DNA of 64,000 nucleotides from Rhodoflexus caldus. Lineage in GTDB: Bacteria; Bacteroidota; Bacteroidia; Cytophagales; Thermoflexibacteraceae. Every line of letters begins with the position of its first letter. Position 1 is the first letter of the stretch. The stretch is from assembly GCF_021206925.1 (NCBI RefSeq), contig NZ_JAJPRF010000018.1:1-64000 (forward strand). The letters run 5' to 3'. Positions 1 to 64,000 of this stretch are shown in pieces. A program made the translations under genes and the position numbers. Below the pieces are notes generated by a model. It was given only the letters and a program-made list of their open reading frames with translations, did no database searches and had not been told where the DNA came from.

Positions 1-1
1 C

Positions 2-121
2 ATCAGCGGTCGCCGTATGAACGAAACCATTGACCTGAGCCACATGGCGGGCGGCGTATATCTGCTGCAAATCCGTCAGGCAGACGGCCAAGTTTGGACG
101 GAGAAATTAGTGAAGCAGTAA
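2..121 (+). CDS. C-terminal end of a T9SS-sorted secreted protein (partial)
   Basis: The reading frame is open from the left edge of the window and ends with TAA at 119-121, giving 39 residues with no start. The visible tail contains the pattern ID-L-SHMAGGVYLLQI followed by a short strand and KLVKQ at the end. This is typical of the last half of the T9SS type A sorting domain, the beta-sandwich that directs Bacteroidota proteins through the outer membrane and is then cleaved. The rest of the protein lies outside the window, so its function is unknown. A strong terminator follows 23 bases after the stop. The minus-strand giant gene ends convergently at 255 and carries the same kind of domain. 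Confidence 0.8.
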   Translation: MSGRRMNETIDLSHMAGGVYLLQIRQADGQVWTEKLVKQ

Positions 122-144
122 GCTGAGTTTTGAGTAAAACTAAC

Positions 145-179
145 CCCGACGGGACATTGAGTCCTGTCGGGTTTTTTTT
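145..179 (+). terminator. Rho-independent terminator
   Basis: An 11-bp stem (145-155 pairing with 161-171, one G-T pair) with a 5-base loop is followed by eight T residues. It lies directly after the stop of the T9SS cargo tail. Confidence 0.9.
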
Positions 180-254
180 ATTGCGATGCATCAAGCGGCA
201 GGCTTTAAAATACCCCTTTGATTTTGGGACGGGCACTTGCTTTCATATGTCCAC

Positions 255-3200
255 TTATTCCTTCACCCATGGAAACACCCTTGTTTCCGTATCGCTTACT
301 ATTTGCAGCAGATACAGACCTGCGGGTAAATGCGCAACCGATAACTGCACGCCCCTGTCAACGGTTTTGGGCTGTGCGCCGTAAACTATTGCTCCTTTGA
401 CATCCGTTATTTGCACATAAGCATTGCGCAGTAACTTGTCCGAATGAATGTGCAATATATCCCGTGCAGGATTAGGATAAACCCGCAGTTCAGCAATGGC
501 AGGTGCTGTTTCGGCATCTTCTAAGGAAGTTACAATACGCTGCCCTGTTTCGTAGAGGATGAATCCCGCTGCATTACTGATTCTCAGGCGATAAGCAGCT
601 TGCAGGCGTTGCGTACCCGTAACATCCTCAAAAATAAACTGACGATTGGCAGGCAGACTGATTTCGCCCGAAACAGCCCTGAAAGGTGCACCTGCATTGT
701 CGGAACGCTCCACAACAAAGCGCAAATTAGCCACGCGCTCAAAAGGATGGCAGTCGTATGACCATGCAATTTCTGTGGCACGGCGAGTGCTGATGCGCCT
801 CATCACAACCTCATTGGGTGCAAATGGCAAGGTAAGTTGTTGCAGGTTGCTCCATTCCGACACGGAACGCGGTGCTGCCAATGCCCGCACCCGCACCTGA
901 TATTCGCGATTGGCTTCTAAACCATTGAAGGTAAGAGTTGTTCCCGTTACGCTTGTTTCGCGCAGCACGGTGGCAAAATTATTGACAGAGAGTTGTACTT
1001 CGTAGCTTTGTGCATCCGTTACGGCATCCCACAACAAATCAAAGCCTGTAGCTGTTACATTTTCGGTTCGCAGCCTTGCGGGGGTGCTAAGGATGCTGAC
1101 CCGCTGTGCCTCCGAAGGGCGAGAAAGTATATTCTGCCCCGCTGCTGTTGCCAGCACCCGCACGCGGTAGAAATATACGCCACCCGATACAGGCAAATCT
1201 ACCGTTGCCTCTGTGCTGTTGCTGACCGTGCGCGGATAGCCGGGTAAAAGACTTGTAAAGCCTTCATTAGCAGCTACTTCCAGCCTGTAAACACTTGCCT
1301 GTACAGAGGCCGTCCATACAGCCGTAAAGCGGCGCGGAGCTATGTCGGGCGAAGGAGCAGTAAATACGGGCAGGGGCAAAGTAATGGCAACAACCGAATT
1401 GCTCCACGCCGAACTGCCACCTTCGTTGCCTGCGCTAATGCGTACCATATGACGTTGCAACGACGGCAAACCTGTAAGCGTGGTATTATTGGTTGCTTCA
1501 AGGGTTCGGACAACTGTACCGTTGACTTCTACGCGGTAACTTGTTGCGCCCTCTACTGCCTGCCAGCGAACGGCAAAACCGCTTTCGGTAGTATCGCTGA
1601 TTTGGATGCCGGAAGGAACGGCAGGCGGCAAGACAAAGGAAATCACCGACGAATAAGCTGACTCTCCGCGGTCGTGAAGGGCTTTCACCCGCGCAAAGTG
1701 GCGCATTCCGGACTGCCCGTTGAATACCGCACGCAGGTCTGTTGTCTGCCGAATTCGTGCATTGCTGAAATTGCTGTTAGTAGTCAATTCTACAAGGTAG
1801 GCAACAGGTTGCCGCGCCGACGGCGATGCGTTCCATGCCAGTGCAATTTCCATCGGATTGTTGCTGTTTTCTCTGCGCAAAGCCAAGGGAACGGCTGGCG
1901 GCAAAAAGGCGGCTATTACGTTGCTGTTTGCCGAAACGCCGCGTGCATTTCTGCTGCGCACCCGATAAAAATAGGTTTGCGCAGGGTTGTTCACACCAAC
2001 CATGTGCTCTAACCCATTCACCGAAATATCGGCTTGTATCATGCGACTGAAAGCAGAATCGCTTGCTACATCCAATCGGTAAGTATCTGCTCCGCGAACA
2101 GCTTCCCAACGTGCCAAAAAACCATTCGGACTTACATTGGCAGGGGCAATTGCTACGGGCGCAGGCGGTACTACCTCAACGGTTACGACATTGGAATACT
2201 CCGAAAACAGATTGCCTGCGCGAACACGCAAACGATAAAAGTAAACAGGCGCTAAGGGTAGCCCCGAAATGGGCAGTGAATCCTGATTGTTTACCTGTGC
2301 CCTACGCAAAATGTCGGAAAATTTATCATCGCGTGCAATTTCCACCTCCATAAAAGCATCGGTAAGGGAATAATTTTCCCATCGAGCGGTAAATCTTTCC
2401 GGTGCAACAGATGTGGCTTCCAGCGCAACAGGTGCTCTGAGCAGCGTCCGCAGTGAGATGACATTGGAATATTCGGAAAATAAGATACCAAAAACACCAC
2501 GCACCCGATAGAAATACACCGTGTTTTCATTCAGTCCCGTTACATTGATTTGTGTAGTGGTAGCAATTAAACGGCCGACGATTTGCGTGAATGCCGAATC
2601 GCGTGCAACTTCCAGTTCATAGCGCTCTGCCCCTGCCGCAAAATTCCACTTTGCCAGAAAATGGCTGCTTGTGATATTTGCAGCGGGCAAGGCTGTGGGC
2701 GTAGCAGGCGGTAAAACAACCCGCACCACATTGGAATAGGCAGACATGCCGGACGTATTAATGGCACGCAAGCGATAGAAAAACACCCTTGAAAAGTTTG
2801 TTTGGGCAATATTGTTCAGTGCCAAAGCAAATCCGCTTACTTGTCCGCTGAATGCAAGGCTTGAAAAATCTTCGCGCACCGAAACTTCCAGCAGGTAATT
2901 GACTGTTCCTGCCGACTGCCAGCGGGCAGTGAAGCCTTGCGCAGTAACGGGTTCGGCAGGCAATGCGACAGGCGCACCGGGCAGGGTCATCCGCTGCAAT
3001 AGCGCACCCGCATTGCCGTAGTTAATACTACAGGGCGTTTCGTTGTATTCAAATACAGCTATGTGATAGCGTGTATTAGGCATAAGATGAGTTACCACAA
3101 CGCTATTACCCGTCCCATTGAAAACCACCCTGCCCCTCCCGTTATTAATGGTATCTGCCAGAGTAAAATTGGCATTGGCAAGATATACCACGTTGTCAAA

Positions 3201-4733
3201 AGCGGCATTATTGGCAACAGCCGTATTTGGACGCAACACAACGAGCCGTTTTTGCCCATTGCCGTTTGTCCATGAAAGTGAGAGAGTAGTCGTTGTAGTA
3301 GCAGTTACCGTCATATCACTTGCCGGAACGGTGGGCTGTGCAGCAGCAGACAAAACAGGATTGCCCGTAAAACTGCCAAAGGTCAGCACACCCGCAGCGC
3401 AGTTATTAATTGCCCCGTTGTTGGCAATTGCACCTGTTGCTACCACGCGCCCCTGCGCATGAATGGTCAGGTTAGCCGCTGCATTGACCGCAAGTTGGCT
3501 TGCCAGCAGATTCCCCTGCAATTGCGTGTTGTAATCTCCCGCAATAATCGCTTCGGTGTTGGCAGTCGGTCTGCCGTTTGTCCATGCCATACCGTTCCAT
3601 GTGGTCGTACAAGCAGCAGGCGCAGCAGCAAAACCTCTGATGTCCGCACCCGAAGGCACACGGGCAAATCCGCCTGCCAGTGTGCCGTGATTGGCGGCAA
3701 TAGTGGCATCGTTAATGGCGCTGCCGCTTACCTCATCAAAATTCCAATACGCCATCAGGTTACATTCCTGACCTGTGAGGATGCGGTTAAAATTGGCTGT
3801 GATTTCGGCTTGCGATAAAACCCTGTTCCAGATGCGCACTTCATCCATTGCACCCGTAAACGGATAAGCAAGGTCAGCAAATGTGCCGATGCGCAAGTTA
3901 TTGGCGACTTCCGACAGTGCTACGCCGTTGTCGGGATCAGCTGCATCGTTGGTTTGCAATACGCCATTGACGTAAAAATTGACCGTCTGCGTAGCCGCAT
4001 TAACCGTTACGGCTACATGCTGCCAAACATTTGGATTGATAGCATTGGGCAGTGTATAAACCGATTTGCCCTTGCTTTCAAAAACTAAGCGATTGTCGTT
4101 TGCCGTATTGCTGAGTGAATTGATGTAAAATGCGAAACCATTGTTTCCCGTACCTGTCAATTTATTGGCTATCAGCGTATTGATTGCGCCGCTGCCTATG
4201 GCGGGGTTATTCGGATTTACCCACGCTTCAATGGTTACTTCGCGGTCTATGCGCAGTGGAATCGGGCTGCCGAGGTCAGCATTTATACCTGCCATGCGGT
4301 TCATGCTCACCGCGCCCGAAGGTGTGGCAACAGCACGCAGGTCAAAAGCAAAAGTACTGATGCAACTATTGTTGGCAATGTTCAGCGTCGCCGTGCTGGT
4401 CAGCGAACCGATGGTAGGTTGTGCGCGAACATCTACGCTCAGGCTTGTACCGGGCGCGATATTGACAGGAAAAACAGGTGGAGCAGGCAGCGTAAAATTA
4501 GCCGCATTTGTACCCGTAAAGGTGATACTATTGACGGTCAGCATGGATGTTCCCGTGTTGCTGATGTTAAAACTGCGTGTAATAGTATTACCCAACGCAA
4601 CCGTACCCATGTCTGTAAAATTGGCAGTACTGAAAGTCGTACTTCCATTGCTGATAAGATTACCGTTACCCTTTGCCGATACGGTTGCCACCTCTATGGA
4701 ATTGCCTGTACAAAGTGGCTGCGTAGAAGCCAC
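255..4733 (-). CDS. C-terminal fragment of the giant surface protein: Fn3 repeats and T9SS sorting domain
   Basis: This is the longest open piece, 1,492 residues. It begins with GTG directly after the in-frame TGA, and no convincing independent start or signal peptide is visible. In order it shows a choice-of-anchor-D-like beta domain (about residues 30-130), a LamG/concanavalin-like domain (about 140-350, ending in the LMAYWNF pattern), a short region, and about nine fibronectin type III repeats. Each repeat opens with a P-x-A-x-P strand and ends in a YRLRV- or YFYRVR-like strand. The last 75 residues (from LRVYPNPARDIL) are a T9SS type A sorting domain. If translated alone it would lack export signals at its N-terminus, so it is probably non-functional unless the TGA is read through. 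Confidence 0.7.
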   Translation of the reverse strand: MASTQPLCTGNSIEVATVSAKGNGNLISNGSTTFSTANFTDMGTVALGNTITRSFNISNTGTSMLTVNSITFTGTNAANFTLPAPPVFPVNIAPGTSLSVDVRAQPTIGSLTSTATLNIANNSCISTFAFDLRAVATPSGAVSMNRMAGINADLGSPIPLRIDREVTIEAWVNPNNPAIGSGAINTLIANKLTGTGNNGFAFYINSLSNTANDNRLVFESKGKSVYTLPNAINPNVWQHVAVTVNAATQTVNFYVNGVLQTNDAADPDNGVALSEVANNLRIGTFADLAYPFTGAMDEVRIWNRVLSQAEITANFNRILTGQECNLMAYWNFDEVSGSAINDATIAANHGTLAGGFARVPSGADIRGFAAAPAACTTTWNGMAWTNGRPTANTEAIIAGDYNTQLQGNLLASQLAVNAAANLTIHAQGRVVATGAIANNGAINNCAAGVLTFGSFTGNPVLSAAAQPTVPASDMTVTATTTTTLSLSWTNGNGQKRLVVLRPNTAVANNAAFDNVVYLANANFTLADTINNGRGRVVFNGTGNSVVVTHLMPNTRYHIAVFEYNETPCSINYGNAGALLQRMTLPGAPVALPAEPVTAQGFTARWQSAGTVNYLLEVSVREDFSSLAFSGQVSGFALALNNIAQTNFSRVFFYRLRAINTSGMSAYSNVVRVVLPPATPTALPAANITSSHFLAKWNFAAGAERYELEVARDSAFTQIVGRLIATTTQINVTGLNENTVYFYRVRGVFGILFSEYSNVISLRTLLRAPVALEATSVAPERFTARWENYSLTDAFMEVEIARDDKFSDILRRAQVNNQDSLPISGLPLAPVYFYRLRVRAGNLFSEYSNVVTVEVVPPAPVAIAPANVSPNGFLARWEAVRGADTYRLDVASDSAFSRMIQADISVNGLEHMVGVNNPAQTYFYRVRSRNARGVSANSNVIAAFLPPAVPLALRRENSNNPMEIALAWNASPSARQPVAYLVELTTNSNFSNARIRQTTDLRAVFNGQSGMRHFARVKALHDRGESAYSSVISFVLPPAVPSGIQISDTTESGFAVRWQAVEGATSYRVEVNGTVVRTLEATNNTTLTGLPSLQRHMVRISAGNEGGSSAWSNSVVAITLPLPVFTAPSPDIAPRRFTAVWTASVQASVYRLEVAANEGFTSLLPGYPRTVSNSTEATVDLPVSGGVYFYRVRVLATAAGQNILSRPSEAQRVSILSTPARLRTENVTATGFDLLWDAVTDAQSYEVQLSVNNFATVLRETSVTGTTLTFNGLEANREYQVRVRALAAPRSVSEWSNLQQLTLPFAPNEVVMRRISTRRATEIAWSYDCHPFERVANLRFVVERSDNAGAPFRAVSGEISLPANRQFIFEDVTGTQRLQAAYRLRISNAAGFILYETGQRIVTSLEDAETAPAIAELRVYPNPARDILHIHSDKLLRNAYVQITDVKGAIVYGAQPKTVDRGVQLSVAHLPAGLYLLQIVSDTETRVFPWVKE

Positions 4734-5411
4734 TCAGTTGGAAGTATTGCCCGAAAGTGTAAAATTATTCAGCGTGCCTATGTTGCAACTTGCCAAGTCG
4801 TTAAGTGTATTGAACGCCGCATTATTGCCGCCCGCTACGCCCTGATTGAAGCGATAATAAGCCACTAAGCCCGTTTGCGGCAAATTGATTTCACTGTTCA
4901 GGTTAGCGTTAATTTCGGCAGATGTGCGTACCGTATTCCAAATGCGCACTTCGTCAATTTCACCCCTGAAATATTCGTTCGGATAAAGCGGGTCGTTTGA
5001 CCAACTGATGGTCAGCGGCGCGTTGCTTAAAGCGGTATTGAAGCCGTTGGCAGTCGCGCCGATGGAAACACCGTTCACATAGCATGTGGCAGAACTACCG
5101 CTTTCCACTACCGCGATGTGATACCATGTACCCTGTACAAAAGCAAAGGGGCGCACCTGATACGAAATGTCGTTCCAAATGCCAATACCGGAAAGGTTGT
5201 CTTCTACATGCACGCTGAATCGGGTGGCAGCAAATCCGTTGCGGTAGCCCAGCACACAGGGATTTTGCCCGTTAGAACCCGGTGTCCAATTAGGGCGCAT
5301 CCAGAATTCAATCGTGCCGTCCACCAAATCAAACGCGGGCGAGTAAGGGAAGGTAACAAAGTTGTTCGTGCCGTTGAAATTGAGCGCATTTGGCGGGGTG
5401 TGTCCATGCAA
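4734..5411 (-). CDS. LamG-domain fragment of the giant surface protein
   Basis: A 225-residue open piece, in the same frame as the 255-4733 fragment and separated from it only by the TGA at 4736-4734. It holds one complete LamG/pentraxin-like domain: NALNFNGTNNFV strand, IEFWMRPN strand, a DEVRIWN motif and the closing GLVAYYRFNQG strand. Its last residues read SGNTSN before the stop; in comparable LamG proteins this position continues with Trp-Val-Ala, so TGG to TGA is a likely explanation. The apparent TTG start is an artefact of entry from the upstream frame, which overlaps it by 83 bases. Confidence 0.55.
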   Translation of the reverse strand: MHGHTPPNALNFNGTNNFVTFPYSPAFDLVDGTIEFWMRPNWTPGSNGQNPCVLGYRNGFAATRFSVHVEDNLSGIGIWNDISYQVRPFAFVQGTWYHIAVVESGSSATCYVNGVSIGATANGFNTALSNAPLTISWSNDPLYPNEYFRGEIDEVRIWNTVRTSAEINANLNSEINLPQTGLVAYYRFNQGVAGGNNAAFNTLNDLASCNIGTLNNFTLSGNTSN

Positions 5412-6921
5412 TTTTCAGGCTTTGCCCCACCCACGCAGGGCTGCCCGTAACCATGCCCGTCCATTCTGCTGTGCTCAGTTTCTCTTTGGCTATTTCTTTG
5501 CCGTCAGGGGCGGTCAGGCGGAAGTTCACACCGTTGAGCGCATTGCCCGTTTGGTCGTTGAAACGAATCACAAGTTTGCGCTTGTATTCCAGCAAGGTTT
5601 CCTCAATCTGCCAGTCGGGGGAAATTTTAGCAACCACTTTCACGTTTTTGCTTTCCAACCCTTCCTTAGCAAAGGAAATTTCCTTGTGTGTGCGTTCAGA
5701 AGTGTTTTCTATGGTAAACCTGCCCTGCTTGTCGGTAGTAGCCGATTTGTTTTCGCAGCTTACCTTCACGCCTTCAATAGGTTCATCGTTCTGATTTACC
5801 ACCACGCCGCGCAGCGTAATCAAAGGGTTGCGAGTCAATTGTGCATCTACTACATAAGTTGTCTGAAACTGCGCGAATATGCCCGCTTTGGTTTCCATAG
5901 ACCAGCCATCGCGGAAAAATACAATTTTCCCCAATTTGCGGTCGGCAGGTAATTCTTTAACGGCATATTCGCCGTTGCCGTCGGTGGTCAGGCTTTTATG
6001 AATTGTAGTGTTGTCGGCTTGGTAAATATCAACCGTTACATTGGCTAAGGCTTCGTTGTTATTATCGGTTACTTTGCCTGCAAGGCTGCTGTTGCGTGTC
6101 AGCATCGTCAGGTCGGCTTGGGTACTTTCTTGTCCTGCCAAAAGCACTACGGCACTATGCGCCATTGCATAACCGTTTTTCTGCGCCACTACTACGTACT
6201 TATCCGTTTCCAGCCCTTCTTTGTTGATGGTAATGCCGCTGATTTCACAGTTGCCGTTTGCATCGGTATTCACTTCCCTGCTTACAGGATTTGTCTTGTT
6301 TCCGTACAAAAGCTCATCTATATCTTTCTGCGTATAAATGGCCACTTTCACGCCTGCAATGGCATCACCTGAGTTCCTGTCGGTAATTTTCCCTTTGATG
6401 CTTGCCGTGAGCGGTGTGAGTTCTATATCGCTTTTGGCAGTAATTTCAGGACGCACATTAACGGTGCGCGAGGTAAAAGGTTTGTACTGCGTTTCGTTGA
6501 TTTTCAATACGTAGTCGGCAGCATCTACGTCAAAAAAAAATTTACCTGCCTCATCGGTCATGCCCGAAGCCAATGCGCGGCTTTGGTCGCGGCTGCTGAA
6601 TGCCTCAACAACGACACGCTGTATGCCGCGTCGGGTCTGCGCATCGCTAACAATGCCTTCTATTTTGCCCGGTCGCGGCGCTAAGTAATACGAATAGCCG
6701 CTAATCACGAAAGCACCTGCGGGTACTTGCACATTGATTTGCTCTGCTTTGCCGTCAAAATAGTCTTTGGCCTTTGCTGTTACGCTGATAACCTGTCCAT
6801 CTTCTATATCAATAGAAAATTTGCCTGACCCGTCGGTCGTAACTTCCACTGTTTTGGGATTTTGTTCGGTGTAAGGCACTTGTACCTGCCGCGTTTTCTG
6901 CACAGTTGTAGGCGGGGTCAT
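5329..6921 (-). CDS. Carboxypeptidase-regulatory-like repeat fragment of the giant surface protein
   Basis: A 530-residue open piece made of about five tandem beta-sandwich repeats of the carboxypeptidase-D regulatory type. The recurring signs are GKITD-x-N/R-G-x-AIAGV and TTD-x-x-GEYAVKEL. The true reading probably leaves this frame near 5411, where the continuation into the LamG fragment lies in another frame; the last 27 or so residues here look out of frame (cysteine- and glutamine-rich). At the upstream end the frame carries two TAA codons just before GTATACTACTACATG, so it is entered by a frameshift from the 6809-7891 piece. Such repeats act as rigid stalks in outer-membrane and secreted Bacteroidota proteins. 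Confidence 0.55.
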   Translation of the reverse strand: MTPPTTVQKTRQVQVPYTEQNPKTVEVTTDGSGKFSIDIEDGQVISVTAKAKDYFDGKAEQINVQVPAGAFVISGYSYYLAPRPGKIEGIVSDAQTRRGIQRVVVEAFSSRDQSRALASGMTDEAGKFFFDVDAADYVLKINETQYKPFTSRTVNVRPEITAKSDIELTPLTASIKGKITDRNSGDAIAGVKVAIYTQKDIDELLYGNKTNPVSREVNTDANGNCEISGITINKEGLETDKYVVVAQKNGYAMAHSAVVLLAGQESTQADLTMLTRNSSLAGKVTDNNNEALANVTVDIYQADNTTIHKSLTTDGNGEYAVKELPADRKLGKIVFFRDGWSMETKAGIFAQFQTTYVVDAQLTRNPLITLRGVVVNQNDEPIEGVKVSCENKSATTDKQGRFTIENTSERTHKEISFAKEGLESKNVKVVAKISPDWQIEETLLEYKRKLVIRFNDQTGNALNGVNFRLTAPDGKEIAKEKLSTAEWTGMVTGSPAWVGQSLKIAWTHPAKCAQFQRHEQLCYLPLLARV

Positions 6922-7891
6922 GTAGTAGTATACTTAACCCTGTTAAGCGCGTGGCTGTAACCACCCGTCCTTCGCGACGCAGACGTTCTGCCACCGTAAC
7001 TGCTTCGCCGAGGCTTACTCTGACACTTTCATTGATGCGCCTGCCCGGTACTGTTTCGGCGTAGGTTTCCGTTACGTTGCGGTACTTTACTTCCGATGTA
7101 GCATAGGCAATGGTTACCGTTGCATCAGGAATGAGTCTTGACTTGGTAACAAGGTCTTTTACTGTACCTGTAAAACGAATTTTGCCTTGCTCCAAGGGCT
7201 TTTCGGCAAGTAATTCTTCGTCTTTTTTCTGTTTGTCGGCAGTGGTGAGCGGCGCTACGCTGAACAGGAATGGCACGGCGCGTCCTTCGGGTTCACCGAT
7301 GGGTTTGTCCTCTTCATCTAAGGCCTGTACATTCCACACATACCTGCCTTCGGAGCGGGGTAATTCGTAGGCTGCCCCCCATATCCACTGTGTTTGGTTG
7401 ATAATTATTTCGTCCACATAGGGCACATTGGTACGGAAAGCAATTTCGGGGGATTGGTCGCCGATGACCTCAAAAACCTGCAAACGGTATTTCACAACGC
7501 CACGCGGTTTGGGCGTTACACCGTTCCAGCGCAAAACAGGGCGCGTATTGGCGCGTTCTTCCGAACGGTCGGGCGGATAAATCAGTACAGGCGGCTGAAA
7601 GGCAACTAAATTGGCATTGCGGCAAACGGGCGCGCCAATGAGCGTATTTTGGGTGCGGATGTCCACCAAATCCACGCATATTTCGTAGTTGTCTTCGGGA
7701 ATAAAACCGCTGCGGAATCGGTCTAAGAGCGTCCGATTAGGTACGCGATAGGCTGCGGGGTTATTTTGCGGCAGTACACTTGCCAAATCAAACACCTGAC
7801 TGCCGCGGGTGATTTCAATTGGTTGCTGCTGTTCGGCAATGGTTTCGGCTAACAACGTGCCGTCGCCACCGTAGAGTTTAACACTCAACAC
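6809..7891 (-). CDS. N-terminal fragment of the giant surface protein
   Basis: A 360-residue open piece. It contains a beta-domain followed by an Fn3-like segment (PPVLIYPPD ... RPVLRWNG ... YRLQVFEV ... GRYVWNVQA), matching the N-terminal part of TANFOR-like Bacteroidota surface proteins. The final 40 or so residues after GLSI are frame-shifted nonsense, since the other frame of the same bases (from 6921) continues the regulatory-like repeats. The real N-terminus, with its signal peptide, lies upstream at 8095 in a different frame. The ATG at 7891 is an internal codon and not a natural start. Confidence 0.55.
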   Translation of the reverse strand: MLSVKLYGGDGTLLAETIAEQQQPIEITRGSQVFDLASVLPQNNPAAYRVPNRTLLDRFRSGFIPEDNYEICVDLVDIRTQNTLIGAPVCRNANLVAFQPPVLIYPPDRSEERANTRPVLRWNGVTPKPRGVVKYRLQVFEVIGDQSPEIAFRTNVPYVDEIIINQTQWIWGAAYELPRSEGRYVWNVQALDEEDKPIGEPEGRAVPFLFSVAPLTTADKQKKDEELLAEKPLEQGKIRFTGTVKDLVTKSRLIPDATVTIAYATSEVKYRNVTETYAETVPGRRINESVRVSLGEAVTVAERLRREGRVVTATRLTGLSILLHDPAYNCAENAAGTSALHRTKSQNSGSYDRRVRQIFY

Positions 7892-8107
7892 GCCTTCGTA
7901 GGTGTTGATAAGTAGGGTTGATAACTGTTACCAGCACGCGGTTTTTGCGGAACTGCCCTACCCAATCGGCGGTTTTGCCACTTGCCTGCCACCAACAACG
8001 GCAACCTGCATGTTGAGTTGTGCCGATAAGGGCACCAAAATCAGGAAAGCCAAGGCAAGCAACCGCTTACATAGATATATCTGACTGTCGTACATGATTG
8101 CTTTTAT

Positions 8108-8590
8108 TTATTGCGTTTTTTGCAGGGTCATCTGATACACGGGGATGTTCTTGTCCAACTCTTCGGGTACTTGCCAACGCAGCCGAATGGCATCAGCCGA
8201 AGAGCGAATTTCACCCAACAGTTCTACTTCGCTTGGCTGCGGGCTTTGCGGGTCAAATACCAGCCTGCGCCCCGGGCGTACTTCCCAGTTGCCGCTGTTG
8301 GTGCTTGAAAAAAAATTCGGTTTATCGCTGTCGGTCAGGATGCGCGTCCTGCCGAAGCCGCGCATTTCGTAGGTCGTAGGATTGGCACCGCTACTGTTGA
8401 AAACTACTTGCAGATTGGCAAGTGCCTGTGGGGCAACAGGTGTGCCGCCTTCGCGTTGCAGCGCCACTACGCGCCATACCTTGCCGCCGTTGCTCAATAT
8501 TTCCACCGGCGTTAGGTCTTCCATATCGTCGCACGCTGCCGACAAGAGAAGCAGGCAGCAAGGCAACCATCGTTTGATATGCGTTTTCAT
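8108..8590 (-). CDS. Lipoprotein of unknown function
   Basis: A 160-residue protein with a lipoprotein signal peptide: two positive residues, a leucine-rich core and the lipobox LLSAAC, with the lipidated Cys near residue 20. After a short acidic linker the rest is predicted beta-rich, with no motif I recognise. It begins 9 bases after the stop of the outer-membrane protein gene and is followed 12 bases later by the broken giant gene, so the three were probably one transcript. Surface partnership with the outer-membrane protein is an inference from position only. Confidence 0.75.
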   Translation of the reverse strand: MKTHIKRWLPCCLLLLSAACDDMEDLTPVEILSNGGKVWRVVALQREGGTPVAPQALANLQVVFNSSGANPTTYEMRGFGRTRILTDSDKPNFFSSTNSGNWEVRPGRRLVFDPQSPQPSEVELLGEIRSSADAIRLRWQVPEELDKNIPVYQMTLQKTQ

Positions 8591-8599
8591 ATGTTTTTG

Positions 8600-10300
8600 C
8601 TATTTGAAAGTATAGGTCAATGAACTGCGCAGCAGCGTTTCCGTAAAGCGAACCCCGGGCTGTTCGGCACCGAAGCGAAACAAGTTGATATGCCCCCCTG
8701 TATCCAACATCAGTTTTTTCATGATGCTATACCGATAACCCAATTGCAGCATCAATTGGCGTGACGGTTCGGCAAAATCCACCGCATTGGACATATAGGT
8801 CAGTTTCAGTGAGCCGTTCATTTTTTTGTCAAAAAATTTGTAAGCAGTTCCGGCCGTCAGATTACGCATCTGCATGAAGTTTACTGCCGTGCGGTTATCA
8901 AACTGCATCGCCGTCAGGTCAAAGGTGAGCGGCTTATTGTTCCACGTCAGCACGTAGCCCGCCATCCATGTAACTGAATTGTTGCTGTTTTGCGCGCCCG
9001 TAAACAGGTTGAAGTCGTCAAAAGCATCGCGGGAAAAGGTCAAATTGAATACATGCGTGTAGCGTGTAGCAGGAATCGTGTAAATAGGTGATACATTCAG
9101 TGACCGATTCACATTTTCCACCCGCAGCGTATCGTTTCGCACCGTGTTGCGAAAGCCAAAGTTGTTGAAGCCTGCCGTAAGTGTCAGCTTTTCGGTTGCC
9201 TGCCAATTGGCGTTAATCATCCCCGTCAGTTGGTAAGCTGTTGCCCCTTTCAGCCCTGATACGTTGTTGATGCGCTGCCCGATAGCCCCTGAAAGGGTAA
9301 TTTTACCGCTTTTCAGGTTCATGCGCGGCTCTATGCGGTAATTTGCTTGGTCGGGTTGCAAAAAAGGATAGCCCAACGTACGGAAACCTTCGGTTACATA
9401 ATCGCCATATAGCCGTATTGACCATACTTTTCCGTTGCGCCCCACGGTTCCGCGAAAGGCTGTCCCCAAGCGACCGGTGAGGTTGAAAGGCATCAGCCCT
9501 GCGAACATATTATCGTCGGCAAGACTTTCGGCAAGTGCATTTTCAGTAAAAGCAGAGCGAGCAACTTCCCCTTCCAAATAGTAAGCCGAGCCAATTTTAT
9601 ACTTGCCGCCTACCGAAAATACCAGATTTTCTTGCGGTGCAACCTGCGTCAGTAATTCAGGCACAGAACCGACAATATCCGACGAACGCATGAAACCCAC
9701 GTGTAAATGAGTGGCATCATCGGCACCGTAGCCAAACTTGCCTGAATACACGCGCCGCGTGTAAGCCCCTATAACACCCAGCACAGGATTCTGAGCCACA
9801 GGCAGTTGCGCATTGCCGCCATGAAACGCAACCCGCCACTTTTTTGCCAACAGCATATCTGCACCCAAACCGAATATGCGAATATCGCCCGAGGTAAAGT
9901 GCATGAATTTAGGTACATAAGTCCCCAGCAATGCTTTACCGAATTTTAACTGTGGCGCAAAACCAACCGAATTTACGGGGTTGGTAATGAACTCAAACAG
10001 ATTTTGGTCAAGAGGAATCGGGGTGTTGATGTTGCGCTGATTATTGGCCAGCATCATGGAAAAAGGTATCTGAATACCTTTGATGCCAATACTGCCCGAA
10101 CCCATGAACCGATAAAGTTCATCAGGACGGCGGGGGCGAATGTCTGCACCCACAGAGCGCATACGATACCATTCGCCCTGCACCGATACCTGCCCTGAAT
10201 AAGTAAAAAAGGGAGATGAGGATGTTGGCTGCTGTCCAAAAAGCCTGTTATTGCCAACTAACAGAAGACATACCAAAAATATTCGTAGAGCTGCTGCCAT
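8600..10300 (-). CDS. Outer-membrane beta-barrel protein of unknown function
   Basis: A 566-residue protein with a Sec signal peptide (LRIFLVCLLLVG core, cleavage near FGQQ). The body consists of alternating polar and aromatic strands, and the last strand ends in SSLTYTFK, as expected for an outer-membrane barrel. Phrases such as LSGAIGQRINNVSG and LTLTAGFNNFGFRN fit paired barrel strands. I cannot assign a named family. It is the first gene of a probable operon with the lipoprotein and the broken T9SS cargo gene, which suggests a cell-surface assembly. Alternatives include a channel or an assembly factor for the large secreted protein. Confidence 0.7.
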   Translation of the reverse strand: MAAALRIFLVCLLLVGNNRLFGQQPTSSSPFFTYSGQVSVQGEWYRMRSVGADIRPRRPDELYRFMGSGSIGIKGIQIPFSMMLANNQRNINTPIPLDQNLFEFITNPVNSVGFAPQLKFGKALLGTYVPKFMHFTSGDIRIFGLGADMLLAKKWRVAFHGGNAQLPVAQNPVLGVIGAYTRRVYSGKFGYGADDATHLHVGFMRSSDIVGSVPELLTQVAPQENLVFSVGGKYKIGSAYYLEGEVARSAFTENALAESLADDNMFAGLMPFNLTGRLGTAFRGTVGRNGKVWSIRLYGDYVTEGFRTLGYPFLQPDQANYRIEPRMNLKSGKITLSGAIGQRINNVSGLKGATAYQLTGMINANWQATEKLTLTAGFNNFGFRNTVRNDTLRVENVNRSLNVSPIYTIPATRYTHVFNLTFSRDAFDDFNLFTGAQNSNNSVTWMAGYVLTWNNKPLTFDLTAMQFDNRTAVNFMQMRNLTAGTAYKFFDKKMNGSLKLTYMSNAVDFAEPSRQLMLQLGYRYSIMKKLMLDTGGHINLFRFGAEQPGVRFTETLLRSSLTYTFK

Positions 10301-10438
10301 ACGCCATAGGGAAAAATCTGAAACGGAACAAAACGGCGAAGTTTGTTTTGATTGGATAACTCAAAGTTCCGCCATATGGTATTCAGACAGCAGCCTGTCC
10401 ACCCCTACATTTGCCCCTACAAAAACGAAAAAAATAAA

Positions 10439-10480
10439 AATCCGCTGTAAAATATTGATTTACAGCGGATTAACGGCGTA
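10439..10480 (-). terminator. Hairpin terminator after the ATPase pair
   Basis: A perfect 13-bp inverted repeat (10439-10451 with 10459-10471). Reading on the minus strand it is followed by a long T-rich run. It sits 21 bases beyond the stop of the downstream ATPase gene. Confidence 0.85.
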
Positions 10481-10491
10481 TCAATAAGCCC

Positions 10492-12015
10492 CTACAATAC
10501 CTCTACAATCAACTCTCTAACTTCCTTCTCGGCACAGCCCAAGCCGATGAGCACCACTTCGCGGTTTTGATGCAAATACTTCTGATGATAACCCTTCGCT
10601 TTGATTTGGGCAAGGGCTTCCGCCGCGCTGCCGTTTACCTTGAACTCAATCACAAAGAACGCATCGGGTGTATATACCACTACGTCAATCCTGCCTTTGG
10701 CGGTTTGCACTTCGGTCTGCGTGTAAGTTTGCATCAGCGAAAACGCCATGAAGAAAATAGCATGGTAGAACGCCTCATAGCGTTCCATGAATTGTTCATA
10801 GGGAATGTTGGCTAGCAGCGTGTTCAAAGCGTCTTGGAACTGTTCGTAGTTCCGCCGTTGCAGATATTGCAACATGTTGAAAATCAACGGGCTGATTTGC
10901 TTTTTGCCGCTAAAATCGCTTAACATGAATTGCAACAACGCGTGCCGTACTTCCCGATTGGGGTAAGAAAGCGTGTAAATGTCCTCTATCTTGTTTTGAA
11001 TCGTCAGGTAGCCTGTCTGGAACAGCAACGCCATTTCATCTACGTTTTCCACCTGAAAATTGCCTAATTGGATTTCGGAAAGTTGTACTTCTTCCAAGTT
11101 GTAGGTAAACTTTTCCCGCAGCTTTTTAACCAGAAAAGTCGGTGTACCCGTGGCAAACCAGAAGTTACCGAACTGCTGTTGCGACATGAGGTTCAAAACC
11201 GAAAATGGATTGTACACCGTCTCCTTGCCGCCCCACAAATAGCCATTGTACCACGTGCGGATTTTTTCCAGCATCTCATGGCGACTTACGCCTTCGTTTT
11301 GTGCCAAAAGGTCAATTTCACGGTCAAAATATTGTTCCAGTTCAGCCTGTGTATAGCCCAGCAATGCAGCATATTGCGGGTGAATGGTAATATCGTGCAG
11401 ATTGTTCAAATCCGAAAAAATAGACACCTTGCTGAACCGCGAAACACCCGTGAGGAAAAAAAAGCGGATGTACGGGTCTAAGTCTTTGATGACTGAATAG
11501 AAATTTTTCAGCATGTCCCTGTTTACTGCTGCCTTTTCGGGTTGTTCCAAAAAGTCAATAATCGGTTTGTCGTATTCGTCAATCAGGATGACGACCTGCC
11601 CCTGTTGCTCGTACAATTGCAGGATAAACGAACGCATCCATTCGCCGGGTTGGTCGCCCGTAACGGTAATTTGAAAAGCATCTGCCAGCCTTTGCAGTTC
11701 CTGCCGCAAGCGCAGTTTCAGGTCGTCGGTTTGGTAGGTAAGTTGCGCAAAACTCAAATGAATCACAGGGCTTTTGCGCTGCCAGTCTATCTTGTCTTCA
11801 ATCCAAAGCCCTTTGAAAAGCGCCTGATTGCCCAGAAATATCTCTTTCATCGTGCTGAGCAGCAGCGACTTACCAAAGCGGCGCGGGCGGGAAAGGAAGT
11901 AGTACTTGCCTTGGTCTATCAAACGGAAAATGTGCGCGGTTTTGTCGATGTACACATAGCCACCTCGGCGCAACTCGCCGAAATCCTGAATGCCAATGGG
12001 GTATTTCTGAATCAT
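10492..12015 (-). CDS. AAA-ATPase-like protein with PD-(D/E)XK nuclease-like C-terminus, copy 1
   Basis: A 507-residue member of the AAA-ATPase-like/DUF1703 family, which is common in Bacteroidota and of unknown function. From the ATG at 12015: a conserved N-terminal segment (MIQKYPIG), the Walker A variant RRFGKS at residues 45-50, a Walker B-like strand VVILIDEYD near residue 155, and a C-terminal nuclease-like core with GRID followed by IEFK, the D...E-x-K arrangement. The ATG overlaps the stop of copy 2 as ATGA, so the two are probably translationally coupled. A longer reading from 12057 would only add 14 residues inside copy 2. Residues about 92-150 are unlike copy 2, while other blocks are identical at DNA level. 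No DNA target or partner is evident. Confidence 0.85.
   Translation of the reverse strand: MIQKYPIGIQDFGELRRGGYVYIDKTAHIFRLIDQGKYYFLSRPRRFGKSLLLSTMKEIFLGNQALFKGLWIEDKIDWQRKSPVIHLSFAQLTYQTDDLKLRLRQELQRLADAFQITVTGDQPGEWMRSFILQLYEQQGQVVILIDEYDKPIIDFLEQPEKAAVNRDMLKNFYSVIKDLDPYIRFFFLTGVSRFSKVSIFSDLNNLHDITIHPQYAALLGYTQAELEQYFDREIDLLAQNEGVSRHEMLEKIRTWYNGYLWGGKETVYNPFSVLNLMSQQQFGNFWFATGTPTFLVKKLREKFTYNLEEVQLSEIQLGNFQVENVDEMALLFQTGYLTIQNKIEDIYTLSYPNREVRHALLQFMLSDFSGKKQISPLIFNMLQYLQRRNYEQFQDALNTLLANIPYEQFMERYEAFYHAIFFMAFSLMQTYTQTEVQTAKGRIDVVVYTPDAFFVIEFKVNGSAAEALAQIKAKGYHQKYLHQNREVVLIGLGCAEKEVRELIVEVL
11246..11445. repeat. 200-bp perfect repeat, copy in ATPase gene 1
   Basis: Every base matches 12766-12965 in the paralogous gene, in direct orientation and 1,520 bp apart. 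The flanking bases differ at once (11245 against 12765, and 11446 against 12966). Confidence 0.95.
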
Positions 12016-13541
12016 ACGCTTTCGGTGATTAGTTCCTTGACTTCCTTTTCGGCACAACCCAAGCCGATGAGCACCACTTCGCGGTTTTGGTGCAAATATT
12101 TTTGATGATATCCCTTTGCTTTGATTTGTGCCAGCGCTTCCGCCGCGCTGCCGTTTACTTTGAACTCAATCACAAAAAATGCATCGGGCGTGTGCACCAC
12201 CGCGTCAATCCTGCCTTTGGCGGTTTGCACTTCGGTTTGTGTGTAGGTCTGCATCAACGAAAAAGCCATGAAGAAAATGGCATGGTAGAACGCCTCATAG
12301 CGTTCCATGAACTGTTCGTAGGGAATGTTGGCCAGCAGTGTGTTGAGCGCATCCTGAAACTGTTCGTAGTTGCGGGCTTTCAGGTAGCGCACCATGTTGC
12401 GCACAATGGGATGCACCGATTCCTGACCGCTGAAGTCCCTAAGCATGAATTGCAGCAACGAATCTTTAACTTCCTGATTGGGATAGCGCAAAATGAACGT
12501 TCCCATGTCGCGCTCTTTGATGGTCAGGTAGCCCGTTTGGAACAGCAGTGCCGTTTCGCTGATGTTTTCAATCAACAGGTTGGATAGAATTCCCTCGTCG
12601 GCACTGACTTCTTCCAAGTTGTAGGTAAACTTTTCGCGCAGTTTTTTGACCAAAAACGTGGGCGTACCCGTGGCAAACCAGAAGTTACCGAACTGCTGTT
12701 GCGACATGAGGTTCAAAACCGAAAACGGATTATACACGGTTTCCTTGCCGCCCCAGAGGTAGCCGTTGTACCACGTGCGGATTTTTTCCAGCATCTCATG
12801 GCGACTTACGCCTTCGTTTTGTGCCAAAAGGTCAATTTCACGGTCAAAATATTGTTCCAGTTCAGCCTGTGTATAGCCCAGCAATGCAGCATATTGCGGG
12901 TGAATGGTAATATCGTGCAGATTGTTCAAATCCGAAAAAATAGACACCTTGCTGAACCGCGAAACGCCCGTGAGGAAGAAAAAGCGAATATAAGGGTCTA
13001 AGTCTTTGATGACCGAATAAAATGATTTAAGAATATCGCGGTTTTCCAGCGCAATCGGCAGTTCATCCTGACTCAAGAAATCAATAATCGGTTTGTCGTA
13101 TTCATCTATTAAAATAGCGACCTGTCCCTCTTTTTGATAGACTTTTTCAATCAGTTCGGCGTGCTTTTCTTTGAGCGTAGGGGCTTGCAGTGTAATTCCG
13201 AAGTTACCTGCAAGTTTGACCAATTGGTCGCTGAGCGAATCGGTCAGGCTGCGGTCGCGGGTATCTACTTGTGCAAAACTCAAATGAATCACAGGGCTTT
13301 TGCGCTGCCAATCTATCTTGTCTTCAATCCAAAGCCCTTTGAACAGTTGTTGATTGCCCAGAAATATCTCTTTCATTGTGCTGAGCATCAGCGACTTGCC
13401 GAACCGACGCGGGCGGGAAAGGAAGTAGTACTTGCCTTGGTCTATCAAACGGAAAATGTGCGCGGTTTTGTCGATGTACACATAGCCACCTCGGCGCAAC
13501 TCGCCGAAATCCTGAATGCCGATGGGGTATTTCTGAATCAT
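12012..13541 (-). CDS. AAA-ATPase-like protein with PD-(D/E)XK nuclease-like C-terminus, copy 2
   Basis: A 509-residue paralogue of the next gene downstream, with the same layout: Walker A RRFGKS at residues 45-50, LIDEYDKPIIDF after the Walker B strand, and GRIDAVV...VIEFK in the C-terminal nuclease-like domain. It is the promoter-proximal copy. Its stop overlaps the start of copy 1 by ATGA. It shares a 200-bp perfectly identical block with copy 1 (12766-12965 against 11246-11445) and a block of about 113 bp at the 5' end, but differs strongly at residues about 92-155 and in the stretch following LEEV. Mosaic identity points to gene conversion. Proposed roles for this family (defence, mobile element, DNA repair) are unproven. 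Confidence 0.85.
   Translation of the reverse strand: MIQKYPIGIQDFGELRRGGYVYIDKTAHIFRLIDQGKYYFLSRPRRFGKSLMLSTMKEIFLGNQQLFKGLWIEDKIDWQRKSPVIHLSFAQVDTRDRSLTDSLSDQLVKLAGNFGITLQAPTLKEKHAELIEKVYQKEGQVAILIDEYDKPIIDFLSQDELPIALENRDILKSFYSVIKDLDPYIRFFFLTGVSRFSKVSIFSDLNNLHDITIHPQYAALLGYTQAELEQYFDREIDLLAQNEGVSRHEMLEKIRTWYNGYLWGGKETVYNPFSVLNLMSQQQFGNFWFATGTPTFLVKKLREKFTYNLEEVSADEGILSNLLIENISETALLFQTGYLTIKERDMGTFILRYPNQEVKDSLLQFMLRDFSGQESVHPIVRNMVRYLKARNYEQFQDALNTLLANIPYEQFMERYEAFYHAIFFMAFSLMQTYTQTEVQTAKGRIDAVVHTPDAFFVIEFKVNGSAAEALAQIKAKGYHQKYLHQNREVVLIGLGCAEKEVKELITESV
12766..12965. repeat. 200-bp perfect repeat, copy in ATPase gene 2
   Basis: Partner of 11246-11445. Surrounding coding sequence shows many synonymous and non-synonymous differences, so the identity is local to this block. 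Confidence 0.95.
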
Positions 13542-13622
13542 AGGGGAAAATTAGGCAAAAATGACCTTTTTTATGATTGCTTGACTTGCTGCTTTGGCAG
13601 ATATGCTTGTCTGTTCTATTAT

Positions 13623-14501
13623 TCAGACAAGGTTGCGCAAAAATTCGGTCATATCCTGTTCTTGCGAAAGTCCTAACTTTTTGCGCAGACGATAACGCGC
13701 CATTTCTACCGAACGAACACTGATAGAAAGAAAATCAGCAGTTTCCTGCGTTGTTCTGCCATGGTAGATGTGTACGCACAAGTACTTTTCGTTGCGACTG
13801 AGCTGTGGAAAAGTATCTGACAGTTTTTTCCAAAAAACAGGATGTAATTCACGGATTTGGCTCTCTATGGTTTGTAAATCGTCTTTCATTTTCAACTCTT
13901 TGTTCACCACTTTAATGAGATTGGCGATATGTGGCATGAGTTGTCCGTTTAACAATGTGCTAACATCTTCTGCCTGCCTTTTTAACTCCTTAATTAACCT
14001 GTTTTTGCGCATCACCTGCGCGTTAATATTTTCCAGTGCTTCGGTTCTCTCCCGGATAAGTTTTTGTTGCTCGGCTACTAAATTTCTATGAAGAATAAGT
14101 ATGCGTAAAGCACTTTGTACACGTGCGTGCAGTTCGGTTGGATCAATCGGCTTGCGGATAAAGTCTGTTGCACCTGTCAGCAAAGCCTCGCTCAAATGCT
14201 CCGGTGCTTGCTGAAAAGCTGTAATCATAATGATTGGTATATCTGCCAATTCCGCTTGCTCACGTATTTTTTTAATTAGTTCAATACCATTGAGTTGCGG
14301 CATATCCCAATCGGTAATAATCAGGTCAGGCTGCTCTTTGGTAAGTACTTTCAACGCTGCCATACCGTTATTGGCGTACAGGATACGCATTTGATTAAAA
14401 AGAGAAGAAAGAGATGTGCTCAAAAAATCAGCATGAGCAGGCTCGTCCTCCACAACCAATGTGGTAAATGATGTTGATTGAAGTTGTAAATTGAGTTGCA
14501 T
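13623..14501 (-). CDS. Response regulator with LuxR-type HTH output domain
   Basis: A 292-residue protein (ATG at 14501; a TTG two codons upstream is also in frame). Residues 1-125 form a receiver domain: acidic pair ED near residue 18, phospho-acceptor Asp64 in IITDWDMP, Thr94 and Lys117 in FIRKP. A helical, probably coiled-coil linker of about 90 residues follows, then a C-terminal helix-turn-helix of the LuxR/GerE type (LSRNEKYLCV ... TTQETADFLSISVRSVEMARYRLRKKL). It should dimerise and bind DNA when phosphorylated. It starts 31 bases after the stop of the TPR sensor kinase on the same strand, its obvious partner. A TAnnTTTG promoter match lies almost at the start codon, so it may also be transcribed alone. 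Confidence 0.9.
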   Translation of the reverse strand: MQLNLQLQSTSFTTLVVEDEPAHADFLSTSLSSLFNQMRILYANNGMAALKVLTKEQPDLIITDWDMPQLNGIELIKKIREQAELADIPIIMITAFQQAPEHLSEALLTGATDFIRKPIDPTELHARVQSALRILILHRNLVAEQQKLIRERTEALENINAQVMRKNRLIKELKRQAEDVSTLLNGQLMPHIANLIKVVNKELKMKDDLQTIESQIRELHPVFWKKLSDTFPQLSRNEKYLCVHIYHGRTTQETADFLSISVRSVEMARYRLRKKLGLSQEQDMTEFLRNLV

Positions 14502-14504
14502 ATA

Positions 14505-14512
14505 CAAAGCTA
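14505..14512 (-). promoter_or_regulatory. Possible -7 promoter element (TAGCTTTG)
   Basis: On the minus strand these bases read TAGCTTTG, an exact fit to the Bacteroidota -7 consensus TAnnTTTG. It ends 3 bases before the response-regulator ATG, which would give a leaderless or nearly leaderless mRNA. I see no clear TTTG -33 element at the usual spacing, so this is tentative. Confidence 0.35.
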
Positions 14513-14532
14513 CAAAACAGCTTTGACTTGGC

Positions 14533-16752
14533 TTATGCTGTGTCGTTAGCAGGCATTTGTGCTACCAAAGAAAGCAGATTTTTATATGCTCCTTCATGAT
14601 AGTGAATAACTGCATCTTGCATTTGATGTACCCAAAAAGCAACCTGCGGCGAATATTCTGCATCAATGGTCGCTAATATTTGTCTGATTTCTCCCAGTTC
14701 GTACAACTCCTTCTGATATAACTTTTCAACAAAAGGCTGCAAATAAGTTTGTTCATTTGCAGATAAAAAAATCAGATTGTCAGTCCTTTTTGATGTAACA
14801 GTTATTGGAGATTCTTCATGGGCATTATCCTTTGCAACAAATGTCAGAAAAAACGTTGTTCCTTGGTTTAGTTTGCTTTCCACTCCAATAGTGCCGCCTT
14901 GTGCTTCCATTGCCAGTTTGCAAAAAGTAAGTCCCAGACCGTTGGAACGATAGTTACCGGAGGACTGATTAGGATTTACCTGAAAGAATTTGTCAAAAAT
15001 ATGCGGAAGAGCTTCGGGCGGGATACCGATTCCTGTATCGGCTACACTGATTACCGCTGTGCCTTGTGCAGAAGTCGGAACGGACTGTACAGTAATGCTT
15101 CCTTCCGCAGGAGTAAAACGAATGGCGTTGCTAATTAAATTAACAAAAATCCGTTCGGTGAGTGCAGCATCTGCCCAAACAATCAGATTTTCGGGAATCA
15201 GGCAATTTAAAGACAGCGCTTTGCCATCTGTTTGACAGTTTAATTCCGTGAGTGTCTGTTGCAGTACTTGATGTAAATTAACTTCCTGAACATCAGCATG
15301 ATAGCTTAAATCTTCCAACTTGTCCACTTCTAAAATATTCAGTACCATATTCATCATCCGACGAGCGGCCTGTGTGGTTGTCGGCTCCTTTGCCCGTTGA
15401 ATAATTGTTGCAAGCGGATTTTTCAAGTCATGGACGATAGTCCCTGTAAGCAAACGTTTAAATTGGTCTAACTTCTGCAACTGTTTATTATTTTGCCTAA
15501 TTTCTTCCAATTGCTCCTCAATTTGTAAATTGGCATGACGCAACCTGTTTCGCTGCCGAAACAGCGCAGTAAGCAACCCCGAAAGTAGCAAGAGCCCCGC
15601 CACTGCTGCGATAGCAATAATTTCCCTCGTATTTTTTTGTTGCGCCAACAGGTCGTTGTTGGTTTTTGCCAATTTCAGCTCCGATTCGCTTTTCTCTAAG
15701 TCATACTGTCGGCGAATTTTCAGTGCTTCGGCTTTCAGCATCAGCAAATCGTATTCCTTTTCTTTCTGATATGCCTTTTGCAGATAGTAGATAGCCTCAG
15801 AAAGTTTACCCTCTTTCTGATAAAGGAAAGATGCCCGTTTATAGGCTTTTATACAGGCAGGTAAGGCATTCACGTAGTCATCACCTGTAATTTTTATCCA
15901 CCGGAAAACGGTATCCATACTTGCACGGGCTTGGCTCATGCGCCCAAGTTTAGCGTTGATTTCAGCTATTTCGCTCAGGGAGGAAATTGCATTGAACATA
16001 TCATTCCATTTGCAGCTGGTATTCACATCAAATGCAAGTAAAGGAAGGGCTTCTTTCAATCTGCCCATTTGATGCAATACGCTGCCTTTGTTGCCTTGCA
16101 GCAGTGCATGCCAAATATTGGAGGCATCCTGTTTTTGAATCAGCGCAATGCCTTTATCAAATATTGCTAATGCTTGTGCCAACTTATTTTGCTTTTCATA
16201 GGCAAGCGCAAGCGTGTTGTAAATTTCTACGTGTTGTTTCCTGTAATCCCATGTTTCCATAAGATGCATAGCCTCTGTGCCCACCTGCTCTACTTCATCG
16301 TAAGCCTTCGCACGATACAAATTATTGAGCACTTGTACATAAGCATTTATGAGCAAATCATAACGGCCTGTTTTTGCACTCAAATCGCGCGCTTTCAGAA
16401 AGTACTCGGTATGTCTGCTAACCGTGTTGCCCTGAGTAAAAGACCCTACCAGTGCCCACTGAAAATAAATGGCTGCTTTCAGTGTATCGTTTACCGCAGG
16501 CTGTTCTGCATAGGACAGGAATTTTTGCAAAGTCGGAACACCCTCCCGATACAGAAACTGTTGAGTAATCAGCCGAAATACCTCCCAACTGATTTTTTCT
16601 TTATCCTCACCGGAAATGTTGGGCTGAAAAAAAGCGGTTTGCAAGCTGTCTATCCGACGTTGAGGCTCTTCCTGCGGAATGGCAAGCACCATACTTATAC
16701 TTGCTGCAAACAAGACGGAAAGAACAATTTTAAAACGCCAAAACAGAGACAT
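14533..16752 (-). CDS. TPR-containing sensor histidine kinase
   Basis: A 740-residue kinase if the in-frame TTG just upstream is used, 739 from the ATG at 16752. An N-terminal signal peptide is followed by a periplasmic region of tetratricopeptide-like helices (about residues 40-370), one membrane span (about 385-405, IIAIAAVAGLLLLSGLLTAL) and a coiled coil. The HisKA domain has the phospho-acceptor His441 in GTIVHDLKNPLA, and the HATPase domain has the N box NLISNAIRF, then DTGIGIPPEALPHIFDKF and GLGLTFCKLA. About 100 extra residues follow the ATPase domain and match nothing I know. The downstream response regulator is its likely substrate. The stimulus is unknown; TPR sensors of this layout are widespread in Bacteroidota. 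Confidence 0.9.
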   Translation of the reverse strand: MSLFWRFKIVLSVLFAASISMVLAIPQEEPQRRIDSLQTAFFQPNISGEDKEKISWEVFRLITQQFLYREGVPTLQKFLSYAEQPAVNDTLKAAIYFQWALVGSFTQGNTVSRHTEYFLKARDLSAKTGRYDLLINAYVQVLNNLYRAKAYDEVEQVGTEAMHLMETWDYRKQHVEIYNTLALAYEKQNKLAQALAIFDKGIALIQKQDASNIWHALLQGNKGSVLHQMGRLKEALPLLAFDVNTSCKWNDMFNAISSLSEIAEINAKLGRMSQARASMDTVFRWIKITGDDYVNALPACIKAYKRASFLYQKEGKLSEAIYYLQKAYQKEKEYDLLMLKAEALKIRRQYDLEKSESELKLAKTNNDLLAQQKNTREIIAIAAVAGLLLLSGLLTALFRQRNRLRHANLQIEEQLEEIRQNNKQLQKLDQFKRLLTGTIVHDLKNPLATIIQRAKEPTTTQAARRMMNMVLNILEVDKLEDLSYHADVQEVNLHQVLQQTLTELNCQTDGKALSLNCLIPENLIVWADAALTERIFVNLISNAIRFTPAEGSITVQSVPTSAQGTAVISVADTGIGIPPEALPHIFDKFFQVNPNQSSGNYRSNGLGLTFCKLAMEAQGGTIGVESKLNQGTTFFLTFVAKDNAHEESPITVTSKRTDNLIFLSANEQTYLQPFVEKLYQKELYELGEIRQILATIDAEYSPQVAFWVHQMQDAVIHYHEGAYKNLLSLVAQMPANDTA

Positions 16753-17072
16753 CAACTTAAAAAAGTATTGAGTGCATCAATCAGGTAGCTATTATATAAC
16801 GTATCCGGCAGGTGAATATTTTTATGCTTTATCTGTCAGTATCTGAGAAGGTGTTTATTAGCGTTAGTCTGAACAAATCCTAAGGCCGTAGTATAAACAA
16901 TATTGCTTTCTGCTAAGTAAGCGAGAGATTTTTGCGCTTATTTTTTAAACACGGAAAACACAGGTTTGCACGAACCTATTCATAAACATCTAAATCATCG
17001 TTCATATGTGTTTCCGCTTGAATCCGCTTTTTGAAAGACGCCTAATAGAAGAAATCGCAACTTGTCCACTTG
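16753..17072. other. Intergenic region, 320 bp
   Basis: It lies between the end of the HD-hydrolase gene and the start of the sensor-kinase gene, both on the minus strand, so it should hold the kinase promoter. No open reading frame of note, no RNA gene and no strong hairpin with a T-run is visible. Confidence 0.5.
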
Positions 17073-17687
17073 CTACAAACGACTGATTTCCAGTGTAATA
17101 TTCAATCGTGCCTGTTGTTCGGCACGGTCGCCGAGTTTGCCGTAAATAGCAGGCCGTTCCAGAAAAGTTGCCATTGCTTTTTTTCTGCCTGCATTGTAAA
17201 TAAAATCGGGGTATATGCTGTATTCTTGGCGAATTTGTTGCGTATAGGTTTCATATGCCTGCGGCGGACTGCAAAGAATGGCCAAGTCAAAATCCAGCAA
17301 CCACTGCAAATCATTGTCATCGGTTGCCCGATGATGCTTGGTGGCCAAAATGTAGTGCACTACTTTATCCTTTACCTCATCGGTTATATGCCAATGCTGC
17401 AACTCTTTGCGGGCAAACGCTGCACTGGCTTCTTCATTGTCTTTCCTGTGTGGCTTATAAACAACATCATGAAACCAAATGGCTAAAAACACTGCCGTAA
17501 AATCCTGTAAGTCGGTGCGATGCTGCTGTGCAAGCGACAACATTGCCGCTATGTGATGTAAGTTGTGATAAGCACGCCTTTTTTCCTGATAGGCACTGCA
17601 CAGTCGTTCAAATGCAGCCGATAGCGTAGCCTCATCAGCGGCGTTTTGCAGTTCGGTCAGCCATTGTTGCCGGAGCGCCTCAATCAT
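17073..17687 (-). CDS. HD-domain metal-dependent phosphohydrolase-like protein
   Basis: A 204-residue protein from the ATG at 17687; a TTG at 17714 would add 9 residues. It resembles the predicted HD superfamily hydrolases of the COG4339 type: RAYHNLHHI, then WFHDVVY with the HD pair, a conserved basic stretch, and Asp residues near the middle. These hold a metal ion and hydrolyse phosphoesters, but the substrate is not known. Its start overlaps the stop of the lysoplasmalogenase-like gene by 8 bases, which suggests coupled translation. An AAGGAG run about a dozen bases upstream could be a ribosome site, unusual in Bacteroidota. Confidence 0.8.
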   Translation of the reverse strand: MIEALRQQWLTELQNAADEATLSAAFERLCSAYQEKRRAYHNLHHIAAMLSLAQQHRTDLQDFTAVFLAIWFHDVVYKPHRKDNEEASAAFARKELQHWHITDEVKDKVVHYILATKHHRATDDNDLQWLLDFDLAILCSPPQAYETYTQQIRQEYSIYPDFIYNAGRKKAMATFLERPAIYGKLGDRAEQQARLNITLEISRL

Positions 17688-18345
17688 GGAAATAACTGCT
17701 GACTCCTTTGGCAATACACCACTGCGCGGTAATATAAGTGCCCATCACCACCACGCCCGATAGCGGCAGAGGAGCATAAAACTTGTTGAAAGCCAGATAA
17801 CTATCGGAAATCATGAACAGCACTGCCCCAATGAAGGTCAGTGCTGCCACGCGTTGCGTCAGCAGATAAGCAGAAACAGCCATTACCACAATAACAGCTA
17901 CGTACAAACCCACAGGCGTGCGCATAGCACCCAAATGTGGTGTTAAAACGATATACATACCGATACCTGCGCCAAAAAGCAACAACACCACCGGTTTAAG
18001 TACAATGCTCCCCAATGACAGATGGAACTTTTGCAAATAGGTGAAAACGAAAATATAGCTCACATGAGCCAGCAAAAATGCACCCAGTCCAAGGGTAAAA
18101 TACCCCTCCGGCATCAGTGCCACATCCCCGAAAAAAGATAAAATAAACGCTGCAATCATGCCGTAAACAGCCGTAGCAGGTGCTTTTTTACCCGCCACGC
18201 TAAAATAGAAAAAAGCAGCCAGCAGCGGCATCAGTAAGGGTTTGGAAAATTGCACCAACAGCGGCTGCGCAAGCAAGTGCCCCAGTAAATTAACCGCACC
18301 GGCAATAAAAAATAAAGTTTGCAGTATGTTAGTTTTTTGTTCCAT
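17680..18345 (-). CDS. YhhN/TMEM86-family membrane protein (lysoplasmalogenase-like)
   Basis: A 221-residue polytopic protein with about eight predicted membrane helices. It matches the YhhN family by its length and by conserved charged residues in the membrane, notably SFFGDVALM and FMISDSYLAFNKF. Eukaryotic members hydrolyse the vinyl-ether bond of lysoplasmalogens; the bacterial substrate is less certain. It is followed with 8-base overlap by an HD hydrolase gene, suggesting a shared task in lipid or headgroup turnover, though this is inference. A strong inverted repeat lies just upstream at 18367-18419. Confidence 0.85.
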   Translation of the reverse strand: MEQKTNILQTLFFIAGAVNLLGHLLAQPLLVQFSKPLLMPLLAAFFYFSVAGKKAPATAVYGMIAAFILSFFGDVALMPEGYFTLGLGAFLLAHVSYIFVFTYLQKFHLSLGSIVLKPVVLLLFGAGIGMYIVLTPHLGAMRTPVGLYVAVIVVMAVSAYLLTQRVAALTFIGAVLFMISDSYLAFNKFYAPLPLSGVVVMGTYITAQWCIAKGVSSYFHD

Positions 18346-18366
18346 GTGGTTGCTTTATTAGAGTGA

Positions 18367-18419
18367 TGCAAAAGGTGTACTGCCGTATGCACCTCGGGGC
18401 TGCACGTACACCTTTTGCA
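18367..18419. repeat. Perfect 14-bp inverted repeat (hairpin)
   Basis: Arms at 18367-18380 and 18406-18419 are exact reverse complements, with 25 bases between them. It lies between two minus-strand genes, 29 bases after the stop of the upstream one. There is no T-run, so it may be an RNA-stabilising hairpin or a weak terminator. Confidence 0.8.
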
Positions 18420-18448
18420 ATATAAAGCATTTTTGCAGCAAAAAACTT

Positions 18449-18856
18449 CTATTGTTTGAACCAACACAAGGCAGCTTGCCTGCTGTCAAAATATCTTATT
18501 CCTACCGAAGGTATTACGCCTGCCGCATCCACTGTCAGCTCGGTTGATAACTGCGCTATCAATCCCTGAGGAAATATCAAAGCGTATTTCTTTAAACCAA
18601 CAGATATACAGGCCGTTGCAAGCGTCTGCGCTACCCAATCCTGCATGTGGACTTCATAGATGAACTGCCTGTTTGAATCATCGGCCAAAAAATACTTCGG
18701 GCGATGTGTTTGTATCAAATCCGCTACCTGTGCTATGTTATGCCTAAGGTCGGCTTCCGTTATTTCTCCGTTCCCTTCTTTCCAACAGCTTATCATTATC
18801 TTATCTGCTTCGTCAAAATACATTTTGATAAATGACAATTCTTCAATCGGTTGCAT
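18449..18856 (-). CDS. SpoIIAA/STAS-like small protein
   Basis: A 135-residue soluble protein with no signal peptide. Its alternation of strands and helices, with HRPKYFLADDSNRQF in the middle and a late GIRYFDSRQAALCWF, resembles the SpoIIAA-like/STAS-like proteins that are frequent in Cytophagales. No catalytic motif is visible, and the role is unknown. It is transcribed towards the lysoplasmalogenase gene, with a large hairpin in the gap. Its start lies 77 bases from the divergent thioesterase gene, so both probably have promoters in that gap. Confidence 0.65.
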   Translation of the reverse strand: MQPIEELSFIKMYFDEADKIMISCWKEGNGEITEADLRHNIAQVADLIQTHRPKYFLADDSNRQFIYEVHMQDWVAQTLATACISVGLKKYALIFPQGLIAQLSTELTVDAAGVIPSVGIRYFDSRQAALCWFKQ

Positions 18857-18933
18857 AGGGTAAATTCTTTTGATGACTCTCTAATATAAGCCATTTTTGC
18901 AGCATACAGTTTTGCTAACCTTGTTTTTTAGCC

Positions 18934-19698
18934 ATGCCGAACCGCACTACACCGCCACACATTGAAAAATTTATCATTCGTGCCAATGAGGTAGATATGT
19001 TCAATCACCTGACCTTGCCTGCTTTGGCTAATTTTTTACAGGAAGCCGCCAATTGGAATGCCCATAATCTTGGGTTCTCCTCACAAGTTTTGCAGGAGCG
19101 CGGACTTTCGTGGGTGCTGGCACGTATGCGCATAGAATGTTTCGGCTGGCCGCAACTGCGCGAAGAAATTCAGGTACTTACCTTTCCGTCGGGTATGGAT
19201 AAGTACTATTGCTACCGCGACTACCGAGTGATGGACGCCAAAGGCAACATGCTCGCCCAAGCTACTACATCTTGGCCTGTAATTGACTTGGAAAAGCGAC
19301 AGATGATTGCTGTACCCGACTTTATCCGTGAATTTCCCGTATCGGAGGAAACTCCGCTGCCGCGTGCATCGGGGAAAATCGGCAGTGTAGAAAACCCCAC
19401 TTATACCGCTGATTTTCAGGTAGGTTGGCATCACATAGACAACAATCGCCATACCAATAACATGTACTATTTTCAGTGGTTGGCAGAAACGCTCCCCGCT
19501 GATTTTCTGGCCACTCACCGGCTCAAAGAGTTGGATATTATGTTCCGCATGGAAAGCAACCTCGGCGACTGCATCAAGGGTAAAGCCGAGCAAGAATCTG
19601 ATGGGCAGCCGCAGTTTCGCCACAGCCTAACACTGACCGACTCGGGCAAAGAGTTGGTTCAGGCAAGAACGGTGTGGGAGCATGAGATGATGAAATAA
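18934..19698 (+). CDS. Acyl-ACP thioesterase (FatA family)
   Basis: A 254-residue protein made of two hot-dog folds. The first half has the substrate-pocket pattern HLTLPALANFLQEAANWNA. The second carries the active-site segment WHHIDNNRHTNNMYYFQW, with the conserved Asn and His. It releases free fatty acids from acyl-carrier protein in the cytoplasm, ending chain extension. Length is normal for bacterial members. It stands alone, divergent from the STAS-like gene, with a TAACCTTG sequence just upstream that resembles the -7 element. A member of the intergenic repeat family follows its stop. Confidence 0.9.
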   Translation: MPNRTTPPHIEKFIIRANEVDMFNHLTLPALANFLQEAANWNAHNLGFSSQVLQERGLSWVLARMRIECFGWPQLREEIQVLTFPSGMDKYYCYRDYRVMDAKGNMLAQATTSWPVIDLEKRQMIAVPDFIREFPVSEETPLPRASGKIGSVENPTYTADFQVGWHHIDNNRHTNNMYYFQWLAETLPADFLATHRLKELDIMFRMESNLGDCIKGKAEQESDGQPQFRHSLTLTDSGKELVQARTVWEHEMMK

Positions 19699-19739
19699 TT
19701 GATGAATTGATAACAGAGTGCCATACAAAAGCGCAAGTG

Positions 19740-19832
19740 GTTTGCAAAAATGCTTTTTGTAAGTTATTGAAAAACAACTATTTAAACCTGATAGGTTTTG
19801 AAAACCCGTCAGGTTTGAGTATATCAGCCAAA
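19740..19832. repeat. Intergenic repeat family, copy A
   Basis: About 90 bp that align with 31993-32084 (shared core TTATTGAAAAACAA-like, then TTTAAA and a final ATATCAGCC-like end). The 3' part is a hairpin, AAACCTGA pairing with TCAGGTTT (19793-19800 and 19809-19816). It follows the thioesterase gene and could also terminate transcription in both directions. Confidence 0.65.
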
Positions 19833-20513
19833 AAATTGCTGCCAGTCGTTGCTGTGGTCTTGCTCGAAGGTATGCCGGAGCAAGTGTTGCAGTTGAAAAA
19901 ATGCAGAACGGTCATAACTGCCGTTCATCAGGCCGTTGTTGAGGTGATGGATGTGGTGGCAAACCTCGGTGAGGCTTTCAAAAATATGCGAAGTAACCAA
20001 GATGTATTTACCCTGAGCAGCTAACATCCGTATGGCCTGCTGAAAAGCCAGTGAACCCTCCAAATCTACTCCATTGAAAGGCTCATCGAGCACAAATACG
20101 GGACGATTGAGTGCCATCAGCCCCATAAAAGCCAGTTTTTTGCGCATACCCGTTGAATACTCATCTACCAAACGGCTGAGCGGCAGTTTAAAAATGCGAT
20201 TCAGTATTTCAAAATCGGCCTGCGGATTCTGGGCAGCAAATAGCGAAAGGTACTCATACCCTGTAATGTAGCTGTACAAATAATTGTGCGTAGGCAAAAA
20301 AGCAACATCCTTTTGCGTCATGCGGCTTCCGTTAAGAGCACATTCGCCCTGCTGCATTTTTAAAAGCCCGCTAATCAGTTGTAAAAGCGTTGTTTTACCT
20401 GCACCGTTCATGCCCACCAAACCGTGAATTTCTCCCTGTGCGATGGAAAACCCCACGCCCCGAAGCGCTTCCACATTGCCGTAGCGATAAAAGATGTTGT
20501 GCAACCGCATCAT
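19824..20513 (-). CDS. ABC transporter ATP-binding protein
   Basis: A 229-residue ATPase of the CcmA/Nat type. It shows Walker A GMNGAGKTT near residue 34, the signature EYSTGMRKKLAF in place of LSGGQ, Walker B FVLDEPFNG, and the switch His in LVTSHIFESL. It would energise an export or drug-resistance type ABC transporter at the inner membrane. No permease gene lies beside it: the next gene on its strand is far away, so its membrane partner must be elsewhere. It is divergent from the citrulline-hydrolase-like gene, and a 19-bp palindrome sits 14 bases before its start. Confidence 0.9.
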   Translation of the reverse strand: MMRLHNIFYRYGNVEALRGVGFSIAQGEIHGLVGMNGAGKTTLLQLISGLLKMQQGECALNGSRMTQKDVAFLPTHNYLYSYITGYEYLSLFAAQNPQADFEILNRIFKLPLSRLVDEYSTGMRKKLAFMGLMALNRPVFVLDEPFNGVDLEGSLAFQQAIRMLAAQGKYILVTSHIFESLTEVCHHIHHLNNGLMNGSYDRSAFFQLQHLLRHTFEQDHSNDWQQFFG

Positions 20514-20526
20514 ACAGTTTGAAAAA

Positions 20527-20545
20527 TTAGCATTTGAAATGCTAA
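20527..20545. promoter_or_regulatory. 19-bp palindrome between divergent genes
   Basis: TTAGCATTT-G-AAATGCTAA is a perfect palindrome around one central base. It lies 14 bases from the ABC ATPase start and 28 bases from the divergent start at 20573, a good place for an operator controlling both genes. Confidence 0.6.
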
Positions 20546-20572
20546 CTTAGCCGCATTAATTGAAAATGTGAA

Positions 20573-21499
20573 ATGCAAACTTCCGATACAGTGATGATGG
20601 TACGCCCTGCCCACTTCGGATTCAATCCGCAAACGGCAGGGTCTAATGCGTTCCAAAACCCCGAAGCAGCCAAAAAAGCTACCGAAAACATCCACCTGCT
20701 CGCTTTACAGGAATTTGACGGATTCGTGGACATATTGAAACAAAACGGCGTGAACGTAATCGTTGTTTACGATACACCCGAGCCAATAAAACCCGATGCC
20801 ATTTTCCCCAACAACTGGATAACTTTCCACGAAGACGGAACCGTTATATTTTATCCCATGCAGGCAGAAAACCGCCGCTGGGAACGCCGCAGAAGCATTT
20901 TAGGACTTCTTAGAGATGAATTTGACATTCGGGAAGAAATAGACCTTTCGCATTACGAAGCCGACAATAAGTTTTTGGAAGGAACAGGCAGCATGATTTT
21001 TGACTATGACAATAAAATTTGCTACGCCTGTTTTTCGCCCCGTACCGATGCCGAAGTTTTGGCCGATTTTGCCAAAAAAACGGGGTTCCGCGTTGTATCC
21101 TTCCATTCAAGAGACGAAAACGGCAAAGACATCTACCACACCAACGTAATGATGTGCGTAGGCACAAACTACGTCGTGATTTGCCTCGAGTCCATCCCCG
21201 AAGGCGAACGCGAAAGGGTTATGAAAGAAATTATTGATTCAGGTAAAGAAATTGTTGAAATCAGCTTTTTGCAGATGAACCAATTTGCAGGCAACATGCT
21301 GGAAGTACACAACAACAAAGGGGAAAAACTGCTCGTCATGTCCGACCAAGCCTATCGTTCCCTGAATCAGACCCAACTGACGCAAATCGGCAAATATGCG
21401 CGCCCGGTTTTCGCACCGCTCTACACCATAGAGGCTAACGGTGGCGGCAGCGCGCGCTGCATGTTGGCAGCGGTACATTTGCCCAAAAAAAAGAAGTAA
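20573..21499 (+). CDS. ctlX: Citrulline hydrolase / arginine deiminase-superfamily protein (CtlX-like)
   Basis: A 308-residue member of the amidinotransferase/arginine-deiminase fold. The family's catalytic residues are apparent: an acidic IFPNNW segment early, His189 in YHTNVMM, and the nucleophile Cys296 in GGGSARCMLAAV. Length and motifs agree best with the CtlX type, reported as citrulline-using hydrolases, rather than with classic arginine deiminase (about 410 residues). It acts in the cytoplasm on a guanidino or ureido substrate; which one is not decided by sequence alone. It is divergent from an ABC ATPase gene across a palindromic gap of 59 bases. Confidence 0.85.
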   Translation: MQTSDTVMMVRPAHFGFNPQTAGSNAFQNPEAAKKATENIHLLALQEFDGFVDILKQNGVNVIVVYDTPEPIKPDAIFPNNWITFHEDGTVIFYPMQAENRRWERRRSILGLLRDEFDIREEIDLSHYEADNKFLEGTGSMIFDYDNKICYACFSPRTDAEVLADFAKKTGFRVVSFHSRDENGKDIYHTNVMMCVGTNYVVICLESIPEGERERVMKEIIDSGKEIVEISFLQMNQFAGNMLEVHNNKGEKLLVMSDQAYRSLNQTQLTQIGKYARPVFAPLYTIEANGGGSARCMLAAVHLPKKKK

Positions 21500-21541
21500 T
21501 TTGCAAGCCTTATCAGATGTTCCATCAAACTATGGTCGCCC

Positions 21542-22510
21542 ATGACAAATGCTGAAATGCAGGCCAAAATCAGGCAAGTTTATGAAGAAGTAAACAAAGT
21601 TGTCGTAGGACAACGCTACATGATTAATCGCCTGCTCATCGGACTGTTTACCAACGGGCATATTTTGCTCGAAGGTGTACCCGGATTAGCTAAAACACTG
21701 ACTGTCAATACCCTTGCACAGGTTTTGCACCTCGATTTTCAACGCATCCAATTCACGCCCGACCTGTTGCCGTCCGATTTGGTCGGTACGATGATTTACA
21801 ACCAGCGCACCGGTGAATTTGAGGTCAAAAAAGGGCCTATTTTTGCCAATATGATTTTGGCCGATGAAGTGAACCGCTCGCCTGCCAAAGTGCAAGCAGC
21901 CTTGCTGGAAGCCATGCAGGAAAAGCAGGTAACAATCGGAGAAACCACATACCCGCTCGACAAACCCTTTTTGGTACTTGCCACACAAAACCCGGTTGAG
22001 CAAGAAGGAACGTATCCACTGCCCGAGGCACAGTTAGACCGATTCATGCTCAAAATTTTTGTCAGCTATTTAGACAAAGAGTCTGAACTGGAAGTCATGC
22101 GCCGCATGAGCAATATGTCGTTCCAGCCGACCGTTAATGCAGTGCTCAGCAAACAGGAAATTTTCCAAATTCGCGATGCTATCAATCGCGTAACTATCTC
22201 CGAATCATTGGAAAAATACATCGTCGAGTTGATTTTTGCCACCCGCAAACCCAAAGAATACAATCTGGGCGATATGGCCAATTACATTCAGTACGGCGTA
22301 TCACCGCGCGCCAGCATCAACCTGAACCGCGCTGCCAAAGCCGTAGCATTCTTTGAGGAGCGCGACTTCGTGCTGCCTGAGGATATCAAAGAAGTAGCCT
22401 TTGATGTATTGAACCACCGCATCATTCTAAACTACGAAGCTGAGGCAGAAGGTATTACGAGCCGTGAAATTATTGATACCATTCTCAAAAAAGTACCGAT
22501 TAACATTTAA
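21542..22510 (+). CDS. MoxR-family AAA+ ATPase
   Basis: A 322-residue AAA+ protein with Walker A GVPGLAKT at residues 45-52, Walker B ILADEVN (Asp108, Glu109), the sensor 1 segment LATQNP and the C-terminal lid domain AAA_lid_2 (YGVSPRASINLNRAAKA). MoxR ATPases act as chaperones that mature metal or VWA-domain protein complexes. Their usual partners (a DUF58 protein and VWA proteins) are not next to it; a phosphodiester glycosidase gene follows instead and overlaps its end. It begins 42 bases after the ctlX-like stop, so the two may be co-transcribed. Confidence 0.9.
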   Translation: MTNAEMQAKIRQVYEEVNKVVVGQRYMINRLLIGLFTNGHILLEGVPGLAKTLTVNTLAQVLHLDFQRIQFTPDLLPSDLVGTMIYNQRTGEFEVKKGPIFANMILADEVNRSPAKVQAALLEAMQEKQVTIGETTYPLDKPFLVLATQNPVEQEGTYPLPEAQLDRFMLKIFVSYLDKESELEVMRRMSNMSFQPTVNAVLSKQEIFQIRDAINRVTISESLEKYIVELIFATRKPKEYNLGDMANYIQYGVSPRASINLNRAAKAVAFFEERDFVLPEDIKEVAFDVLNHRIILNYEAEAEGITSREIIDTILKKVPINI

Positions 22511-23525
22511 GGGCTTTGCAATCAACAAGATATGCCCAACCAACGGTGCGCTGCGAACCGTTGGTTGGATTGTTTTGCTGTTCAGCCTGCACTGTTGCTT
22601 TCCCGCATATGCACAATACCGATTGGCTTGGCAAGATATGGACAGCCTGAATCGCACATTGCAAACGGGTAAATCTATCCGCCTCCGAAAGTTTGAAGGC
22701 ACACTGCCTAACGGCAAAAAAATAGCTGCTTACTTGGCTGTTATCAACCTGAAAAACAAGCGCTTACGCATTGAGACTATACCGGCGGCGGCAGGCAAAG
22801 GGCTTTTGCTCACGTCCGAACTTGCACGGCAGTTCAACAGTTTGGTAGCCATCAACGGCGGCTATTTCACTTTCAAGCCCGATACTGCCCGCAATGGACT
22901 TAGCTCCGTAAGCCTGTTAGTGCACCGCGGGCAACTGCTGACGGGGCATGTATTACCCGTTTTCCGCAAAGACAGCACGGGTGTCAACCGCGCTTTGTAC
23001 CCCACCCGCAGTGCAGTAGGTTTTGCAGGCAATCGGGCAAATTTTGCATGGACTTTCACGGACAGCAGCGGCAATACGTGGGCATATAACAAACCCAACC
23101 CCTTCACTGTCAAGCCTTTGCAGCAAAATCCGCCTACACGGTTTTTTCCCGCTGTCCCTTACAAGTGGCAAGCACCCGAGATAATGGGCGGAGGCCCGAT
23201 GTTAGTGTGGGAGGGTAAAATATTCATCACCGACAGCGAGGAGTGGTTTACACAAATTGCCAATGCCAACCCGCGAACGGCGGTCGGTTTAGACCGCAAA
23301 GGCAGGCTGCTACTTTTGGTAATAGACGGCAGGCAACCCGGATATAGCGAGGGTGCTACTTTCACCGAACTTGCCGAAATTTTTATGGGGTTGAATGCCC
23401 GTTATGCTGTCAATTTGGACGGAGGCGGCTCCAGCACAATGGTCGTGAAAGGTAAGATAATCAATCGCCCCTCCGACAAAACAGGCGAGCGAAAAGTGGC
23501 TTCAATTTTGGCAATAAGCAATTGA
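22464..23525 (+). CDS. Secreted phosphodiester glycosidase-family protein
   Basis: A protein of the NAGPA/DUF2233 family, which cleaves sugar-phosphate diesters. Characteristic motifs are VAINGGYF, GGGPMLVW and the late NLDGGGSSTMV. A signal peptide is plain (TVGWIVLLFSLHCCFPAYA, then QYRLAW), so it is exported. The reading frame is open back to a GTG at 22464, inside the MoxR gene, giving 353 residues, but that would leave about 30 residues before the hydrophobic core. The true start may be nearer 22540-22551 at a non-ATG codon. The start is uncertain; the family call is firm. A bidirectional terminator follows. Confidence 0.85.
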   Translation: MKLLIPFSKKYRLTFKGFAINKICPTNGALRTVGWIVLLFSLHCCFPAYAQYRLAWQDMDSLNRTLQTGKSIRLRKFEGTLPNGKKIAAYLAVINLKNKRLRIETIPAAAGKGLLLTSELARQFNSLVAINGGYFTFKPDTARNGLSSVSLLVHRGQLLTGHVLPVFRKDSTGVNRALYPTRSAVGFAGNRANFAWTFTDSSGNTWAYNKPNPFTVKPLQQNPPTRFFPAVPYKWQAPEIMGGGPMLVWEGKIFITDSEEWFTQIANANPRTAVGLDRKGRLLLLVIDGRQPGYSEGATFTELAEIFMGLNARYAVNLDGGGSSTMVVKGKIINRPSDKTGERKVASILAISN

Positions 23526-23618
23526 GTAGTTGCGGAGCGCATCTTTTCTGTGAAAGCATTTCCATCTGCATGTTGATGTCGTGCGTTTTTAGTTCCTTAA
23601 CCTGCCAAGTCTGCATAA

Positions 23619-23651
23619 AAAATGAGCAACCGCAGTACAGTTGCTCATTTT
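23619..23651. terminator. Bidirectional terminator
   Basis: A 12-bp perfect stem (23619-23630 with 23640-23651) has A and T runs at its ends. It separates the convergent glycosidase and rhodopsin genes. Confidence 0.85.
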
Positions 23652-23700
23652 CAGCAGAAATCATCAAAAATAAAAGACTCAACTATTAGCAAGTTCTAAC

Positions 23701-24462
23701 CTACGCGCGTGCGAGCGCTTTTTCTTCCGTAGTAGCCCCTTTGGCAATGGTATAGATTACCAAACCGAAACCGATTTTATTCACAGCATCTGCGATGTTG
23801 TAGGCAAGGTCTACGGGTGAAGATTTTGTGGGGTCATAGCCTTCTACCAAACCATGCAGCAAATTACCGGGCAACATCATGTAGCCGATGGGATAGATTG
23901 CCCAGCCTACCAGCGTAAACCAACGCAACACATTATAACCTTTCTGCACAACGGGATTGTTGCTTGCAGCAGCTACTTTCGCGGCCTCGCCCATGTAAAT
24001 CTCGTAGATAATCAGTGCCCAACCGAGCGTAGAAATAATACCCCAAAGTACGTTTTGCTCAACAACCACCGCTTCTCCGATGTAACCGGCTACCAGCATC
24101 ACCAGAGAACCCAGAATCAGTCGTACAAGCATACCGGATTTTGCACCGGCAGGTTTTAAAATGAGGTAATATTCAATACACATCAACGGAACGGTCAGCG
24201 TCCAGTCAATGTACCGGAATTGCGTAGGCGATGTTGCTGTTTCCAACCATACACCCCTCATGTAGAAGTAGTGAACAGCCGCAATAAAAGTAATCAATGC
24301 CGAAACCAGCAAAGATGTCTTCCATTTGTCGGATACCGTTCCCCGCTCTACAATAAAGAAAATAGAAGCAGCCAACATAGACATGTAGCCTGTGAAGAAT
24401 GTGAATCCGATGTAGTCTCCGGCGCGGAGCGTAGCATCGAGTAATACCGGTGAGTTAAACAT
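23701..24462 (-). CDS. Proteorhodopsin, light-driven proton pump
   Basis: A 253-residue seven-helix microbial rhodopsin. Key residues can be placed against green proteorhodopsin: His64 (HYFYMRG), Arg83, proton acceptor Asp86, Thr90 and proton donor Glu97 in the helix C segment RYIDWTLTVPLMCIEYY. Asp225 and the retinal Schiff-base Lys229 lie in helix G (DAVNKIGFG). The D-T-E set marks an outward proton pump rather than a sodium (NDQ) or chloride pump. Met94 sits at the tuning position 105 of green proteorhodopsin, so green absorption is expected. It stands alone; no blh retinal-forming dioxygenase or carotenoid gene is in the window. Retinal must come from elsewhere in the genome or outside. 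Confidence 0.97.
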   Translation of the reverse strand: MFNSPVLLDATLRAGDYIGFTFFTGYMSMLAASIFFIVERGTVSDKWKTSLLVSALITFIAAVHYFYMRGVWLETATSPTQFRYIDWTLTVPLMCIEYYLILKPAGAKSGMLVRLILGSLVMLVAGYIGEAVVVEQNVLWGIISTLGWALIIYEIYMGEAAKVAAASNNPVVQKGYNVLRWFTLVGWAIYPIGYMMLPGNLLHGLVEGYDPTKSSPVDLAYNIADAVNKIGFGLVIYTIAKGATTEEKALARA

Positions 24463-24525
24463 AGCAGTAAATAATTAGTGGTTGAATAATTAAGCAGTTG
24501 TTTTTTCATTCTATCATAAAAAAAT

Positions 24526-24537
24526 TTGTGCGCACAA
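24526..24537. promoter_or_regulatory. Palindrome upstream of the rhodopsin gene
   Basis: TTGTGCGCACAA is a perfect 12-bp palindrome, with two further pairing bases per side after one mismatch. It lies 64-75 bases before the rhodopsin start, in an AT-rich gap shared with the divergent GDPD gene. It is a candidate operator. Confidence 0.5.
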
Positions 24538-24688
24538 TTTGTTTAAGTTTTTGTGTATTTTCTTAAACATTTTTTATAGGACATACTTACAGACACAACC
24601 GCATGTTAATTTCCTGCTAAATCTGCGCACCTGTTTCTTTTGGTAAAGCCCGAAACGGTATTTTTACCGACCTCAAATAACAACAACT

Positions 24689-25606
24689 ATGAAACGTTTG
24701 ATTTTCGGCACACTTATTCTCACAGGCTTGCCACTACTTACCCAATGTCAATCGCCCGATATGCAGAAACCTCGCGAACAATTTGACTTACAGGGACACC
24801 GCGGCGCGCGCGGGCTTGTGCCTGAAAATACGATTCCGTCTATGCTCAAAGCATTAGACTACGGCGTCAATACGCTTGAATTGGACGTAGTTATCAGCAA
24901 AGACAAAAAAGTGGTGGTTTCGCATGAGCCCTTCCTGAACCATAAAATTTGCAAAAACGCACAAGGGGAAACCATTAAAGAATCGGAAGAGAAAAACTAC
25001 AACCTCTACCAAATGACTTATGACAGCATTGCCCGTTGCGACTGTGGCAGCATGGGCAACCCGGGCTATCCCGAACAGCAAAAAATGGCTGCGTTCAAGC
25101 CTCTCCTCTCCGATTTGATAGATGCTACGGAAAAATATGCCCGCGAAAAAGGACTGCCCGCACCGCGCTATAACATAGAAACCAAAATAGAACCCGAAAG
25201 TGATAACATCTACCATCCTGAACCACAGGAGTTTATGGAATTGGTTTATCGGGTTGTCAAAGAAAAAGGCATTGCAGAACGCACCTGCATACAGTCGTTT
25301 GACGTGCGCACTTTGCAGGTACTGAAAAAAATGGACGATAAAATTACCATTGCATTGCTGGTTGCCAAAAATCCGTTCTATGAAAACGCTATCAAAGAAT
25401 TGGGCTTTAAACCTGATGTTTACAGCCCCTATCACCTGCTGGTAACATCGTCGCTGATTGAATACGGCCAAAAAGAGGGCATCAAGATTATTCCGTGGAC
25501 TGTCAATGATTTTGACACCATGAAAAAACTGGCGCAAATGGGCGTAGATGGCATCATCACCGACTATCCTGACCGCGCACAGGGATTGTTTGAACCAAAG
25601 AAATAA
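24689..25606 (+). CDS. Glycerophosphodiester phosphodiesterase, lipoprotein
   Basis: A 305-residue GDPD-family enzyme. A lipoprotein signal peptide ends in LLTQC (Cys near residue 19), placing it in the envelope. The TIM-barrel active site is complete: GHRGARGLVPENT, then TLELDVV with the metal-binding Glu and Asp, and VVSHEP with the second His. Later motifs (IETKIEP, QSFDVRTL, PWTVND, GIITDYP) are typical. It cleaves glycerophosphodiesters to glycerol-3-phosphate and an alcohol, recycling lipid headgroups. It is divergent from the rhodopsin gene and ends 7 bases before the convergent TPR gene. Confidence 0.93.
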   Translation: MKRLIFGTLILTGLPLLTQCQSPDMQKPREQFDLQGHRGARGLVPENTIPSMLKALDYGVNTLELDVVISKDKKVVVSHEPFLNHKICKNAQGETIKESEEKNYNLYQMTYDSIARCDCGSMGNPGYPEQQKMAAFKPLLSDLIDATEKYAREKGLPAPRYNIETKIEPESDNIYHPEPQEFMELVYRVVKEKGIAERTCIQSFDVRTLQVLKKMDDKITIALLVAKNPFYENAIKELGFKPDVYSPYHLLVTSSLIEYGQKEGIKIIPWTVNDFDTMKKLAQMGVDGIITDYPDRAQGLFEPKK

Positions 25607-25613
25607 ACCTTTG

Positions 25614-27089
25614 CTAACGCGGCAGTCCTTTCAAAGCAGCTTTTGCCTTGCGGTCAATGCTTGCCTTGTAAGGATGCTGCCGATAATCCAAAGCCCGATT
25701 GAAATAATAGCGGGCTTTTTTTGTATCCTTTCTGTAATCGCGATGAATGATACCTGCCTGCAAGGCTGCATTCGGCAGAAAATACCATGCTGCCCCTCCG
25801 GCCTCTGCAAGGCATTGTTCATAGTGCAAAAGGGCTTCGGTCAAATGATTCAATCGGTGCACATTGCGTGCCTTGCGGTAGTGCCACTCGCAGCGACTGC
25901 CTTTATCAAGTGCCTGTATATCAATTTGTTGAATGATATGCATAGAGCGCTCAAAGTAGCCGCCATCTGTCAGCAAACGGGCTTGTATCAGCCGCCTGTC
26001 GGGGAGTGGCCGCTGTGCCGCAAAATAGGCAGCATTTTTATCCGCTTCGGTTTGTGTGCGACCTGTGGCGGCAATTTTGCTCAATGCTGCTATCGCCTCC
26101 GCATCGCGGTTTAGCAAAAAATAGCACCAAAAGCGTTTCAACTGCGCATCTTTGAGCAAATCCATTCCCCGATGCTTTTTTTCAAATAAATCCAGCCATT
26201 CAAGTGCCTCCCGATAATTTCCGCTATTAAGTAAGGCCGTCGCCTTCTCCCAACAAAGCAGCGAAGGTGCATCGGCAGGCAAATCGGACAGGAGTTGCAG
26301 TGCCTTTTCGCTGTTACCGGCCTTGCGAAACGCCGCAGCAACAATCCATTTGCCATGAGTTACATCGGCCAAGGTATTTGCTCCTGCTTCATCGCCCAAT
26401 TGTGTTTTTAGCCATATTTGCCACAATCGTGCCTCAGCGGCATATGCCGAATTACCCGCCGCAACTTCCAATAGCATCCGAAAACCTTTGGATACATCGC
26501 CCGAAAGCCCCCAAAGCGACAACAGCCACTCATACTGCGCAGGCACAGCCCCAAAAAGCACTTGCAAAACACCCAGCGACTTCTTGTTGCCCTCAAAATC
26601 GGGATATAACCGGCTGTTGGTTTCCAATAATTGAAAGGCTTTGCGGATATTCCATGCCGCCGTCAGCGGTTCATCAAAAACAGCCTGTGCCAAAGCCCAC
26701 TGCAAACGGATTTCGGCTTGCAAAAACAGGTAAAAAGGCGATTTTTTATGACTTTGCTCAATTAGCAGCAATCGTTGCTCACGCAAGTAAAACTTATTGA
26801 TATACAATTGCTTATCCTGATTGCCAATCATTTCCAATACATCTGCCCAATTCTCCAAATACGGGCGAACCAGATTATTCTCCGGTATCGGCTCAATGGC
26901 AACCCGTGCCGATGAAAATCGGAGGTTCAACAAATGGCTATAGGCCTCCCGCTCGGCATCTCCGAAATGAAAATAAGCAGCAGCAGAAGGGCTCTTCGGA
27001 CGGGAAATAGCTGATAATGATGCTGATAAGCAAAAAAATAAAAGTATTGCTTGAATACTTCGTACAAAAAGATGTACCTTTAACCTCAT
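25614..27089 (-). CDS. TPR-type envelope protein
   Basis: A 491-residue protein from the ATG at 27089 (MRLKVHLF), which places a hydrophobic signal sequence (AILLFFCLSASLSA) at the correct distance. The frame is open further back to 27440, but that part overlies the MerR gene and looks non-coding. Residues after about 40 are helical pairs rich in Ala, Leu and Trp, consistent with tetratricopeptide repeats; the last, YYFNRALDYRQHPYK, is the clearest. No enzyme motif is present. It probably scaffolds protein complexes in the periplasm, but this rests on repeat type alone. It is divergent from the MerR-type gene, with 36 bases between starts. Confidence 0.8.
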   Translation of the reverse strand: MRLKVHLFVRSIQAILLFFCLSASLSAISRPKSPSAAAYFHFGDAEREAYSHLLNLRFSSARVAIEPIPENNLVRPYLENWADVLEMIGNQDKQLYINKFYLREQRLLLIEQSHKKSPFYLFLQAEIRLQWALAQAVFDEPLTAAWNIRKAFQLLETNSRLYPDFEGNKKSLGVLQVLFGAVPAQYEWLLSLWGLSGDVSKGFRMLLEVAAGNSAYAAEARLWQIWLKTQLGDEAGANTLADVTHGKWIVAAAFRKAGNSEKALQLLSDLPADAPSLLCWEKATALLNSGNYREALEWLDLFEKKHRGMDLLKDAQLKRFWCYFLLNRDAEAIAALSKIAATGRTQTEADKNAAYFAAQRPLPDRRLIQARLLTDGGYFERSMHIIQQIDIQALDKGSRCEWHYRKARNVHRLNHLTEALLHYEQCLAEAGGAAWYFLPNAALQAGIIHRDYRKDTKKARYYFNRALDYRQHPYKASIDRKAKAALKGLPR

Positions 27090-27125
27090 ATTGAGCAACT
27101 TACCCGCAAAAACTGTGCTTTCCCT

Positions 27126-27482
27126 ATGAAACATAAATCGGATGAAATAGAAAAGCGGTATTACAGCATTGGTGAAGTGGCACAAATGTTTGGTGTTGCC
27201 CCTTCCAAAATCCGCTTTTGGGAAACACAGTTTGACAGTATCAAACCTCGCAAAACGCGCAACGGTATCCGCCAATATACCAAAACCGAAATTGAGAACA
27301 TCCAAAAGATTTATCATTTGGTAACAGTAGAAGGCTACACGCTGCAAGGAGCCAAAGATGCACTGCAAAATAACAAGCCCACATCTGCCGGCATAGCCCC
27401 TGTAACGCAAATTGCCGACCTCATCCGCGAATTGCAGCAAGTGCGCGACTTCCTTTCAGCTTTGAAAGAACGCCTCAATTGA
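27126..27482 (+). CDS. MerR-family transcriptional regulator
   Basis: A 118-residue protein with an N-terminal winged helix-turn-helix of the MerR type: YYSIGEVAQMFGVAPSKIRF, then WETQF and a wing with RNGIRQYT. A short helical C-terminus would form the dimer. There is no Cys-rich effector pocket, so it is not an obvious metal sensor. Such short MerR proteins are widespread in Bacteroidota and often precede housekeeping genes. It ends 29 bases before the metG start. Its divergent neighbour (the TPR gene) is a candidate target, along with itself. Confidence 0.88.
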   Translation: MKHKSDEIEKRYYSIGEVAQMFGVAPSKIRFWETQFDSIKPRKTRNGIRQYTKTEIENIQKIYHLVTVEGYTLQGAKDALQNNKPTSAGIAPVTQIADLIRELQQVRDFLSALKERLN

Positions 27483-27511
27483 GTTCTTTTGCACGTATTT
27501 TTTTCCTGAAC

Positions 27512-29545
27512 ATGACTCAATTTAAACGACATACCGTTACTGCCGCTTTGCCTTATGCAAACGGCCCTTTGCATATTGGCCACATTGCGGGCGCTTACCT
27601 GCCCGCAGATACCTACGTGCGCTATCTGCGCCTGAACCGCGAAGATGTAGTGTTTGTATGCGGGAGCGATGAATACGGAGCAGCCATTACCATCCGTGCT
27701 AAAAAAGAAGGCATCACTCCGCGCCAAATCATTGATAAGTACCATTCCATCAACAAAAACGCATTTGAGCGATTCGGTATCAGCTTTGACATTTATCATC
27801 GCACATCCGAACCCATCCACACGGAAACTTCACAGGCTTTTTTCCTGAAACTGCATGAACAAGGCCTGTTTGAGGTACAGGAAAGCGAGCAGTACTACGA
27901 CGAGAAGGCACAGCAGTTTTTGGCCGACCGCTACATTATGGGTACTTGCCCGAAATGCGACAACCCCAAAGCCTATGGCGACCAGTGCGAAAAATGCGGC
28001 AGCAGCCTCAGCCCCTTAGAGTTGAAAAATCCTATTTCTACGCTGACAGGCACAACACCCGTGCTGCGCAATACCAAACACTGGTACTTGCCCATGCACC
28101 AATTTGAACCATGGCTGCGCGAGTGGATTGTTAATGAAAAACAAAACCAATGGAAGCCCAATGTTTACGGGCAGTGCAAATCGTGGATAGAACAGGGCTT
28201 ACAATCCCGTTCCATGACACGCGACTTAGACTGGGGCGTACCCGTTCCCCTGCCCGAAGCTGCGGGCAAGGTGCTTTATGTGTGGTTAGATGCCCCCATC
28301 GGTTACATCTCCGCCACCAAAGAATGGGCAAAAAACAACGGGAAAAATTGGGAAGACTACTGGAAAAGCCCCGATACCAAGCTGGTACATTTTATCGGCA
28401 AAGACAATATTGTTTTCCATTGCATCATCTTCCCGATTTTGCTGAAAGCACACGGCGAATTTATTCTGCCTACCGATGTACCCGCCAACGAATTCCTGAA
28501 TCTGGAAGGCGACAAAATCAGCACCTCGCGCAACTGGGCTGTCTGGCTGGATGAATACATGGACAGCTTCCCTGACCGCACCGACGAACTGCGCTACGTG
28601 CTTACATCCATCAGCCCCGAAAACGGCGACAGCGAATTTACATGGCGTGATTATCAGGCACGCGTAAACAACGAGTTAGTGGCAGTGCTCGGCAACTTTG
28701 TCAATCGCGTGTGGGTGCTGATGCACAAATATTTTGAGGGAAAACTGCAAGGCAGCGGCACCATTGACTTTACCGATGAAACCCTCCGCCAAGCAACGGT
28801 TGAAACTTACGATGTTTTACAAAAAAGCCTCAGCAGCTACAAATTTAAAAACGGCTTAAATGCGGTGATGGATTTGGCACGTGCCGGCAATAAATACCTC
28901 ACCGACGGCGAACCATGGAAAAAATTTGGCAGCGAGCCCCAAAAAACGGCCGAAATCCTCAACAACTGCGTGGTACTGACGGCACATTTGGCCGTTTGTA
29001 TGCAGCCTTATTTACCGACAACAGCCGCCAAACTGTTCCGGTTGTTGCAAATGCCGCAAACTACCTACTGCTGGGATGAACCGCTTGTTCTGCAAGCAGG
29101 CCATCAGTTGGCACAGCCACAGTTGCTGTTCCAAAAAATTGAAGATGCGGAAATAGATCAACAAATTCAGAAATTGGAGAAAACCAAACTGACACAATCA
29201 CCGGCCGCACCTTTGAAGGAACAAATCACCTACGAGGACTTTACCAAACTTGATATCCGCGTAGCAACCGTGCTTGCTTGCGAAAAAGTACCCAAAGCAA
29301 AAAAACTATTGCAACTGACCTTAGACACCGGCATAGACCAACGCACGGTAATCAGCGGCATTGCCGAATATTTTGAGCCCGAGTCGCTGGTCGGCAAACA
29401 AGTACTGCTGTTGGCCAACCTCGCACCTCGCGAAATGCGCGGCATCGTTAGCGAAGGAATGATTCTCAGCGCACAAGACCGCGACGGCAGATTAGTACTC
29501 GTAGGCCCCAATGATACGGTTATCAGCGGTTCACAGGTAAGCTAA
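27512..29545 (+). CDS. metG: Methionyl-tRNA synthetase
   Basis: A 677-residue class I synthetase that charges tRNA-Met in the cytoplasm. The HIGH signature is at residues 21-24, a Cys4 zinc knuckle at Cys146, Cys149, Cys159 and Cys162, and the KMSKS loop appears as KISTS at 335-339. The anticodon-binding helical domain follows. The C-terminal 105 or so residues are the EMAPII/OB-fold tRNA-binding domain (FTKLDIRVATVLACEKVPKAKK), typical of the dimeric long form. The ATG at 27512 is chosen because MTQFKRHTVTAALPYANGP begins the known domain; an upstream frame extension to 27479 overlaps the regulator stop. Confidence 0.97.
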   Translation: MTQFKRHTVTAALPYANGPLHIGHIAGAYLPADTYVRYLRLNREDVVFVCGSDEYGAAITIRAKKEGITPRQIIDKYHSINKNAFERFGISFDIYHRTSEPIHTETSQAFFLKLHEQGLFEVQESEQYYDEKAQQFLADRYIMGTCPKCDNPKAYGDQCEKCGSSLSPLELKNPISTLTGTTPVLRNTKHWYLPMHQFEPWLREWIVNEKQNQWKPNVYGQCKSWIEQGLQSRSMTRDLDWGVPVPLPEAAGKVLYVWLDAPIGYISATKEWAKNNGKNWEDYWKSPDTKLVHFIGKDNIVFHCIIFPILLKAHGEFILPTDVPANEFLNLEGDKISTSRNWAVWLDEYMDSFPDRTDELRYVLTSISPENGDSEFTWRDYQARVNNELVAVLGNFVNRVWVLMHKYFEGKLQGSGTIDFTDETLRQATVETYDVLQKSLSSYKFKNGLNAVMDLARAGNKYLTDGEPWKKFGSEPQKTAEILNNCVVLTAHLAVCMQPYLPTTAAKLFRLLQMPQTTYCWDEPLVLQAGHQLAQPQLLFQKIEDAEIDQQIQKLEKTKLTQSPAAPLKEQITYEDFTKLDIRVATVLACEKVPKAKKLLQLTLDTGIDQRTVISGIAEYFEPESLVGKQVLLLANLAPREMRGIVSEGMILSAQDRDGRLVLVGPNDTVISGSQVS

Positions 29546-29672
29546 CACATTGATAGTCAGAACCTCAAAAAAAAATTAAAACTTTTTAAGAATTAAGGGT
29601 TACCTTTTGCCTGCTTTCGGTATTAAGCACCAGAATTTGAAACTTTTCAAAACCCAAAAAAATTTAAGTACA

Positions 29673-29861
29673 ATGAAAGCTCTGAAATTATTCATTCTGG
29701 TATCTGTATTTGGTTTCTTCGCTGCTTGCGGTGGTGCTAAAACTGAAGAAACTTCAACTACTGACTCTACTGCTGTAGAAGCTCCTGCTGAAGCTCCTGC
29801 TCCTGCTGCTGACTCTACTGCTGCTCCTGCTGACTCTACTGCTGCTCCTGCTGCTCAGTAA
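29673..29861 (+). CDS. Small Ala/Pro/Thr-rich lipoprotein
   Basis: A 62-residue precursor with a clear lipoprotein signal (KLFILVSVFGFFAACGG). The mature part is only low complexity, repeats of Ala-Pro-Ala-Asp-Ser-Thr. Codons are nearly all GCT, CCT, ACT and TCT, unlike the surrounding genes, as in highly expressed Bacteroidota genes. An upstream in-frame ATG at 29607 would put 22 residues ahead of the signal and is unlikely. It has its own strong terminator. Such tiny flexible lipoproteins may be abundant envelope spacers; the function is unknown. Confidence 0.8.
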   Translation: MKALKLFILVSVFGFFAACGGAKTEETSTTDSTAVEAPAEAPAPAADSTAAPADSTAAPAAQ

Positions 29862-29897
29862 TCCGCATTGACAACAACTCAAACCTATTAAAACTTG

Positions 29898-29929
29898 CCT
29901 GTTCGCTTTTTTGGCGGACAGGTTTTTTT
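29898..29929 (+). terminator. Rho-independent terminator
   Basis: A 9-bp stem (29898-29906 with 29914-29922, one G-T pair), a 7-base loop and a run of seven T. It ends the small-lipoprotein transcript. Confidence 0.9.
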
Positions 29930-29946
29930 ATTCAAAAAACATTACC

Positions 29947-29954
29947 TATCTTTG
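29947..29954 (+). promoter_or_regulatory. Possible -7 promoter element (TATCTTTG) for the helicase gene
   Basis: An exact match to TAnnTTTG. Transcription would start near 29960, about 170 bases before the helicase ATG, leaving a long 5' leader. No ORF of note lies in the leader. Confidence 0.5.
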
Positions 29955-30133
29955 CGCCGTCAAAATCGTTCCTTTATTTGATAATGTTTCGCGCTTTGCT
30001 TGTTTGCAATGGTTCATCCATGTTTCCACCAAACATCCCTTTATCCGAATATTCGTGTGTCGGCAAAGCCTATGATATTATCTCTAAGGCGGGGTTTTGT
30101 TTGAACTAATTTTTGGAAATTATTAACCATTTC

Positions 30134-31849
30134 ATGGAACAAGTAACATTTGATTCTCTTCCGCTGTCAAGCGGAACCTTGCAAGCTATTGCCGATATGG
30201 GCTTCACGCTTGCCACTCCCATTCAATCACAAGCTATCCCTCTTGCCATACAAGGACTTGACGTGCTCGGACAAGCTCAAACCGGCACAGGCAAAACAGC
30301 AGCCTTCGGCATTCCGATTGTAGAAGCAATTGACTCCAACAGCCGCGAAACACAGGCTTTGGTGCTGTGCCCTACCCGCGAACTGGCCGCACAAATTGCC
30401 GAAGAAATCAAGAAAATTGCCAAGTACGAACCCAATCTGAACGTTGTGGCCATCTATGGCGGCGACAGTTACGAGCGGCAACTGCGCGAGTTGAAGCGCG
30501 GCGCACAGGTGGTTATCGGTACGCCCGGTCGCGTGATAGACCATTTGGAAAGGGGCACGCTGAAAACCGATGCCATTCGCATTGCCGTTTTGGATGAAGC
30601 CGACGAGATGCTTAACATGGGCTTCTTGGAAGACATGGAAAAAATCCTCGGCGGCCTGCCCGAAGACAGGCAAACCATGCTGTTTTCGGCAACTATGCCC
30701 AAGCCCATTCTGGAACTGACCAAAAAGTTTCTCCATGAGCCTGCACACGTAAAAATTGAACGCACTACGCTGACCGCCTCTTCCATTGCTCAGTACTATT
30801 TTACCGTAAAAAGCAATCAGAAGGTGGAACTGATGGCGAGACTCATTGAAAAATACGATGTCAAGTTGGCCATTACATTCTGTAACACCAAGCGCATGGT
30901 AGATGAGTTAGTGGCAGAACTGCACGTAAAAGGCGTTCAGGCAGAGGGGCTGCACGGCGATATGAGCCAAAGCCAGCGCACCAGCGTTATGTCGCGATTC
31001 CGTAACGGCATTACGCACATTTTGGTGGCTACCGACGTGGCTGCCCGCGGTATTGACGTAAACGATGTGGATGCCGTATTCAACTACGACATTCCTAACG
31101 ATATTGAGCAATACGTACACCGAATCGGCCGTACAGGTCGTGCCGGCAAAACAGGAATTTCTTTCAGTTTTATCACACCCCGCGAATTGGGCAAACTGCG
31201 TGAAATTGAGCGATTTACCAAGTCGCGTGTAGAAAAAGGCGAAATTCCGATGCCGCAGGAAATTGTACAATTGCGTCGCGAACGCTTTGCAGGAAAAGTA
31301 AAAGCGGCAGTAGCCGAAGGCGGTTTAGAAAACTTTTCAGCACTTATCAACCAATTAGTGGCAGAAGGTTATTCGGCAGAAGACCTCGCGGCAGCACTTG
31401 CAAAAATGGCAGCCGGCGAAATCAACCGTCCGTTTGGCGAATTGGATATTATTACCGACCGTTCTTCGCAACAAGCATCCCGATTTGGAAGAGGGGACGG
31501 TTTCAGCGACAATAGCCGCCGCGATGGACGTGGTAACGGCAGAAGCGAACGCGGCAGCAGCTACGGTCGCCGTGAGGAAAGTAGTCGCGGAGGCTATCAG
31601 CGCGCCGGCAATGATAAAATGATTCGCTTGTTTGTTGGCTTAGGACGCAATGAAAAAATCAGCAAAGGCGATATTTTGGGCGCTATTGCCAACGAAACAG
31701 GCATCAACGGAAAAAATATTGGCAGCATTGAAGTTTTTGATAAGTTTTCGTTTGTAGAAATTCGCGAACAAGACGTACAAATGGTTATGCGAGTTATGGG
31801 CAAACGCAAAATCAAAGGCAAATACCCCAATATGGAAATTGCCGATTAA
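30134..31849 (+). CDS. DEAD-box RNA helicase with DbpA-type RNA-binding domain
   Basis: A 571-residue helicase from the ATG at 30134. It has a Q motif (TPIQSQAIP), Walker A AQTGTGKT at 48-55, the DEAD box at 154-157, SAT in LFSATMP, and the C-terminal helicase motifs (VATDVAARGIDV, HRIGRTGRAGK). A Gly/Arg/Ser-rich linker (about 440-500) leads to a C-terminal DbpA RNA-binding domain (MIRLFVGLGRNEKISKGDILGAI). It unwinds structured RNA in the cytoplasm, probably in ribosome assembly or cold adaptation. The C-terminal domain is shared by DbpA and DeaD/CsdA. The long 5' leader fits cold-regulated relatives. Confidence 0.95.
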   Translation: MEQVTFDSLPLSSGTLQAIADMGFTLATPIQSQAIPLAIQGLDVLGQAQTGTGKTAAFGIPIVEAIDSNSRETQALVLCPTRELAAQIAEEIKKIAKYEPNLNVVAIYGGDSYERQLRELKRGAQVVIGTPGRVIDHLERGTLKTDAIRIAVLDEADEMLNMGFLEDMEKILGGLPEDRQTMLFSATMPKPILELTKKFLHEPAHVKIERTTLTASSIAQYYFTVKSNQKVELMARLIEKYDVKLAITFCNTKRMVDELVAELHVKGVQAEGLHGDMSQSQRTSVMSRFRNGITHILVATDVAARGIDVNDVDAVFNYDIPNDIEQYVHRIGRTGRAGKTGISFSFITPRELGKLREIERFTKSRVEKGEIPMPQEIVQLRRERFAGKVKAAVAEGGLENFSALINQLVAEGYSAEDLAAALAKMAAGEINRPFGELDIITDRSSQQASRFGRGDGFSDNSRRDGRGNGRSERGSSYGRREESSRGGYQRAGNDKMIRLFVGLGRNEKISKGDILGAIANETGINGKNIGSIEVFDKFSFVEIREQDVQMVMRVMGKRKIKGKYPNMEIAD

Positions 31850-31867
31850 TTTGCCCTGCACCTCAAA

Positions 31868-31906
31868 ACAAAGCTATCTGTCAATACGGGTAGCTTTGTT
31901 TTTTTT
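31868..31906 (+). terminator. Rho-independent terminator
   Basis: A 9-bp perfect stem (31868-31876 with 31891-31899) ends in a run of eight T, just after the helicase stop. Confidence 0.85.
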
Positions 31907-31992
31907 ATGCAAAATCACCATTGGCGGGAGATGAAAACTGCACATAAGCTACGAAAAACCAACAAGTTCCCCGACATGCGAAAGCATAAATG

Positions 31993-32084
31993 ATTTGCCA
32001 AAAATGTTTGTGTAAATCATTGAAAAACAATCATTTAAATCCAACTATACTCCAATACGCGTCAGTTTTTTGTATATATCGGCC
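31993..32084. repeat. Intergenic repeat family, copy B
   Basis: About 92 bp similar to copy A at 19740-19832 (shared TTTGC-AAAATG, GTAA, CATTGAAAAACAA and TTTAAA stretches, ending ATATCGGCC). The hairpin arms here have decayed, but CGTCAG-TTTT is still visible. Confidence 0.6.
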
Positions 32085-32146
32085 TTAGCGACAAACCACA
32101 CTGCTAAAACAAAGGGCTGCCTCGCAAGAGCAAGCAATTTACACCG

Positions 32147-32154
32147 TAAATTTG
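32147..32154 (+). promoter_or_regulatory. Possible -7 promoter element (TAAATTTG) for queE
   Basis: An exact TAnnTTTG match ending 4 bases before the queE ATG at 32159. The expected start site falls on or beside the ATG, so the mRNA could be leaderless. No -33 element is obvious. Confidence 0.4.
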
Positions 32155-32158
32155 CGGT

Positions 32159-32773
32159 ATGGAATCAACGCAACAAGAGATGCTGCCTGTAATGGAAGCA
32201 TTCTATACAATACAAGGGGAAGGCCATTGGCAAGGACATGCGGCTTATTTTATTCGTTTGGGAGGCTGCGATGTAGGCTGTGTGTGGTGCGATGTGAAAG
32301 AATCGTGGGATGTGAATGCACACCCCCGAATTGCCGTTGCCGATATTGTCGCACAGGCTTTGCAGCACCCTGCCCGTATAGCAGTCATTACAGGCGGCGA
32401 ACCGCTGATGCACAACCTGAACAGCCTGACAAGCACACTCAAAGCCGCCGGATTCCGCACGCACATTGAAACATCGGGTGCGCACCCTTTTTCGGGAATA
32501 TGGGACTGGGTTTGTTTTTCACCCAAAAAATTTATGGCACCCAAGCCTGAAATTTATGCCCACGCCAACGAACTGAAAGTGGTTGTTTACAACAAAAGCG
32601 ATTTTGACTTTGCCGAAAAGTTTGCGGCTGTTGTTCCTGCCGACTGCCGACTATTGCTACAACCCGAGTGGGACAAATCGGCACAAATGATGCCGCTGAT
32701 TGTGGACTATGTAAAAGCACATCCGCAATGGCAAGTTTCGCTGCAAACACATAAATTCATGGCGATTCCGTAG
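32159..32773 (+). CDS. queE: 7-carboxy-7-deazaguanine synthase
   Basis: A 204-residue radical-SAM enzyme of queuosine/7-deazaguanine biosynthesis. It ring-contracts 6-carboxytetrahydropterin to 7-carboxy-7-deazaguanine. The cluster-binding Cys37, Cys41 and Cys44 occur in GGCDVGCVWCD. Early residues FYTIQGEG and the ITGGEPLMH strand complete the family pattern. Length is normal for the short QueE form. None of queC, queD or queF lies nearby, so the pathway is scattered. A possible leaderless promoter sits just before the ATG. The next gene starts 9 bases after the stop. Confidence 0.93.
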   Translation: MESTQQEMLPVMEAFYTIQGEGHWQGHAAYFIRLGGCDVGCVWCDVKESWDVNAHPRIAVADIVAQALQHPARIAVITGGEPLMHNLNSLTSTLKAAGFRTHIETSGAHPFSGIWDWVCFSPKKFMAPKPEIYAHANELKVVVYNKSDFDFAEKFAAVVPADCRLLLQPEWDKSAQMMPLIVDYVKAHPQWQVSLQTHKFMAIP

Positions 32774-32782
32774 TTTTTGACG

Positions 32783-33577
32783 ATGCGCAAAAAAGATTTA
32801 CAAGCGCTGCTGGATGAGCAGGCCGCCCGTTACAACCGCCCTGAATTTATTGCCGATGACCCGATTCAACTGCCGCATCGCTTTGCGCAATTGCAGGACA
32901 AAGAAATAGTGGGCTTGTTTGCAGCTGTACTGGCATGGGGACAGCGCCAAACCATCATCCGCAGTACAGAAAAAATTATCGCGCTGATGGGCGGCGAACC
33001 TTATCGCTTCGTTTTACACCACCAACCTGACGACCTGATTCCGCTGCAAGACTTTGTGCATCGCACATTCAACGGCACCGATTTGCTGTATTTCATCCAC
33101 TTTCTGCGGTGGTACTACGAGCGCAACGAAAGTTTGGAAACAGCCTTCAGCAATGGCATCAACCCGCGCGATTTGACCGTAGAAAACGGTTTGATTCACT
33201 TTCACCGCCTGTTTTTCAGCTTGGAAGATGCCCCTGTACGCACCCGCAAGCACATTGCCACACCCGAGCGAAAATCGGCGTGCAAACGGCTGAATATGTT
33301 CCTTCGGTGGATGGTGCGCCGCGATGATGCAGGGGTGGATTTTGGCTGCTGGCACCGAATCAGTCCTGCACAATTGGTTTGCCCGTTAGATGTTCACGTG
33401 GAACGTGTCGCGCATAGGTTAGGGCTGCTCAAACGCACCCAAAGCGACTGGCAGGCTGCATTAGAACTCACGGCCAATTTGCGCAAGTTCAATAATCACG
33501 ACCCCGTGCGCTACGATTTTGCCCTGTTCGGGCTGGGGCTGGCAGACAAGGGCTACCAACTCTCTACCGGTGTTTAA
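32783..33577 (+). CDS. TIGR02757-family protein (DUF2400)
   Basis: A 264-residue protein from the ATG at 32783; a TTG two codons earlier is also in frame. It matches the DUF2400/TIGR02757 family of Bacteroidota by its opening (DEQAARYNRPEFIADDPIQLPHRF), the AAVLAWGQR strand-helix and the CPLDVHVERVAHRLGL segment. The fold resembles helix-hairpin-helix DNA glycosylases in outline, but no activity is established. It follows queE by 9 bases, probably in the same transcript. Its last 14 bases overlap the end of the convergent kinase gene. Confidence 0.85.
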   Translation: MRKKDLQALLDEQAARYNRPEFIADDPIQLPHRFAQLQDKEIVGLFAAVLAWGQRQTIIRSTEKIIALMGGEPYRFVLHHQPDDLIPLQDFVHRTFNGTDLLYFIHFLRWYYERNESLETAFSNGINPRDLTVENGLIHFHRLFFSLEDAPVRTRKHIATPERKSACKRLNMFLRWMVRRDDAGVDFGCWHRISPAQLVCPLDVHVERVAHRLGLLKRTQSDWQAALELTANLRKFNNHDPVRYDFALFGLGLADKGYQLSTGV

Positions 33578-35369
33578 TTGGAAGAAAAAAAGTTGCTTTG
33601 GTACCGCTTTCAGGCGCAGTTTTATCTTCTATTCGCACTTCGGCTTTGTAACCAGATTGTTTTTGCAACAACTCCAAACGACTTTCTAAAATCTGTGAGG
33701 ACATGGATACATGTCCACGCGCTGATTTGGATTTTGCGGCCTCGTCTCTACCTACCCCATTGTCTTCAACAACAACGATGAGTTGGTCGCCATTCAGGGT
33801 AAAATTGATGCGAAGCAAACCATTTTCTTGTATGTTTTTTAAGCCGTGTTCTACTGCGTTTTCAACCAGAGGTTGAAGCAGCATCACAGGAATCAGCAAT
33901 TCTTCGGTTTCCAAATTGCCATTCTGCTCAATTACATAGTCAAATTTATTGCCGAACCTGAGCTTTTGTAAATCTAAATAATTTGTCAGCATGACTATTT
34001 CATCGTCCAGCGTGGTAAACTCCTTTTCCGACTGTTCAAGCGTTTGCCGCATCAGTCGTGAAAATTTGGCGATATAATTTCCTGCTTTTTTGGGTTCATC
34101 TTTTACCATCACATCCTGCACGGCAGCCAGCGCATTAAAAAAAAAGTGCGGATTCATTTGCGCCCGCCGCCAGCGCTGCTGTGCAAGTAAAAGGTCATAA
34201 CGGGTTCGCAACTGCTTGTTGTTCAGGAAGATATAAACCACTGCAATCAGCAATACGGCAATAATGATGCTGCCTGCCAGCAATGCGTTCCGACGGTCTA
34301 ACGCCAGTTGCTGAATGGCTGCTTCCTGTTCTAATGCCTGAATTTCATTTTCCTTCACTTCCAAATCAAAGGCTGCCTGCAACTCCGCCACTTGTTTGCT
34401 GCGTTCGGTATTAAAAACACTGTCGGAATACTGTTTGTGCAACCTGTGCCAGCGGAAGGCAGAGCGAAAGTCTTGACGGATGGAATCCAGCATGGCATAT
34501 GTATTGTAAAGCCGTGCCAGCTCGCGCACGGCACCGATTTGCTTGGCTTCTTTGATACCGTCTTCCAAATACTGCTCGGCCAGTGCATAGTTGCCGCTTT
34601 CCATGTACTTTTCGCCGATATTGTTGTAGGAAAACACCATCAGGTAGCGATTGCCTAAGGCTTTCTCAATCTCCAATGCCTCCAAATAGTATTTGAGTGC
34701 CTGCGATGTTTTGTTCATTTTTTCATAAACGCCGCCCAGAAAATTCAGCGCATAGGCCTCGCCGGACTTATTGCCCAGTTGCCGGTGCAGGGCAAGCGAA
34801 CGTTCTACGTAAACAAGCGCTTTGTCAGGCTGTCCCAACAGGTTGTAAAGGTTGCCAATGTTACCTGTGATGATGGCTATCGGAAAAGGCTCCTGCAATT
34901 TTTCCATGATTTTCAGTGCCCTGAACATGTAGTTAATCGCTTGTTTGTAGTCTTTCATATCTTGATAAACAGCGGCTATGTTGTTCAGGGCGCGGGCTGT
35001 TCCCTTGCGCTCGTTGAGTTTTTCATACAAACGGGCAGACTCCTGCAAGTAACCCAATGCCTCCTTGTGCTGCGACTGGTCGCCAAGCAGCGAGCCAAGT
35101 CGCATGGCAGCATCTGCCGTGCTAAATGCCCGATTCTGTTCTTTGGCAAGCCGATAAGCCTCTTTGCAATTGATAATGGCATCTTTGTAATTCCCTTGTT
35201 CGGTTTGGAGGGAAGCCAATGCAATCAGCGTTTGTATTTTTACGGTATCGGTGTCGGAAAGGGACGTTGCAACCTGTTGCAAACTGTCAATTGCAGGCTG
35301 TTGTGCTTGCAGGGCAGCACTTGAGAAAAGCATCCACAAGCCAAAGATTATCCGATTTAACTGTTTCAT
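33564..35369 (-). CDS. TPR sensor histidine kinase, LytS/His_kinase type
   Basis: A 601-residue kinase from the ATG at 35369 (MKQLNRII). A signal peptide is followed by about seven tetratricopeptide repeats (about residues 40-330) and one membrane span (about 355-375, AGSIIIAVLLIAVVYIFL). The His_kinase domain carries His408 in QMNPHFFFNALAA, and an HATPase domain ends near VEDNGVGRDEAA. The histidine motif is the LytS/YehU kind, whose partners are LytTR regulators. Exactly such a regulator starts divergently 89 bases away, so the two are a pair. The TPR region probably senses a periplasmic protein. Confidence 0.92.
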   Translation of the reverse strand: MKQLNRIIFGLWMLFSSAALQAQQPAIDSLQQVATSLSDTDTVKIQTLIALASLQTEQGNYKDAIINCKEAYRLAKEQNRAFSTADAAMRLGSLLGDQSQHKEALGYLQESARLYEKLNERKGTARALNNIAAVYQDMKDYKQAINYMFRALKIMEKLQEPFPIAIITGNIGNLYNLLGQPDKALVYVERSLALHRQLGNKSGEAYALNFLGGVYEKMNKTSQALKYYLEALEIEKALGNRYLMVFSYNNIGEKYMESGNYALAEQYLEDGIKEAKQIGAVRELARLYNTYAMLDSIRQDFRSAFRWHRLHKQYSDSVFNTERSKQVAELQAAFDLEVKENEIQALEQEAAIQQLALDRRNALLAGSIIIAVLLIAVVYIFLNNKQLRTRYDLLLAQQRWRRAQMNPHFFFNALAAVQDVMVKDEPKKAGNYIAKFSRLMRQTLEQSEKEFTTLDDEIVMLTNYLDLQKLRFGNKFDYVIEQNGNLETEELLIPVMLLQPLVENAVEHGLKNIQENGLLRINFTLNGDQLIVVVEDNGVGRDEAAKSKSARGHVSMSSQILESRLELLQKQSGYKAEVRIEDKTAPESGTKATFFLPIKHR

Positions 35370-35458
35370 GTCGGTTTTTTGGTGCAATTTAGCCATTGGA
35401 ACACTTTTTGGCTACTGTTTTCAGTAATCACAAAACGACGCACAGCATACAAAACCCT

Positions 35459-36211
35459 ATGAAAATTGCCATTATAGACGACGAGGCACACCACCGAAGC
35501 TATTTGAAAGAACTCTTGGCCGATTGCGCATCTGCCATGCAGTTGGTAGGCGAGGCAGACAGTGTGTCGTCTGGAATCAGTCTGATTCGCGAGACAAGGC
35601 CAGATATATTGCTGCTCGACGTTGAAATGCAGGATGGCACAGGCTTTGACCTTTTACAAAAAATACAGCCCGTTGAGTTTCAGGTAATTTTCACTACTGC
35701 CCATCAATCATTTGCTATTCAGGCGTTTAAGTTTAGTGCGATTGACTATTTGTTGAAGCCTGTTGAGAACAATGAATTGGTAACTGCCTTGCAGCGCGCC
35801 TCGGAAAACAAGCGATTGAGCGATGTGCAAGTACAACTGACCGCACTGATGGGTAACATCCAAAGCCTCAGCAATGAGCCGCGCAAAATTGTTTTGAAAG
35901 ATGCGGAAAATATACATCTGGTAGCTATCAGCGATATTATTCGCTTGGAAGCCGCCAACAACTACACCTTGTTTTGTTTGGCCGACCAGCGCAAAATCAT
36001 CGTTTCCAAAACATTAAAAGATTATGAACGCCTGTTGGAAGAACATTTTTTCTTTCGTTGCCATCAGTCGCACCTGATTAACTTGCACTATTTGCAACGC
36101 ATCGGCAAAAAAGACGGCGGCAGCGTAATCATGAAAGACAATTCGGAACTTCCGCTGGCTATCCGCAAACGCGATGCCCTGATAGAACTGTTAGAAAAAA
36201 TGTTTTCCTGA
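35459..36211 (+). CDS. LytTR-type response regulator
   Basis: A 250-residue regulator from the ATG at 35459 (MKIAIIDDEA); a further in-frame ATG at 35396 adds 21 poorly conserved residues. The receiver domain has the acidic pocket Asp7 and Asp8, phospho-acceptor Asp54 in ILLLDVEM and Lys100 in DYLLKPVE. The C-terminal LytTR DNA-binding domain (about residues 145-245) has the pattern RLEAANNYT ... FFRCHQSHLINL. Its kinase is the divergent LytS-like gene. LytTR proteins usually bind paired direct repeats, so their shared gap is a natural target. Confidence 0.93.
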   Translation: MKIAIIDDEAHHRSYLKELLADCASAMQLVGEADSVSSGISLIRETRPDILLLDVEMQDGTGFDLLQKIQPVEFQVIFTTAHQSFAIQAFKFSAIDYLLKPVENNELVTALQRASENKRLSDVQVQLTALMGNIQSLSNEPRKIVLKDAENIHLVAISDIIRLEAANNYTLFCLADQRKIIVSKTLKDYERLLEEHFFFRCHQSHLINLHYLQRIGKKDGGSVIMKDNSELPLAIRKRDALIELLEKMFS

Positions 36212-36223
36212 AAATTTCCCAGT

Positions 36224-37117
36224 ATGAAAAGCCTCGTTCGCCTGACGGCGGCAGTTGTGCTGACAATGGTTGCATTGAGCGCAAATGCCCAAATTAACAA
36301 ACAGAAAATCAACGAATTACTACCCGGCAAGCGCTGGGCATTGGCACTTTACATCGTACAAAGCTCATTGGGGGCGGATACTATTTTGCGCGTACACGAC
36401 TGCGCCAATGAATTTCTGGAAGTAATGCCCAACGGCACTTTTCTTTCTTCCAATTTGCGCAAAGCAGGTACTTGGCAAATTATGGACGATTCTACGGTTC
36501 TTTTCAAAAAACCTTCGGGGGCAAAGCTCATGCTGGCAAAAATCAACTATCTGACAGCAGACAGCCTCACCATTACCGACTTTGCCAAAAACAAGGACGC
36601 TTTTGTGCAAACCTTTAACAAATGCCGCGCCGATGATGCCACCTTTGTAGATTCGCGCCCCGAGTTCAGCCTGCTGGAAACTTGGTCGGTTATTGCAGGG
36701 GCACAGTACTTCCGCGCCGGATTTGCCGAGTTGGGCATCGCACGAGGCGACCTGACACTTTGGAACAGCCTGCTGTACTCCTACGGCGCACATGTGGAGT
36801 TAGCCCCGTGGAACAATATTTACGGATTAATGGCGCACGGATGGATAGAAGACAAGCGATTCCTGTTTGGCGGAGCCGTGGGTGCGTACAACGACACCAA
36901 ACATACATATGTTGCATTTCGCCCCTCGTTGGGCTTCACAGCCAAGCAGTTGCTGCCCAAGGGCTACTCCCTGCATCTGGCTTACGGTTATAACTTCATC
37001 ATCGGCGAACAGCGAAACAATAACATCAACCTGCACAATATTTCCCTGCGCGTGCGCATTCCGTTCAGCAAGCAGGAAAGAAAAGTGCGCCGCTTTGAAA
37101 ATCAGGAATATGAATAG
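36224..37117 (+). CDS. Secreted or outer-membrane protein of unknown function
   Basis: A 297-residue protein with a Sec signal peptide (LTAAVVLTMVALSANA, cut before QINK). The first half (to about residue 135) looks like a lipocalin- or META-like beta domain (GTWQIMDDSTVLFKKP). The second half has amphipathic strands (SVIAGAQYFRAGFAELG, YSLHLAYGYNFIIG) and a final strand NISLRVRIPF that suggests a small outer-membrane barrel. I do not recognise the family. It starts 12 bases after the LytTR regulator stop and may share its transcript, making it a possible target or output of that system. Confidence 0.7.
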   Translation: MKSLVRLTAAVVLTMVALSANAQINKQKINELLPGKRWALALYIVQSSLGADTILRVHDCANEFLEVMPNGTFLSSNLRKAGTWQIMDDSTVLFKKPSGAKLMLAKINYLTADSLTITDFAKNKDAFVQTFNKCRADDATFVDSRPEFSLLETWSVIAGAQYFRAGFAELGIARGDLTLWNSLLYSYGAHVELAPWNNIYGLMAHGWIEDKRFLFGGAVGAYNDTKHTYVAFRPSLGFTAKQLLPKGYSLHLAYGYNFIIGEQRNNNINLHNISLRVRIPFSKQERKVRRFENQEYE

Positions 37118-37152
37118 TCAAATCCGTTTATCTTTGGCATTTTAAGCGAACT

Positions 37153-38088
37153 ATGTTACGAGATTCTGTACGTGTGTATGCGCCTGCAACGGTTGCCAAC
37201 GTTGCCTGCGGGTTTGATGTGCTTGGTTTTGCCCTCTACGAGCCCGGCGACGAAATAGTGATGCGCAAAACCAACAGCGATAAAACGGAAATTGTACTGA
37301 TTACGGGAGACGGCGGCAAACTCAGCCGCGATGCTTCTAAAAATACGGCCGGTGTGGTAGTGGATGCGTTTTTGCAACATATCGGGCAAAAAACGGGCAT
37401 TGCCATAGAGTTACACAAGAAAATGCCGCTTGGCAGTGGTCTTGGTTCCAGTGCGGCAAGCGCCGTAGCAGCCCTTTTTGCCATCAACGAACTGATGGGG
37501 CAACCCCTGACCCGTTTGGAAATGCTGCCCTTTGCCATGGAGGCCGAGCGACTTGCCTGTGGTGCTGCCCATGCGGATAACGTAGCACCGTCTTTGTTGG
37601 GCGGCTTTACCCTTGTGCGCAGCTATGAACCGCTGGATGTTATCAAACTCAACACTCCGCCCGACTTGGTGGCTACCGTTGTGCACCCACACATAGAAAT
37701 CCGCACGGAAGATGCCCGCAGCATTCTCCGCAAATCCGTAACGCTTAAAGATGCCATCATACAGTGGGGCAATGTGGGCGGTTTGGTGGCAGGGCTGCTC
37801 ATGTCGGACTATGCGCTGATTGGCCGTTCGCTGCACGACCAGATTGTAGAGCCTCTGCGCGCGCTGCTGATACCTAATTTTGCGCAGGTAAAAAAAGCAG
37901 CCATGCAGGCCGGGGCATTGGGTTGCAGCATTTCGGGGTCAGGCCCTTCCATATTTGCCCTTAGCACATCGCACGAAACAGGGCAGCGCATCGCAGATGC
38001 CATTACTGCCGCTTTTGCAGAGGTTAATATCGCTACGGACTGCTACGTTTCGCCTATCAACGCCGAAGGGCCGCGCCTGCTGGATTAA
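37153..38088 (+). CDS. thrB: Homoserine kinase
   Basis: A 311-residue GHMP-family kinase that phosphorylates homoserine in threonine synthesis. It starts with the typical VRVYAPATVANVACGFDVLG segment. The ATP-binding glycine loop is PLGSGLGSSAASA, and the late GCSISGSGPSIFAL motif is also complete. Length is standard. In many Bacteroidota thrB lies between the thrA-type aspartokinase and thrC; here neither is adjacent, so the pathway genes are split. The upstream neighbour ends 35 bases earlier and the next gene starts 76 bases later. Confidence 0.95.
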   Translation: MLRDSVRVYAPATVANVACGFDVLGFALYEPGDEIVMRKTNSDKTEIVLITGDGGKLSRDASKNTAGVVVDAFLQHIGQKTGIAIELHKKMPLGSGLGSSAASAVAALFAINELMGQPLTRLEMLPFAMEAERLACGAAHADNVAPSLLGGFTLVRSYEPLDVIKLNTPPDLVATVVHPHIEIRTEDARSILRKSVTLKDAIIQWGNVGGLVAGLLMSDYALIGRSLHDQIVEPLRALLIPNFAQVKKAAMQAGALGCSISGSGPSIFALSTSHETGQRIADAITAAFAEVNIATDCYVSPINAEGPRLLD

Positions 38089-38164
38089 ATTTTCTGTGAG
38101 CAGCGGTATTTTTGGTAACAAAATTGCCCTAAGAGTTTTCGTCTAACCAACCCAATAGCACAAG

Positions 38165-39799
38165 ATGACGCAAACTCGTACAATTTTCTATTGGCTCGCA
38201 GCCGGTCTGTTCTTCATTAGCCAGTCCCTGATGGCGCAAAATTGGGAAACCTTGTTCACGCAAGGGCAGCAGGCACTCGCAAAAAAAGACTATAAAACGG
38301 CTGTTTCAGCCTTAGAGCGCGCCTTGCCAAATGCCGAGCAGGAGTTCAAAACACAACATCCCAACTATGTTAAAACCCTCTACACGCTTGCAGAAGCCTA
38401 CAAAGGCATCAACGAAGCCAAAAAAGAGCGCACCTGTTACCTGACCATCCTCAACGTAAAAAAAGACCTGCGCGAAGAACGCACCAAAGAGTTTGCACAG
38501 TTGCAATTTCTGACTGCCGTTACTTACGTACAAACCAAAGAATACCCCAATGCCGAGAACTATTTCACCCAATCGCTATCATTGCAAAAGTCGCTGAAAC
38601 AAGACCAAACTGCCGACTTTGTTGTTACTCAACACGAATATGCCCGATTGCTGCGCCTGACCAATCGCTTAGACAAGGCAGAAGCACAATATGTACCTGC
38701 CTACGAACAAGGCATCAAATTGCTCGGCAATAAAAACCCGCGAATGGCAGAAATGGCAAGTGAGATGGCAGATGTTTACTTCCGCCTGAAAAACTACGAA
38801 AAAGCCAACGAGTTCTACCTGAAATGGATTGACCTTTGCAAAGCCCAGCAGATTCCGCCTGCACAATACTATACCGCCTACTATCAGTTGCACATGGGCT
38901 GTAAACTGCTTAACAAACCACAAGAGAGCATCCGATACGGCAATGAGTATATCAGCCATGTACAAACAAACAACGCAGGCAAACTCACGGAAGAACTTGA
39001 CAAAGTCATTAAAAACTATGCAGAGATGGGCGAATATGCAGCTGTTGCAGCAATGAGTCAGCAAAAAGCCAATGCCGTTAAATCTGCCCATACCGAGCAA
39101 AGCATGGAATATGCCTCTGCCCTTGCACAATTGGCAGCGGCAGAATTGCGCATCGGTAAAGCCAACGAAGCGGAAAACAACCTTAAAAAAGCTATTGAAA
39201 TCAGCAAAGCCAATAAGAAAACACCTGAGCATGAGGCAGTTTGCGTAGAGCAAATGGCAAAACTGGCCGCACTGTACAAGCAAACAGGCAATAAAGCCAA
39301 AACAGAAACTACCCTGCTGGAAGTAGCCGAACAAGCCAAAAAACTGAATGACAAACAGGTGCAATATGCCAAAGCCATAGATTCGCTTGCCTTTTACTAC
39401 TTGGCCATACCCGATTTTGCCAAAACCGACTCCTTGTTGAAGTTCAACATTGAACTGCGCAAGAAAAACCTCACCGATAAACATCCGGACTATGGTGCAT
39501 CGCTTGCCAATTACGCAGATTTCCTGATTGCGCAAAATAAGCTCGAGGCAGCCGAACCCCTCCTGAAACAGGCCAACCTCATAGATGCCAACTATCACGG
39601 CAGAGGCAGCCTCGAGTATACCCTCAGCACGCTCAAACTGGCAGATTTGGCAGCCTTGCGCAAAAACTATCCGGAGGCCATGCGCCTGTACAGAAGCATG
39701 TTAGACAATCAGCGTAAACTGCAAGGCGAGCAAAGCCCTGCTTATCAGGCAACTCTGAAAAAGATTGCAGACATTAACGCAGAGATGAATAAAAAGTAA
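38165..39799 (+). CDS. TPR-repeat secreted protein
   Basis: A 544-residue protein with an N-terminal signal peptide (FYWLAAGLFFISQSLMA, then QNWETL). It contains about ten helical repeats of the tetratricopeptide/Kinesin-light-chain kind: AKKDYKTAVSALERALPNAE, KNYEKANEFYLKWIDL and KNYPEAMRLYRSMLDNQRKL are clear. Coding strand composition is rich in Gln, Lys and Ala. There is no catalytic domain. It probably acts as a periplasmic scaffold, as do many Bacteroidota envelope TPR proteins. It is followed 67 bases later by a secreted repeat protein on the same strand. Confidence 0.82.
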   Translation: MTQTRTIFYWLAAGLFFISQSLMAQNWETLFTQGQQALAKKDYKTAVSALERALPNAEQEFKTQHPNYVKTLYTLAEAYKGINEAKKERTCYLTILNVKKDLREERTKEFAQLQFLTAVTYVQTKEYPNAENYFTQSLSLQKSLKQDQTADFVVTQHEYARLLRLTNRLDKAEAQYVPAYEQGIKLLGNKNPRMAEMASEMADVYFRLKNYEKANEFYLKWIDLCKAQQIPPAQYYTAYYQLHMGCKLLNKPQESIRYGNEYISHVQTNNAGKLTEELDKVIKNYAEMGEYAAVAAMSQQKANAVKSAHTEQSMEYASALAQLAAAELRIGKANEAENNLKKAIEISKANKKTPEHEAVCVEQMAKLAALYKQTGNKAKTETTLLEVAEQAKKLNDKQVQYAKAIDSLAFYYLAIPDFAKTDSLLKFNIELRKKNLTDKHPDYGASLANYADFLIAQNKLEAAEPLLKQANLIDANYHGRGSLEYTLSTLKLADLAALRKNYPEAMRLYRSMLDNQRKLQGEQSPAYQATLKKIADINAEMNKK

Positions 39800-39866
39800 A
39801 ATTTATGACACAAAGATGCGTTATACATCTGTAAACGACGATTACAAACCTCAATGAGATAATCCG

Positions 39867-41048
39867 ATGGTACAAAAAGTTTTATTTTTTTGCTGTTTTT
39901 TTCTAAAAATCTCCCTTGCGCTATTTGCGCAGGAGTCCTCTCAGTTAGAAAATGTGCGGGTACTTCTGGACGGCGGCAATAAGTACACCCAAAGCGGTGT
40001 TGTTACACTCAAAATTGAAGCAGCAGGAGCCCGCCAAATGATGGTGAGCCGTTTCCCCAACTTAGACGGCGCAGAATGGAAAGAATTTCAAAGCGATTAT
40101 GGGCAAATCAATCTGGGGAACGATGAAGGCGAAAAAAAGGTATATGTAAAACTGAAAGACAAATACGGCAACGTAACCGCCCCCATAGAAGCTACCATCA
40201 CGTTAGACCGCACGCCGCCCAAAAATCCGAAAATTGCCATCAATGCAGAGGGCGGTTTTGTGAACAACCCCGAAAGATTGGTCAGCTTAGAGCTTCAGGC
40301 CGAAGAAGCTAAGTATATGATGCTCAGCAATGTATCTACTTTTAAGGATGCACGCTGGCAAATCTATCGCACCACTTTGCCCAACTGGAAATTAGAACCC
40401 GGCGACGGGCTGCGCAAAGTGTTTGTCAAATTCAGGGATGAAGCCGGCAATGAATCAGCCGTTGCCTCTGCCGAGATTTTTGTGGATGCCATCCCTCCCG
40501 TTGACCCGCGCATCACCATCAACGGCGACCAGAAATTCACCACCGATATCAACGGTAAAGTATCGCTTGCCATTTTTGCCCGAGGAGCCAACGATATGAA
40601 AGTCAGTGAAAAAAGTGACTTTTCCGATGCCGAGTGGCAACCCTATAAAACCACGATGGAATGGAAATTTGATTCGGAAAAACAAGGCGTGCGCACCATT
40701 TATGTCAAGTTTCGCGACCAAGCACAAAATGAATCGGGCGTAGCTTCCGACAACATCATTTTAGACAACATGCCGCCTGAGGATTGCAGCGTAGTTATTA
40801 ACGGCGGCGCTAAATATGCCGAAGACCCGGACAAGTTCGTAGAGTTAAAACTCTCTGCCAAAGGTGCGTTGTTTATGATGATTAGCAACCACCTCAACTT
40901 TGCCGGTGCGCGCTGGGAGCCTTTCAGAGAAACCGTTAAATGGAAACTTACCGGCGAAAATGGTGAAAAAACGGTTTACGTGCGTTTCAAAGACGAATAC
41001 GGCAACGAAACAGGTATCGTAAAAGCAAGTATCATTCTTGCGATTTAG
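39867..41048 (+). CDS. Secreted protein of four tandem beta-repeats
   Basis: A 393-residue protein with a signal peptide (VLFFCCFFLKISLALFA, cut near QESS) and four repeats of about 92 residues starting near residues 28, 118, 212 and 304. Each repeat opens with an I-N-G/A-G strand, continues with a hydrophobic strand ending MMLSN- or MMISN-like, then W-x-x-Y/F, and closes with KVYVKF-x-D-x-x-GN-E. Such Ig-like adhesive or carbohydrate-binding repeats occur in Bacteroidota surface proteins. No T9SS sorting domain or lipobox is present, so it may be periplasmic. A strong terminator follows. Confidence 0.8.
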   Translation: MVQKVLFFCCFFLKISLALFAQESSQLENVRVLLDGGNKYTQSGVVTLKIEAAGARQMMVSRFPNLDGAEWKEFQSDYGQINLGNDEGEKKVYVKLKDKYGNVTAPIEATITLDRTPPKNPKIAINAEGGFVNNPERLVSLELQAEEAKYMMLSNVSTFKDARWQIYRTTLPNWKLEPGDGLRKVFVKFRDEAGNESAVASAEIFVDAIPPVDPRITINGDQKFTTDINGKVSLAIFARGANDMKVSEKSDFSDAEWQPYKTTMEWKFDSEKQGVRTIYVKFRDQAQNESGVASDNIILDNMPPEDCSVVINGGAKYAEDPDKFVELKLSAKGALFMMISNHLNFAGARWEPFRETVKWKLTGENGEKTVYVRFKDEYGNETGIVKASIILAI

Positions 41049-41057
41049 CAGCCTGCA

Positions 41058-41099
41058 AGCAAAATTAGCGATATGCTTTTTATCGCTAATTTTGCTTTT
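41058..41099 (+). terminator. Rho-independent terminator
   Basis: A 16-bp perfect stem (41058-41073 with 41081-41096), a 7-base loop and a short T stretch. It ends just before the ATG of the next gene at 41100, so that gene's transcript may begin inside or right after it. Confidence 0.85.
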
Positions 41100-41969
41100 A
41101 TGATGCAATACAAGTTTTTAAAATGGGCATTGGCCGCTATTTTTTGCATAAGCAACCTCGTGTTGCACGCACAAAATCTTCCCCTTGCCAGCCCCAAGTG
41201 TGAATACAGCCAAATAGTCGGTCTTACCAAAATCAGTATTCAGTACAGCCGTCCGAGCGTTAAAGGCAGAAAGATATGGGGGCAACTTGTCCCCTACGAC
41301 GTTACGTGGCGCACGGGTGCCAACGAAGCCACCGTTATCACCTTTTCGGACGATGTATGGCTCAACGATTTGCGAATAGCAGCAGGCAGCTACGCCCTCT
41401 ACACCATCCCGCACAAAAGAGGCGAATGGGATGTGATTCTCAACAAAAATTCCCGTTCATGGGGCACTACCGGCTTCCGCCCCGAAGACAACGTACTTTC
41501 CATTAAGGCACGCAGCCGCAAAGTACCTTTCACCGAAACGTTCAGCATAGATATTGAAAATATCACCCGAACAACGGCCTTACTGGTGATGACATGGGAA
41601 AAAATCGCTGTCAGCGTTCCCATTCGCGTAGAAGTGGATGAAAAAGTCAATAAAAATATCACGGAAGCCATTAAAACGGCAGGCGATAATTGGATAATTT
41701 ATGCCAATTCGGCAGAATACTGCCTGCGCAACAACATAAGGCTTGGTGAGGCGAAGCAATGGATAGATAGGGCCTTAGAACTCAAACCCAACAGTTTTTT
41801 CCCGCACTGGTTGAAAGCCGATTATGCAGCCCTGCAAGGCAACTTCAAAGAGGCTATTGTTTCGGCAGAAGAAGCCCTTCGCTTAGGAATTGCAGAAAGC
41901 GGCAGCAATTTTTTATACAAACAGGAGATAGAAAAATCAATCGCCCTATGGCGTTCTAAAATCAACTGA
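41100..41969 (+). CDS. DUF2911 family secreted protein
   Basis: A 289-residue protein from the ATG at 41100. A signal peptide (WALAAIFCISNLVLHA) precedes the DUF2911 domain, marked by ISIQYSRPSVKGRKIWG and DVTWRTGANEATVITFS, then GSYALYTIPHKRGEWDVILN. The C-terminal 100 or so residues look like a tetratricopeptide pair (WIDRALELKPNSFFPHWLKADYA). DUF2911 proteins are common in Bacteroidota, and their activity is unknown. The frame is open to an earlier ATG at 41073, but that overlaps the terminator stem. It runs into the hydrolase gene 31 bases later. Confidence 0.85.
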   Translation: MMQYKFLKWALAAIFCISNLVLHAQNLPLASPKCEYSQIVGLTKISIQYSRPSVKGRKIWGQLVPYDVTWRTGANEATVITFSDDVWLNDLRIAAGSYALYTIPHKRGEWDVILNKNSRSWGTTGFRPEDNVLSIKARSRKVPFTETFSIDIENITRTTALLVMTWEKIAVSVPIRVEVDEKVNKNITEAIKTAGDNWIIYANSAEYCLRNNIRLGEAKQWIDRALELKPNSFFPHWLKADYAALQGNFKEAIVSAEEALRLGIAESGSNFLYKQEIEKSIALWRSKIN

Positions 41970-42000
41970 TTATTTTGCCGAACCGTTCATACTGTACGCT

Positions 42001-42759
42001 ATGCAATATCAGATACATCAGGTAAAAGACTTCCGCTATATTGACGAAGGCCAAGGAGAAACCATGCTCCTGCTGCACGGGCTGTTTGGCGCACTCAGCA
42101 ATTGGGAACACGTAGTTGCCCACTTTTCCAATCGCTATCGGGTGGTGATTCCTATGCTGCCCATTTACGACATGCCTCTCACCAATGCAGGACTTGAAGG
42201 TCTTACTGCCTTTGTCGCCGACTTTTTGAAAGAAGTTCCGCTGGGCAAACTGACACTTTTAGGTAACTCGCTTGGCGGCCATATTGCACTGATTTTTGCC
42301 CTGAAAAACCCCTCTGCCGTTAAACGCATCATCCTTACGGGTAGCTCGGGGCTGTTTGAAAATGCCATGGGCGGCTCCTATCCCAAACGCGGCAACTATG
42401 AGTTTGTCAAAGAACGCGTAGAATATACTTTCTACGACCCGCACGTAGCTACAAAAGAGTTGGTTGATGAAGTTTTTGACGTTACCAAAAGTATCCCCAA
42501 GTGTATGCGCATGGTGGCTATTGCCAAATCGGCGCAGCGGAACAACCTCGCCAAAGAACTGGGGCACATTAAAGCCCCTACCCTGCTCATCTGGGGACTT
42601 AACGATACCATCACTCCGCCCAATGTGGCACATGAGTTTGACGAACTGATTCCCAATACGGAACTGCGCTTTATTGACTGCTGCGGACATGCTCCCATGA
42701 TGGAGCATCCCGAAATTTTTAACCAATATGTAGATAATTTCCTACTAAGAAACCCCTGA
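42001..42759 (+). CDS. Alpha/beta-fold hydrolase
   Basis: A 252-residue cytoplasmic hydrolase. The oxyanion region LLLHGLFGALSNW, the nucleophile elbow GNSLGGH (Ser), the acid in LIWGLNDTITPP and the final His in CCGHAPMMEHPE complete the catalytic triad. It belongs to the large esterase/epoxide-hydrolase/haloperoxidase class, and the substrate cannot be inferred. It precedes a LysM-like membrane protein by 2 bases, so translation is probably coupled. Confidence 0.88.
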   Translation: MQYQIHQVKDFRYIDEGQGETMLLLHGLFGALSNWEHVVAHFSNRYRVVIPMLPIYDMPLTNAGLEGLTAFVADFLKEVPLGKLTLLGNSLGGHIALIFALKNPSAVKRIILTGSSGLFENAMGGSYPKRGNYEFVKERVEYTFYDPHVATKELVDEVFDVTKSIPKCMRMVAIAKSAQRNNLAKELGHIKAPTLLIWGLNDTITPPNVAHEFDELIPNTELRFIDCCGHAPMMEHPEIFNQYVDNFLLRNP

Positions 42760-42761
42760 AA

Positions 42762-43304
42762 ATGAGTAGTGGAGAGTTTTCGTTGGAGCGCCTGATTACC
42801 ACCATTGCCGTCATGCTATTTACGCTGACCATCATTTTTTTATTTCTTGTCAATAAGTCGCAGTGGATAGAAGAAAAAAAGGTCATGGAATTTCGCTATG
42901 ACAGCCTTAAAATGGCACTGGGCGGCAAATCATGGAAAATGCAGGAAGCTCTTCGCTACGATTCGCTGCAAAAGCAGTACTTCCGCAACAATCGCTATGA
43001 CCCGCTGGTAAGCAACGGGTTTCGCATGTATGGCCTTTTTAAAGACTTTGACAACACCTACACCATCAGCGAAGTAGCGGAAAAATTTAACATATCCAAT
43101 CCCAAATCTATCAAGGTCAGCGAGGCCGACGGTGAAAACTGGTACATTGTGCCCGTCAAAGGCGTGCATTTGGTGCGCCCCAAAGAAACTGCTGCCTCTA
43201 TCGCACGCCTGTATTACCGCAACTCGGCGGACTCGGTGCTTATCAAGCAATTCAACCAAAAAATCAGCAGCGGGCAAATGATTTTTATTCCGTTTGAAAA
43301 ATAA
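42762..43304 (+). CDS. Single-span membrane protein, possible LysM-like domain
   Basis: A 180-residue protein with one N-terminal membrane helix (about residues 12-33, LITTIAVMLFTLTIIFLFLV) and a charged region after it. The last 60 residues (VKGVHLVRPKETAASIARLYYRNSADSVLIKQFNQ ... IFIPFEK) resemble a LysM peptidoglycan-binding domain in length and in the closing I-F-I-P strand, though I cannot be sure. It would sit in the periplasm anchored to the inner membrane. It is 2 bases after the hydrolase gene stop. Confidence 0.7.
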   Translation: MSSGEFSLERLITTIAVMLFTLTIIFLFLVNKSQWIEEKKVMEFRYDSLKMALGGKSWKMQEALRYDSLQKQYFRNNRYDPLVSNGFRMYGLFKDFDNTYTISEVAEKFNISNPKSIKVSEADGENWYIVPVKGVHLVRPKETAASIARLYYRNSADSVLIKQFNQKISSGQMIFIPFEK

Positions 43305-43315
43305 CCCCAAGTACA

Positions 43316-43882
43316 TTAAATCAGTCCTATTGCCAGCAAAACCGCCTGCAAAAAAGGACGAAGCGCGATGCGCAATTGTTTGAGTGCCTGCGAAATATGA
43401 TATTCTACCGATTTCTCGCTCAATGACAGTTGTCGGGCAATTTCTTTGTGCGGCAAACCCTCGAAACGGCTCAGATGAAAAACAACCTGTGTTTTTTCGG
43501 GCAGTGTTGCCATAGCCTGCTGAACGGCCTGCTGCAACTCAACTATGATATTTTCATCCTGAAAACACTCATTTTGAGCTTGTTGCAGGCTGTAGGCCAT
43601 AAATTTTTCCTTGATGAGTTCTTCTCTGAAATGGTTCAGCCAGCCATAGCGAACGGCTGCAAACAAATAGGCCGATAAGTTATCAATGCCGGTATCGGGC
43701 TTTTGCCACAAGCGAATGAAAATATCCTGCACAATTTCCTCGGCCACCTCCGATGCAACCTTGCGACAGGCAAAATCAAACAACCGACGGGCATAACGCG
43801 TGTAGATAACGTGAAATGCCTGTCGGTCGTGTTCAGCTGATTTTTTGAGTAATTCCTCGTCGGATAAATGCTGGTAGTCCAT
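43316..43882 (-). CDS. ECF-type RNA polymerase sigma factor
   Basis: A 188-residue sigma-70 factor of the extracytoplasmic group. Region 2 (RLFDFACRKVASEVAEEIVQDIFIRLWQ) binds the -10 element. Region 4 (LPEKTQVVFHLSRFEGLPHKEIARQLSLSEKSVEYHISQAL) is a helix-turn-helix for the -35 element. In Bacteroidota such factors usually stand beside a FecR-type anti-sigma gene and a SusC/SusD pair. None is next to this one; the nearest SusC/SusD genes are about 11 kb away. The convergent membrane-protein gene ends 11 bases from it. Confidence 0.93.
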   Translation of the reverse strand: MDYQHLSDEELLKKSAEHDRQAFHVIYTRYARRLFDFACRKVASEVAEEIVQDIFIRLWQKPDTGIDNLSAYLFAAVRYGWLNHFREELIKEKFMAYSLQQAQNECFQDENIIVELQQAVQQAMATLPEKTQVVFHLSRFEGLPHKEIARQLSLSEKSVEYHISQALKQLRIALRPFLQAVLLAIGLI

Positions 43883-43915
43883 TATTTAATCAGGACAATA
43901 TAAGCACGCGGCAGC

Positions 43916-44158
43916 CTATCGGGGAATTTGTTCAGCTATGTACCCCATGCTGCTCACATGCTGCCCGTTGCGATATGCCAATATAAAGAACTGGTTGTAA
44001 CCACAATAGGTGGCTACTTGCATACACAACTCGTGGCTGTTGGCTTCATATACCGGAAATCCCAAATAGATTAATCGGAATGTCATTTTTGGTTTGCTAA
44101 ACAAGTCTGTATGCGTCATAATCACATCTCCTTCTGTGCTAAAATACACAATTTTCAT
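43916..44158 (-). CDS. Small protein of unknown function
   Basis: An 80-residue protein starting at ATG 44158, soluble, with mixed alpha-beta propensity and two Cys residues. Its sequence (FRLIYLGFPVYEANSHELCMQVATYCGYNQFFILAYRNGQ) reads like a real protein rather than a shadow, but I know no family. It lies between the nitrilase-like gene (66 bases upstream) and the sigma factor gene (33 bases downstream), all on the minus strand. Confidence 0.55.
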   Translation of the reverse strand: MKIVYFSTEGDVIMTHTDLFSKPKMTFRLIYLGFPVYEANSHELCMQVATYCGYNQFFILAYRNGQHVSSMGYIAEQIPR

Positions 44159-44224
44159 ACCTCATTGCAATATCGAATGATTCAATGACAAATTGTCGCT
44201 GATGTCGGTAGGCAAGTTGCAACC

Positions 44225-45253
44225 TCAGTTAGCCTGAAAAATACCCAGCTTGTCAAGTCGTTCAATTACCGACAGTTGGGTGCGTATAAAGTGCTGACGG
44301 TCAGGGTCTTGAACAAGCAGCGTATTAGGCGGATAAAAACTATGCTCGGCATAGCTTTGTGCATAAAGCTCGAACCGTTGCCGTGCCAACAGGTTGCCCA
44401 TGGCAGGTCGGTGGCGGAAATGCCGCAGTGCGTTCAGGTCAATATCGGCATTGGCAACCATGCTTTCGCCGTAACCTGCCTCAGCAAGCACAAGGCCGTT
44501 GTAGTTAATAATTTTTGATACGCCGTCGGTGGAAGCGAAGGGTATGGGAGTGCCGCCCATGCCTGCCGAGTTTGCAGAAACAACGTAAGCCATGTTCTCG
44601 ATGGCACGTGCCAATTTTGCCACGTTTTTTTGTGTCAGCAGCGGGCTGCCGACTTCCGACGTATTGTGCAGAAAAATTTCCGCACCGCGCATTGCCAAGC
44701 AACGTGCAATTTCAGGATATAAAATTTCCTCGGAAGCAATGCAAGCCAGATTGCCGATGTCGGTTTTTGCAACAGGAAATACGCCTTGCAAGCCGTATAT
44801 ATCAAGATATTTTTCCCATACGTCGTGCGGTGTGGGTGCAAACATGGAATTCAGGCGGCGATATCGCAACACCACATCACCCGAAGGTGCAATAATAAAA
44901 CTGCACTGAAAGTACAGATTGGGGAAGTGTCGGTCGGTTTCATACGCATTCCCGCTCAGGTAAATATTGTTGTCCTGCGCAAGTTGTCCCAACCATTCAT
45001 ACTCTTGGCCGTCGGGGGCTATGCAAGCCTTGTACAACCAGTTTTCTATACTCTCCCCCATCGGGAAGCCCGTCAGAAAGTACTCGGGCAGCACAACCAG
45101 CTTGGTATCTTTGCCGATAAAACCGATGGAGGCGCGTATTTGCTCACCGATGCGCTGTATTTCGCGCTGAATATGCGCGGTAACTTCCTCACGTGTCTGT
45201 AAACTGTTTACCGTATGACAGGTAGTTTGCAATGCAAGCGCTTTGTATATCAT
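44225..45253 (-). CDS. Nitrilase/carbon-nitrogen hydrolase-superfamily protein
   Basis: A 342-residue protein of the nitrilase fold. The expected catalytic Glu57 (VVLPEYF) and nucleophile Cys171 (LACIASEEI) are present. The third member of the triad, a Lys in the YRK-L/I-N/H motif, is replaced by Arg133 (LRYRRLNSMF), so activity is doubtful or altered. It might be an inactive relative or use a different proton carrier. No operon partner with an obvious amide or nitrile role is present; the next gene on the strand is a small protein of unknown function. Confidence 0.85.
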   Translation of the reverse strand: MIYKALALQTTCHTVNSLQTREEVTAHIQREIQRIGEQIRASIGFIGKDTKLVVLPEYFLTGFPMGESIENWLYKACIAPDGQEYEWLGQLAQDNNIYLSGNAYETDRHFPNLYFQCSFIIAPSGDVVLRYRRLNSMFAPTPHDVWEKYLDIYGLQGVFPVAKTDIGNLACIASEEILYPEIARCLAMRGAEIFLHNTSEVGSPLLTQKNVAKLARAIENMAYVVSANSAGMGGTPIPFASTDGVSKIINYNGLVLAEAGYGESMVANADIDLNALRHFRHRPAMGNLLARQRFELYAQSYAEHSFYPPNTLLVQDPDRQHFIRTQLSVIERLDKLGIFQAN

Positions 45254-45347
45254 AGCCGGTTTTTCTGTTGTCTTGCAGCAAATAACTATTTTTTGGTGAA
45301 AGTGTCAATACATTAGGAATTTTACTTTGCCATAATTTTAGCCAAAA

Positions 45348-46934
45348 CTATCGGGGCTTTGCATAGCGGGCAGCCAACATTTCGGCGCAGCGTTCGCCAT
45401 CCATAGCGGCAGAAGCTATTCCCCCTGCATAGCCCGCTCCTTCGCCACAAGGAAACAGCCCCGCAATTTGCGGATGTTCCAGCGTTTCGCGGTTGCGAGG
45501 GATGCGCACGGGAGACGATGTGCGGCTTTCAACGCCTACAATCTGGGCTTCGTTGGTCAGGTAGCCTTTCATTTTTTTGCCGAAATCTTTGAATCCCTCG
45601 CGCAGGCGATGGGCAATCTGCACGGGCAGCACCTCATCCATGGCAACCGAAGCAAGCCCCGGCTGATAGGAGCACTCCGGCAGTGAAGCAGAAACTTTGC
45701 GGTTTACAAAATCTACCATGCGTTGGGCGGGTGCTGTTTGCCTGCCTCCGGCTATGCGACATGCGCGTTGTTCTATCTCGCTCTGAAACATCATGCCTGC
45801 CAGTTCGCCGTATTGCGCATAGGGGGCTAAATCTTCCTCATCAATGGCCACCACAATACCGGAGTTGGCAAAGCGGGAATTGCGACGGGATGGCGACATG
45901 CCATTTACAACTACCTCGCCCGGAGCAGTTGCTGCCGGAACAATGAAGCCGCCCGGGCACATGCAAAACGAAAAAACGCCTTTTTCTTTGCCTTTGTAGA
46001 CAATCTGGCTGACTAACGAATAGGAAGCGGCAGGCAGAAAATCGCCGCGGGTTTCGCAATGATACTGGTAGCTGTCTATCAACGATTGCGGATGCTCTAT
46101 GCGCACACCCAATGCGAACGGCTTGGACTCAATCAGCACTTGCCTGTTTTTGAGCAGATGAAAAATATCACGTGCCGAATGTCCCGTTGCCAGAATAACG
46201 CCAATGCCTTCTACTGTACTGCCGTCATGCAGCCGAACCCCTTTCATTCGGCCGTTTGCAATCACAAAGTCGGTAACTTTCGTATTAAAATGCACTTCGC
46301 CGCCTGCTTGCAAAATACTTTCGCGGATATTGGTAACAATGGCAGGCAGTTTATTGGTGCCAATGTGCGGATGCGCATCTACCAAAATTTCGGAGGTAGC
46401 GCCGTGTGCCACAAATATTTCCAAAATACGACGAAAATCGCCTCTTTTTTTGGAACGCGTGTAAAGTTTTCCGTCGGAGTAAGTACCTGCACCACCTTCG
46501 CCAAAGCAATAGTTAGATTCGGGATTGACCACATGGTCTTTGTTGATGGCTGCCAAATCGCGGCGACGGGCTCGCACATCGCTGCCGCGCTCTATCACAA
46601 CCGGTTTAACACCCAATTCTATCAATCGCAAGGCGGCAAACATACCGGCAGGCCCTGCTCCTACAATAATTGCCTGAGGTGCATGGCTTACGTTCGGATA
46701 GTCCTTGCGGTATGCTATCAGCGGTTCGGGAAGTTCGTCCACATAAACTGCGGCGCTTACATTAACTTTCACTTTTTTGGCACGGGCATCAATCGAGCGG
46801 CGCAACATGCGTACAGTAACCTTGCCCTCAGCCATTGCCTGCTGCCATTGCCCTTGTCGGGTAACATATTCCGCAAAAGCCTGATTATCAAAAGCTATTT
46901 CGGGAGGTAGTACAAGGTCGAGCAGGGTTTTCAT
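45348..46934 (-). CDS. FAD-dependent oxidoreductase (COG2509-like)
   Basis: A 528-residue flavoprotein. A short N-terminal domain (about residues 1-90) is followed by a Rossmann FAD-binding site GAGPAGMFAALRL near residue 92, the family pattern GEGGAGTYSDGKLYTRSKKRG, and a late NGMSPSRRNSRFANSG-type loop. The C-terminal GLFPCGEGAGYAGGI motif closes the FAD site. It belongs to the uncharacterised FAD-dependent dehydrogenase group found in many bacteria. The substrate is not known. The only close neighbour is the convergent or divergent gene on each side, so it appears monocistronic. Confidence 0.88.
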   Translation of the reverse strand: MKTLLDLVLPPEIAFDNQAFAEYVTRQGQWQQAMAEGKVTVRMLRRSIDARAKKVKVNVSAAVYVDELPEPLIAYRKDYPNVSHAPQAIIVGAGPAGMFAALRLIELGVKPVVIERGSDVRARRRDLAAINKDHVVNPESNYCFGEGGAGTYSDGKLYTRSKKRGDFRRILEIFVAHGATSEILVDAHPHIGTNKLPAIVTNIRESILQAGGEVHFNTKVTDFVIANGRMKGVRLHDGSTVEGIGVILATGHSARDIFHLLKNRQVLIESKPFALGVRIEHPQSLIDSYQYHCETRGDFLPAASYSLVSQIVYKGKEKGVFSFCMCPGGFIVPAATAPGEVVVNGMSPSRRNSRFANSGIVVAIDEEDLAPYAQYGELAGMMFQSEIEQRACRIAGGRQTAPAQRMVDFVNRKVSASLPECSYQPGLASVAMDEVLPVQIAHRLREGFKDFGKKMKGYLTNEAQIVGVESRTSSPVRIPRNRETLEHPQIAGLFPCGEGAGYAGGIASAAMDGERCAEMLAARYAKPR

Positions 46935-47041
46935 GACAGTAATTAAAAATGCAAAATTAGTTGAAACATTTTTTTCTATATCCGTTATATGGATTTAATC
47001 AAACTTTCGTTGTAACTTTATATTCATAAAACTGAACTGTG

Positions 47042-47407
47042 ATGAACGTCTCGTTTACTACTTTTGATAAGGTTACTATGAATGACAACGCCTTTGCATA
47101 TGACCTCTTGGGCATGTACATTGGAGAGTTGAAGGATTATCTGGTACAGGTAGCACCAATCATAGCTGCCAGAGATGTAGGCGCTTATCGTTTTTTGAAT
47201 CATAAGGTGCGCTCAATGGTTAATACTTTGGAAGCATCTTACCTGCTGGAAGCACAAGCGAACTTACAGCAACAAATAACCAAAGGCGCTTCGCAACAAG
47301 AAATAAACGAATTGCATCAAAAATTAGTGAGCATTGTCAATCAATTGATTAAAGTTTTGGAAGAAAAGAAAAAACATTACGCAGAATTTGACAATCAACC
47401 GGCTTGA
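47042..47407 (+). CDS. Small helical protein, possibly Hpt-like
   Basis: A 121-residue all-helical protein from the ATG at 47042 (a GTG just before it is in frame). It has no signal peptide. The segment YRFLNHKVRSMVNTLEASYL is laid out like the His-containing helix of histidine phosphotransfer (Hpt) domains, with His near residue 59, but the usual Lys-Gly after it is Arg-Ser. It ends inside the last 13 bases of convergent murQ. A role in phosphotransfer is tentative. Confidence 0.6.
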   Translation: MNVSFTTFDKVTMNDNAFAYDLLGMYIGELKDYLVQVAPIIAARDVGAYRFLNHKVRSMVNTLEASYLLEAQANLQQQITKGASQQEINELHQKLVSIVNQLIKVLEEKKKHYAEFDNQPA

Positions 47408-48204
47408 TAATTATCTACTGCTCGGCGCACACTGCCGTATTTTTTGAGTAACTCCGATGCCTCTTCGTAGCTGATATTGAGTTGATTCATAACCATTCGC
47501 GTGCCTCTGTCCACCAATTTAAGGTTGCTTAGTTGCATATCCACCATTTTGTTGCCTCTTACCCTGCCTAATTGAATCATCACGGTGGTTGAAATCATAT
47601 TGAGCGCCAACTTTTGGGCAGTACCGCTTTTCATGCGCGTGCTGCCTGTTACAAACTCAGGGCCTACAATGATTTCCACGGGAAACTCGGCCTCGGCAGC
47701 AACAGGTGAACCCGGATTGCAAACAATACAACCGGTCAGCAGGCCGTTCGCACGAGCAGCTTTCAACCCGCCGATTACATAAGGTGTGCGCCCCGATGCG
47801 GCAATGCCAACTACTGTATCCAATTCGTTGGGCAGATACTCGCCGATGTCTTTCCATGCCTGCTCAAAATCGTCTTCGGCAAACTCTACGGCCTTGCGGA
47901 TGGCAGTATCGCCTCCGGCAATCAGCCCGACCACAAGGCCGTGTTCTACTCCATAGGTTGGCGGACATTCGGAAGCATCCACAATTCCTAAGCGACCGCT
48001 CGTGCCCGCACCAATATAGAACAACCTGCCTCCCTGTTTCATACGGGCTACAATGGCACCGATGAGTGCTTCCAACTGCGGAATGGCTTTTTCTACTGCC
48101 AAAGGAACAGTTTTATCTTCGTTGTTGATATTTACGAGCAAATCGTGGATGCTCATTTGCTCGAGGTGGTCGTAATGCGACTGTGATTCGGTTACAGATT
48201 GCAT
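47395..48204 (-). CDS. murQ: N-acetylmuramic acid 6-phosphate etherase
   Basis: A 269-residue SIS-domain enzyme that splits MurNAc 6-phosphate to GlcNAc 6-phosphate and lactate during cell-wall recycling in the cytoplasm. Typical features are FYIGAGTSGRLGIVDASECPPTYG, the catalytic Glu in this stretch, and GSTRMKSGTAQKLALNMIST in the second half. It is about 30 residues shorter than the E. coli enzyme, at the C-terminus. No anmK or nagA is adjacent. Its start is 36 bases from the divergent glycosyltransferase ATG at 48241. Confidence 0.95.
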   Translation of the reverse strand: MQSVTESQSHYDHLEQMSIHDLLVNINNEDKTVPLAVEKAIPQLEALIGAIVARMKQGGRLFYIGAGTSGRLGIVDASECPPTYGVEHGLVVGLIAGGDTAIRKAVEFAEDDFEQAWKDIGEYLPNELDTVVGIAASGRTPYVIGGLKAARANGLLTGCIVCNPGSPVAAEAEFPVEIIVGPEFVTGSTRMKSGTAQKLALNMISTTVMIQLGRVRGNKMVDMQLSNLKLVDRGTRMVMNQLNISYEEASELLKKYGSVRRAVDNYQAG

Positions 48205-48240
48205 AAAATGTCTATTTTTCAGCGGTTAGTCAAAAAACAA

Positions 48241-49197
48241 ATGTATGATAATTCGCCCAAAGTTTCAGTAATCTGCCTTTGCCATAATCAAGCACCATAC
48301 GTACAGGACGCACTCCGTTCGGTAGTAGCCCAAACCTACCGTCCGATAGAGCTGATTATAGCAGATGATGGCAGCACCGACGATTCCGTCGCCAAAATCC
48401 GTGAGATATTGCCGCAAATTCCGACAGAAATAGTAGTTAAAACACTGTTCCTGCCGAAAAATATAGGCAATTGCAAGGCTTTTAACCTTGCGTGGCAAAT
48501 GGCAACGGGTGATTTTATCATAGACCACGCCGCAGATGATTTATTACTTCCTGCGCATGTAGCCGGTCTGGTAGCGGCTTTTCAAAATGCTCCCCCGCAT
48601 GTGGGAATTGCCTTTTCTGATGTCTGGATTGCCAATGAAGATGCCCAACCTGTGCGAACGTTTTACAAACGCGATGCAAAAGGGCAACTTGCCGAGCAAG
48701 TGCCTTCGGGTGATATCTATGCGGATTTGCTGCATCGCCACTGTGTTTGTACGCCTGCCATGATGATACGCAATGAGGTATTACAACGGCTCGGCGGCTA
48801 CGACGAGAGTCTGACCTATGAAGACTACGACTTTTGGGTGCGCTCTTCCCGCGAATGGCACTACCTGTTTACCGATAACATTACGGTTGTTAAGCGGGAA
48901 GTCAGCGGCTCGCACAGCGACAAAATGTATCGGAAAGGATTCAGCCCATACCGTTACAGCACTTTGCAGGTATGCCGCAAAGCGGCTGCACTCAACCGCA
49001 ATCCATCGGAAGATGCAGCCTTAGCCCGCATGGTGCGCTATCAGATGCGGCTGTGTCTGCGCCAAAGAGATTTCACCAATTTGCAAGGATTTTATGAATT
49101 GCTGCAAAAAATATCTAAAATTGGCATCGCAGACTGTTTGCTGGCCTTGCCGCTGTTATTTGTCAATCGCTTAGGATTTTCTACCGTTAAATATTAG
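48241..49197 (+). CDS. Family 2 glycosyltransferase
   Basis: A 318-residue enzyme from the ATG at 48241, where the conserved GT-A fold begins (KVSVICLCHNQAPYVQDALRSV). A further in-frame ATG at 48208 is possible but adds a poorly conserved stretch. It has the DGSTDDS motif for nucleotide-sugar binding and DHAADD for the metal-binding acidic group. The central YEDYDFWVR segment is the usual acceptor-side motif. It transfers a sugar to a surface polysaccharide or glycan; no operon partners indicate which. The C-terminal region is helical and hydrophobic. Confidence 0.87.
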   Translation: MYDNSPKVSVICLCHNQAPYVQDALRSVVAQTYRPIELIIADDGSTDDSVAKIREILPQIPTEIVVKTLFLPKNIGNCKAFNLAWQMATGDFIIDHAADDLLLPAHVAGLVAAFQNAPPHVGIAFSDVWIANEDAQPVRTFYKRDAKGQLAEQVPSGDIYADLLHRHCVCTPAMMIRNEVLQRLGGYDESLTYEDYDFWVRSSREWHYLFTDNITVVKREVSGSHSDKMYRKGFSPYRYSTLQVCRKAAALNRNPSEDAALARMVRYQMRLCLRQRDFTNLQGFYELLQKISKIGIADCLLALPLLFVNRLGFSTVKY

Positions 49198-49222
49198 TTT
49201 TAGGCCATTCTAAAATTGTTTT

Positions 49223-50428
49223 ATGTCCGACTTATTCATCACCCCCAAACTGCAAAAACTGTTGCCGCGCCTGCGTGAATTCATGCGCGAAGAGGTTTAC
49301 CCTTTGGAAGAGTTATTTCTTACCCGTCCATACATAGAATTAGAGCAAAACGAATTGGCGGCGCTGCGTCAGAAAGTAAAAGCAGCAGGCCTGTGGGCTC
49401 CGCATTTGTCGGAAGAAGAAGGCGGCGTCGGCCTCAATCTGACCGAGTTCGGGCAAGTCAGCGAGATATTGGGTACTTCGCCGCTGGGGCACTATGCTTT
49501 CAATTGTCAAGCACCCGATATAGGCAACATGGAGTTGCTGCACAAATACGCCTCTCCTGCACTGAAAGAGCGTTACCTGCATCCGCTGATGGAAGGCCGC
49601 ATACGCTCCTGTTTTTCCATGACCGAGCCTGAGTTTGCAGGCTCAAACCCTGTGCGAATGGCAACCACTGCCGAAAAAGTTGGCGGCAATTATGTTATCA
49701 ACGGTCATAAATGGTTTACCTCATCGGCAGACGGGGCGGCATTTGCCGTAGTAATGGCAGTTACCAACCCCGAAGCAGCCCCCCACGCACGGGCAAGTAT
49801 GATTATTGTGCCGTTGGAAACCCCTGGATTTGTACATGTGCGCCGCATCCCGATTATGGGTGAAGCAGGCAGCGGCTACATGAGCCACAGCGAAGTTCGC
49901 TACGAAAACTGCACCGTACCCGCCGAGAATCTGGTAGGCAACGAAGGCGAAGGTTTCAAGCTGGCTCAGGAGCGATTAGGCCCCGGGCGTATCCACCACT
50001 GTATGCGCTGGATTGGCATTTGCGAGCGCGCCTTTGAGTTAATGTGCCGCTATGCTGCCCACCGCGAACTGTCGGAAAACACACCCATTGCTTCCAAGCA
50101 AATTGTACAACACTGGATAGCCGAATCGCGAGCACAGATTAATGCTGCCCGCCTAATGGTATTGCATACGGCTATGGGCATAGACCAAAAGGGCACACAT
50201 GCCATGCGCGTAGAAATTTCTACCATCAAATTCTTTGTCGCCAACGTACTGATGCAGGTAGTGGACAGAGCCATTCAGACGCACGGTGCGCTGGGGATTA
50301 CGGAAGACACCCTGTTGTCGTTCTGGTATCGCCACGAGCGCGGCGCACGCATCTATGACGGGCCGGACGAGGTGCACAAGTATGTAGTTGCCCGCGAAAC
50401 GCTGAAAGACTACGGCATAAAAATTTAA
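49223..50428 (+). CDS. Acyl-CoA dehydrogenase family protein
   Basis: A 401-residue flavoenzyme of the acyl-CoA dehydrogenase fold. The FAD/substrate motifs SMTEPEFAGSNPVRMAT and NGHKWFTSSADGAAFAVVM are present, and the C-terminal part reads QTHGALGITEDTLLSFWYRHERGARIYDGPDEVHKYVVARETL. This matches the ACAD10/11-like long-chain subclass rather than short-chain butyryl enzymes. It introduces a trans double bond during fatty-acid oxidation. It starts 25 bases after the glycosyltransferase stop and 47 bases before sdaAB; these links look incidental. Confidence 0.9.
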   Translation: MSDLFITPKLQKLLPRLREFMREEVYPLEELFLTRPYIELEQNELAALRQKVKAAGLWAPHLSEEEGGVGLNLTEFGQVSEILGTSPLGHYAFNCQAPDIGNMELLHKYASPALKERYLHPLMEGRIRSCFSMTEPEFAGSNPVRMATTAEKVGGNYVINGHKWFTSSADGAAFAVVMAVTNPEAAPHARASMIIVPLETPGFVHVRRIPIMGEAGSGYMSHSEVRYENCTVPAENLVGNEGEGFKLAQERLGPGRIHHCMRWIGICERAFELMCRYAAHRELSENTPIASKQIVQHWIAESRAQINAARLMVLHTAMGIDQKGTHAMRVEISTIKFFVANVLMQVVDRAIQTHGALGITEDTLLSFWYRHERGARIYDGPDEVHKYVVARETLKDYGIKI

Positions 50429-50475
50429 TTTGATTGGCAAAATCTGATATTTGCCTTTGAAAAAACCAACAACAC

Positions 50476-51150
50476 ATGGCCGAACGCAGCAGTATTTTTG
50501 ATATGATAGGCCCTGTTATGATAGGGCCTTCCAGTTCCCATACGGCGGGGGTGGTGCGTATCGGGCGCACTGCCACCAACATTCTGGGACATATTCCCGA
50601 CAAAGCCGAAATTACTTTTTACAACTCATTTGCCCGCACCTACGAAGGGCACGGCAGCGACCGTGCCATCATAGCCGGATTGCTGGACTTCCCGACAGAT
50701 GACATCCGCATCCGCGATTCGTTCCAATATGCAGAGGCACAGGGCTTGCAATACTCCTTTAAAACCGTGGGTAATGCTTCTACCTTTCACCCCAATACCA
50801 TTAAACTCAACCTTTGGCACAACAATGAATCGCTGGAACTGATAGGCATCAGCAAAGGCGGCGGCATTATCGGCATTGAAGAAGTCAATGGCTTTGTTGC
50901 CAATTTGAGCGCAACGCTGCATACGCTGATTATTCTGGCAGATGATGTAAAAGGAACTATTGCATTCATTGCCAGCATTTTAGCTAACGAAGACTGCAAT
51001 ATTGCCACCATGTCGGTTTCGCGCAAAGGCAAAAATGATATGGCATGTCATTTTGTGGAAATGGATTCGCCGCCGCGTGCGCTTACCATAGACTACATTC
51101 GCAGTCTGCCTTGGGTGAAAAAAGTTAATATGCTCATGCCGATAGATTAA
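50476..51150 (+). CDS. sdaAB: L-serine dehydratase, beta subunit
   Basis: A 224-residue protein of the iron-sulfur L-serine ammonia-lyase beta family. The family-specific start FDMIGPVMIGPSSSHTAG is intact, and the C-terminal region (TLIILADDVKGTIAFIASILANEDCNIATMSVSRKG) is an ACT domain. With the alpha subunit (sdaAA, which carries the [4Fe-4S] cluster) it forms the two-chain enzyme converting serine to pyruvate and ammonia. The alpha gene, usually adjacent, is not in the window. Confidence 0.92.
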   Translation: MAERSSIFDMIGPVMIGPSSSHTAGVVRIGRTATNILGHIPDKAEITFYNSFARTYEGHGSDRAIIAGLLDFPTDDIRIRDSFQYAEAQGLQYSFKTVGNASTFHPNTIKLNLWHNNESLELIGISKGGGIIGIEEVNGFVANLSATLHTLIILADDVKGTIAFIASILANEDCNIATMSVSRKGKNDMACHFVEMDSPPRALTIDYIRSLPWVKKVNMLMPID

Positions 51151-51324
51151 CCATAAAACATTTCGGAGGGTTTTAACGTATGGTAACTTTGAGTTTAATT
51201 TGCAAAGCGTCTCAATTTTACCTCACTTGACTTTTTGGGCTTAGGGTAACTTTTTCCTATCTCAGATTCATAGAAGCGAAAGTACTGTATCTATGATTGT
51301 ATTATTTTCACGCTTTTTAAAAAA

Positions 51325-52773
51325 ATGTTACCGGAAAAAATGTACACTTTCATGCGCCTGACGGCTGCCATTCTCTGTTTCTTCTGTACCTCTCTTATCG
51401 CCAACGCACAAGACAACCGATGGGACTTACAACGTTGCATCAACTACGCAGTAGAGAACAACCTCCAACTGAAAGTATCCCTACTAAACATTGAGGCCAA
51501 TGAGGTAGCGCTGTTGCAGTCAAAAATGGCACGCCTGCCCAACCTCAACATGAACGCCAACCAGCAATGGAACCAAGGCCGCTCTATTGACTTCTTTACC
51601 AACCAGTTTACCAACCAATCGGTTGCCAACTTCAACGCAGGTCTAAATACGAGCGTTACCGTTTTCAATGGCTTTCGCCTGAACAACACCATTAAACAAA
51701 ACGCTGCCGCGCTGGAAGCCAGTCGTTTAGACGTGGCACAGGCCAAAAATGACCTGATGCTGAACATCATAAGTGCTTACCTGCAAATACTTTTCAACAA
51801 AGAACTGCTCGACGTGGCACGTACACAGTTGGCCAATACCGAAGAGCAACTGACGCGAACTATGAATCTCATTAAAGCAGGTTCTTTGGCAGAAGCCAGC
51901 CAATATGATGTGATTTCGCAAAAAGCCAATGACGAAAACCGCATCACTATTGCAGAAAACAACTTAGATATTGCCATTGTCAGGCTCAAATTACTTCTGC
52001 AATTGCCTATTGAAACACCTTTTGAAGTAGTAGTACCTCCCCTGCCTGACCCCGCGGAGTCGGATGTAATTATGCCGGCGGCAGAAATTTTCGCCATTGC
52101 ACAGGGAATACAGCCCAACGTGATGAGTGCGGATAAAAACATTGAAGTGGCGCGCTACGGTATAGACTTGGCAAGAGGTAATGCCATGCCTACGCTATCC
52201 ATCTTTGGTTCTTTACTGTCGGGTACATCCAGCCAAACACGCACCAATACTTTCGGTATGCCGGTAGCGACTATTATTGGTTTTCTGACCGACAACCCCA
52301 CACAAACCGTTTCAACCATTCAAAACAGAGTGGTTAGCAGCGAACGCACGCCTTACTTTGAGCAATTGCAAAACAACCTCCGCAACAGTATCGGTTTTCA
52401 GGTGCAAATACCCATTTTTAACCGCTATCAAGTGCGCGCGGGTATTGCCAACGCTAAGATACAGTACAACCGCAGCGTACTGCAATCGCAGGTTGTACGC
52501 AATCAATTGCGCCAAACCATTGAACAAGCCTATGCCGATGCCAAAGCCGCTCAAAAGCAATTTATTGCTAATAAAACCCGTGTAAAATCGTTGGAGGAAT
52601 CATTTCGGGTAGTAGACCAGCGCTTTGCGGCCGGTGCCGCCAATTCGTTGGATTATGCGCTGGCGAGAAACAACCTCAACATTGCCCAGTCTGACTTGGT
52701 GCGCTCCAAATTTGACTATATTTTCCGCCTGAAAATCCTCGATTTTTATGCAGGAAAAGAACTGAAACTCTAA
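51325..52773 (+). CDS. TolC-family outer-membrane efflux protein
   Basis: A 482-residue outer-membrane channel protein. A signal peptide (LTAAILCFFCTSLIANA) is followed by the two homologous OEP repeats, each with long amphipathic helices (LQRCINYAVENNLQLKVSLLNIEA; QIPIFNRYQVRAGIANAKIQYNRSVLQ). The C-terminal helix has FRVVDQRFAAGAANSLDYALAR, typical for the family. Three start codons are in frame (51325, 51340, 51352); the first is used here. It forms a trimeric channel that joins a membrane-fusion protein and an inner-membrane pump. The next gene supplies the fusion protein; no pump gene is present. Confidence 0.93.
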   Translation: MLPEKMYTFMRLTAAILCFFCTSLIANAQDNRWDLQRCINYAVENNLQLKVSLLNIEANEVALLQSKMARLPNLNMNANQQWNQGRSIDFFTNQFTNQSVANFNAGLNTSVTVFNGFRLNNTIKQNAAALEASRLDVAQAKNDLMLNIISAYLQILFNKELLDVARTQLANTEEQLTRTMNLIKAGSLAEASQYDVISQKANDENRITIAENNLDIAIVRLKLLLQLPIETPFEVVVPPLPDPAESDVIMPAAEIFAIAQGIQPNVMSADKNIEVARYGIDLARGNAMPTLSIFGSLLSGTSSQTRTNTFGMPVATIIGFLTDNPTQTVSTIQNRVVSSERTPYFEQLQNNLRNSIGFQVQIPIFNRYQVRAGIANAKIQYNRSVLQSQVVRNQLRQTIEQAYADAKAAQKQFIANKTRVKSLEESFRVVDQRFAAGAANSLDYALARNNLNIAQSDLVRSKFDYIFRLKILDFYAGKELKL

Positions 52774-52801
52774 TCGAAAACCTACCATTTCCAATTAAAC
52801 G

Positions 52802-54187
52802 ATGGCGAAGCGAAATAACAACCGACTTTACATTATCGGCGGCATTGTGCTTGTGGTGCTCATAGTATTTGCAGCAATTGCCCGCCGCCAAGGCTGGATT
52901 GGCAAAGAAAAGCCGATTGAGGTCATTCTAACCAAAGTAAAAAGAACCGATATTATCGAAAAAATAAGTGCATCAGGCAAAGTACAACCTGAAACCGAAG
53001 TGAAAATATCTCCTTTGGTTTCAGGTGAAGTTATCGATGTGCTCATCAAAGAAGGCGACTCGGTAACGGTTGGGCAGGTTTTGGTAAAAATTAAACCCGA
53101 TAACCTCCGTTCGGTATTAGACCGCGTTCAGGCCAACCTCAATACCCAACGGGCGAATCTTTCACAAGCAAAAGCGCGGGTAGAGCAGGCCAAGGCGCAA
53201 CTCATCCGCCGCAAACAGGAGTTAGACCGCACCAAAGTTCTGCACGCCCAAAAAGCCGTCTCCGATTCGGAACTGGAAACGGCTGTTACTAACTACGAAG
53301 TGGCACAGGCAGACCTTAAATCGGCAGAGCAAAGCGTAGAAGCTGCCCGATTTACCGTTATGAGTGCCGAAGCCCAAGTAAAAGAGGCCAGTGAAAACCT
53401 TTCGTTTACGACCATTACCGCACCCATGAGCGGTATTGTTTCCAAACTAAGTATTGAAAAAGGTGAGCGCGTAGTGGGTACTTCCCAAATGGCCGGTACC
53501 GAACTGCTGCGCATTGCAGACCTCAACACGATGGAAGTGCGGGTAGATGTGAACGAAAACGACATCATACGCGTCAATAAAGGCGACTCGGTAATTGTTG
53601 AGGTAGATTCGTACTCCTTTCAGGGAATGAAATTTGCAGGTATTGTAACCAAAATTGCCAACAGTGCCAAAGAAACACCGGGACAATCATTAGATGCCAT
53701 CACCGAGTTTGAGGTGCGCATCCGCATATTGCGCAGTTCCTACGAACAACTCATCAAAGAACGCAAAGGTGAAGAACCGTTTCGCCCGGGTATGACGGCT
53801 AACGTTGAAATTATCACCGACCGTAAAAACGGCGTACTTGCCGTACCGCTTGCATCGGTAACAACGCGTGCCGACAAAAAAGAAGCAGGTACAAGCACCA
53901 CTGCATCGGCCAACGACCCGAATACACCGCAAGCAAGCCGCGACACCAAAAAATCAACTATCAAAGAGGCCATCCGCGAAGTTGTATTTGTCAATGCAGA
54001 TGGCAAAGCCAAAATGGTGGAGGTAAAAACGGGCATCAGCGATTTTGAGAATATAGAAATCGTATCGGGATTGAAAGAAGGCGATGAGATTGTGTCCGGG
54101 CCTTTCCTTGCCGTTTCTAAAACGCTGAAAGACGGCGATGCCATTACGCAGGCAAAAGAAGACAGCAAAAAAGACAAAAAGCAATAA
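52802..54187 (+). CDS. Membrane-fusion (HlyD/MacA-type) efflux adaptor
   Basis: A 461-residue inner-membrane-anchored adaptor. One N-terminal span (LYIIGGIVLVVLIVFAAIA) is followed by a biotinyl-lipoyl-like half-motif (SPLVSGEVIDVLIKEGDSVTVGQVLVKI), a long coiled coil (residues about 110-190), the second lipoyl half (TTITAPMSGIVSKLSIEKGERV) and beta-barrel domains. It bridges TolC and an inner-membrane transporter, probably an ABC transporter of the MacB type. It follows tolC by 28 bases. No MacB-like or RND gene follows; an HD-domain gene begins 1 base after its stop instead. Confidence 0.93.
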   Translation: MAKRNNNRLYIIGGIVLVVLIVFAAIARRQGWIGKEKPIEVILTKVKRTDIIEKISASGKVQPETEVKISPLVSGEVIDVLIKEGDSVTVGQVLVKIKPDNLRSVLDRVQANLNTQRANLSQAKARVEQAKAQLIRRKQELDRTKVLHAQKAVSDSELETAVTNYEVAQADLKSAEQSVEAARFTVMSAEAQVKEASENLSFTTITAPMSGIVSKLSIEKGERVVGTSQMAGTELLRIADLNTMEVRVDVNENDIIRVNKGDSVIVEVDSYSFQGMKFAGIVTKIANSAKETPGQSLDAITEFEVRIRILRSSYEQLIKERKGEEPFRPGMTANVEIITDRKNGVLAVPLASVTTRADKKEAGTSTTASANDPNTPQASRDTKKSTIKEAIREVVFVNADGKAKMVEVKTGISDFENIEIVSGLKEGDEIVSGPFLAVSKTLKDGDAITQAKEDSKKDKKQ

Positions 54188-54188
54188 T

Positions 54189-54728
54189 ATGTGGCAGTCT
54201 GAACTTGTTTTAAAAGCACTTACGCTGGCAGGTGAAGCCCATGCGAACCAAACCATACAAGGCTTGGAAAGACCCTATTTGGAACATGTAACAGGTGTAA
54301 CAATGGAGGCACTCCGTGCCGCACTCACAGACAGCAGTTTAGATTATGACCTGCTGATTTGCTGCGGATTGCTGCACGATGTGGTAGAAGACACCTCCGT
54401 TTCGCTGGAAATCATTGAAGAGCAGTTTGGCCGTCGGATAGCTATGGGAGTTTCTGCCCTGACCAAAAACGAGGCTTTGCCCAAAGAACAACAAATGCCC
54501 GACAGCCTAAGCCGCATTTTGGCACTGAAACAGCCTGAAATCAACATTCTGAAAATGGCCGACCGCTGCAACAATTTGCGCCAGCCTCCCCCGCAATGGA
54601 ATGCACAACAAATCAAATCCTACTACGAAGAAGCTATCTATATTTTGGAAACCCTGCGCGGCGTTAATCAGGCCATAGAAAACCGTCTGGCAGAGCGTAT
54701 TGAAAATTACCGCCGCTATTGGCAATAG
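54189..54728 (+). CDS. HD-domain protein, SpoT-like hydrolase
   Basis: A 179-residue protein from the ATG at 54189, 1 base after the adaptor stop. It contains a single HD domain of the RelA/SpoT kind: RPYLEHVTGV, GLLHDVVEDT with the HD pair and the following Glu-Asp, then KMADRCNNL. It has no synthetase or regulatory domains, so it is like the small alarmone hydrolases (MESH1/SAH) that act on (p)ppGpp, or a related nucleotide hydrolase. The close spacing suggests translational coupling with the efflux adaptor. A bidirectional terminator follows. Confidence 0.85.
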   Translation: MWQSELVLKALTLAGEAHANQTIQGLERPYLEHVTGVTMEALRAALTDSSLDYDLLICCGLLHDVVEDTSVSLEIIEEQFGRRIAMGVSALTKNEALPKEQQMPDSLSRILALKQPEINILKMADRCNNLRQPPPQWNAQQIKSYYEEAIYILETLRGVNQAIENRLAERIENYRRYWQ

Positions 54729-54769
54729 CAAATTTCAGCTTTGTTGATAACTGCAACCATCGCAAAATA

Positions 54770-54807
54770 AAAATCCTATCGGGCAGCAATACCTGACAGG
54801 ATTTTTT
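54770..54807. terminator. Bidirectional terminator
   Basis: A stem of 14 positions with one mismatch and one G-T pair (54770-54783 with 54792-54805), flanked by A and T runs. It separates the HD gene from the convergent SusD-like gene. Confidence 0.85.
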
Positions 54808-54825
54808 GTAAATCAAATCAAGCGA

Positions 54826-56115
54826 CTATCGCAACAAGAACTCAAAGCTGAGCGGCCAGCGGCGATAGGTATTAGGGCGTTCAGCATTGACTTGGCTCCA
54901 GCGACGGCCGCGGCCCACATATTCGTAACGCGCTATACGCGATATAGGAAACTCGGTTGGGTTGTCGGCTACGGTGCGTGCTTGTGCATCGGGCACACCC
55001 CAACTGCGCACTACGTTGAACACCGTAGTAGCACGGTCTGCCTGACCCAATTCGGCAAGCATCAGTGCCACTTCCTGCCAAGTAATCAGCGGATACAATA
55101 CAACCGGTGTGATAGCACCCGGGCCGGGAGGAACAGGGTAGAAGTAGTTAATCCGTGTTTCAATAGCCAAGGCAGGGTCAAACCAATTGACAGGGGCTCC
55201 TCTGCGATTGACATCCCCCGGAATACGGTTGGCAACAAAGCTGTCGCTGTAATCATTCACACGGAAAGAGATGTAGTTCACCGCAGGCGGATACAATCCG
55301 GGGCCTGTGAGCGCATTGATGACGCGGTAGCCTGCCTGAGTAGCAGCATCGGCGGCCGTATAACCGTTTTGCAGAAAAGCTGCGGCTTGGTTGCGTGTGC
55401 CTGTATCAAAATGCAACATGCCAATCAGCGAATCGCACAGTTTTTCGCCCGAGCGGTTAGTATTCACCAACAAGCCTGTGGTAACAGGTGAGCCCCCTAC
55501 CGAAGGGTCGGCCGCTGTATTGGCGCTGTATGCCTGAAATTGCTGTTTAGCAGCCTGCAAAGCAGCAATGGCACGGGTTTTGGCCTCTTCGGGCGAAAGC
55601 AAATTGCCTGTTCCGGGCTCCGGTGTTTGCTCATAGAACTTGGCGAAATCCAGATACATTAAGCCCTCTATCACTTTTGCGTTAGCTGTCAGCAATGCCT
55701 TGGCCTTGGCATCTTGCTGCGGGTTGGTGCTGAACGTATTTTTTTGGATGGCATTCAGTGCTTCCGCTACTAACGCATGTGCGGTGTAGGCACGGCGCGA
55801 ATTGGTGGAATTTTGCGAATTATCGGTGGCCACCACTCCTTCCGCCTCAATGCGGTTGGCAAAAATAAACTGGCCTGCTGAACCGGTAGCACGCAGCTCC
55901 TCTCTGCCAATCAGCGAAGCAGACCAGCAAATTTGCTGATGTGCTTCAAAACCGTTTTTCAATGCGTTGGCAACCAAGGCCACCGTACCGCTGGCAGCAG
56001 TAGCATTTTCGGGGGTAATAGCTACCGGATTGTCTATCACCTTGAGTTTATCGCAACCTGTCAGGGCAATACTGAGCCCCAGCACAGGTATGATGATTTT
56101 ATGAATAGTTTTCAT
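54826..56115 (-). CDS. SusD/RagB-like nutrient-binding lipoprotein
   Basis: A 429-residue surface lipoprotein from the ATG at 56115 (MKTIHKI). The lipobox SIALTGC is clear (Cys near residue 21). The fold is the tetratricopeptide-like SusD scaffold; a conserved C-terminal region contains LITWQEVALMLAELGQADRATTVFNVVRSWGV and the closing YVGRGRRWSQVNAERPNTYRRWPL. With the SusC partner it captures a glycan, peptide or other polymer at the cell surface. It starts 23 bases after the SusC gene stop. No polysaccharide lyase or hydrolase is linked. Confidence 0.9.
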   Translation of the reverse strand: MKTIHKIIIPVLGLSIALTGCDKLKVIDNPVAITPENATAASGTVALVANALKNGFEAHQQICWSASLIGREELRATGSAGQFIFANRIEAEGVVATDNSQNSTNSRRAYTAHALVAEALNAIQKNTFSTNPQQDAKAKALLTANAKVIEGLMYLDFAKFYEQTPEPGTGNLLSPEEAKTRAIAALQAAKQQFQAYSANTAADPSVGGSPVTTGLLVNTNRSGEKLCDSLIGMLHFDTGTRNQAAAFLQNGYTAADAATQAGYRVINALTGPGLYPPAVNYISFRVNDYSDSFVANRIPGDVNRRGAPVNWFDPALAIETRINYFYPVPPGPGAITPVVLYPLITWQEVALMLAELGQADRATTVFNVVRSWGVPDAQARTVADNPTEFPISRIARYEYVGRGRRWSQVNAERPNTYRRWPLSFEFLLR

Positions 56116-56138
56116 AGTCGTCAAATGTGTTTAACGGG

Positions 56139-59100
56139 TTAAAATCCGACATTAAGAGAGAATGTGTAGCTGCGAGGAATGCCTGCCTCCCAGTAGTCAA
56201 TACCGCGCACCCAAGCGTTTTGCTGACCTGCACCCGAAGTTTCGGATTCTATATCATAGCCGCCTTTATACTTGCTGAAAGTCAAGAGGTTAGCTCCTGT
56301 CAGAGAAAGGCTGAGTTTCTTGACAAAACCTCCGGGCAATTTGCTCAACATAGCTTTGGGCATGTTGTAACCAATGGTCAGGAAACGCAGTTTGGTGAAG
56401 CTGGCATCTTGTACCCAGCGGCTGTAATCGTCCAGAATGCCGCCGTTGGCAGCAGTAGCCGTAAGTTGAGCAGCAGGTCTGTCCCAAAACTCATCGTGCA
56501 TACGGGTTCCGGGGGCAGCCAAATCGCGGGCTGTGCCGTTGAATCGCTTCAAACCGCTCTTACCGCCAAACAGCACGCGGGCAAACAGCCCTTTGTAGTC
56601 TACTTGCGTATTAATATTGAAATCAAATTTGGCAAAAGGCGAACCTAAGTAAATATCCTGTCCGGTGGCGGCAGGTGTCCACAAGCCACTCAGCGGATAA
56701 CCTTCACGGATGCGGGCTACACTGAGCAAGCCGCCCAGAATCTGCGGCACTTGCCCGGGCTGTGCACTGATGTTAAGTCCGGTAACTTTGTTGTCCAATG
56801 TGGTGCCGGTAAAGCCCAGATTCCATGTCAGGTCTTTTGTGCGAACTATATCGCCGTTGAGCGAAAACTCAAATCCTCTATTATACATCTCACCAACGTT
56901 AATCAGGTTTTCCGTAAAGCCGCGGTTAGTAGCAGGGTTTACGCCTGAGTTAAGCAGCAGGTCGCGGAATTGTTTGTTGTAAAACGTAATCTCAAAATTC
57001 AAACGACCTTTCAACAATGAACCGTCTATGCCCACTTCGGTTTCAATTTGTGTTTCAGGCTTCAAATCGCGGTTGCCCGGGGTGAGGAAGTTGATAGCCG
57101 AAGCACCGTTGTAGCCGCCCGCATCTAAGCCAAAAGTAGGGTTGATGAAGAAAGGCGGCGGCTGCGTTCCCGATGTACCCACAGCAGCACGGGCACGGAT
57201 GTTGTCTTTGATGCTGTAGCTCACGGAAGCGCGAGGATAGAAGAAGAATTGCTCGCGGAAAGCCGTGCCGCGGTCAAATCGTCCGCCCAGATTGACAAAG
57301 AGTTTGTCTTTGAATCCGATAGTTTCGTTGAAATAAATACCCAACGTATTGACAGGCGTGCGCAGTTCAAAGTTAGAGCCTGCGTTAAATGTTTGATAAC
57401 CGCCAAGGAACTGCTCGTCAATGGTTGGTACGCGGTTCTGAAAACGGGCATACAAATAAGTACGCAGGTTTTCGTCGTACTGCAAGCCCATGGCCGATTT
57501 TACGTACAGGTCTTTGTTGATTTCCCATGCATGGTTTACACCAAGCGTAAAGGTGGTTTGCCGCAACACTTCTTTGTCAACATCCAAACGACCGGTCGGG
57601 AACAAGCTGACCACGCCGAAAGGATAAATCATTTTGCCGTCAATAGTGCTGTTGTCAATACCCAAGTTAGCATCCACAATCAGGTTTTGGGTGATGTTAT
57701 ACTTGGCATTTACGCTGCCAATCACGCGCTGAATGTCATTTTCACGGCGGATGGTGGTGTATGCATCGGGCGAAGGAATACCCAAATCAACGCGGGCGGC
57801 CTGTCCCGGGCTGCGCACTTGGTCTAAATTCATAAAAGGCATGGCGTTGGAGTTTCGCCCCCAAGCATTGACAATGAAAAAGCCCGGTGCACCACCCGGC
57901 AATTGTTTGCGTTTGTCGGCAGAGTAATCGGCATTCACACGAACCTCAAACTTGTTGGTCGGGCGCGAAGTAACGCTCACGCGGAAACCATTGGCGCTAA
58001 ATTCGGTGCCTTTCTGATGGCCGATGTTGTTTTGCGTACTGGCAGATGCATAATAGCTCAGCTTATTGTCGCCGCCCGATACGCGGAAGGTATGGCGATT
58101 GAAAGAACCCTGACGGAAGGCTGCTGTCATCCAGTCGTTGCCTAATCCGCTTTGTTGCGCAAATTGGTCTATCTCTGCGGCAGTATAGCGTCGGGCAATT
58201 GCTGCACCGGTCTGCGCTTCGTTTACCAAGTTAGCCCATGTGCGCACCTGTTCCTGTGTCCAGTCTTTTTTGTAGTTCAATACGCCGCGGTGCACTTCGG
58301 TAACGCCTGCGTCCAAACTGTATTCAAACGTAGGCTGACCGCCACCGCCGCTTTTGGTTTTGATAACGATTACACCTGATGAAGCCCGCGAACCGTACAG
58401 CGAAGCTGCCGCCGCACCTTTCAGCACCTCAATGCTTTCAATATCTTCGGGGTTAATGGCAGCCAACGCACGAGTACCGTTGTTCATACCAAACGAAGCA
58501 GAGCCTGTACCATTCACCGCATTTGCGCCTGTGGTAACGTTTCGGTTAGAGTTATCCAAGAAGATGCCATCCACAATTACTAACGGCTCCGATGCCCCGA
58601 TAATGGAGTTGCCGCCACGGATGCGAAAACGGAAACCGCCCCCGGGCGTTCCGTCGGCAGAATAGGTTTCCACACCTGCCAAGCGGCCTATCAGCGCATC
58701 CTCCACCGTAGGGATAGGCAGTTCGTCCAGCGTTTTGCTGCTCACATTGGCACGCGAAGTACCCAACTCCTTTTGTTTGGTTTGTACCGCCAAACCTGTT
58801 ACGACGATGTCTTCCAAATACAAGTCGGTACTTTCCAAGCCAAAGTCAAAAGTCTTGGTTTCGTTGGCCGCTACACTAACGGCAACTTCTTTTTCTTTAA
58901 AGCCGATACTGCGAATTACAAGCGTTACAGATTTGCCCGCAGGTACCCCTGTTAAGCGATATTGTCCCGCAATATCAGTTGCTGTGCCGATGGTAGTTCC
59001 TTTTACCTGCACAGTTGCGCCCACCAGCGGCTCGTTGTCGGCCGCATTGGTGATTTTACCGGTGATAGTTCCCGATTGCGCCCACAGCCATTGCGGCAAT

Positions 59101-59150
59101 GCCAGCAATAGCACCACAATCAAATAGCGTTTAAGTTTTTCCATGTTCAT
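56139..59150 (-). CDS. SusC/RagA-type TonB-dependent outer-membrane transporter
   Basis: A 1,003-residue TonB-dependent transporter. Its N-terminus has a signal peptide (LIVVLLLALPQWLWA), then a CarboxypepD_reg-like domain (GTITGKITNAADNEPLVGATVQVKGT), the plug with the SusC motif (LAVQTKQKELGTSRANVSS ... RIRGGNSI) and a 22-strand barrel ending in an aromatic strand (YTFSLNVGF). It pairs with the SusD-like lipoprotein in uptake driven by TonB. A second in-frame ATG lies at 59144. No sigma factor or FecR gene is next to it, so its control is not evident from the context. Confidence 0.95.
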   Translation of the reverse strand: MNMEKLKRYLIVVLLLALPQWLWAQSGTITGKITNAADNEPLVGATVQVKGTTIGTATDIAGQYRLTGVPAGKSVTLVIRSIGFKEKEVAVSVAANETKTFDFGLESTDLYLEDIVVTGLAVQTKQKELGTSRANVSSKTLDELPIPTVEDALIGRLAGVETYSADGTPGGGFRFRIRGGNSIIGASEPLVIVDGIFLDNSNRNVTTGANAVNGTGSASFGMNNGTRALAAINPEDIESIEVLKGAAAASLYGSRASSGVIVIKTKSGGGGQPTFEYSLDAGVTEVHRGVLNYKKDWTQEQVRTWANLVNEAQTGAAIARRYTAAEIDQFAQQSGLGNDWMTAAFRQGSFNRHTFRVSGGDNKLSYYASASTQNNIGHQKGTEFSANGFRVSVTSRPTNKFEVRVNADYSADKRKQLPGGAPGFFIVNAWGRNSNAMPFMNLDQVRSPGQAARVDLGIPSPDAYTTIRRENDIQRVIGSVNAKYNITQNLIVDANLGIDNSTIDGKMIYPFGVVSLFPTGRLDVDKEVLRQTTFTLGVNHAWEINKDLYVKSAMGLQYDENLRTYLYARFQNRVPTIDEQFLGGYQTFNAGSNFELRTPVNTLGIYFNETIGFKDKLFVNLGGRFDRGTAFREQFFFYPRASVSYSIKDNIRARAAVGTSGTQPPPFFINPTFGLDAGGYNGASAINFLTPGNRDLKPETQIETEVGIDGSLLKGRLNFEITFYNKQFRDLLLNSGVNPATNRGFTENLINVGEMYNRGFEFSLNGDIVRTKDLTWNLGFTGTTLDNKVTGLNISAQPGQVPQILGGLLSVARIREGYPLSGLWTPAATGQDIYLGSPFAKFDFNINTQVDYKGLFARVLFGGKSGLKRFNGTARDLAAPGTRMHDEFWDRPAAQLTATAANGGILDDYSRWVQDASFTKLRFLTIGYNMPKAMLSKLPGGFVKKLSLSLTGANLLTFSKYKGGYDIESETSGAGQQNAWVRGIDYWEAGIPRSYTFSLNVGF

Positions 59151-59265
59151 AAGGCTTAGGTGTAACGTTATGTACTATGGCCTAAATTAATTAACCTCAT
59201 TAACAATTTTTACTATGAAGGCACTAAATTTTCATAAATTTGTTTCAAACCCATTTCCTCCGCTT

Positions 59266-60243
59266 ATGAAACTGAAAAAACTGATAGTTGCCCTGCTTAG
59301 CTCAATGACTGTTTTACAGGCAGTTGCACAAAAAACGAAGCCTTCGCTTCAACAAGAGTTAGACACGATGATGGTTTGGTTCACGGGCGAGTTTGACAAC
59401 TTCCAACAAGTATGGATGGAAAAACGCGACTCGGTAAAGCCTGACCTGATGCATGAACACATTCATTCTATTTTCGCACCGGTGCAAGTGCCCGCATTTG
59501 GCAAGCATGTATTCTACGTAAAACAATACATGGACGGCAACCCCAAAAAAATATACCGGCAACGCCTGTACAGCTTTGGCATTGATGCAGTGGAGAAAGC
59601 CATCCGATTAGATATTTACAGTTTTCCTGTGGATAGCCTCTATTATGACGCGCACCTGCAACCCGAAAAACTCCGCAACCTCAGCCCCGAACAACTCATC
59701 ACTACGCCCGGCTGCGGTGTATTTTGGAAACGCAACGGCGACCACTTTATTGGTTACATGAAGCCGAAAGCCTGCAATGTAGTTTCTAAACGCACCGGCA
59801 AACGCATCTACATCACCGACAGCCTGAAACTCACCCGCGATGAAATCTGGATTCGCGATGAAGCGGAAGATGAGGATGGCAATTATGTATTCGGACACAA
59901 AGGCAAAATTCCACACATGCTGAAACGCTCTGTTTATTATTCTGCGTGGATGGTAGTGCAAAATCCGCTCAAACAAAATGAATACTTCACCATGCGCAAC
60001 CTGCGCCTGCACAACCAAGGCGATAAAGTACGTTTTGTTACCGAAAAAGGCGAACCGACCAAATACTGGCTGGAACTGTCGGAGGTGGTGTACGGCAAAG
60101 ACCTGAATGTTCTTAAATTGGCCATCTACGAAGACGGCAAGCCCGAAGCCATTGCCTACACATGGGGCAACACCGACGCCAAGCGCTTAGGTATCAATAT
60201 GCGAAGTTTGCAGGCAGGCGTTACATTGGAAACCAAGAAGTAA
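59266..60243 (+). CDS. CpeT/CpcT (DUF1001)-family protein
   Basis: A 325-residue protein from the ATG at 59266, with a signal peptide (LIVALLSSMTVLQAVA). It matches the CpeT/CpcT family: MMVWFTGEFDNFQQVW, VFYVKQYMDGNPKKIYRQRLYSF and TTPGCGVFWKRNGDHFIGY. The cyanobacterial members attach bilins to phycobiliproteins, but exported Bacteroidota relatives have no known phycobiliprotein and probably do something else. The C-terminal 100 or so residues form a separate beta region. It starts divergently from the SusC gene and is followed 10 bases later by a TIM-barrel isomerase gene. Confidence 0.82.
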   Translation: MKLKKLIVALLSSMTVLQAVAQKTKPSLQQELDTMMVWFTGEFDNFQQVWMEKRDSVKPDLMHEHIHSIFAPVQVPAFGKHVFYVKQYMDGNPKKIYRQRLYSFGIDAVEKAIRLDIYSFPVDSLYYDAHLQPEKLRNLSPEQLITTPGCGVFWKRNGDHFIGYMKPKACNVVSKRTGKRIYITDSLKLTRDEIWIRDEAEDEDGNYVFGHKGKIPHMLKRSVYYSAWMVVQNPLKQNEYFTMRNLRLHNQGDKVRFVTEKGEPTKYWLELSEVVYGKDLNVLKLAIYEDGKPEAIAYTWGNTDAKRLGINMRSLQAGVTLETKK

Positions 60244-60253
60244 GCAAACACAT

Positions 60254-61138
60254 ATGACACACAGAAGAAACGCACTCAAACTGATGGTGGCAGGCGCAGT
60301 GGCACTGTCTGCCGATGCGCTTGCCAATCGCATGGAGAAAACAGAAGCTGTATTGGGAAGCCGTCTTTCAGGTCAAATCCGCCACTCGGTTTCACGCTGG
60401 TGCTACAGCGACCTCAGCTTAGACGAACTTTGCATCGCCGCCAAACGATTTGGCATTGAATCGGTTGAGTTGCTCAACATAGAAGAATTGCCGCTACTCA
60501 AGAAACATGAACTTACCTGTGGCATGGTGTCTGCCATCCGCGATGGGTTTGGCATACCCAAAGGATGGAACGACCCGCGCAACCACGAAGGACTGATGAA
60601 ACTGTACGCCGACCTGCTAATTCCCGAAACGGCAAAAGCAGGCATGACCAATCTCATTTGCTTTTCGGGCAACCGCAACGGCATGAGCGATGAACAGGGA
60701 TTAAAAAACTGTGCAGCCGGATTGAAAAAATTGATTCCGTTGGCAGAAAAATACAAGGTAACACTCGTAATGGAACTGCTTAATAGTAAAATTGACCACA
60801 AAGACTACATGTGCGACCACACCGCATGGGGCGTGGAACTTTGTCAAATGGTCGGTTCAGAAAATTTCAAACTGCTGTACGACATCTACCACATGCAAAT
60901 TATGGAGGGAGACGTTATCCGCACCATTCGCGAAAATCACCAATATATTGCACACTATCATACGGCAGGCGTACCCGGACGCAATGAAATTGATGACACC
61001 CAAGAGCTTAACTACCCTGCCATTATGCGTGCCATAGTGGAAACGGGCTACAAAGGTTTGGTTGGTCAGGAGTTTATCCCAAAAAATCAGGATAAGTTAG
61101 TGTCGTTGGAAAAAGCTATCAAAATATGTACGGTATAG
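60254..61138 (+). CDS. Hydroxypyruvate isomerase / xylose-isomerase-like TIM barrel
   Basis: A 294-residue TIM-barrel protein. An N-terminal twin-arginine-like segment (HRRNALKLMVAGAVALSADA) suggests Tat export or a lipid-free anchor. The barrel has the typical metal-binding residues of the AP endonuclease 2/xylose isomerase family: VMELLNS, LLYDIYHMQ and IAHYHTAGVPGR, ending in GYKGLVGQEF. It resembles bacterial Hyi-type isomerases. Its physiological substrate is uncertain. It starts 10 bases after the CpeT-like gene. A third copy of the intergenic repeat family follows its stop. Confidence 0.85.
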   Translation: MTHRRNALKLMVAGAVALSADALANRMEKTEAVLGSRLSGQIRHSVSRWCYSDLSLDELCIAAKRFGIESVELLNIEELPLLKKHELTCGMVSAIRDGFGIPKGWNDPRNHEGLMKLYADLLIPETAKAGMTNLICFSGNRNGMSDEQGLKNCAAGLKKLIPLAEKYKVTLVMELLNSKIDHKDYMCDHTAWGVELCQMVGSENFKLLYDIYHMQIMEGDVIRTIRENHQYIAHYHTAGVPGRNEIDDTQELNYPAIMRAIVETGYKGLVGQEFIPKNQDKLVSLEKAIKICTV

Positions 61139-61149
61139 AAGCGTAAGTG

Positions 61150-61243
61150 ATTTTGCGTAAAATTTACACATAAATTTCTGAAAATCAAGCGTCTAAACCT
61201 AACGAATCTAAAAGACCCGTTAGGTTTATCATATCGTCAGCAT
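61150..61243. repeat. Intergenic repeat family, copy C
   Basis: The most diverged copy. It shares the ATTTTGCG-AAAATTTACACA, TAAA and TGAAAATCAAGC stretches and, near the end, the hairpin AAACCTAACG with CCCGTTAGGTTT. It follows the isomerase gene, as copies A and B follow other plus-strand genes. Confidence 0.5.
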
Positions 61244-61287
61244 CAGGCGGCTAAACGGCGCAGTCATGCAAAGCAGGCATTTAACCA

Positions 61288-62028
61288 TCAATTCCTGCTT
61301 CCGTAATAAATATTAACAAAAATAGAAAAGTAATTTTGCTTATTTTCTGCCAAAGGCATCATAATGACTCGTTGCGCCAGAAAATCGGCCATGAAGCCTG
61401 CCTCCACACCCGTTACGTTGGTTCGGAAGTTGCCAAACTCGAAGGCTACCGCACTGCGCACCGAACCCCCAAACCCGAATGTACTTTGTGAAAGACTTTC
61501 CCCAAAGCGCGAAGTGCGCACCACTTGGTCAAACGAAGGATGACGGTTAGGGTCATACTGTTCCAGCCTGATATTGCCCGAACCAAAGCGATATTCAATC
61601 AGATAAGGAGCAATGACGGCAAGCGTAGGGCCTGCGGAAAACGATGCAGCCACTTGCACCCCCTGCTCGGCGGCACGACGGAACAGAATGAGTTCGCGTC
61701 CGTATTGCGGACGAACCAGCAATAAATGATTTTGCTTGCCGGGGATAAACGATTCGCCGCTGAGACGGCTCTGCGCACGCTGTTCTTTCGGATGGCGCAC
61801 ATTGACCACATCCAGATAGAACAAGTGATACATTTGGTTATTGATACTGCGCGTATGTTTAATCATACCGCCGCCAATTAAGCCGGCATTACTGTTCAGG
61901 TTAATTCCGTAGCCTGTTTGGCGGTTGTAAGGCGGGTCTTCTTCCAAGGCAATATCTTGTGCGTACAAGGCACCCGCAAGCAGTGTTAATAAGGCTAAGG
62001 CAAAATATTTTTTCAAGGCAAATCCCAT
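61288..62028 (-). CDS. Predicted outer-membrane or secreted protein
   Basis: A 246-residue protein with a signal peptide (FALALLTLLAGALYAQ). The body alternates aromatic and polar residues (YGRELILFRRAAEQGVQVAASF, FRTNVTGVEAGFMADFLAQRV) and ends FSIFVNIYYGSRN, like an outer-membrane barrel. I find no family. Its start is 26 bases from the divergent OsmC gene. Confidence 0.7.
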   Translation of the reverse strand: MGFALKKYFALALLTLLAGALYAQDIALEEDPPYNRQTGYGINLNSNAGLIGGGMIKHTRSINNQMYHLFYLDVVNVRHPKEQRAQSRLSGESFIPGKQNHLLLVRPQYGRELILFRRAAEQGVQVAASFSAGPTLAVIAPYLIEYRFGSGNIRLEQYDPNRHPSFDQVVRTSRFGESLSQSTFGFGGSVRSAVAFEFGNFRTNVTGVEAGFMADFLAQRVIMMPLAENKQNYFSIFVNIYYGSRN

Positions 62029-62053
62029 ATTTTTGAGCCAAATTAATGCAAAG

Positions 62054-62458
62054 ATGGCACATTTTAAAAATACTTATCTGGGAGACTTGCGTACAGAGTC
62101 CATCCATATCAAATCAGGTACTCGAATCATTACCGATGCACCAACGGATAACCACGGAAAAGGAGAAGCCTTCTCGCCGACCGACCTTGTTTGTGCCGCA
62201 CTCGCAAGCTGCAAAATGACTATTATGGGCATTTTGGCCAACCGCGAGCAGATAGACCTCAGCGGAATGACCTGCGAAATAGAAAAAATTATGGAGGCCA
62301 ATCCGCGCCGCATCGGTGAAATTAAAATCACTTTTGAACTTCCTAACAGCCAACTGAGTGAAAAACACCGCACCATGCTGATAAATGCTGCCAATACTTG
62401 CCCTGTTGCGCTCAGTCTGCATCCCGATATTAAAAGAACTGTGGTCTATAATTTTTAA
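62054..62458 (+). CDS. OsmC-family peroxiredoxin-like protein
   Basis: A 134-residue protein from the ATG at 62054. It has the OsmC/Ohr hallmark: GEAFSPTDLVCAALASCKMTIM with the first reactive Cys, and later NAANTCPVALSLHPDI with the second Cys. The pair reduces organic hydroperoxides by thiol chemistry. Length agrees with the YhfA/OsmC subgroup. It has no obvious operon partner. Confidence 0.92.
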   Translation: MAHFKNTYLGDLRTESIHIKSGTRIITDAPTDNHGKGEAFSPTDLVCAALASCKMTIMGILANREQIDLSGMTCEIEKIMEANPRRIGEIKITFELPNSQLSEKHRTMLINAANTCPVALSLHPDIKRTVVYNF

Positions 62459-62526
62459 TTGTTATAGCAATTTTCTTATTTTCACAAATGAATTAAACAA
62501 CACACTCAACCTCAAACAATTGTTTT

Positions 62527-63546
62527 ATGAATGCGGATGTGCAGAAGTATGTGTCTTCTATCGGGATTACGCTAGACCGTTTTATAGCGCAGCGTCAATC
62601 AGATTTTCCCTATGCGAAAGGTGAACTTTCACAGTTACTGCGCGACATTGGGCTGGCAGCCAAAGTTGTGAACAAAGCCATTATGAACTCCGGTTTGATT
62701 GGTATAGAAGGCCCGGCGGGTGAGCAAAACTCTTCAGGCGAAGACCAACAAAAACTGGACGTAGTTGCCAATGTGCGCTTTATTCGTGCCCTGACTCGCG
62801 GCGGTGAGGTTTGTGCCGTCATTTCCGAAGAAGAAGACGAAATGATTGACACAGGCAACCACAACGCCAAGTATGTTGTTGCAATGGATCCATTGGATGG
62901 TTCGTCTAATATTGACGTAAACATGCCATTAGGAAGTATTTTTTCCGTCTATCGTCGCAAAAGCCCTATCGGAACTCCTCCGACCATAGAAGATGTACTG
63001 CAAAGAGGTACGGAACAAGTAGCAGCGGGGTATATTATTTACGGTTCTTCCAACATGTTGGTATATACCACAGGGCACGGAGTGAACGGATTTACCTATG
63101 ACTTTTCTATCGGTGAATTTATTTTATCGCATCCGAACATGCGCAGTCAGGATGACGGTAAAATTTTCTCTTACAACGAAGGCAATTTGTACGATTTCCC
63201 GCAAGGTATTCAGGATTTTATTGAGCATTGCCGCCAAAATAAGTTTTCGGCACGCTATGTAGGCGCACTGGTTGCCGACGTGCACCGCAACCTGCTCAAA
63301 GGAGGTATTTTCCTTTATCCTGCCACCAAAAAAGCACCCAAAGGCAAACTGCGCCTGATGTTTGAATGTAATGCACTGGCTTTTCTGGTAGAGCAAGCGG
63401 GCGGCGTTGCTACCGACGGCGAGCAACGCATTTTGGAAATAGTGCCAACCGAAATGCACCAACGTTGTCCGTTCATTGTCGGCTCAAAAGCAATGGTGGA
63501 AAAAGTAACTGAAATGCTGAAAGCGCACAAAGAAGTATTGGCCTAA
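62527..63546 (+). CDS. fbp: Fructose-1,6-bisphosphatase, class 1
   Basis: A 339-residue enzyme of gluconeogenesis that removes the 1-phosphate of fructose 1,6-bisphosphate in the cytoplasm. The metal-binding motif is complete: SEEEDE near residue 100, [12 protein letters not shown] near 120-131, and the distal [16 protein letters not shown] with its Glu. The loop [18 protein letters not shown] and [11 protein letters not shown] bind the sugar. Length is typical of the bacterial class. A bidirectional terminator follows. Confidence 0.97.
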
Positions 63547-63597
63547 CACTTGGCATAAGGAGCGCATCCTATTGCCAAGTACATGACCGCATACAGT

Positions 63598-63636
63598 AAA
63601 AATCCCGACAAGTTTTAACAACTTGTTGGGATTTTT
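63598..63636. terminator. Bidirectional terminator
   Basis: A 17-bp stem (63598-63614 with 63620-63636, one G-T pair) with a 5-base loop and terminal A and T runs, between fbp and the convergent partial gene. Confidence 0.88.
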
Positions 63637-63657
63637 GCCTTTTATATATGCCAAATG

Positions 63658-64000
63658 CTACGGCATCGTGCGCTCAATGGTGATATTACCCACGGTGATG
63701 GTGATTTTTTTATCGCAATCTCCATTGCCCCAGTCCACATAAATAGTCAAGCCGCCGCTTTTAATTTCATACCGTCCGCTGACAGGATAGAAAGTGTTTG
63801 CCCGAACACATGAGCCTTTCATCAGAATAGGCGTAACAATATTGGCAGTAAATGCTCTTCCTTCTTCTGTTGTACCTGTTGTAGAACCTGTTACCTGCAT
63901 TTCATCATCAGACACATCCAGCGGGCGAGTACCGAAGTTATAGCGCACACTGCGGCGAAATTCGCTGATTTGCACCTGTCTGCCGTTCGGGCGCGTAATG
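63658..64000 (-). CDS. C-terminal part of a protein of unknown function (partial)
   Basis: The minus-strand frame is open from the right edge of the window to its stop at 63658, giving at least 114 residues. An apparent GTG at 63975 is not needed, since the frame continues upstream (ITRPNGRQVQ before it). The visible part is beta-rich, with the pattern SGRYEIKSGGLTIYVDWGNGDCDKKITITVGN, ending IERTMP. It might be a Bacteroidota adhesin-like or surface domain, but I do not recognise it. Confidence 0.6.
   Translation of the reverse strand, partial: ITRPNGRQVQISEFRRSVRYNFGTRPLDVSDDEMQVTGSTTGTTEEGRAFTANIVTPILMKGSCVRANTFYPVSGRYEIKSGGLTIYVDWGNGDCDKKITITVGNITIERTMP

Follow-up and report, generated by a model that had tools for sequence, protein, structure and literature searches.

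Apparent segment exchange among dispersed DUF1703-type NTPase-nuclease genes of Rhodoflexus caldus

Main finding

The window (64,000 bp of R. caldus contig NZ_JAJPRF010000018.1) contains two overlapping genes, A and B, which are probably (at roughly 0.6) members of a dispersed, recombining gene family (DUF1703) that exchanges cassettes and encodes STAND-like NTPases ending in a PD-(D/E)XK nuclease domain. A and B belong to a set of four close paralogs, of which C and D are located elsewhere in the genome, and both A and B appear to be patchworks because scattered chromosomal paralogs swapped whole segments. The segment exchange, more than the local duplicate pair, is the part worth study.

Genes A and B and their surroundings

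The features of the locus are summarized in Table 1. Both ORFs of the first-pass annotation are present and share ATGA at 12012-12015. For B, the family ATG at 12015 was taken as start, the listed 521-aa ORF opening at an upstream TTG. The two proteins are 82% identical (aa), and both Pfam domains scored above the curated cut-offs (PF09820, 208.4 bits for A and 212.2 bits for B, cut-off 26.1; PF08011, 65.4 and 64 bits, cut-off 25.5), which, with the motifs present, places A and B in DUF1703. The downstream neighbour, for which no Pfam match was found, is 62% identical to a protein of the relative G011 that directly follows a response regulator.

Table 1. Features of the A/B locus, in window coordinates
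Feature	Position	Strand	Basis
Copy A, DUF1703-type protein, 509 aa, PF09820 AAA-ATPase_like + PF08011 PDDEXK_9	12012..13541	(-)	ORF, Pfam
Copy B, paralog of A, 507 aa from family ATG	10492..12015	(-)	ORF, Pfam
ATGA overlap, A stop / B start, within TATGATTC	12012..12015	(-)	sequence
PD-(D/E)XK nuclease domain of A (PF08011)	12039..12299	(-)	Pfam
PD-(D/E)XK nuclease domain of B (PF08011)	10519..10779	(-)	Pfam
Leader of A, 21 bp; 19/21 bases match leader of paralog C	13542..13562	(-)	sequence comparison
Copy A, 200-bp block matching B 11246-11445 exactly	12766..12965	(-)	exact run
Copy B, 200-bp block matching A 12766-12965 exactly	11246..11445	(-)	exact run
Copy A, 113-bp block matching B 11882-11994 exactly	13408..13520	(-)	exact run
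Copy B, 113-bp block matching A 13408-13520 exactly	11882..11994	(-)	exact run
V1 segment of A, codons 84-193, with Walker B inside; class in common with paralog C	12963..13292	(-)	sequence comparison, model
V1 segment of B, unlike V1 of A, C and D	11443..11766	(-)	sequence comparison
V3/4 segment of A, codons 301-400; class common to G002 D-locus copy	12342..12641	(-)	sequence comparison
V3/4 segment of B; class common to paralog D	10822..11121	(-)	sequence comparison
Upstream neighbour, response regulator, PF00072	13623..14507	(-)	ORF, Pfam
Downstream neighbour, 566-aa protein, outer-membrane-like by eye	8600..10300	(-)	ORF

The overlap had been read as the sign of a coupled system, in which A and B are made in fixed proportion and act together as a two-subunit hetero-oligomer. 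The ATGA overlap itself, the motifs kept in both copies, and the different V1 and V3/4 classes of A and B would suit such a system, which is nevertheless improbable: of 12 close tandem junctions (gap <300 bp) in 62 loci, no other overlaps, the rest having gaps of 14-293 bp, and C and D are solitary genes in the same genome (neighbours by Pfam: peroxiredoxin, DUF1415, ceramidase-like and M14 peptidase genes). Furthermore, no pair is present at the corresponding place in G011, where the genes that flank A/B (response regulator and relative of the 566-aa protein) are adjacent with a gap of 263 bases, nor in G003, where the locus is partly deleted. From these comparisons, the A/B pair looks like a local duplicate. 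The eight bases TATGATTC are also found where one G002 copy ends and where family genes begin; the junction may have formed at this 8-bp identity, by the joining of one copy's 3' end to the 5' end of a second copy, which would account for the ATGA overlap.

Conserved motifs and predicted fold

In an alignment of 14 sequences including A and B, Walker A (RPRRFGKS) and Walker B (DEYD) are invariant, as are the nuclease residues D446, K461 and Q472, and E459 is almost invariant; all four residues are retained in A and B, together with RPRRFGKS, LIDEYD and GRID...IEFK, in agreement with the earlier observation of intact Walker A, IDEYD and GRID...EFK in both copies. The A and B proteins had no match in NCBIfam, and none of the solved structures was a credible hit by sequence search (best E 0.21). 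In the structure model (mean pLDDT 85.8), residues 3-364 match the archaeal ATPases 2qen (Z 15.9) and 2fna (Z 15.1) by fold comparison, followed in the next rows by NLR, CED-4 and Avs3; Foldseek alone gave weak matches (TM-score to query <=0.30). Over residues of about 3-374, the predicted fold resembles the NBD-helical-winged-helix arrangement of STAND NTPases (archaeal ATPase/MNS type), which makes A and B candidate members of that clade, though likeness of fold does not prove it. A C-terminal sensor of superstructure repeats is typical of STAND NTPases, whereas A and B are short single chains that end in the nuclease domain, with no C-terminal repeat domain found by Pfam. V1 of A is placed by the model between strands two and four of the NTPase core, and V3/4 of A probably corresponds to the winged-helix-like region plus linker.

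Mosaic structure of the four paralogs

The overall nucleotide identity of A and B is 79.6% (1521 aligned bases). The 200-bp and the approximately 113-bp identical blocks previously reported were both found to be exact, and the latter opens 21 bp inside the genes, behind one mismatch. Two stretches, residues 92-150 and the part after LEEV, had been called hardly alignable; their nucleotide identity is indeed low (47% for residues 92-150, 59% for residues 311-400), but both align.

The mosaic extends through all four paralogs: identity in codons 81-180 is 83-98% for A-C and 40-73% for A-B, in codons 201-300 it is 93-100% for A-D, 88-100% for A-B and 65-88% for A-C, and in codons 341-380 it is 93-100% for B-D. 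The mosaic conservation proposed from A and B is thus borne out, in that the nearest partner switches by block and the informative sites cluster beyond chance: the clustering of 127 phylogenetically informative sites was matched in 0 of 20,000 shuffles and, when restricted to third codon positions (69 sites), in 1 of 20,000. In AU tests, the V1, V2 and V4 blocks each reject the trees of the other blocks (p <= 2.3e-4), and the ends block rejects one of three rival trees. Permutations, AU tests and block-wise synonymous divergence (below) agree on gene conversion or recombination, as had been suspected.

At the level of sequence, these data establish that intragenic exchange among paralogs evidently keeps the framework alike (the N-terminus with Walker A and, in the genus, the nuclease C-terminus), and that the segments V1 (~84-190), V2 (~184-300) and V3/4 (~301-400) occur as classes in various combinations, some classes being common to different loci and to different species of the genus.

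Homogenised ends and shared classes in sister species

The C- and D-locus genes of G002 are 99% identical in codons 49-82, compared with 85-87% for orthologs. Paralogs within a species are more alike than orthologs in codons 49-82 and at the C-end in G002, and at the ends in G003, where these homogenised ends sit at contig edges; the C-end comparison across sister species excludes copy D. The N-end of G002 departs from this pattern, 2C-2D identity (81.6%) being lower than 2C-0C identity (89.4%).

Residues 301-402 of A differ at 3 of 102 positions from the G002 copy at another locus (D locus). In codons 301-400, the two genes are 86.7% identical (nt; pS 0.52, pN 0.03), and A is 62-66% identical to its own paralogs. 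The pS of 0.52 matches the mean of 0.54 for the ortholog pair L042/L092 of the same two species, as expected if the class descended vertically; sharing of classes between sister species may also have come about through horizontal transfer. Taken together, the gene ends look homogenised within species, and the middle-segment classes are common to different loci and species.

An assembler that joined near-identical repeats could produce a mosaic, and the identical blocks of 200-230 bp among paralogs, together with G003 contigs that terminate in the repeats and have ~141 bp identical at their ends, as expected from overlaps in an assembly graph, are what such an artefact would leave. Identical blocks in short-read assemblies could thus include mis-joins. 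Segments shared at 87-93% identity could not (A-C V1, 89%; B-D codons 301-400, 93%; A-G002 codons 301-400, 87%), since a mis-join would leave 100%, and block heterogeneity is seen in other genomes too; as a source of the mosaic, an assembly chimera is very improbable. A reservoir of silent cassettes, considered for the short family fragments in G002 and G003, was rejected: the fetched fragments lie at contig ends beside gene flanks, and are therefore best read as genes cut by assembly breaks.

Block heterogeneity in other genomes

The blocks of a pair differed in synonymous divergence (P<0.001) for 40 of the 111 within-genome pairs and for 0 of the 7 cross-species pairs, all of 70-99% aa identity; one genome group contributes 90 of the 111 paralog pairs, and three of the seven control pairs share members, so neither set consists of independent pairs. 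The adjacent G006 genes L057_7270 and L057_8860 are identical in codons 194-502 and differ in three codons within 1-80, with a pS of 0.77 in V1 (84-140). In G033, L126_2906 and L128_3011, 58% identical overall, have a pS of 0.11 in V1 codons 84-140 and of 0.42-0.57 in the other five blocks (0.25 across codons 88-180). Block profiles covered pairs of 65-98.5% identity and block counts pairs of 50-98.5%: in the G006 group (90 pairs), homogenisation is strongest at the N-end, and only 11 pairs have a V1 (84-140) that is over-divergent by >0.25; in G033 the C-end is without homogenisation. A model of exchange in V1 only is too narrow, since V2, V3/4 and the ends are also involved.

The tandem L057 copies, which are identical over most of their length and differ in V1, would also fit a role of V1 in subunit self-recognition, by which each paralog would assemble with copies of itself and selection would oppose recombination events that render V1 sequences alike. 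The NTPase-core face at the V1 position is used in assembly in AAA+ and NLR-like proteins, and the model places V1 there, between strands two and four. A and C are of the same V1 class, however, so insulation is not universal among the copies, and self-recognition of this kind is an unlikely explanation.

Selection on the variable blocks

The variable blocks had been regarded as fast-changing, and a test for positive selection in residues 92-150 had been proposed; neither rapid change nor positive selection was supported. The clearest same-class pairs are under purifying selection (pN/pS about 0.06-0.19), and further pairs of the same or a near class reach at most 0.44; for D against the G002 C-locus gene, the V1 ratio rests on a pS of 0.83, close to saturation. 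No pN/pS >1 was found in any window tested, the highest values being 0.57 (four paralogs) and 0.66 (G006 triple array) in 20-codon windows, 0.79 in the last 9 codons of a G006 group and 0.77 across codons 88-180 of a G033 pair; between classes, synonymous sites are close to saturation, which makes pN/pS a weak test for positive selection. With classes common to loci and species and with purifying selection within them, the variable blocks are not simply fast-changing.

Under neutral concerted evolution, conversion would homogenise similar stretches and stop at diverged ones, and the variable blocks would carry ancient divergence, neither selected for variety nor involved in recognition. This disputes only the functional half of our preferred explanation, so the odds of the two overlap, and we hold it to be a strong contender at slightly below even chances. 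In its favour, the blocks that diverge between these copies belong to the least conserved parts of the family as a whole (91-140, 211-250, 301-330 and 361-400 in 38 representatives), pN/pS is never above 1, and exchange occurs at many positions beyond V1. Against it, some pairs share V1 despite a divergent rest (G033 L126_2906/L128_3011; A/C, as against their V2 and V3/4), and classes are found at different loci in sister species, which argues for segments that were exchanged and not merely left behind.

Comparison with described systems

The simplest CifB/Cin forms combine an AAA-ATPase-like domain with PD-(D/E)XK, as do A and B, according to the available part of PMC12445526. The nuclease-region fold predicted for A/B matches CifB/Cin (7fiv, 7et0; Z 10-11, rows covering 308-509). 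CifB/Cin are characterised by two PD-(D/E)XK domains and an adjacent CifA-type partner; A and B have one Pfam nuclease match each and are free-standing paralogs, with no CifA-type gene seen among the Pfam-annotated neighbours of the pair, C and D. To our knowledge, Rpn nucleases are without an NTPase domain; the Rpn domain PF04754 is absent from A and B, for which Pfam gave only PF09820 and PF08011 at E <= 0.001. In the accessible text on Rpn nucleases (PMC10327210, PMC5350276), these resemble A and B in the PD-(D/E)XK domain, a conserved plus a variable part, gene duplicates and a suggested self-promoted recombination, and differ in that the variable part is C-terminal and clustering with defence genes is reported, which the neighbours sampled here do not show.

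The pair had been put forward as undescribed. The DUF1703 architecture was published by Knizewski et al. 2007 (PMC1913061), with the domain order, RPRRFGKS Walker A, DEYD Walker B and PD-(D/E)XK motifs as in A and B; in the portion available, the article predicts domains, and tandem pairs and segment exchange are not its subject. Expansions of DUF1703 in Cardinium cCpun and a midge Rickettsia were described by Siozios et al. 2019 (PMC6387759), who, in the sections available, found intragenic recombination among the paralogs with RDP4 and PHI, and the family in many bacteria with expansion in scattered lineages; Cardinium belongs to the Cytophagales, the same order as the relatives of the window. 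These expansions are like that of Rhodoflexus in family, many paralogs and intragenic recombination. Hence the family, its domains and the recombination of its paralogs in Cardinium and Rickettsia were already known, and what differs, as far as the text of PMC6387759 goes, is that no apparent homogenisation is reported there, whereas here within-species ends at orthologous loci look homogenised and segment classes are common to different species and loci.

Possible function

Each protein, alone or as a homo-oligomer, might act as an ATP-switched nuclease, in which the exchanged segments (NTPase core face; winged-helix/linker region) could set recognition or subunit assembly. The specificity switching suggested earlier is compatible with the block exchange, though the fit falls short of proof. 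A bolder reading, which we consider doubtful, is a templated-diversity system, in which NLR-like (STAND-fold) nucleases at fixed chromosomal loci would draw on a common pool of discrete, conserved recognition/assembly cassettes, one in the NTPase core with Walker B and one in the winged-helix/linker region, and recombination, perhaps nuclease-started, would re-deal the cassettes and keep the motor and nuclease ends alike. If cassettes set recognition or assembly, the family would be a bacterial parallel to receptor diversification through gene conversion. Homogenised ends and exchangeable classes point to V1 and codons 301-400 as targets for swaps, and natural proteins that differ almost only in V1 are available (L057_7270/L057_8860; B/D approximately).

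Defence context and mobile elements

The family might act against foreign or selfish DNA. A and B gave no significant match to PADLOC models (best E 0.0017), and the proposed association with defence neighbours was not confirmed: defence genes were not enriched by PADLOC among 110 neighbours of family genes compared with 110 controls (E <= 1e-10; neighbours, 13 models with one gene each; controls, 16 models, three of them hit by 2-4 genes). The neighbour sample was taken from 42 loci with 259 eligible genes, and the control sample from 16 stretches, hand-picked on contigs of the same genomes, with 132 eligible genes; ORF calls were crude. Similarly, no defence enrichment was seen in the most frequent 25 of 141 Pfam families near family genes.

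A close-relative pattern search gave no relatives in viral_contigs. Among 50,697 phage records, matches came from 34, each carrying the name Bacteriophage sp.; those listed (20 of the 34) are short faecal contigs without annotation. In these collections, the family is thus not chiefly phage-borne. Matches among the plasmid records numbered 62 of 72,556 (12 of the 62 listed). A Calditerrivibrio plasmid, from another phylum, carries five copies, and its sole pair of at least 50% identity has no V1 effect and differs at the ends.

Mosaic structure of the paralogs

The tandem genes A and B (see table) match PF09820 (AAA-ATPase_like) and PF08011 (PDDEXK_9) well over the Pfam cut-offs, and the catalytic motifs are intact in both when aligned; the NCBIfam search gave no match for either, and the PADLOC search only matches at E 0.0017 or worse. 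The DNA of A and B is 79.6% identical overall, 47% for residues 92-150 and 59% for residues 311-400. Both identical blocks reported in the first-pass annotation, one of 200 bp and one of 113 bp, are present; the shorter begins 21 bp inside the gene.

Coordinates of the tandem genes in the window
Gene	Position	Strand	Product
A	12012-13541	minus	509-aa ORF
B	10492-12015	minus	507 aa, counted from the family ATG

The genome of R. caldus (3.96 Mb, 40 contigs) contains two further close copies, C (contig C15; 86% amino-acid identity to A) and D (contig C3; 81%); the remaining family matches are at most 45% identical to A. A distant family member on contig C3 (L043:9676-11285) is broken into two frames, and its C-terminal part contains an in-frame TAG.

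The mosaic conservation noted for the pair holds and extends over all four genes, with the nearest partner switching by block. By windowed identity, A is nearest to C at codons 81-180 (83-98%) and to D (93-100%) and B (88-100%) at codons 201-300, and at codons 341-380 B and D are 93-100% identical with A and C apart. Of the 127 informative sites, 87 favour AC|BD, 23 AB|CD and 17 AD|BC; none of 20,000 shuffles clustered like sites as strongly, and for third positions only, one of 20,000 did. Maximum-likelihood trees of the variable blocks V1 (codons 84-190, approximately), V2 (184-300) and V4 (in 301-400) reject the other blocks' trees (AU test, p <=9.4e-5, 1.6e-8 and 2.3e-4, respectively); for the terminal framework (the ends), the V4 tree alone is rejected. 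A-D are best read as a recombining family of STAND-like nucleases, a function that we infer, with exchangeable, conserved segment classes (alternative versions of a segment); the initial observation is confirmed.

Predicted structure

In an AlphaFold2 model (pLDDT 85.8, 14-sequence alignment), residues 3-364 align to the archaeal ATPases 2qen (Z 15.9) and 2fna (Z 15.1), followed by NLR, CED-4 and Avs3 as fold matches; for the nuclease end, the matches are Wolbachia CidB (Z 11.0) and CinB (Z 10.1). Foldseek ranked ORC/Cdc6 and MalT at the top, and none of the matches listed had a query TM-score above 0.30. V1 is placed between strands 2 and 4 of the NTPase core, and codons 301-400 contain a helix-hairpin-helix stretch that may be winged-helix-like.

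Ends and segment classes in sister species

Among three genomes of the same genus (G001-G003), a family gene is found at the C locus (marked by genes for an AhpC/TSA-type peroxiredoxin and a DUF1415 protein) in G002 and G003, as in R. caldus, and at the D locus (marked by genes for a ceramidase-like protein and an M14 peptidase) in all three and R. caldus. The D-locus gene of G001 (L054:9411-10484) is a 357-aa frame with the N-terminal end joined to residues 293-508, residues 92-292, approximately, being absent. G002 also carries partial copies, comprising C-terminal ends, at two additional places on contig edges; the homologous stretches of R. caldus and G003 gave no match to A.

Within a species, the gene ends show mostly concerted evolution. 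At codons 49-82 the C- and D-locus genes of G002 are 99% identical, versus 85% and 87% to their R. caldus orthologs, and the three G002 C-terminal ends are 98-99% identical mutually and 75-78% to those of A, B, C (D being left out of this comparison) and G003. Codons 1-47 in G002 are contrary, the C- and D-locus genes (81.6%) being below the C-locus orthologs (89.4%). The G003 ends at the C and D loci are identical to each other, whereas its contigs at these loci are 90-94% identical to R. caldus at the same locus and the gene starts 86%; these G003 ends sit at contig edges, where they may be assembly-graph overlaps. The last 141 bases of L051 and L052 (G003, C and D loci) are gene starts with ATA instead of ATG and an altered Walker A stretch; since these are identical and at contig ends, they may be a single collapsed degenerate copy.

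The middle segments, unlike the ends, are not evolving in concert. V1 of the G002 C-locus gene is closest to D (71%) and unlike C (53%), and at codons 301-400 the identity of A with the D-locus gene of G002 is 86.7%, versus 62-66% with its own paralogs. Between A and this gene, 3 of 102 residues differ at 301-402, with synonymous and nonsynonymous divergence per site (pS, pN) of 0.52 and 0.03; as this pS resembles the mean of 0.54 for L042/L092, orthologs from these two species, the class probably predates their divergence, with transfer a conceivable alternative.

Segments of the same class are under purifying selection, with pN/pS of 0.08 for V1 of A and C and of 0.19, with pS near saturation, for V1 of D and the G002 C-locus gene, which corrects the initial description of fast-changing blocks. 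No window in the four paralogs exceeds a pN/pS of 0.57.

Family members in other genomes

A family match was obtained in 21 of 59 relatives. Of 111 within-genome pairs, 40 had unequal block-wise synonymous divergence at P<0.001 (G006, 35/100; R. caldus, 4/7; G027, 1/1; G007, 0/2; G005, 0/1), as against none of seven cross-species pairs; the 111 are not independent because 90 belong to a single G006 group. Among the clearest cases, genes 2 and 3 of a triple array in G006 are identical at codons 194-502 and differ by 3 codons in 1-80, with a V1 pS of 0.77. G033 (1.1 Mb, same order), a presumed Cardinium-type symbiont, carries many family copies. Two of them are 89% identical overall, with pS 0.50 at codons 84-140 and 0-0.23 elsewhere, and a pair 58% identical overall has codons 84-140 in common at pS 0.11; over codons 88-180 both contrasts shrink (pS 0.33 and 0.25). 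A V1-only model was rejected: in the large G006 group homogenisation is strongest at the N-terminal end, with V1 prominent in 11 of 90 pairs, and in G033 the C-terminal end is diverse. The V1 effect was absent in the single usable pair from Calditerrivibrio.

The family architecture was defined by Knizewski et al. 2007 (PMC1913061), and Cardinium cCpun is described with 25 paralogs of unknown function, with reticulation and RDP4-detected intragenic recombination and no apparent homogenisation; recombination is also reported for family members of midge Rickettsia (Siozios et al. 2019, PMC6387759). Rpn proteins (PMC10327210) offer an analogue, and a review tabulates PF09820 for RADAR, PARIS1 and Old-tin (PMC10952713). 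The open-licence family literature, as partly covered, yielded no description of homogenised ends at orthologous loci or of segment classes common to species and loci, although further work on recombination in this family may exist.

Junction, locus and neighbourhood

A and B overlap by ATGA; the mechanically called ORF of B begins at a TTG upstream of the family ATG, and 19 of the 21 bases in the leader of A agree with the leader of C. In G002, one copy, 3' of which no family gene was seen, ends in ...GTATGATTC, and family genes start with TATGATTC; recombination at this 8-bp identity could have created the junction. A survey of 62 loci (80 genes) gave 12 tandem junctions spaced by less than 300 bp, of which A/B is the sole overlap (other gaps, 14-293 bp). 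Within the loci sampled, therefore, stoichiometric coupling is not conserved, and the proposal of a coupled, fixed-ratio pair found no support.

Nor did the proposed defence role: 110 sampled neighbour genes matched 13 PADLOC models, one gene each, whereas 110 control genes matched 16 models, three of which were each hit by 2-4 genes (E <= 1e-10), and the best 25 of 141 Pfam families by frequency near family genes are ordinary cellular ones. On Parabacteroides plasmid NZ_OY725758.1, a family gene (L172:19992-21560) has ordinary metabolic genes around it and is separated by 4 bp from the M20-type hydrolase gene that follows, a tight fit like that of copies C and D.

The corresponding G011 genes are, in order, a histidine kinase, a response regulator and, after 263 bases without a family gene, a gene whose product is 62% identical to the window's 566-aa neighbour; in the window the pair thus sits between genes that adjoin elsewhere. 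Upstream of this kinase, L123:1239-2360 encodes a protein of 373 aa whose long tail consists of EAQNKAE repeats; it has an Alanine_zipper match and looks Rpn-like by eye, with no nuclease domain matched. In G003 the pair and the 566-aa gene are absent, as are most of the kinase and part of the regulator; in its syntenic stretch (contig C13, L124) pieces further downstream are lost too, and leftover patches match window 14999-14190, 8024-7895, 7447-6675 and 6414-6300. On R. caldus contig C2, L151:3658-10887 encodes a 2409-aa repeat-rich protein, the homologous stretches of whose flanking genes are about 90 bp apart in G002. Three overlapping ORFs in different frames at window 4734-7891 (minus strand) look like one frameshifted gene for a long surface protein.
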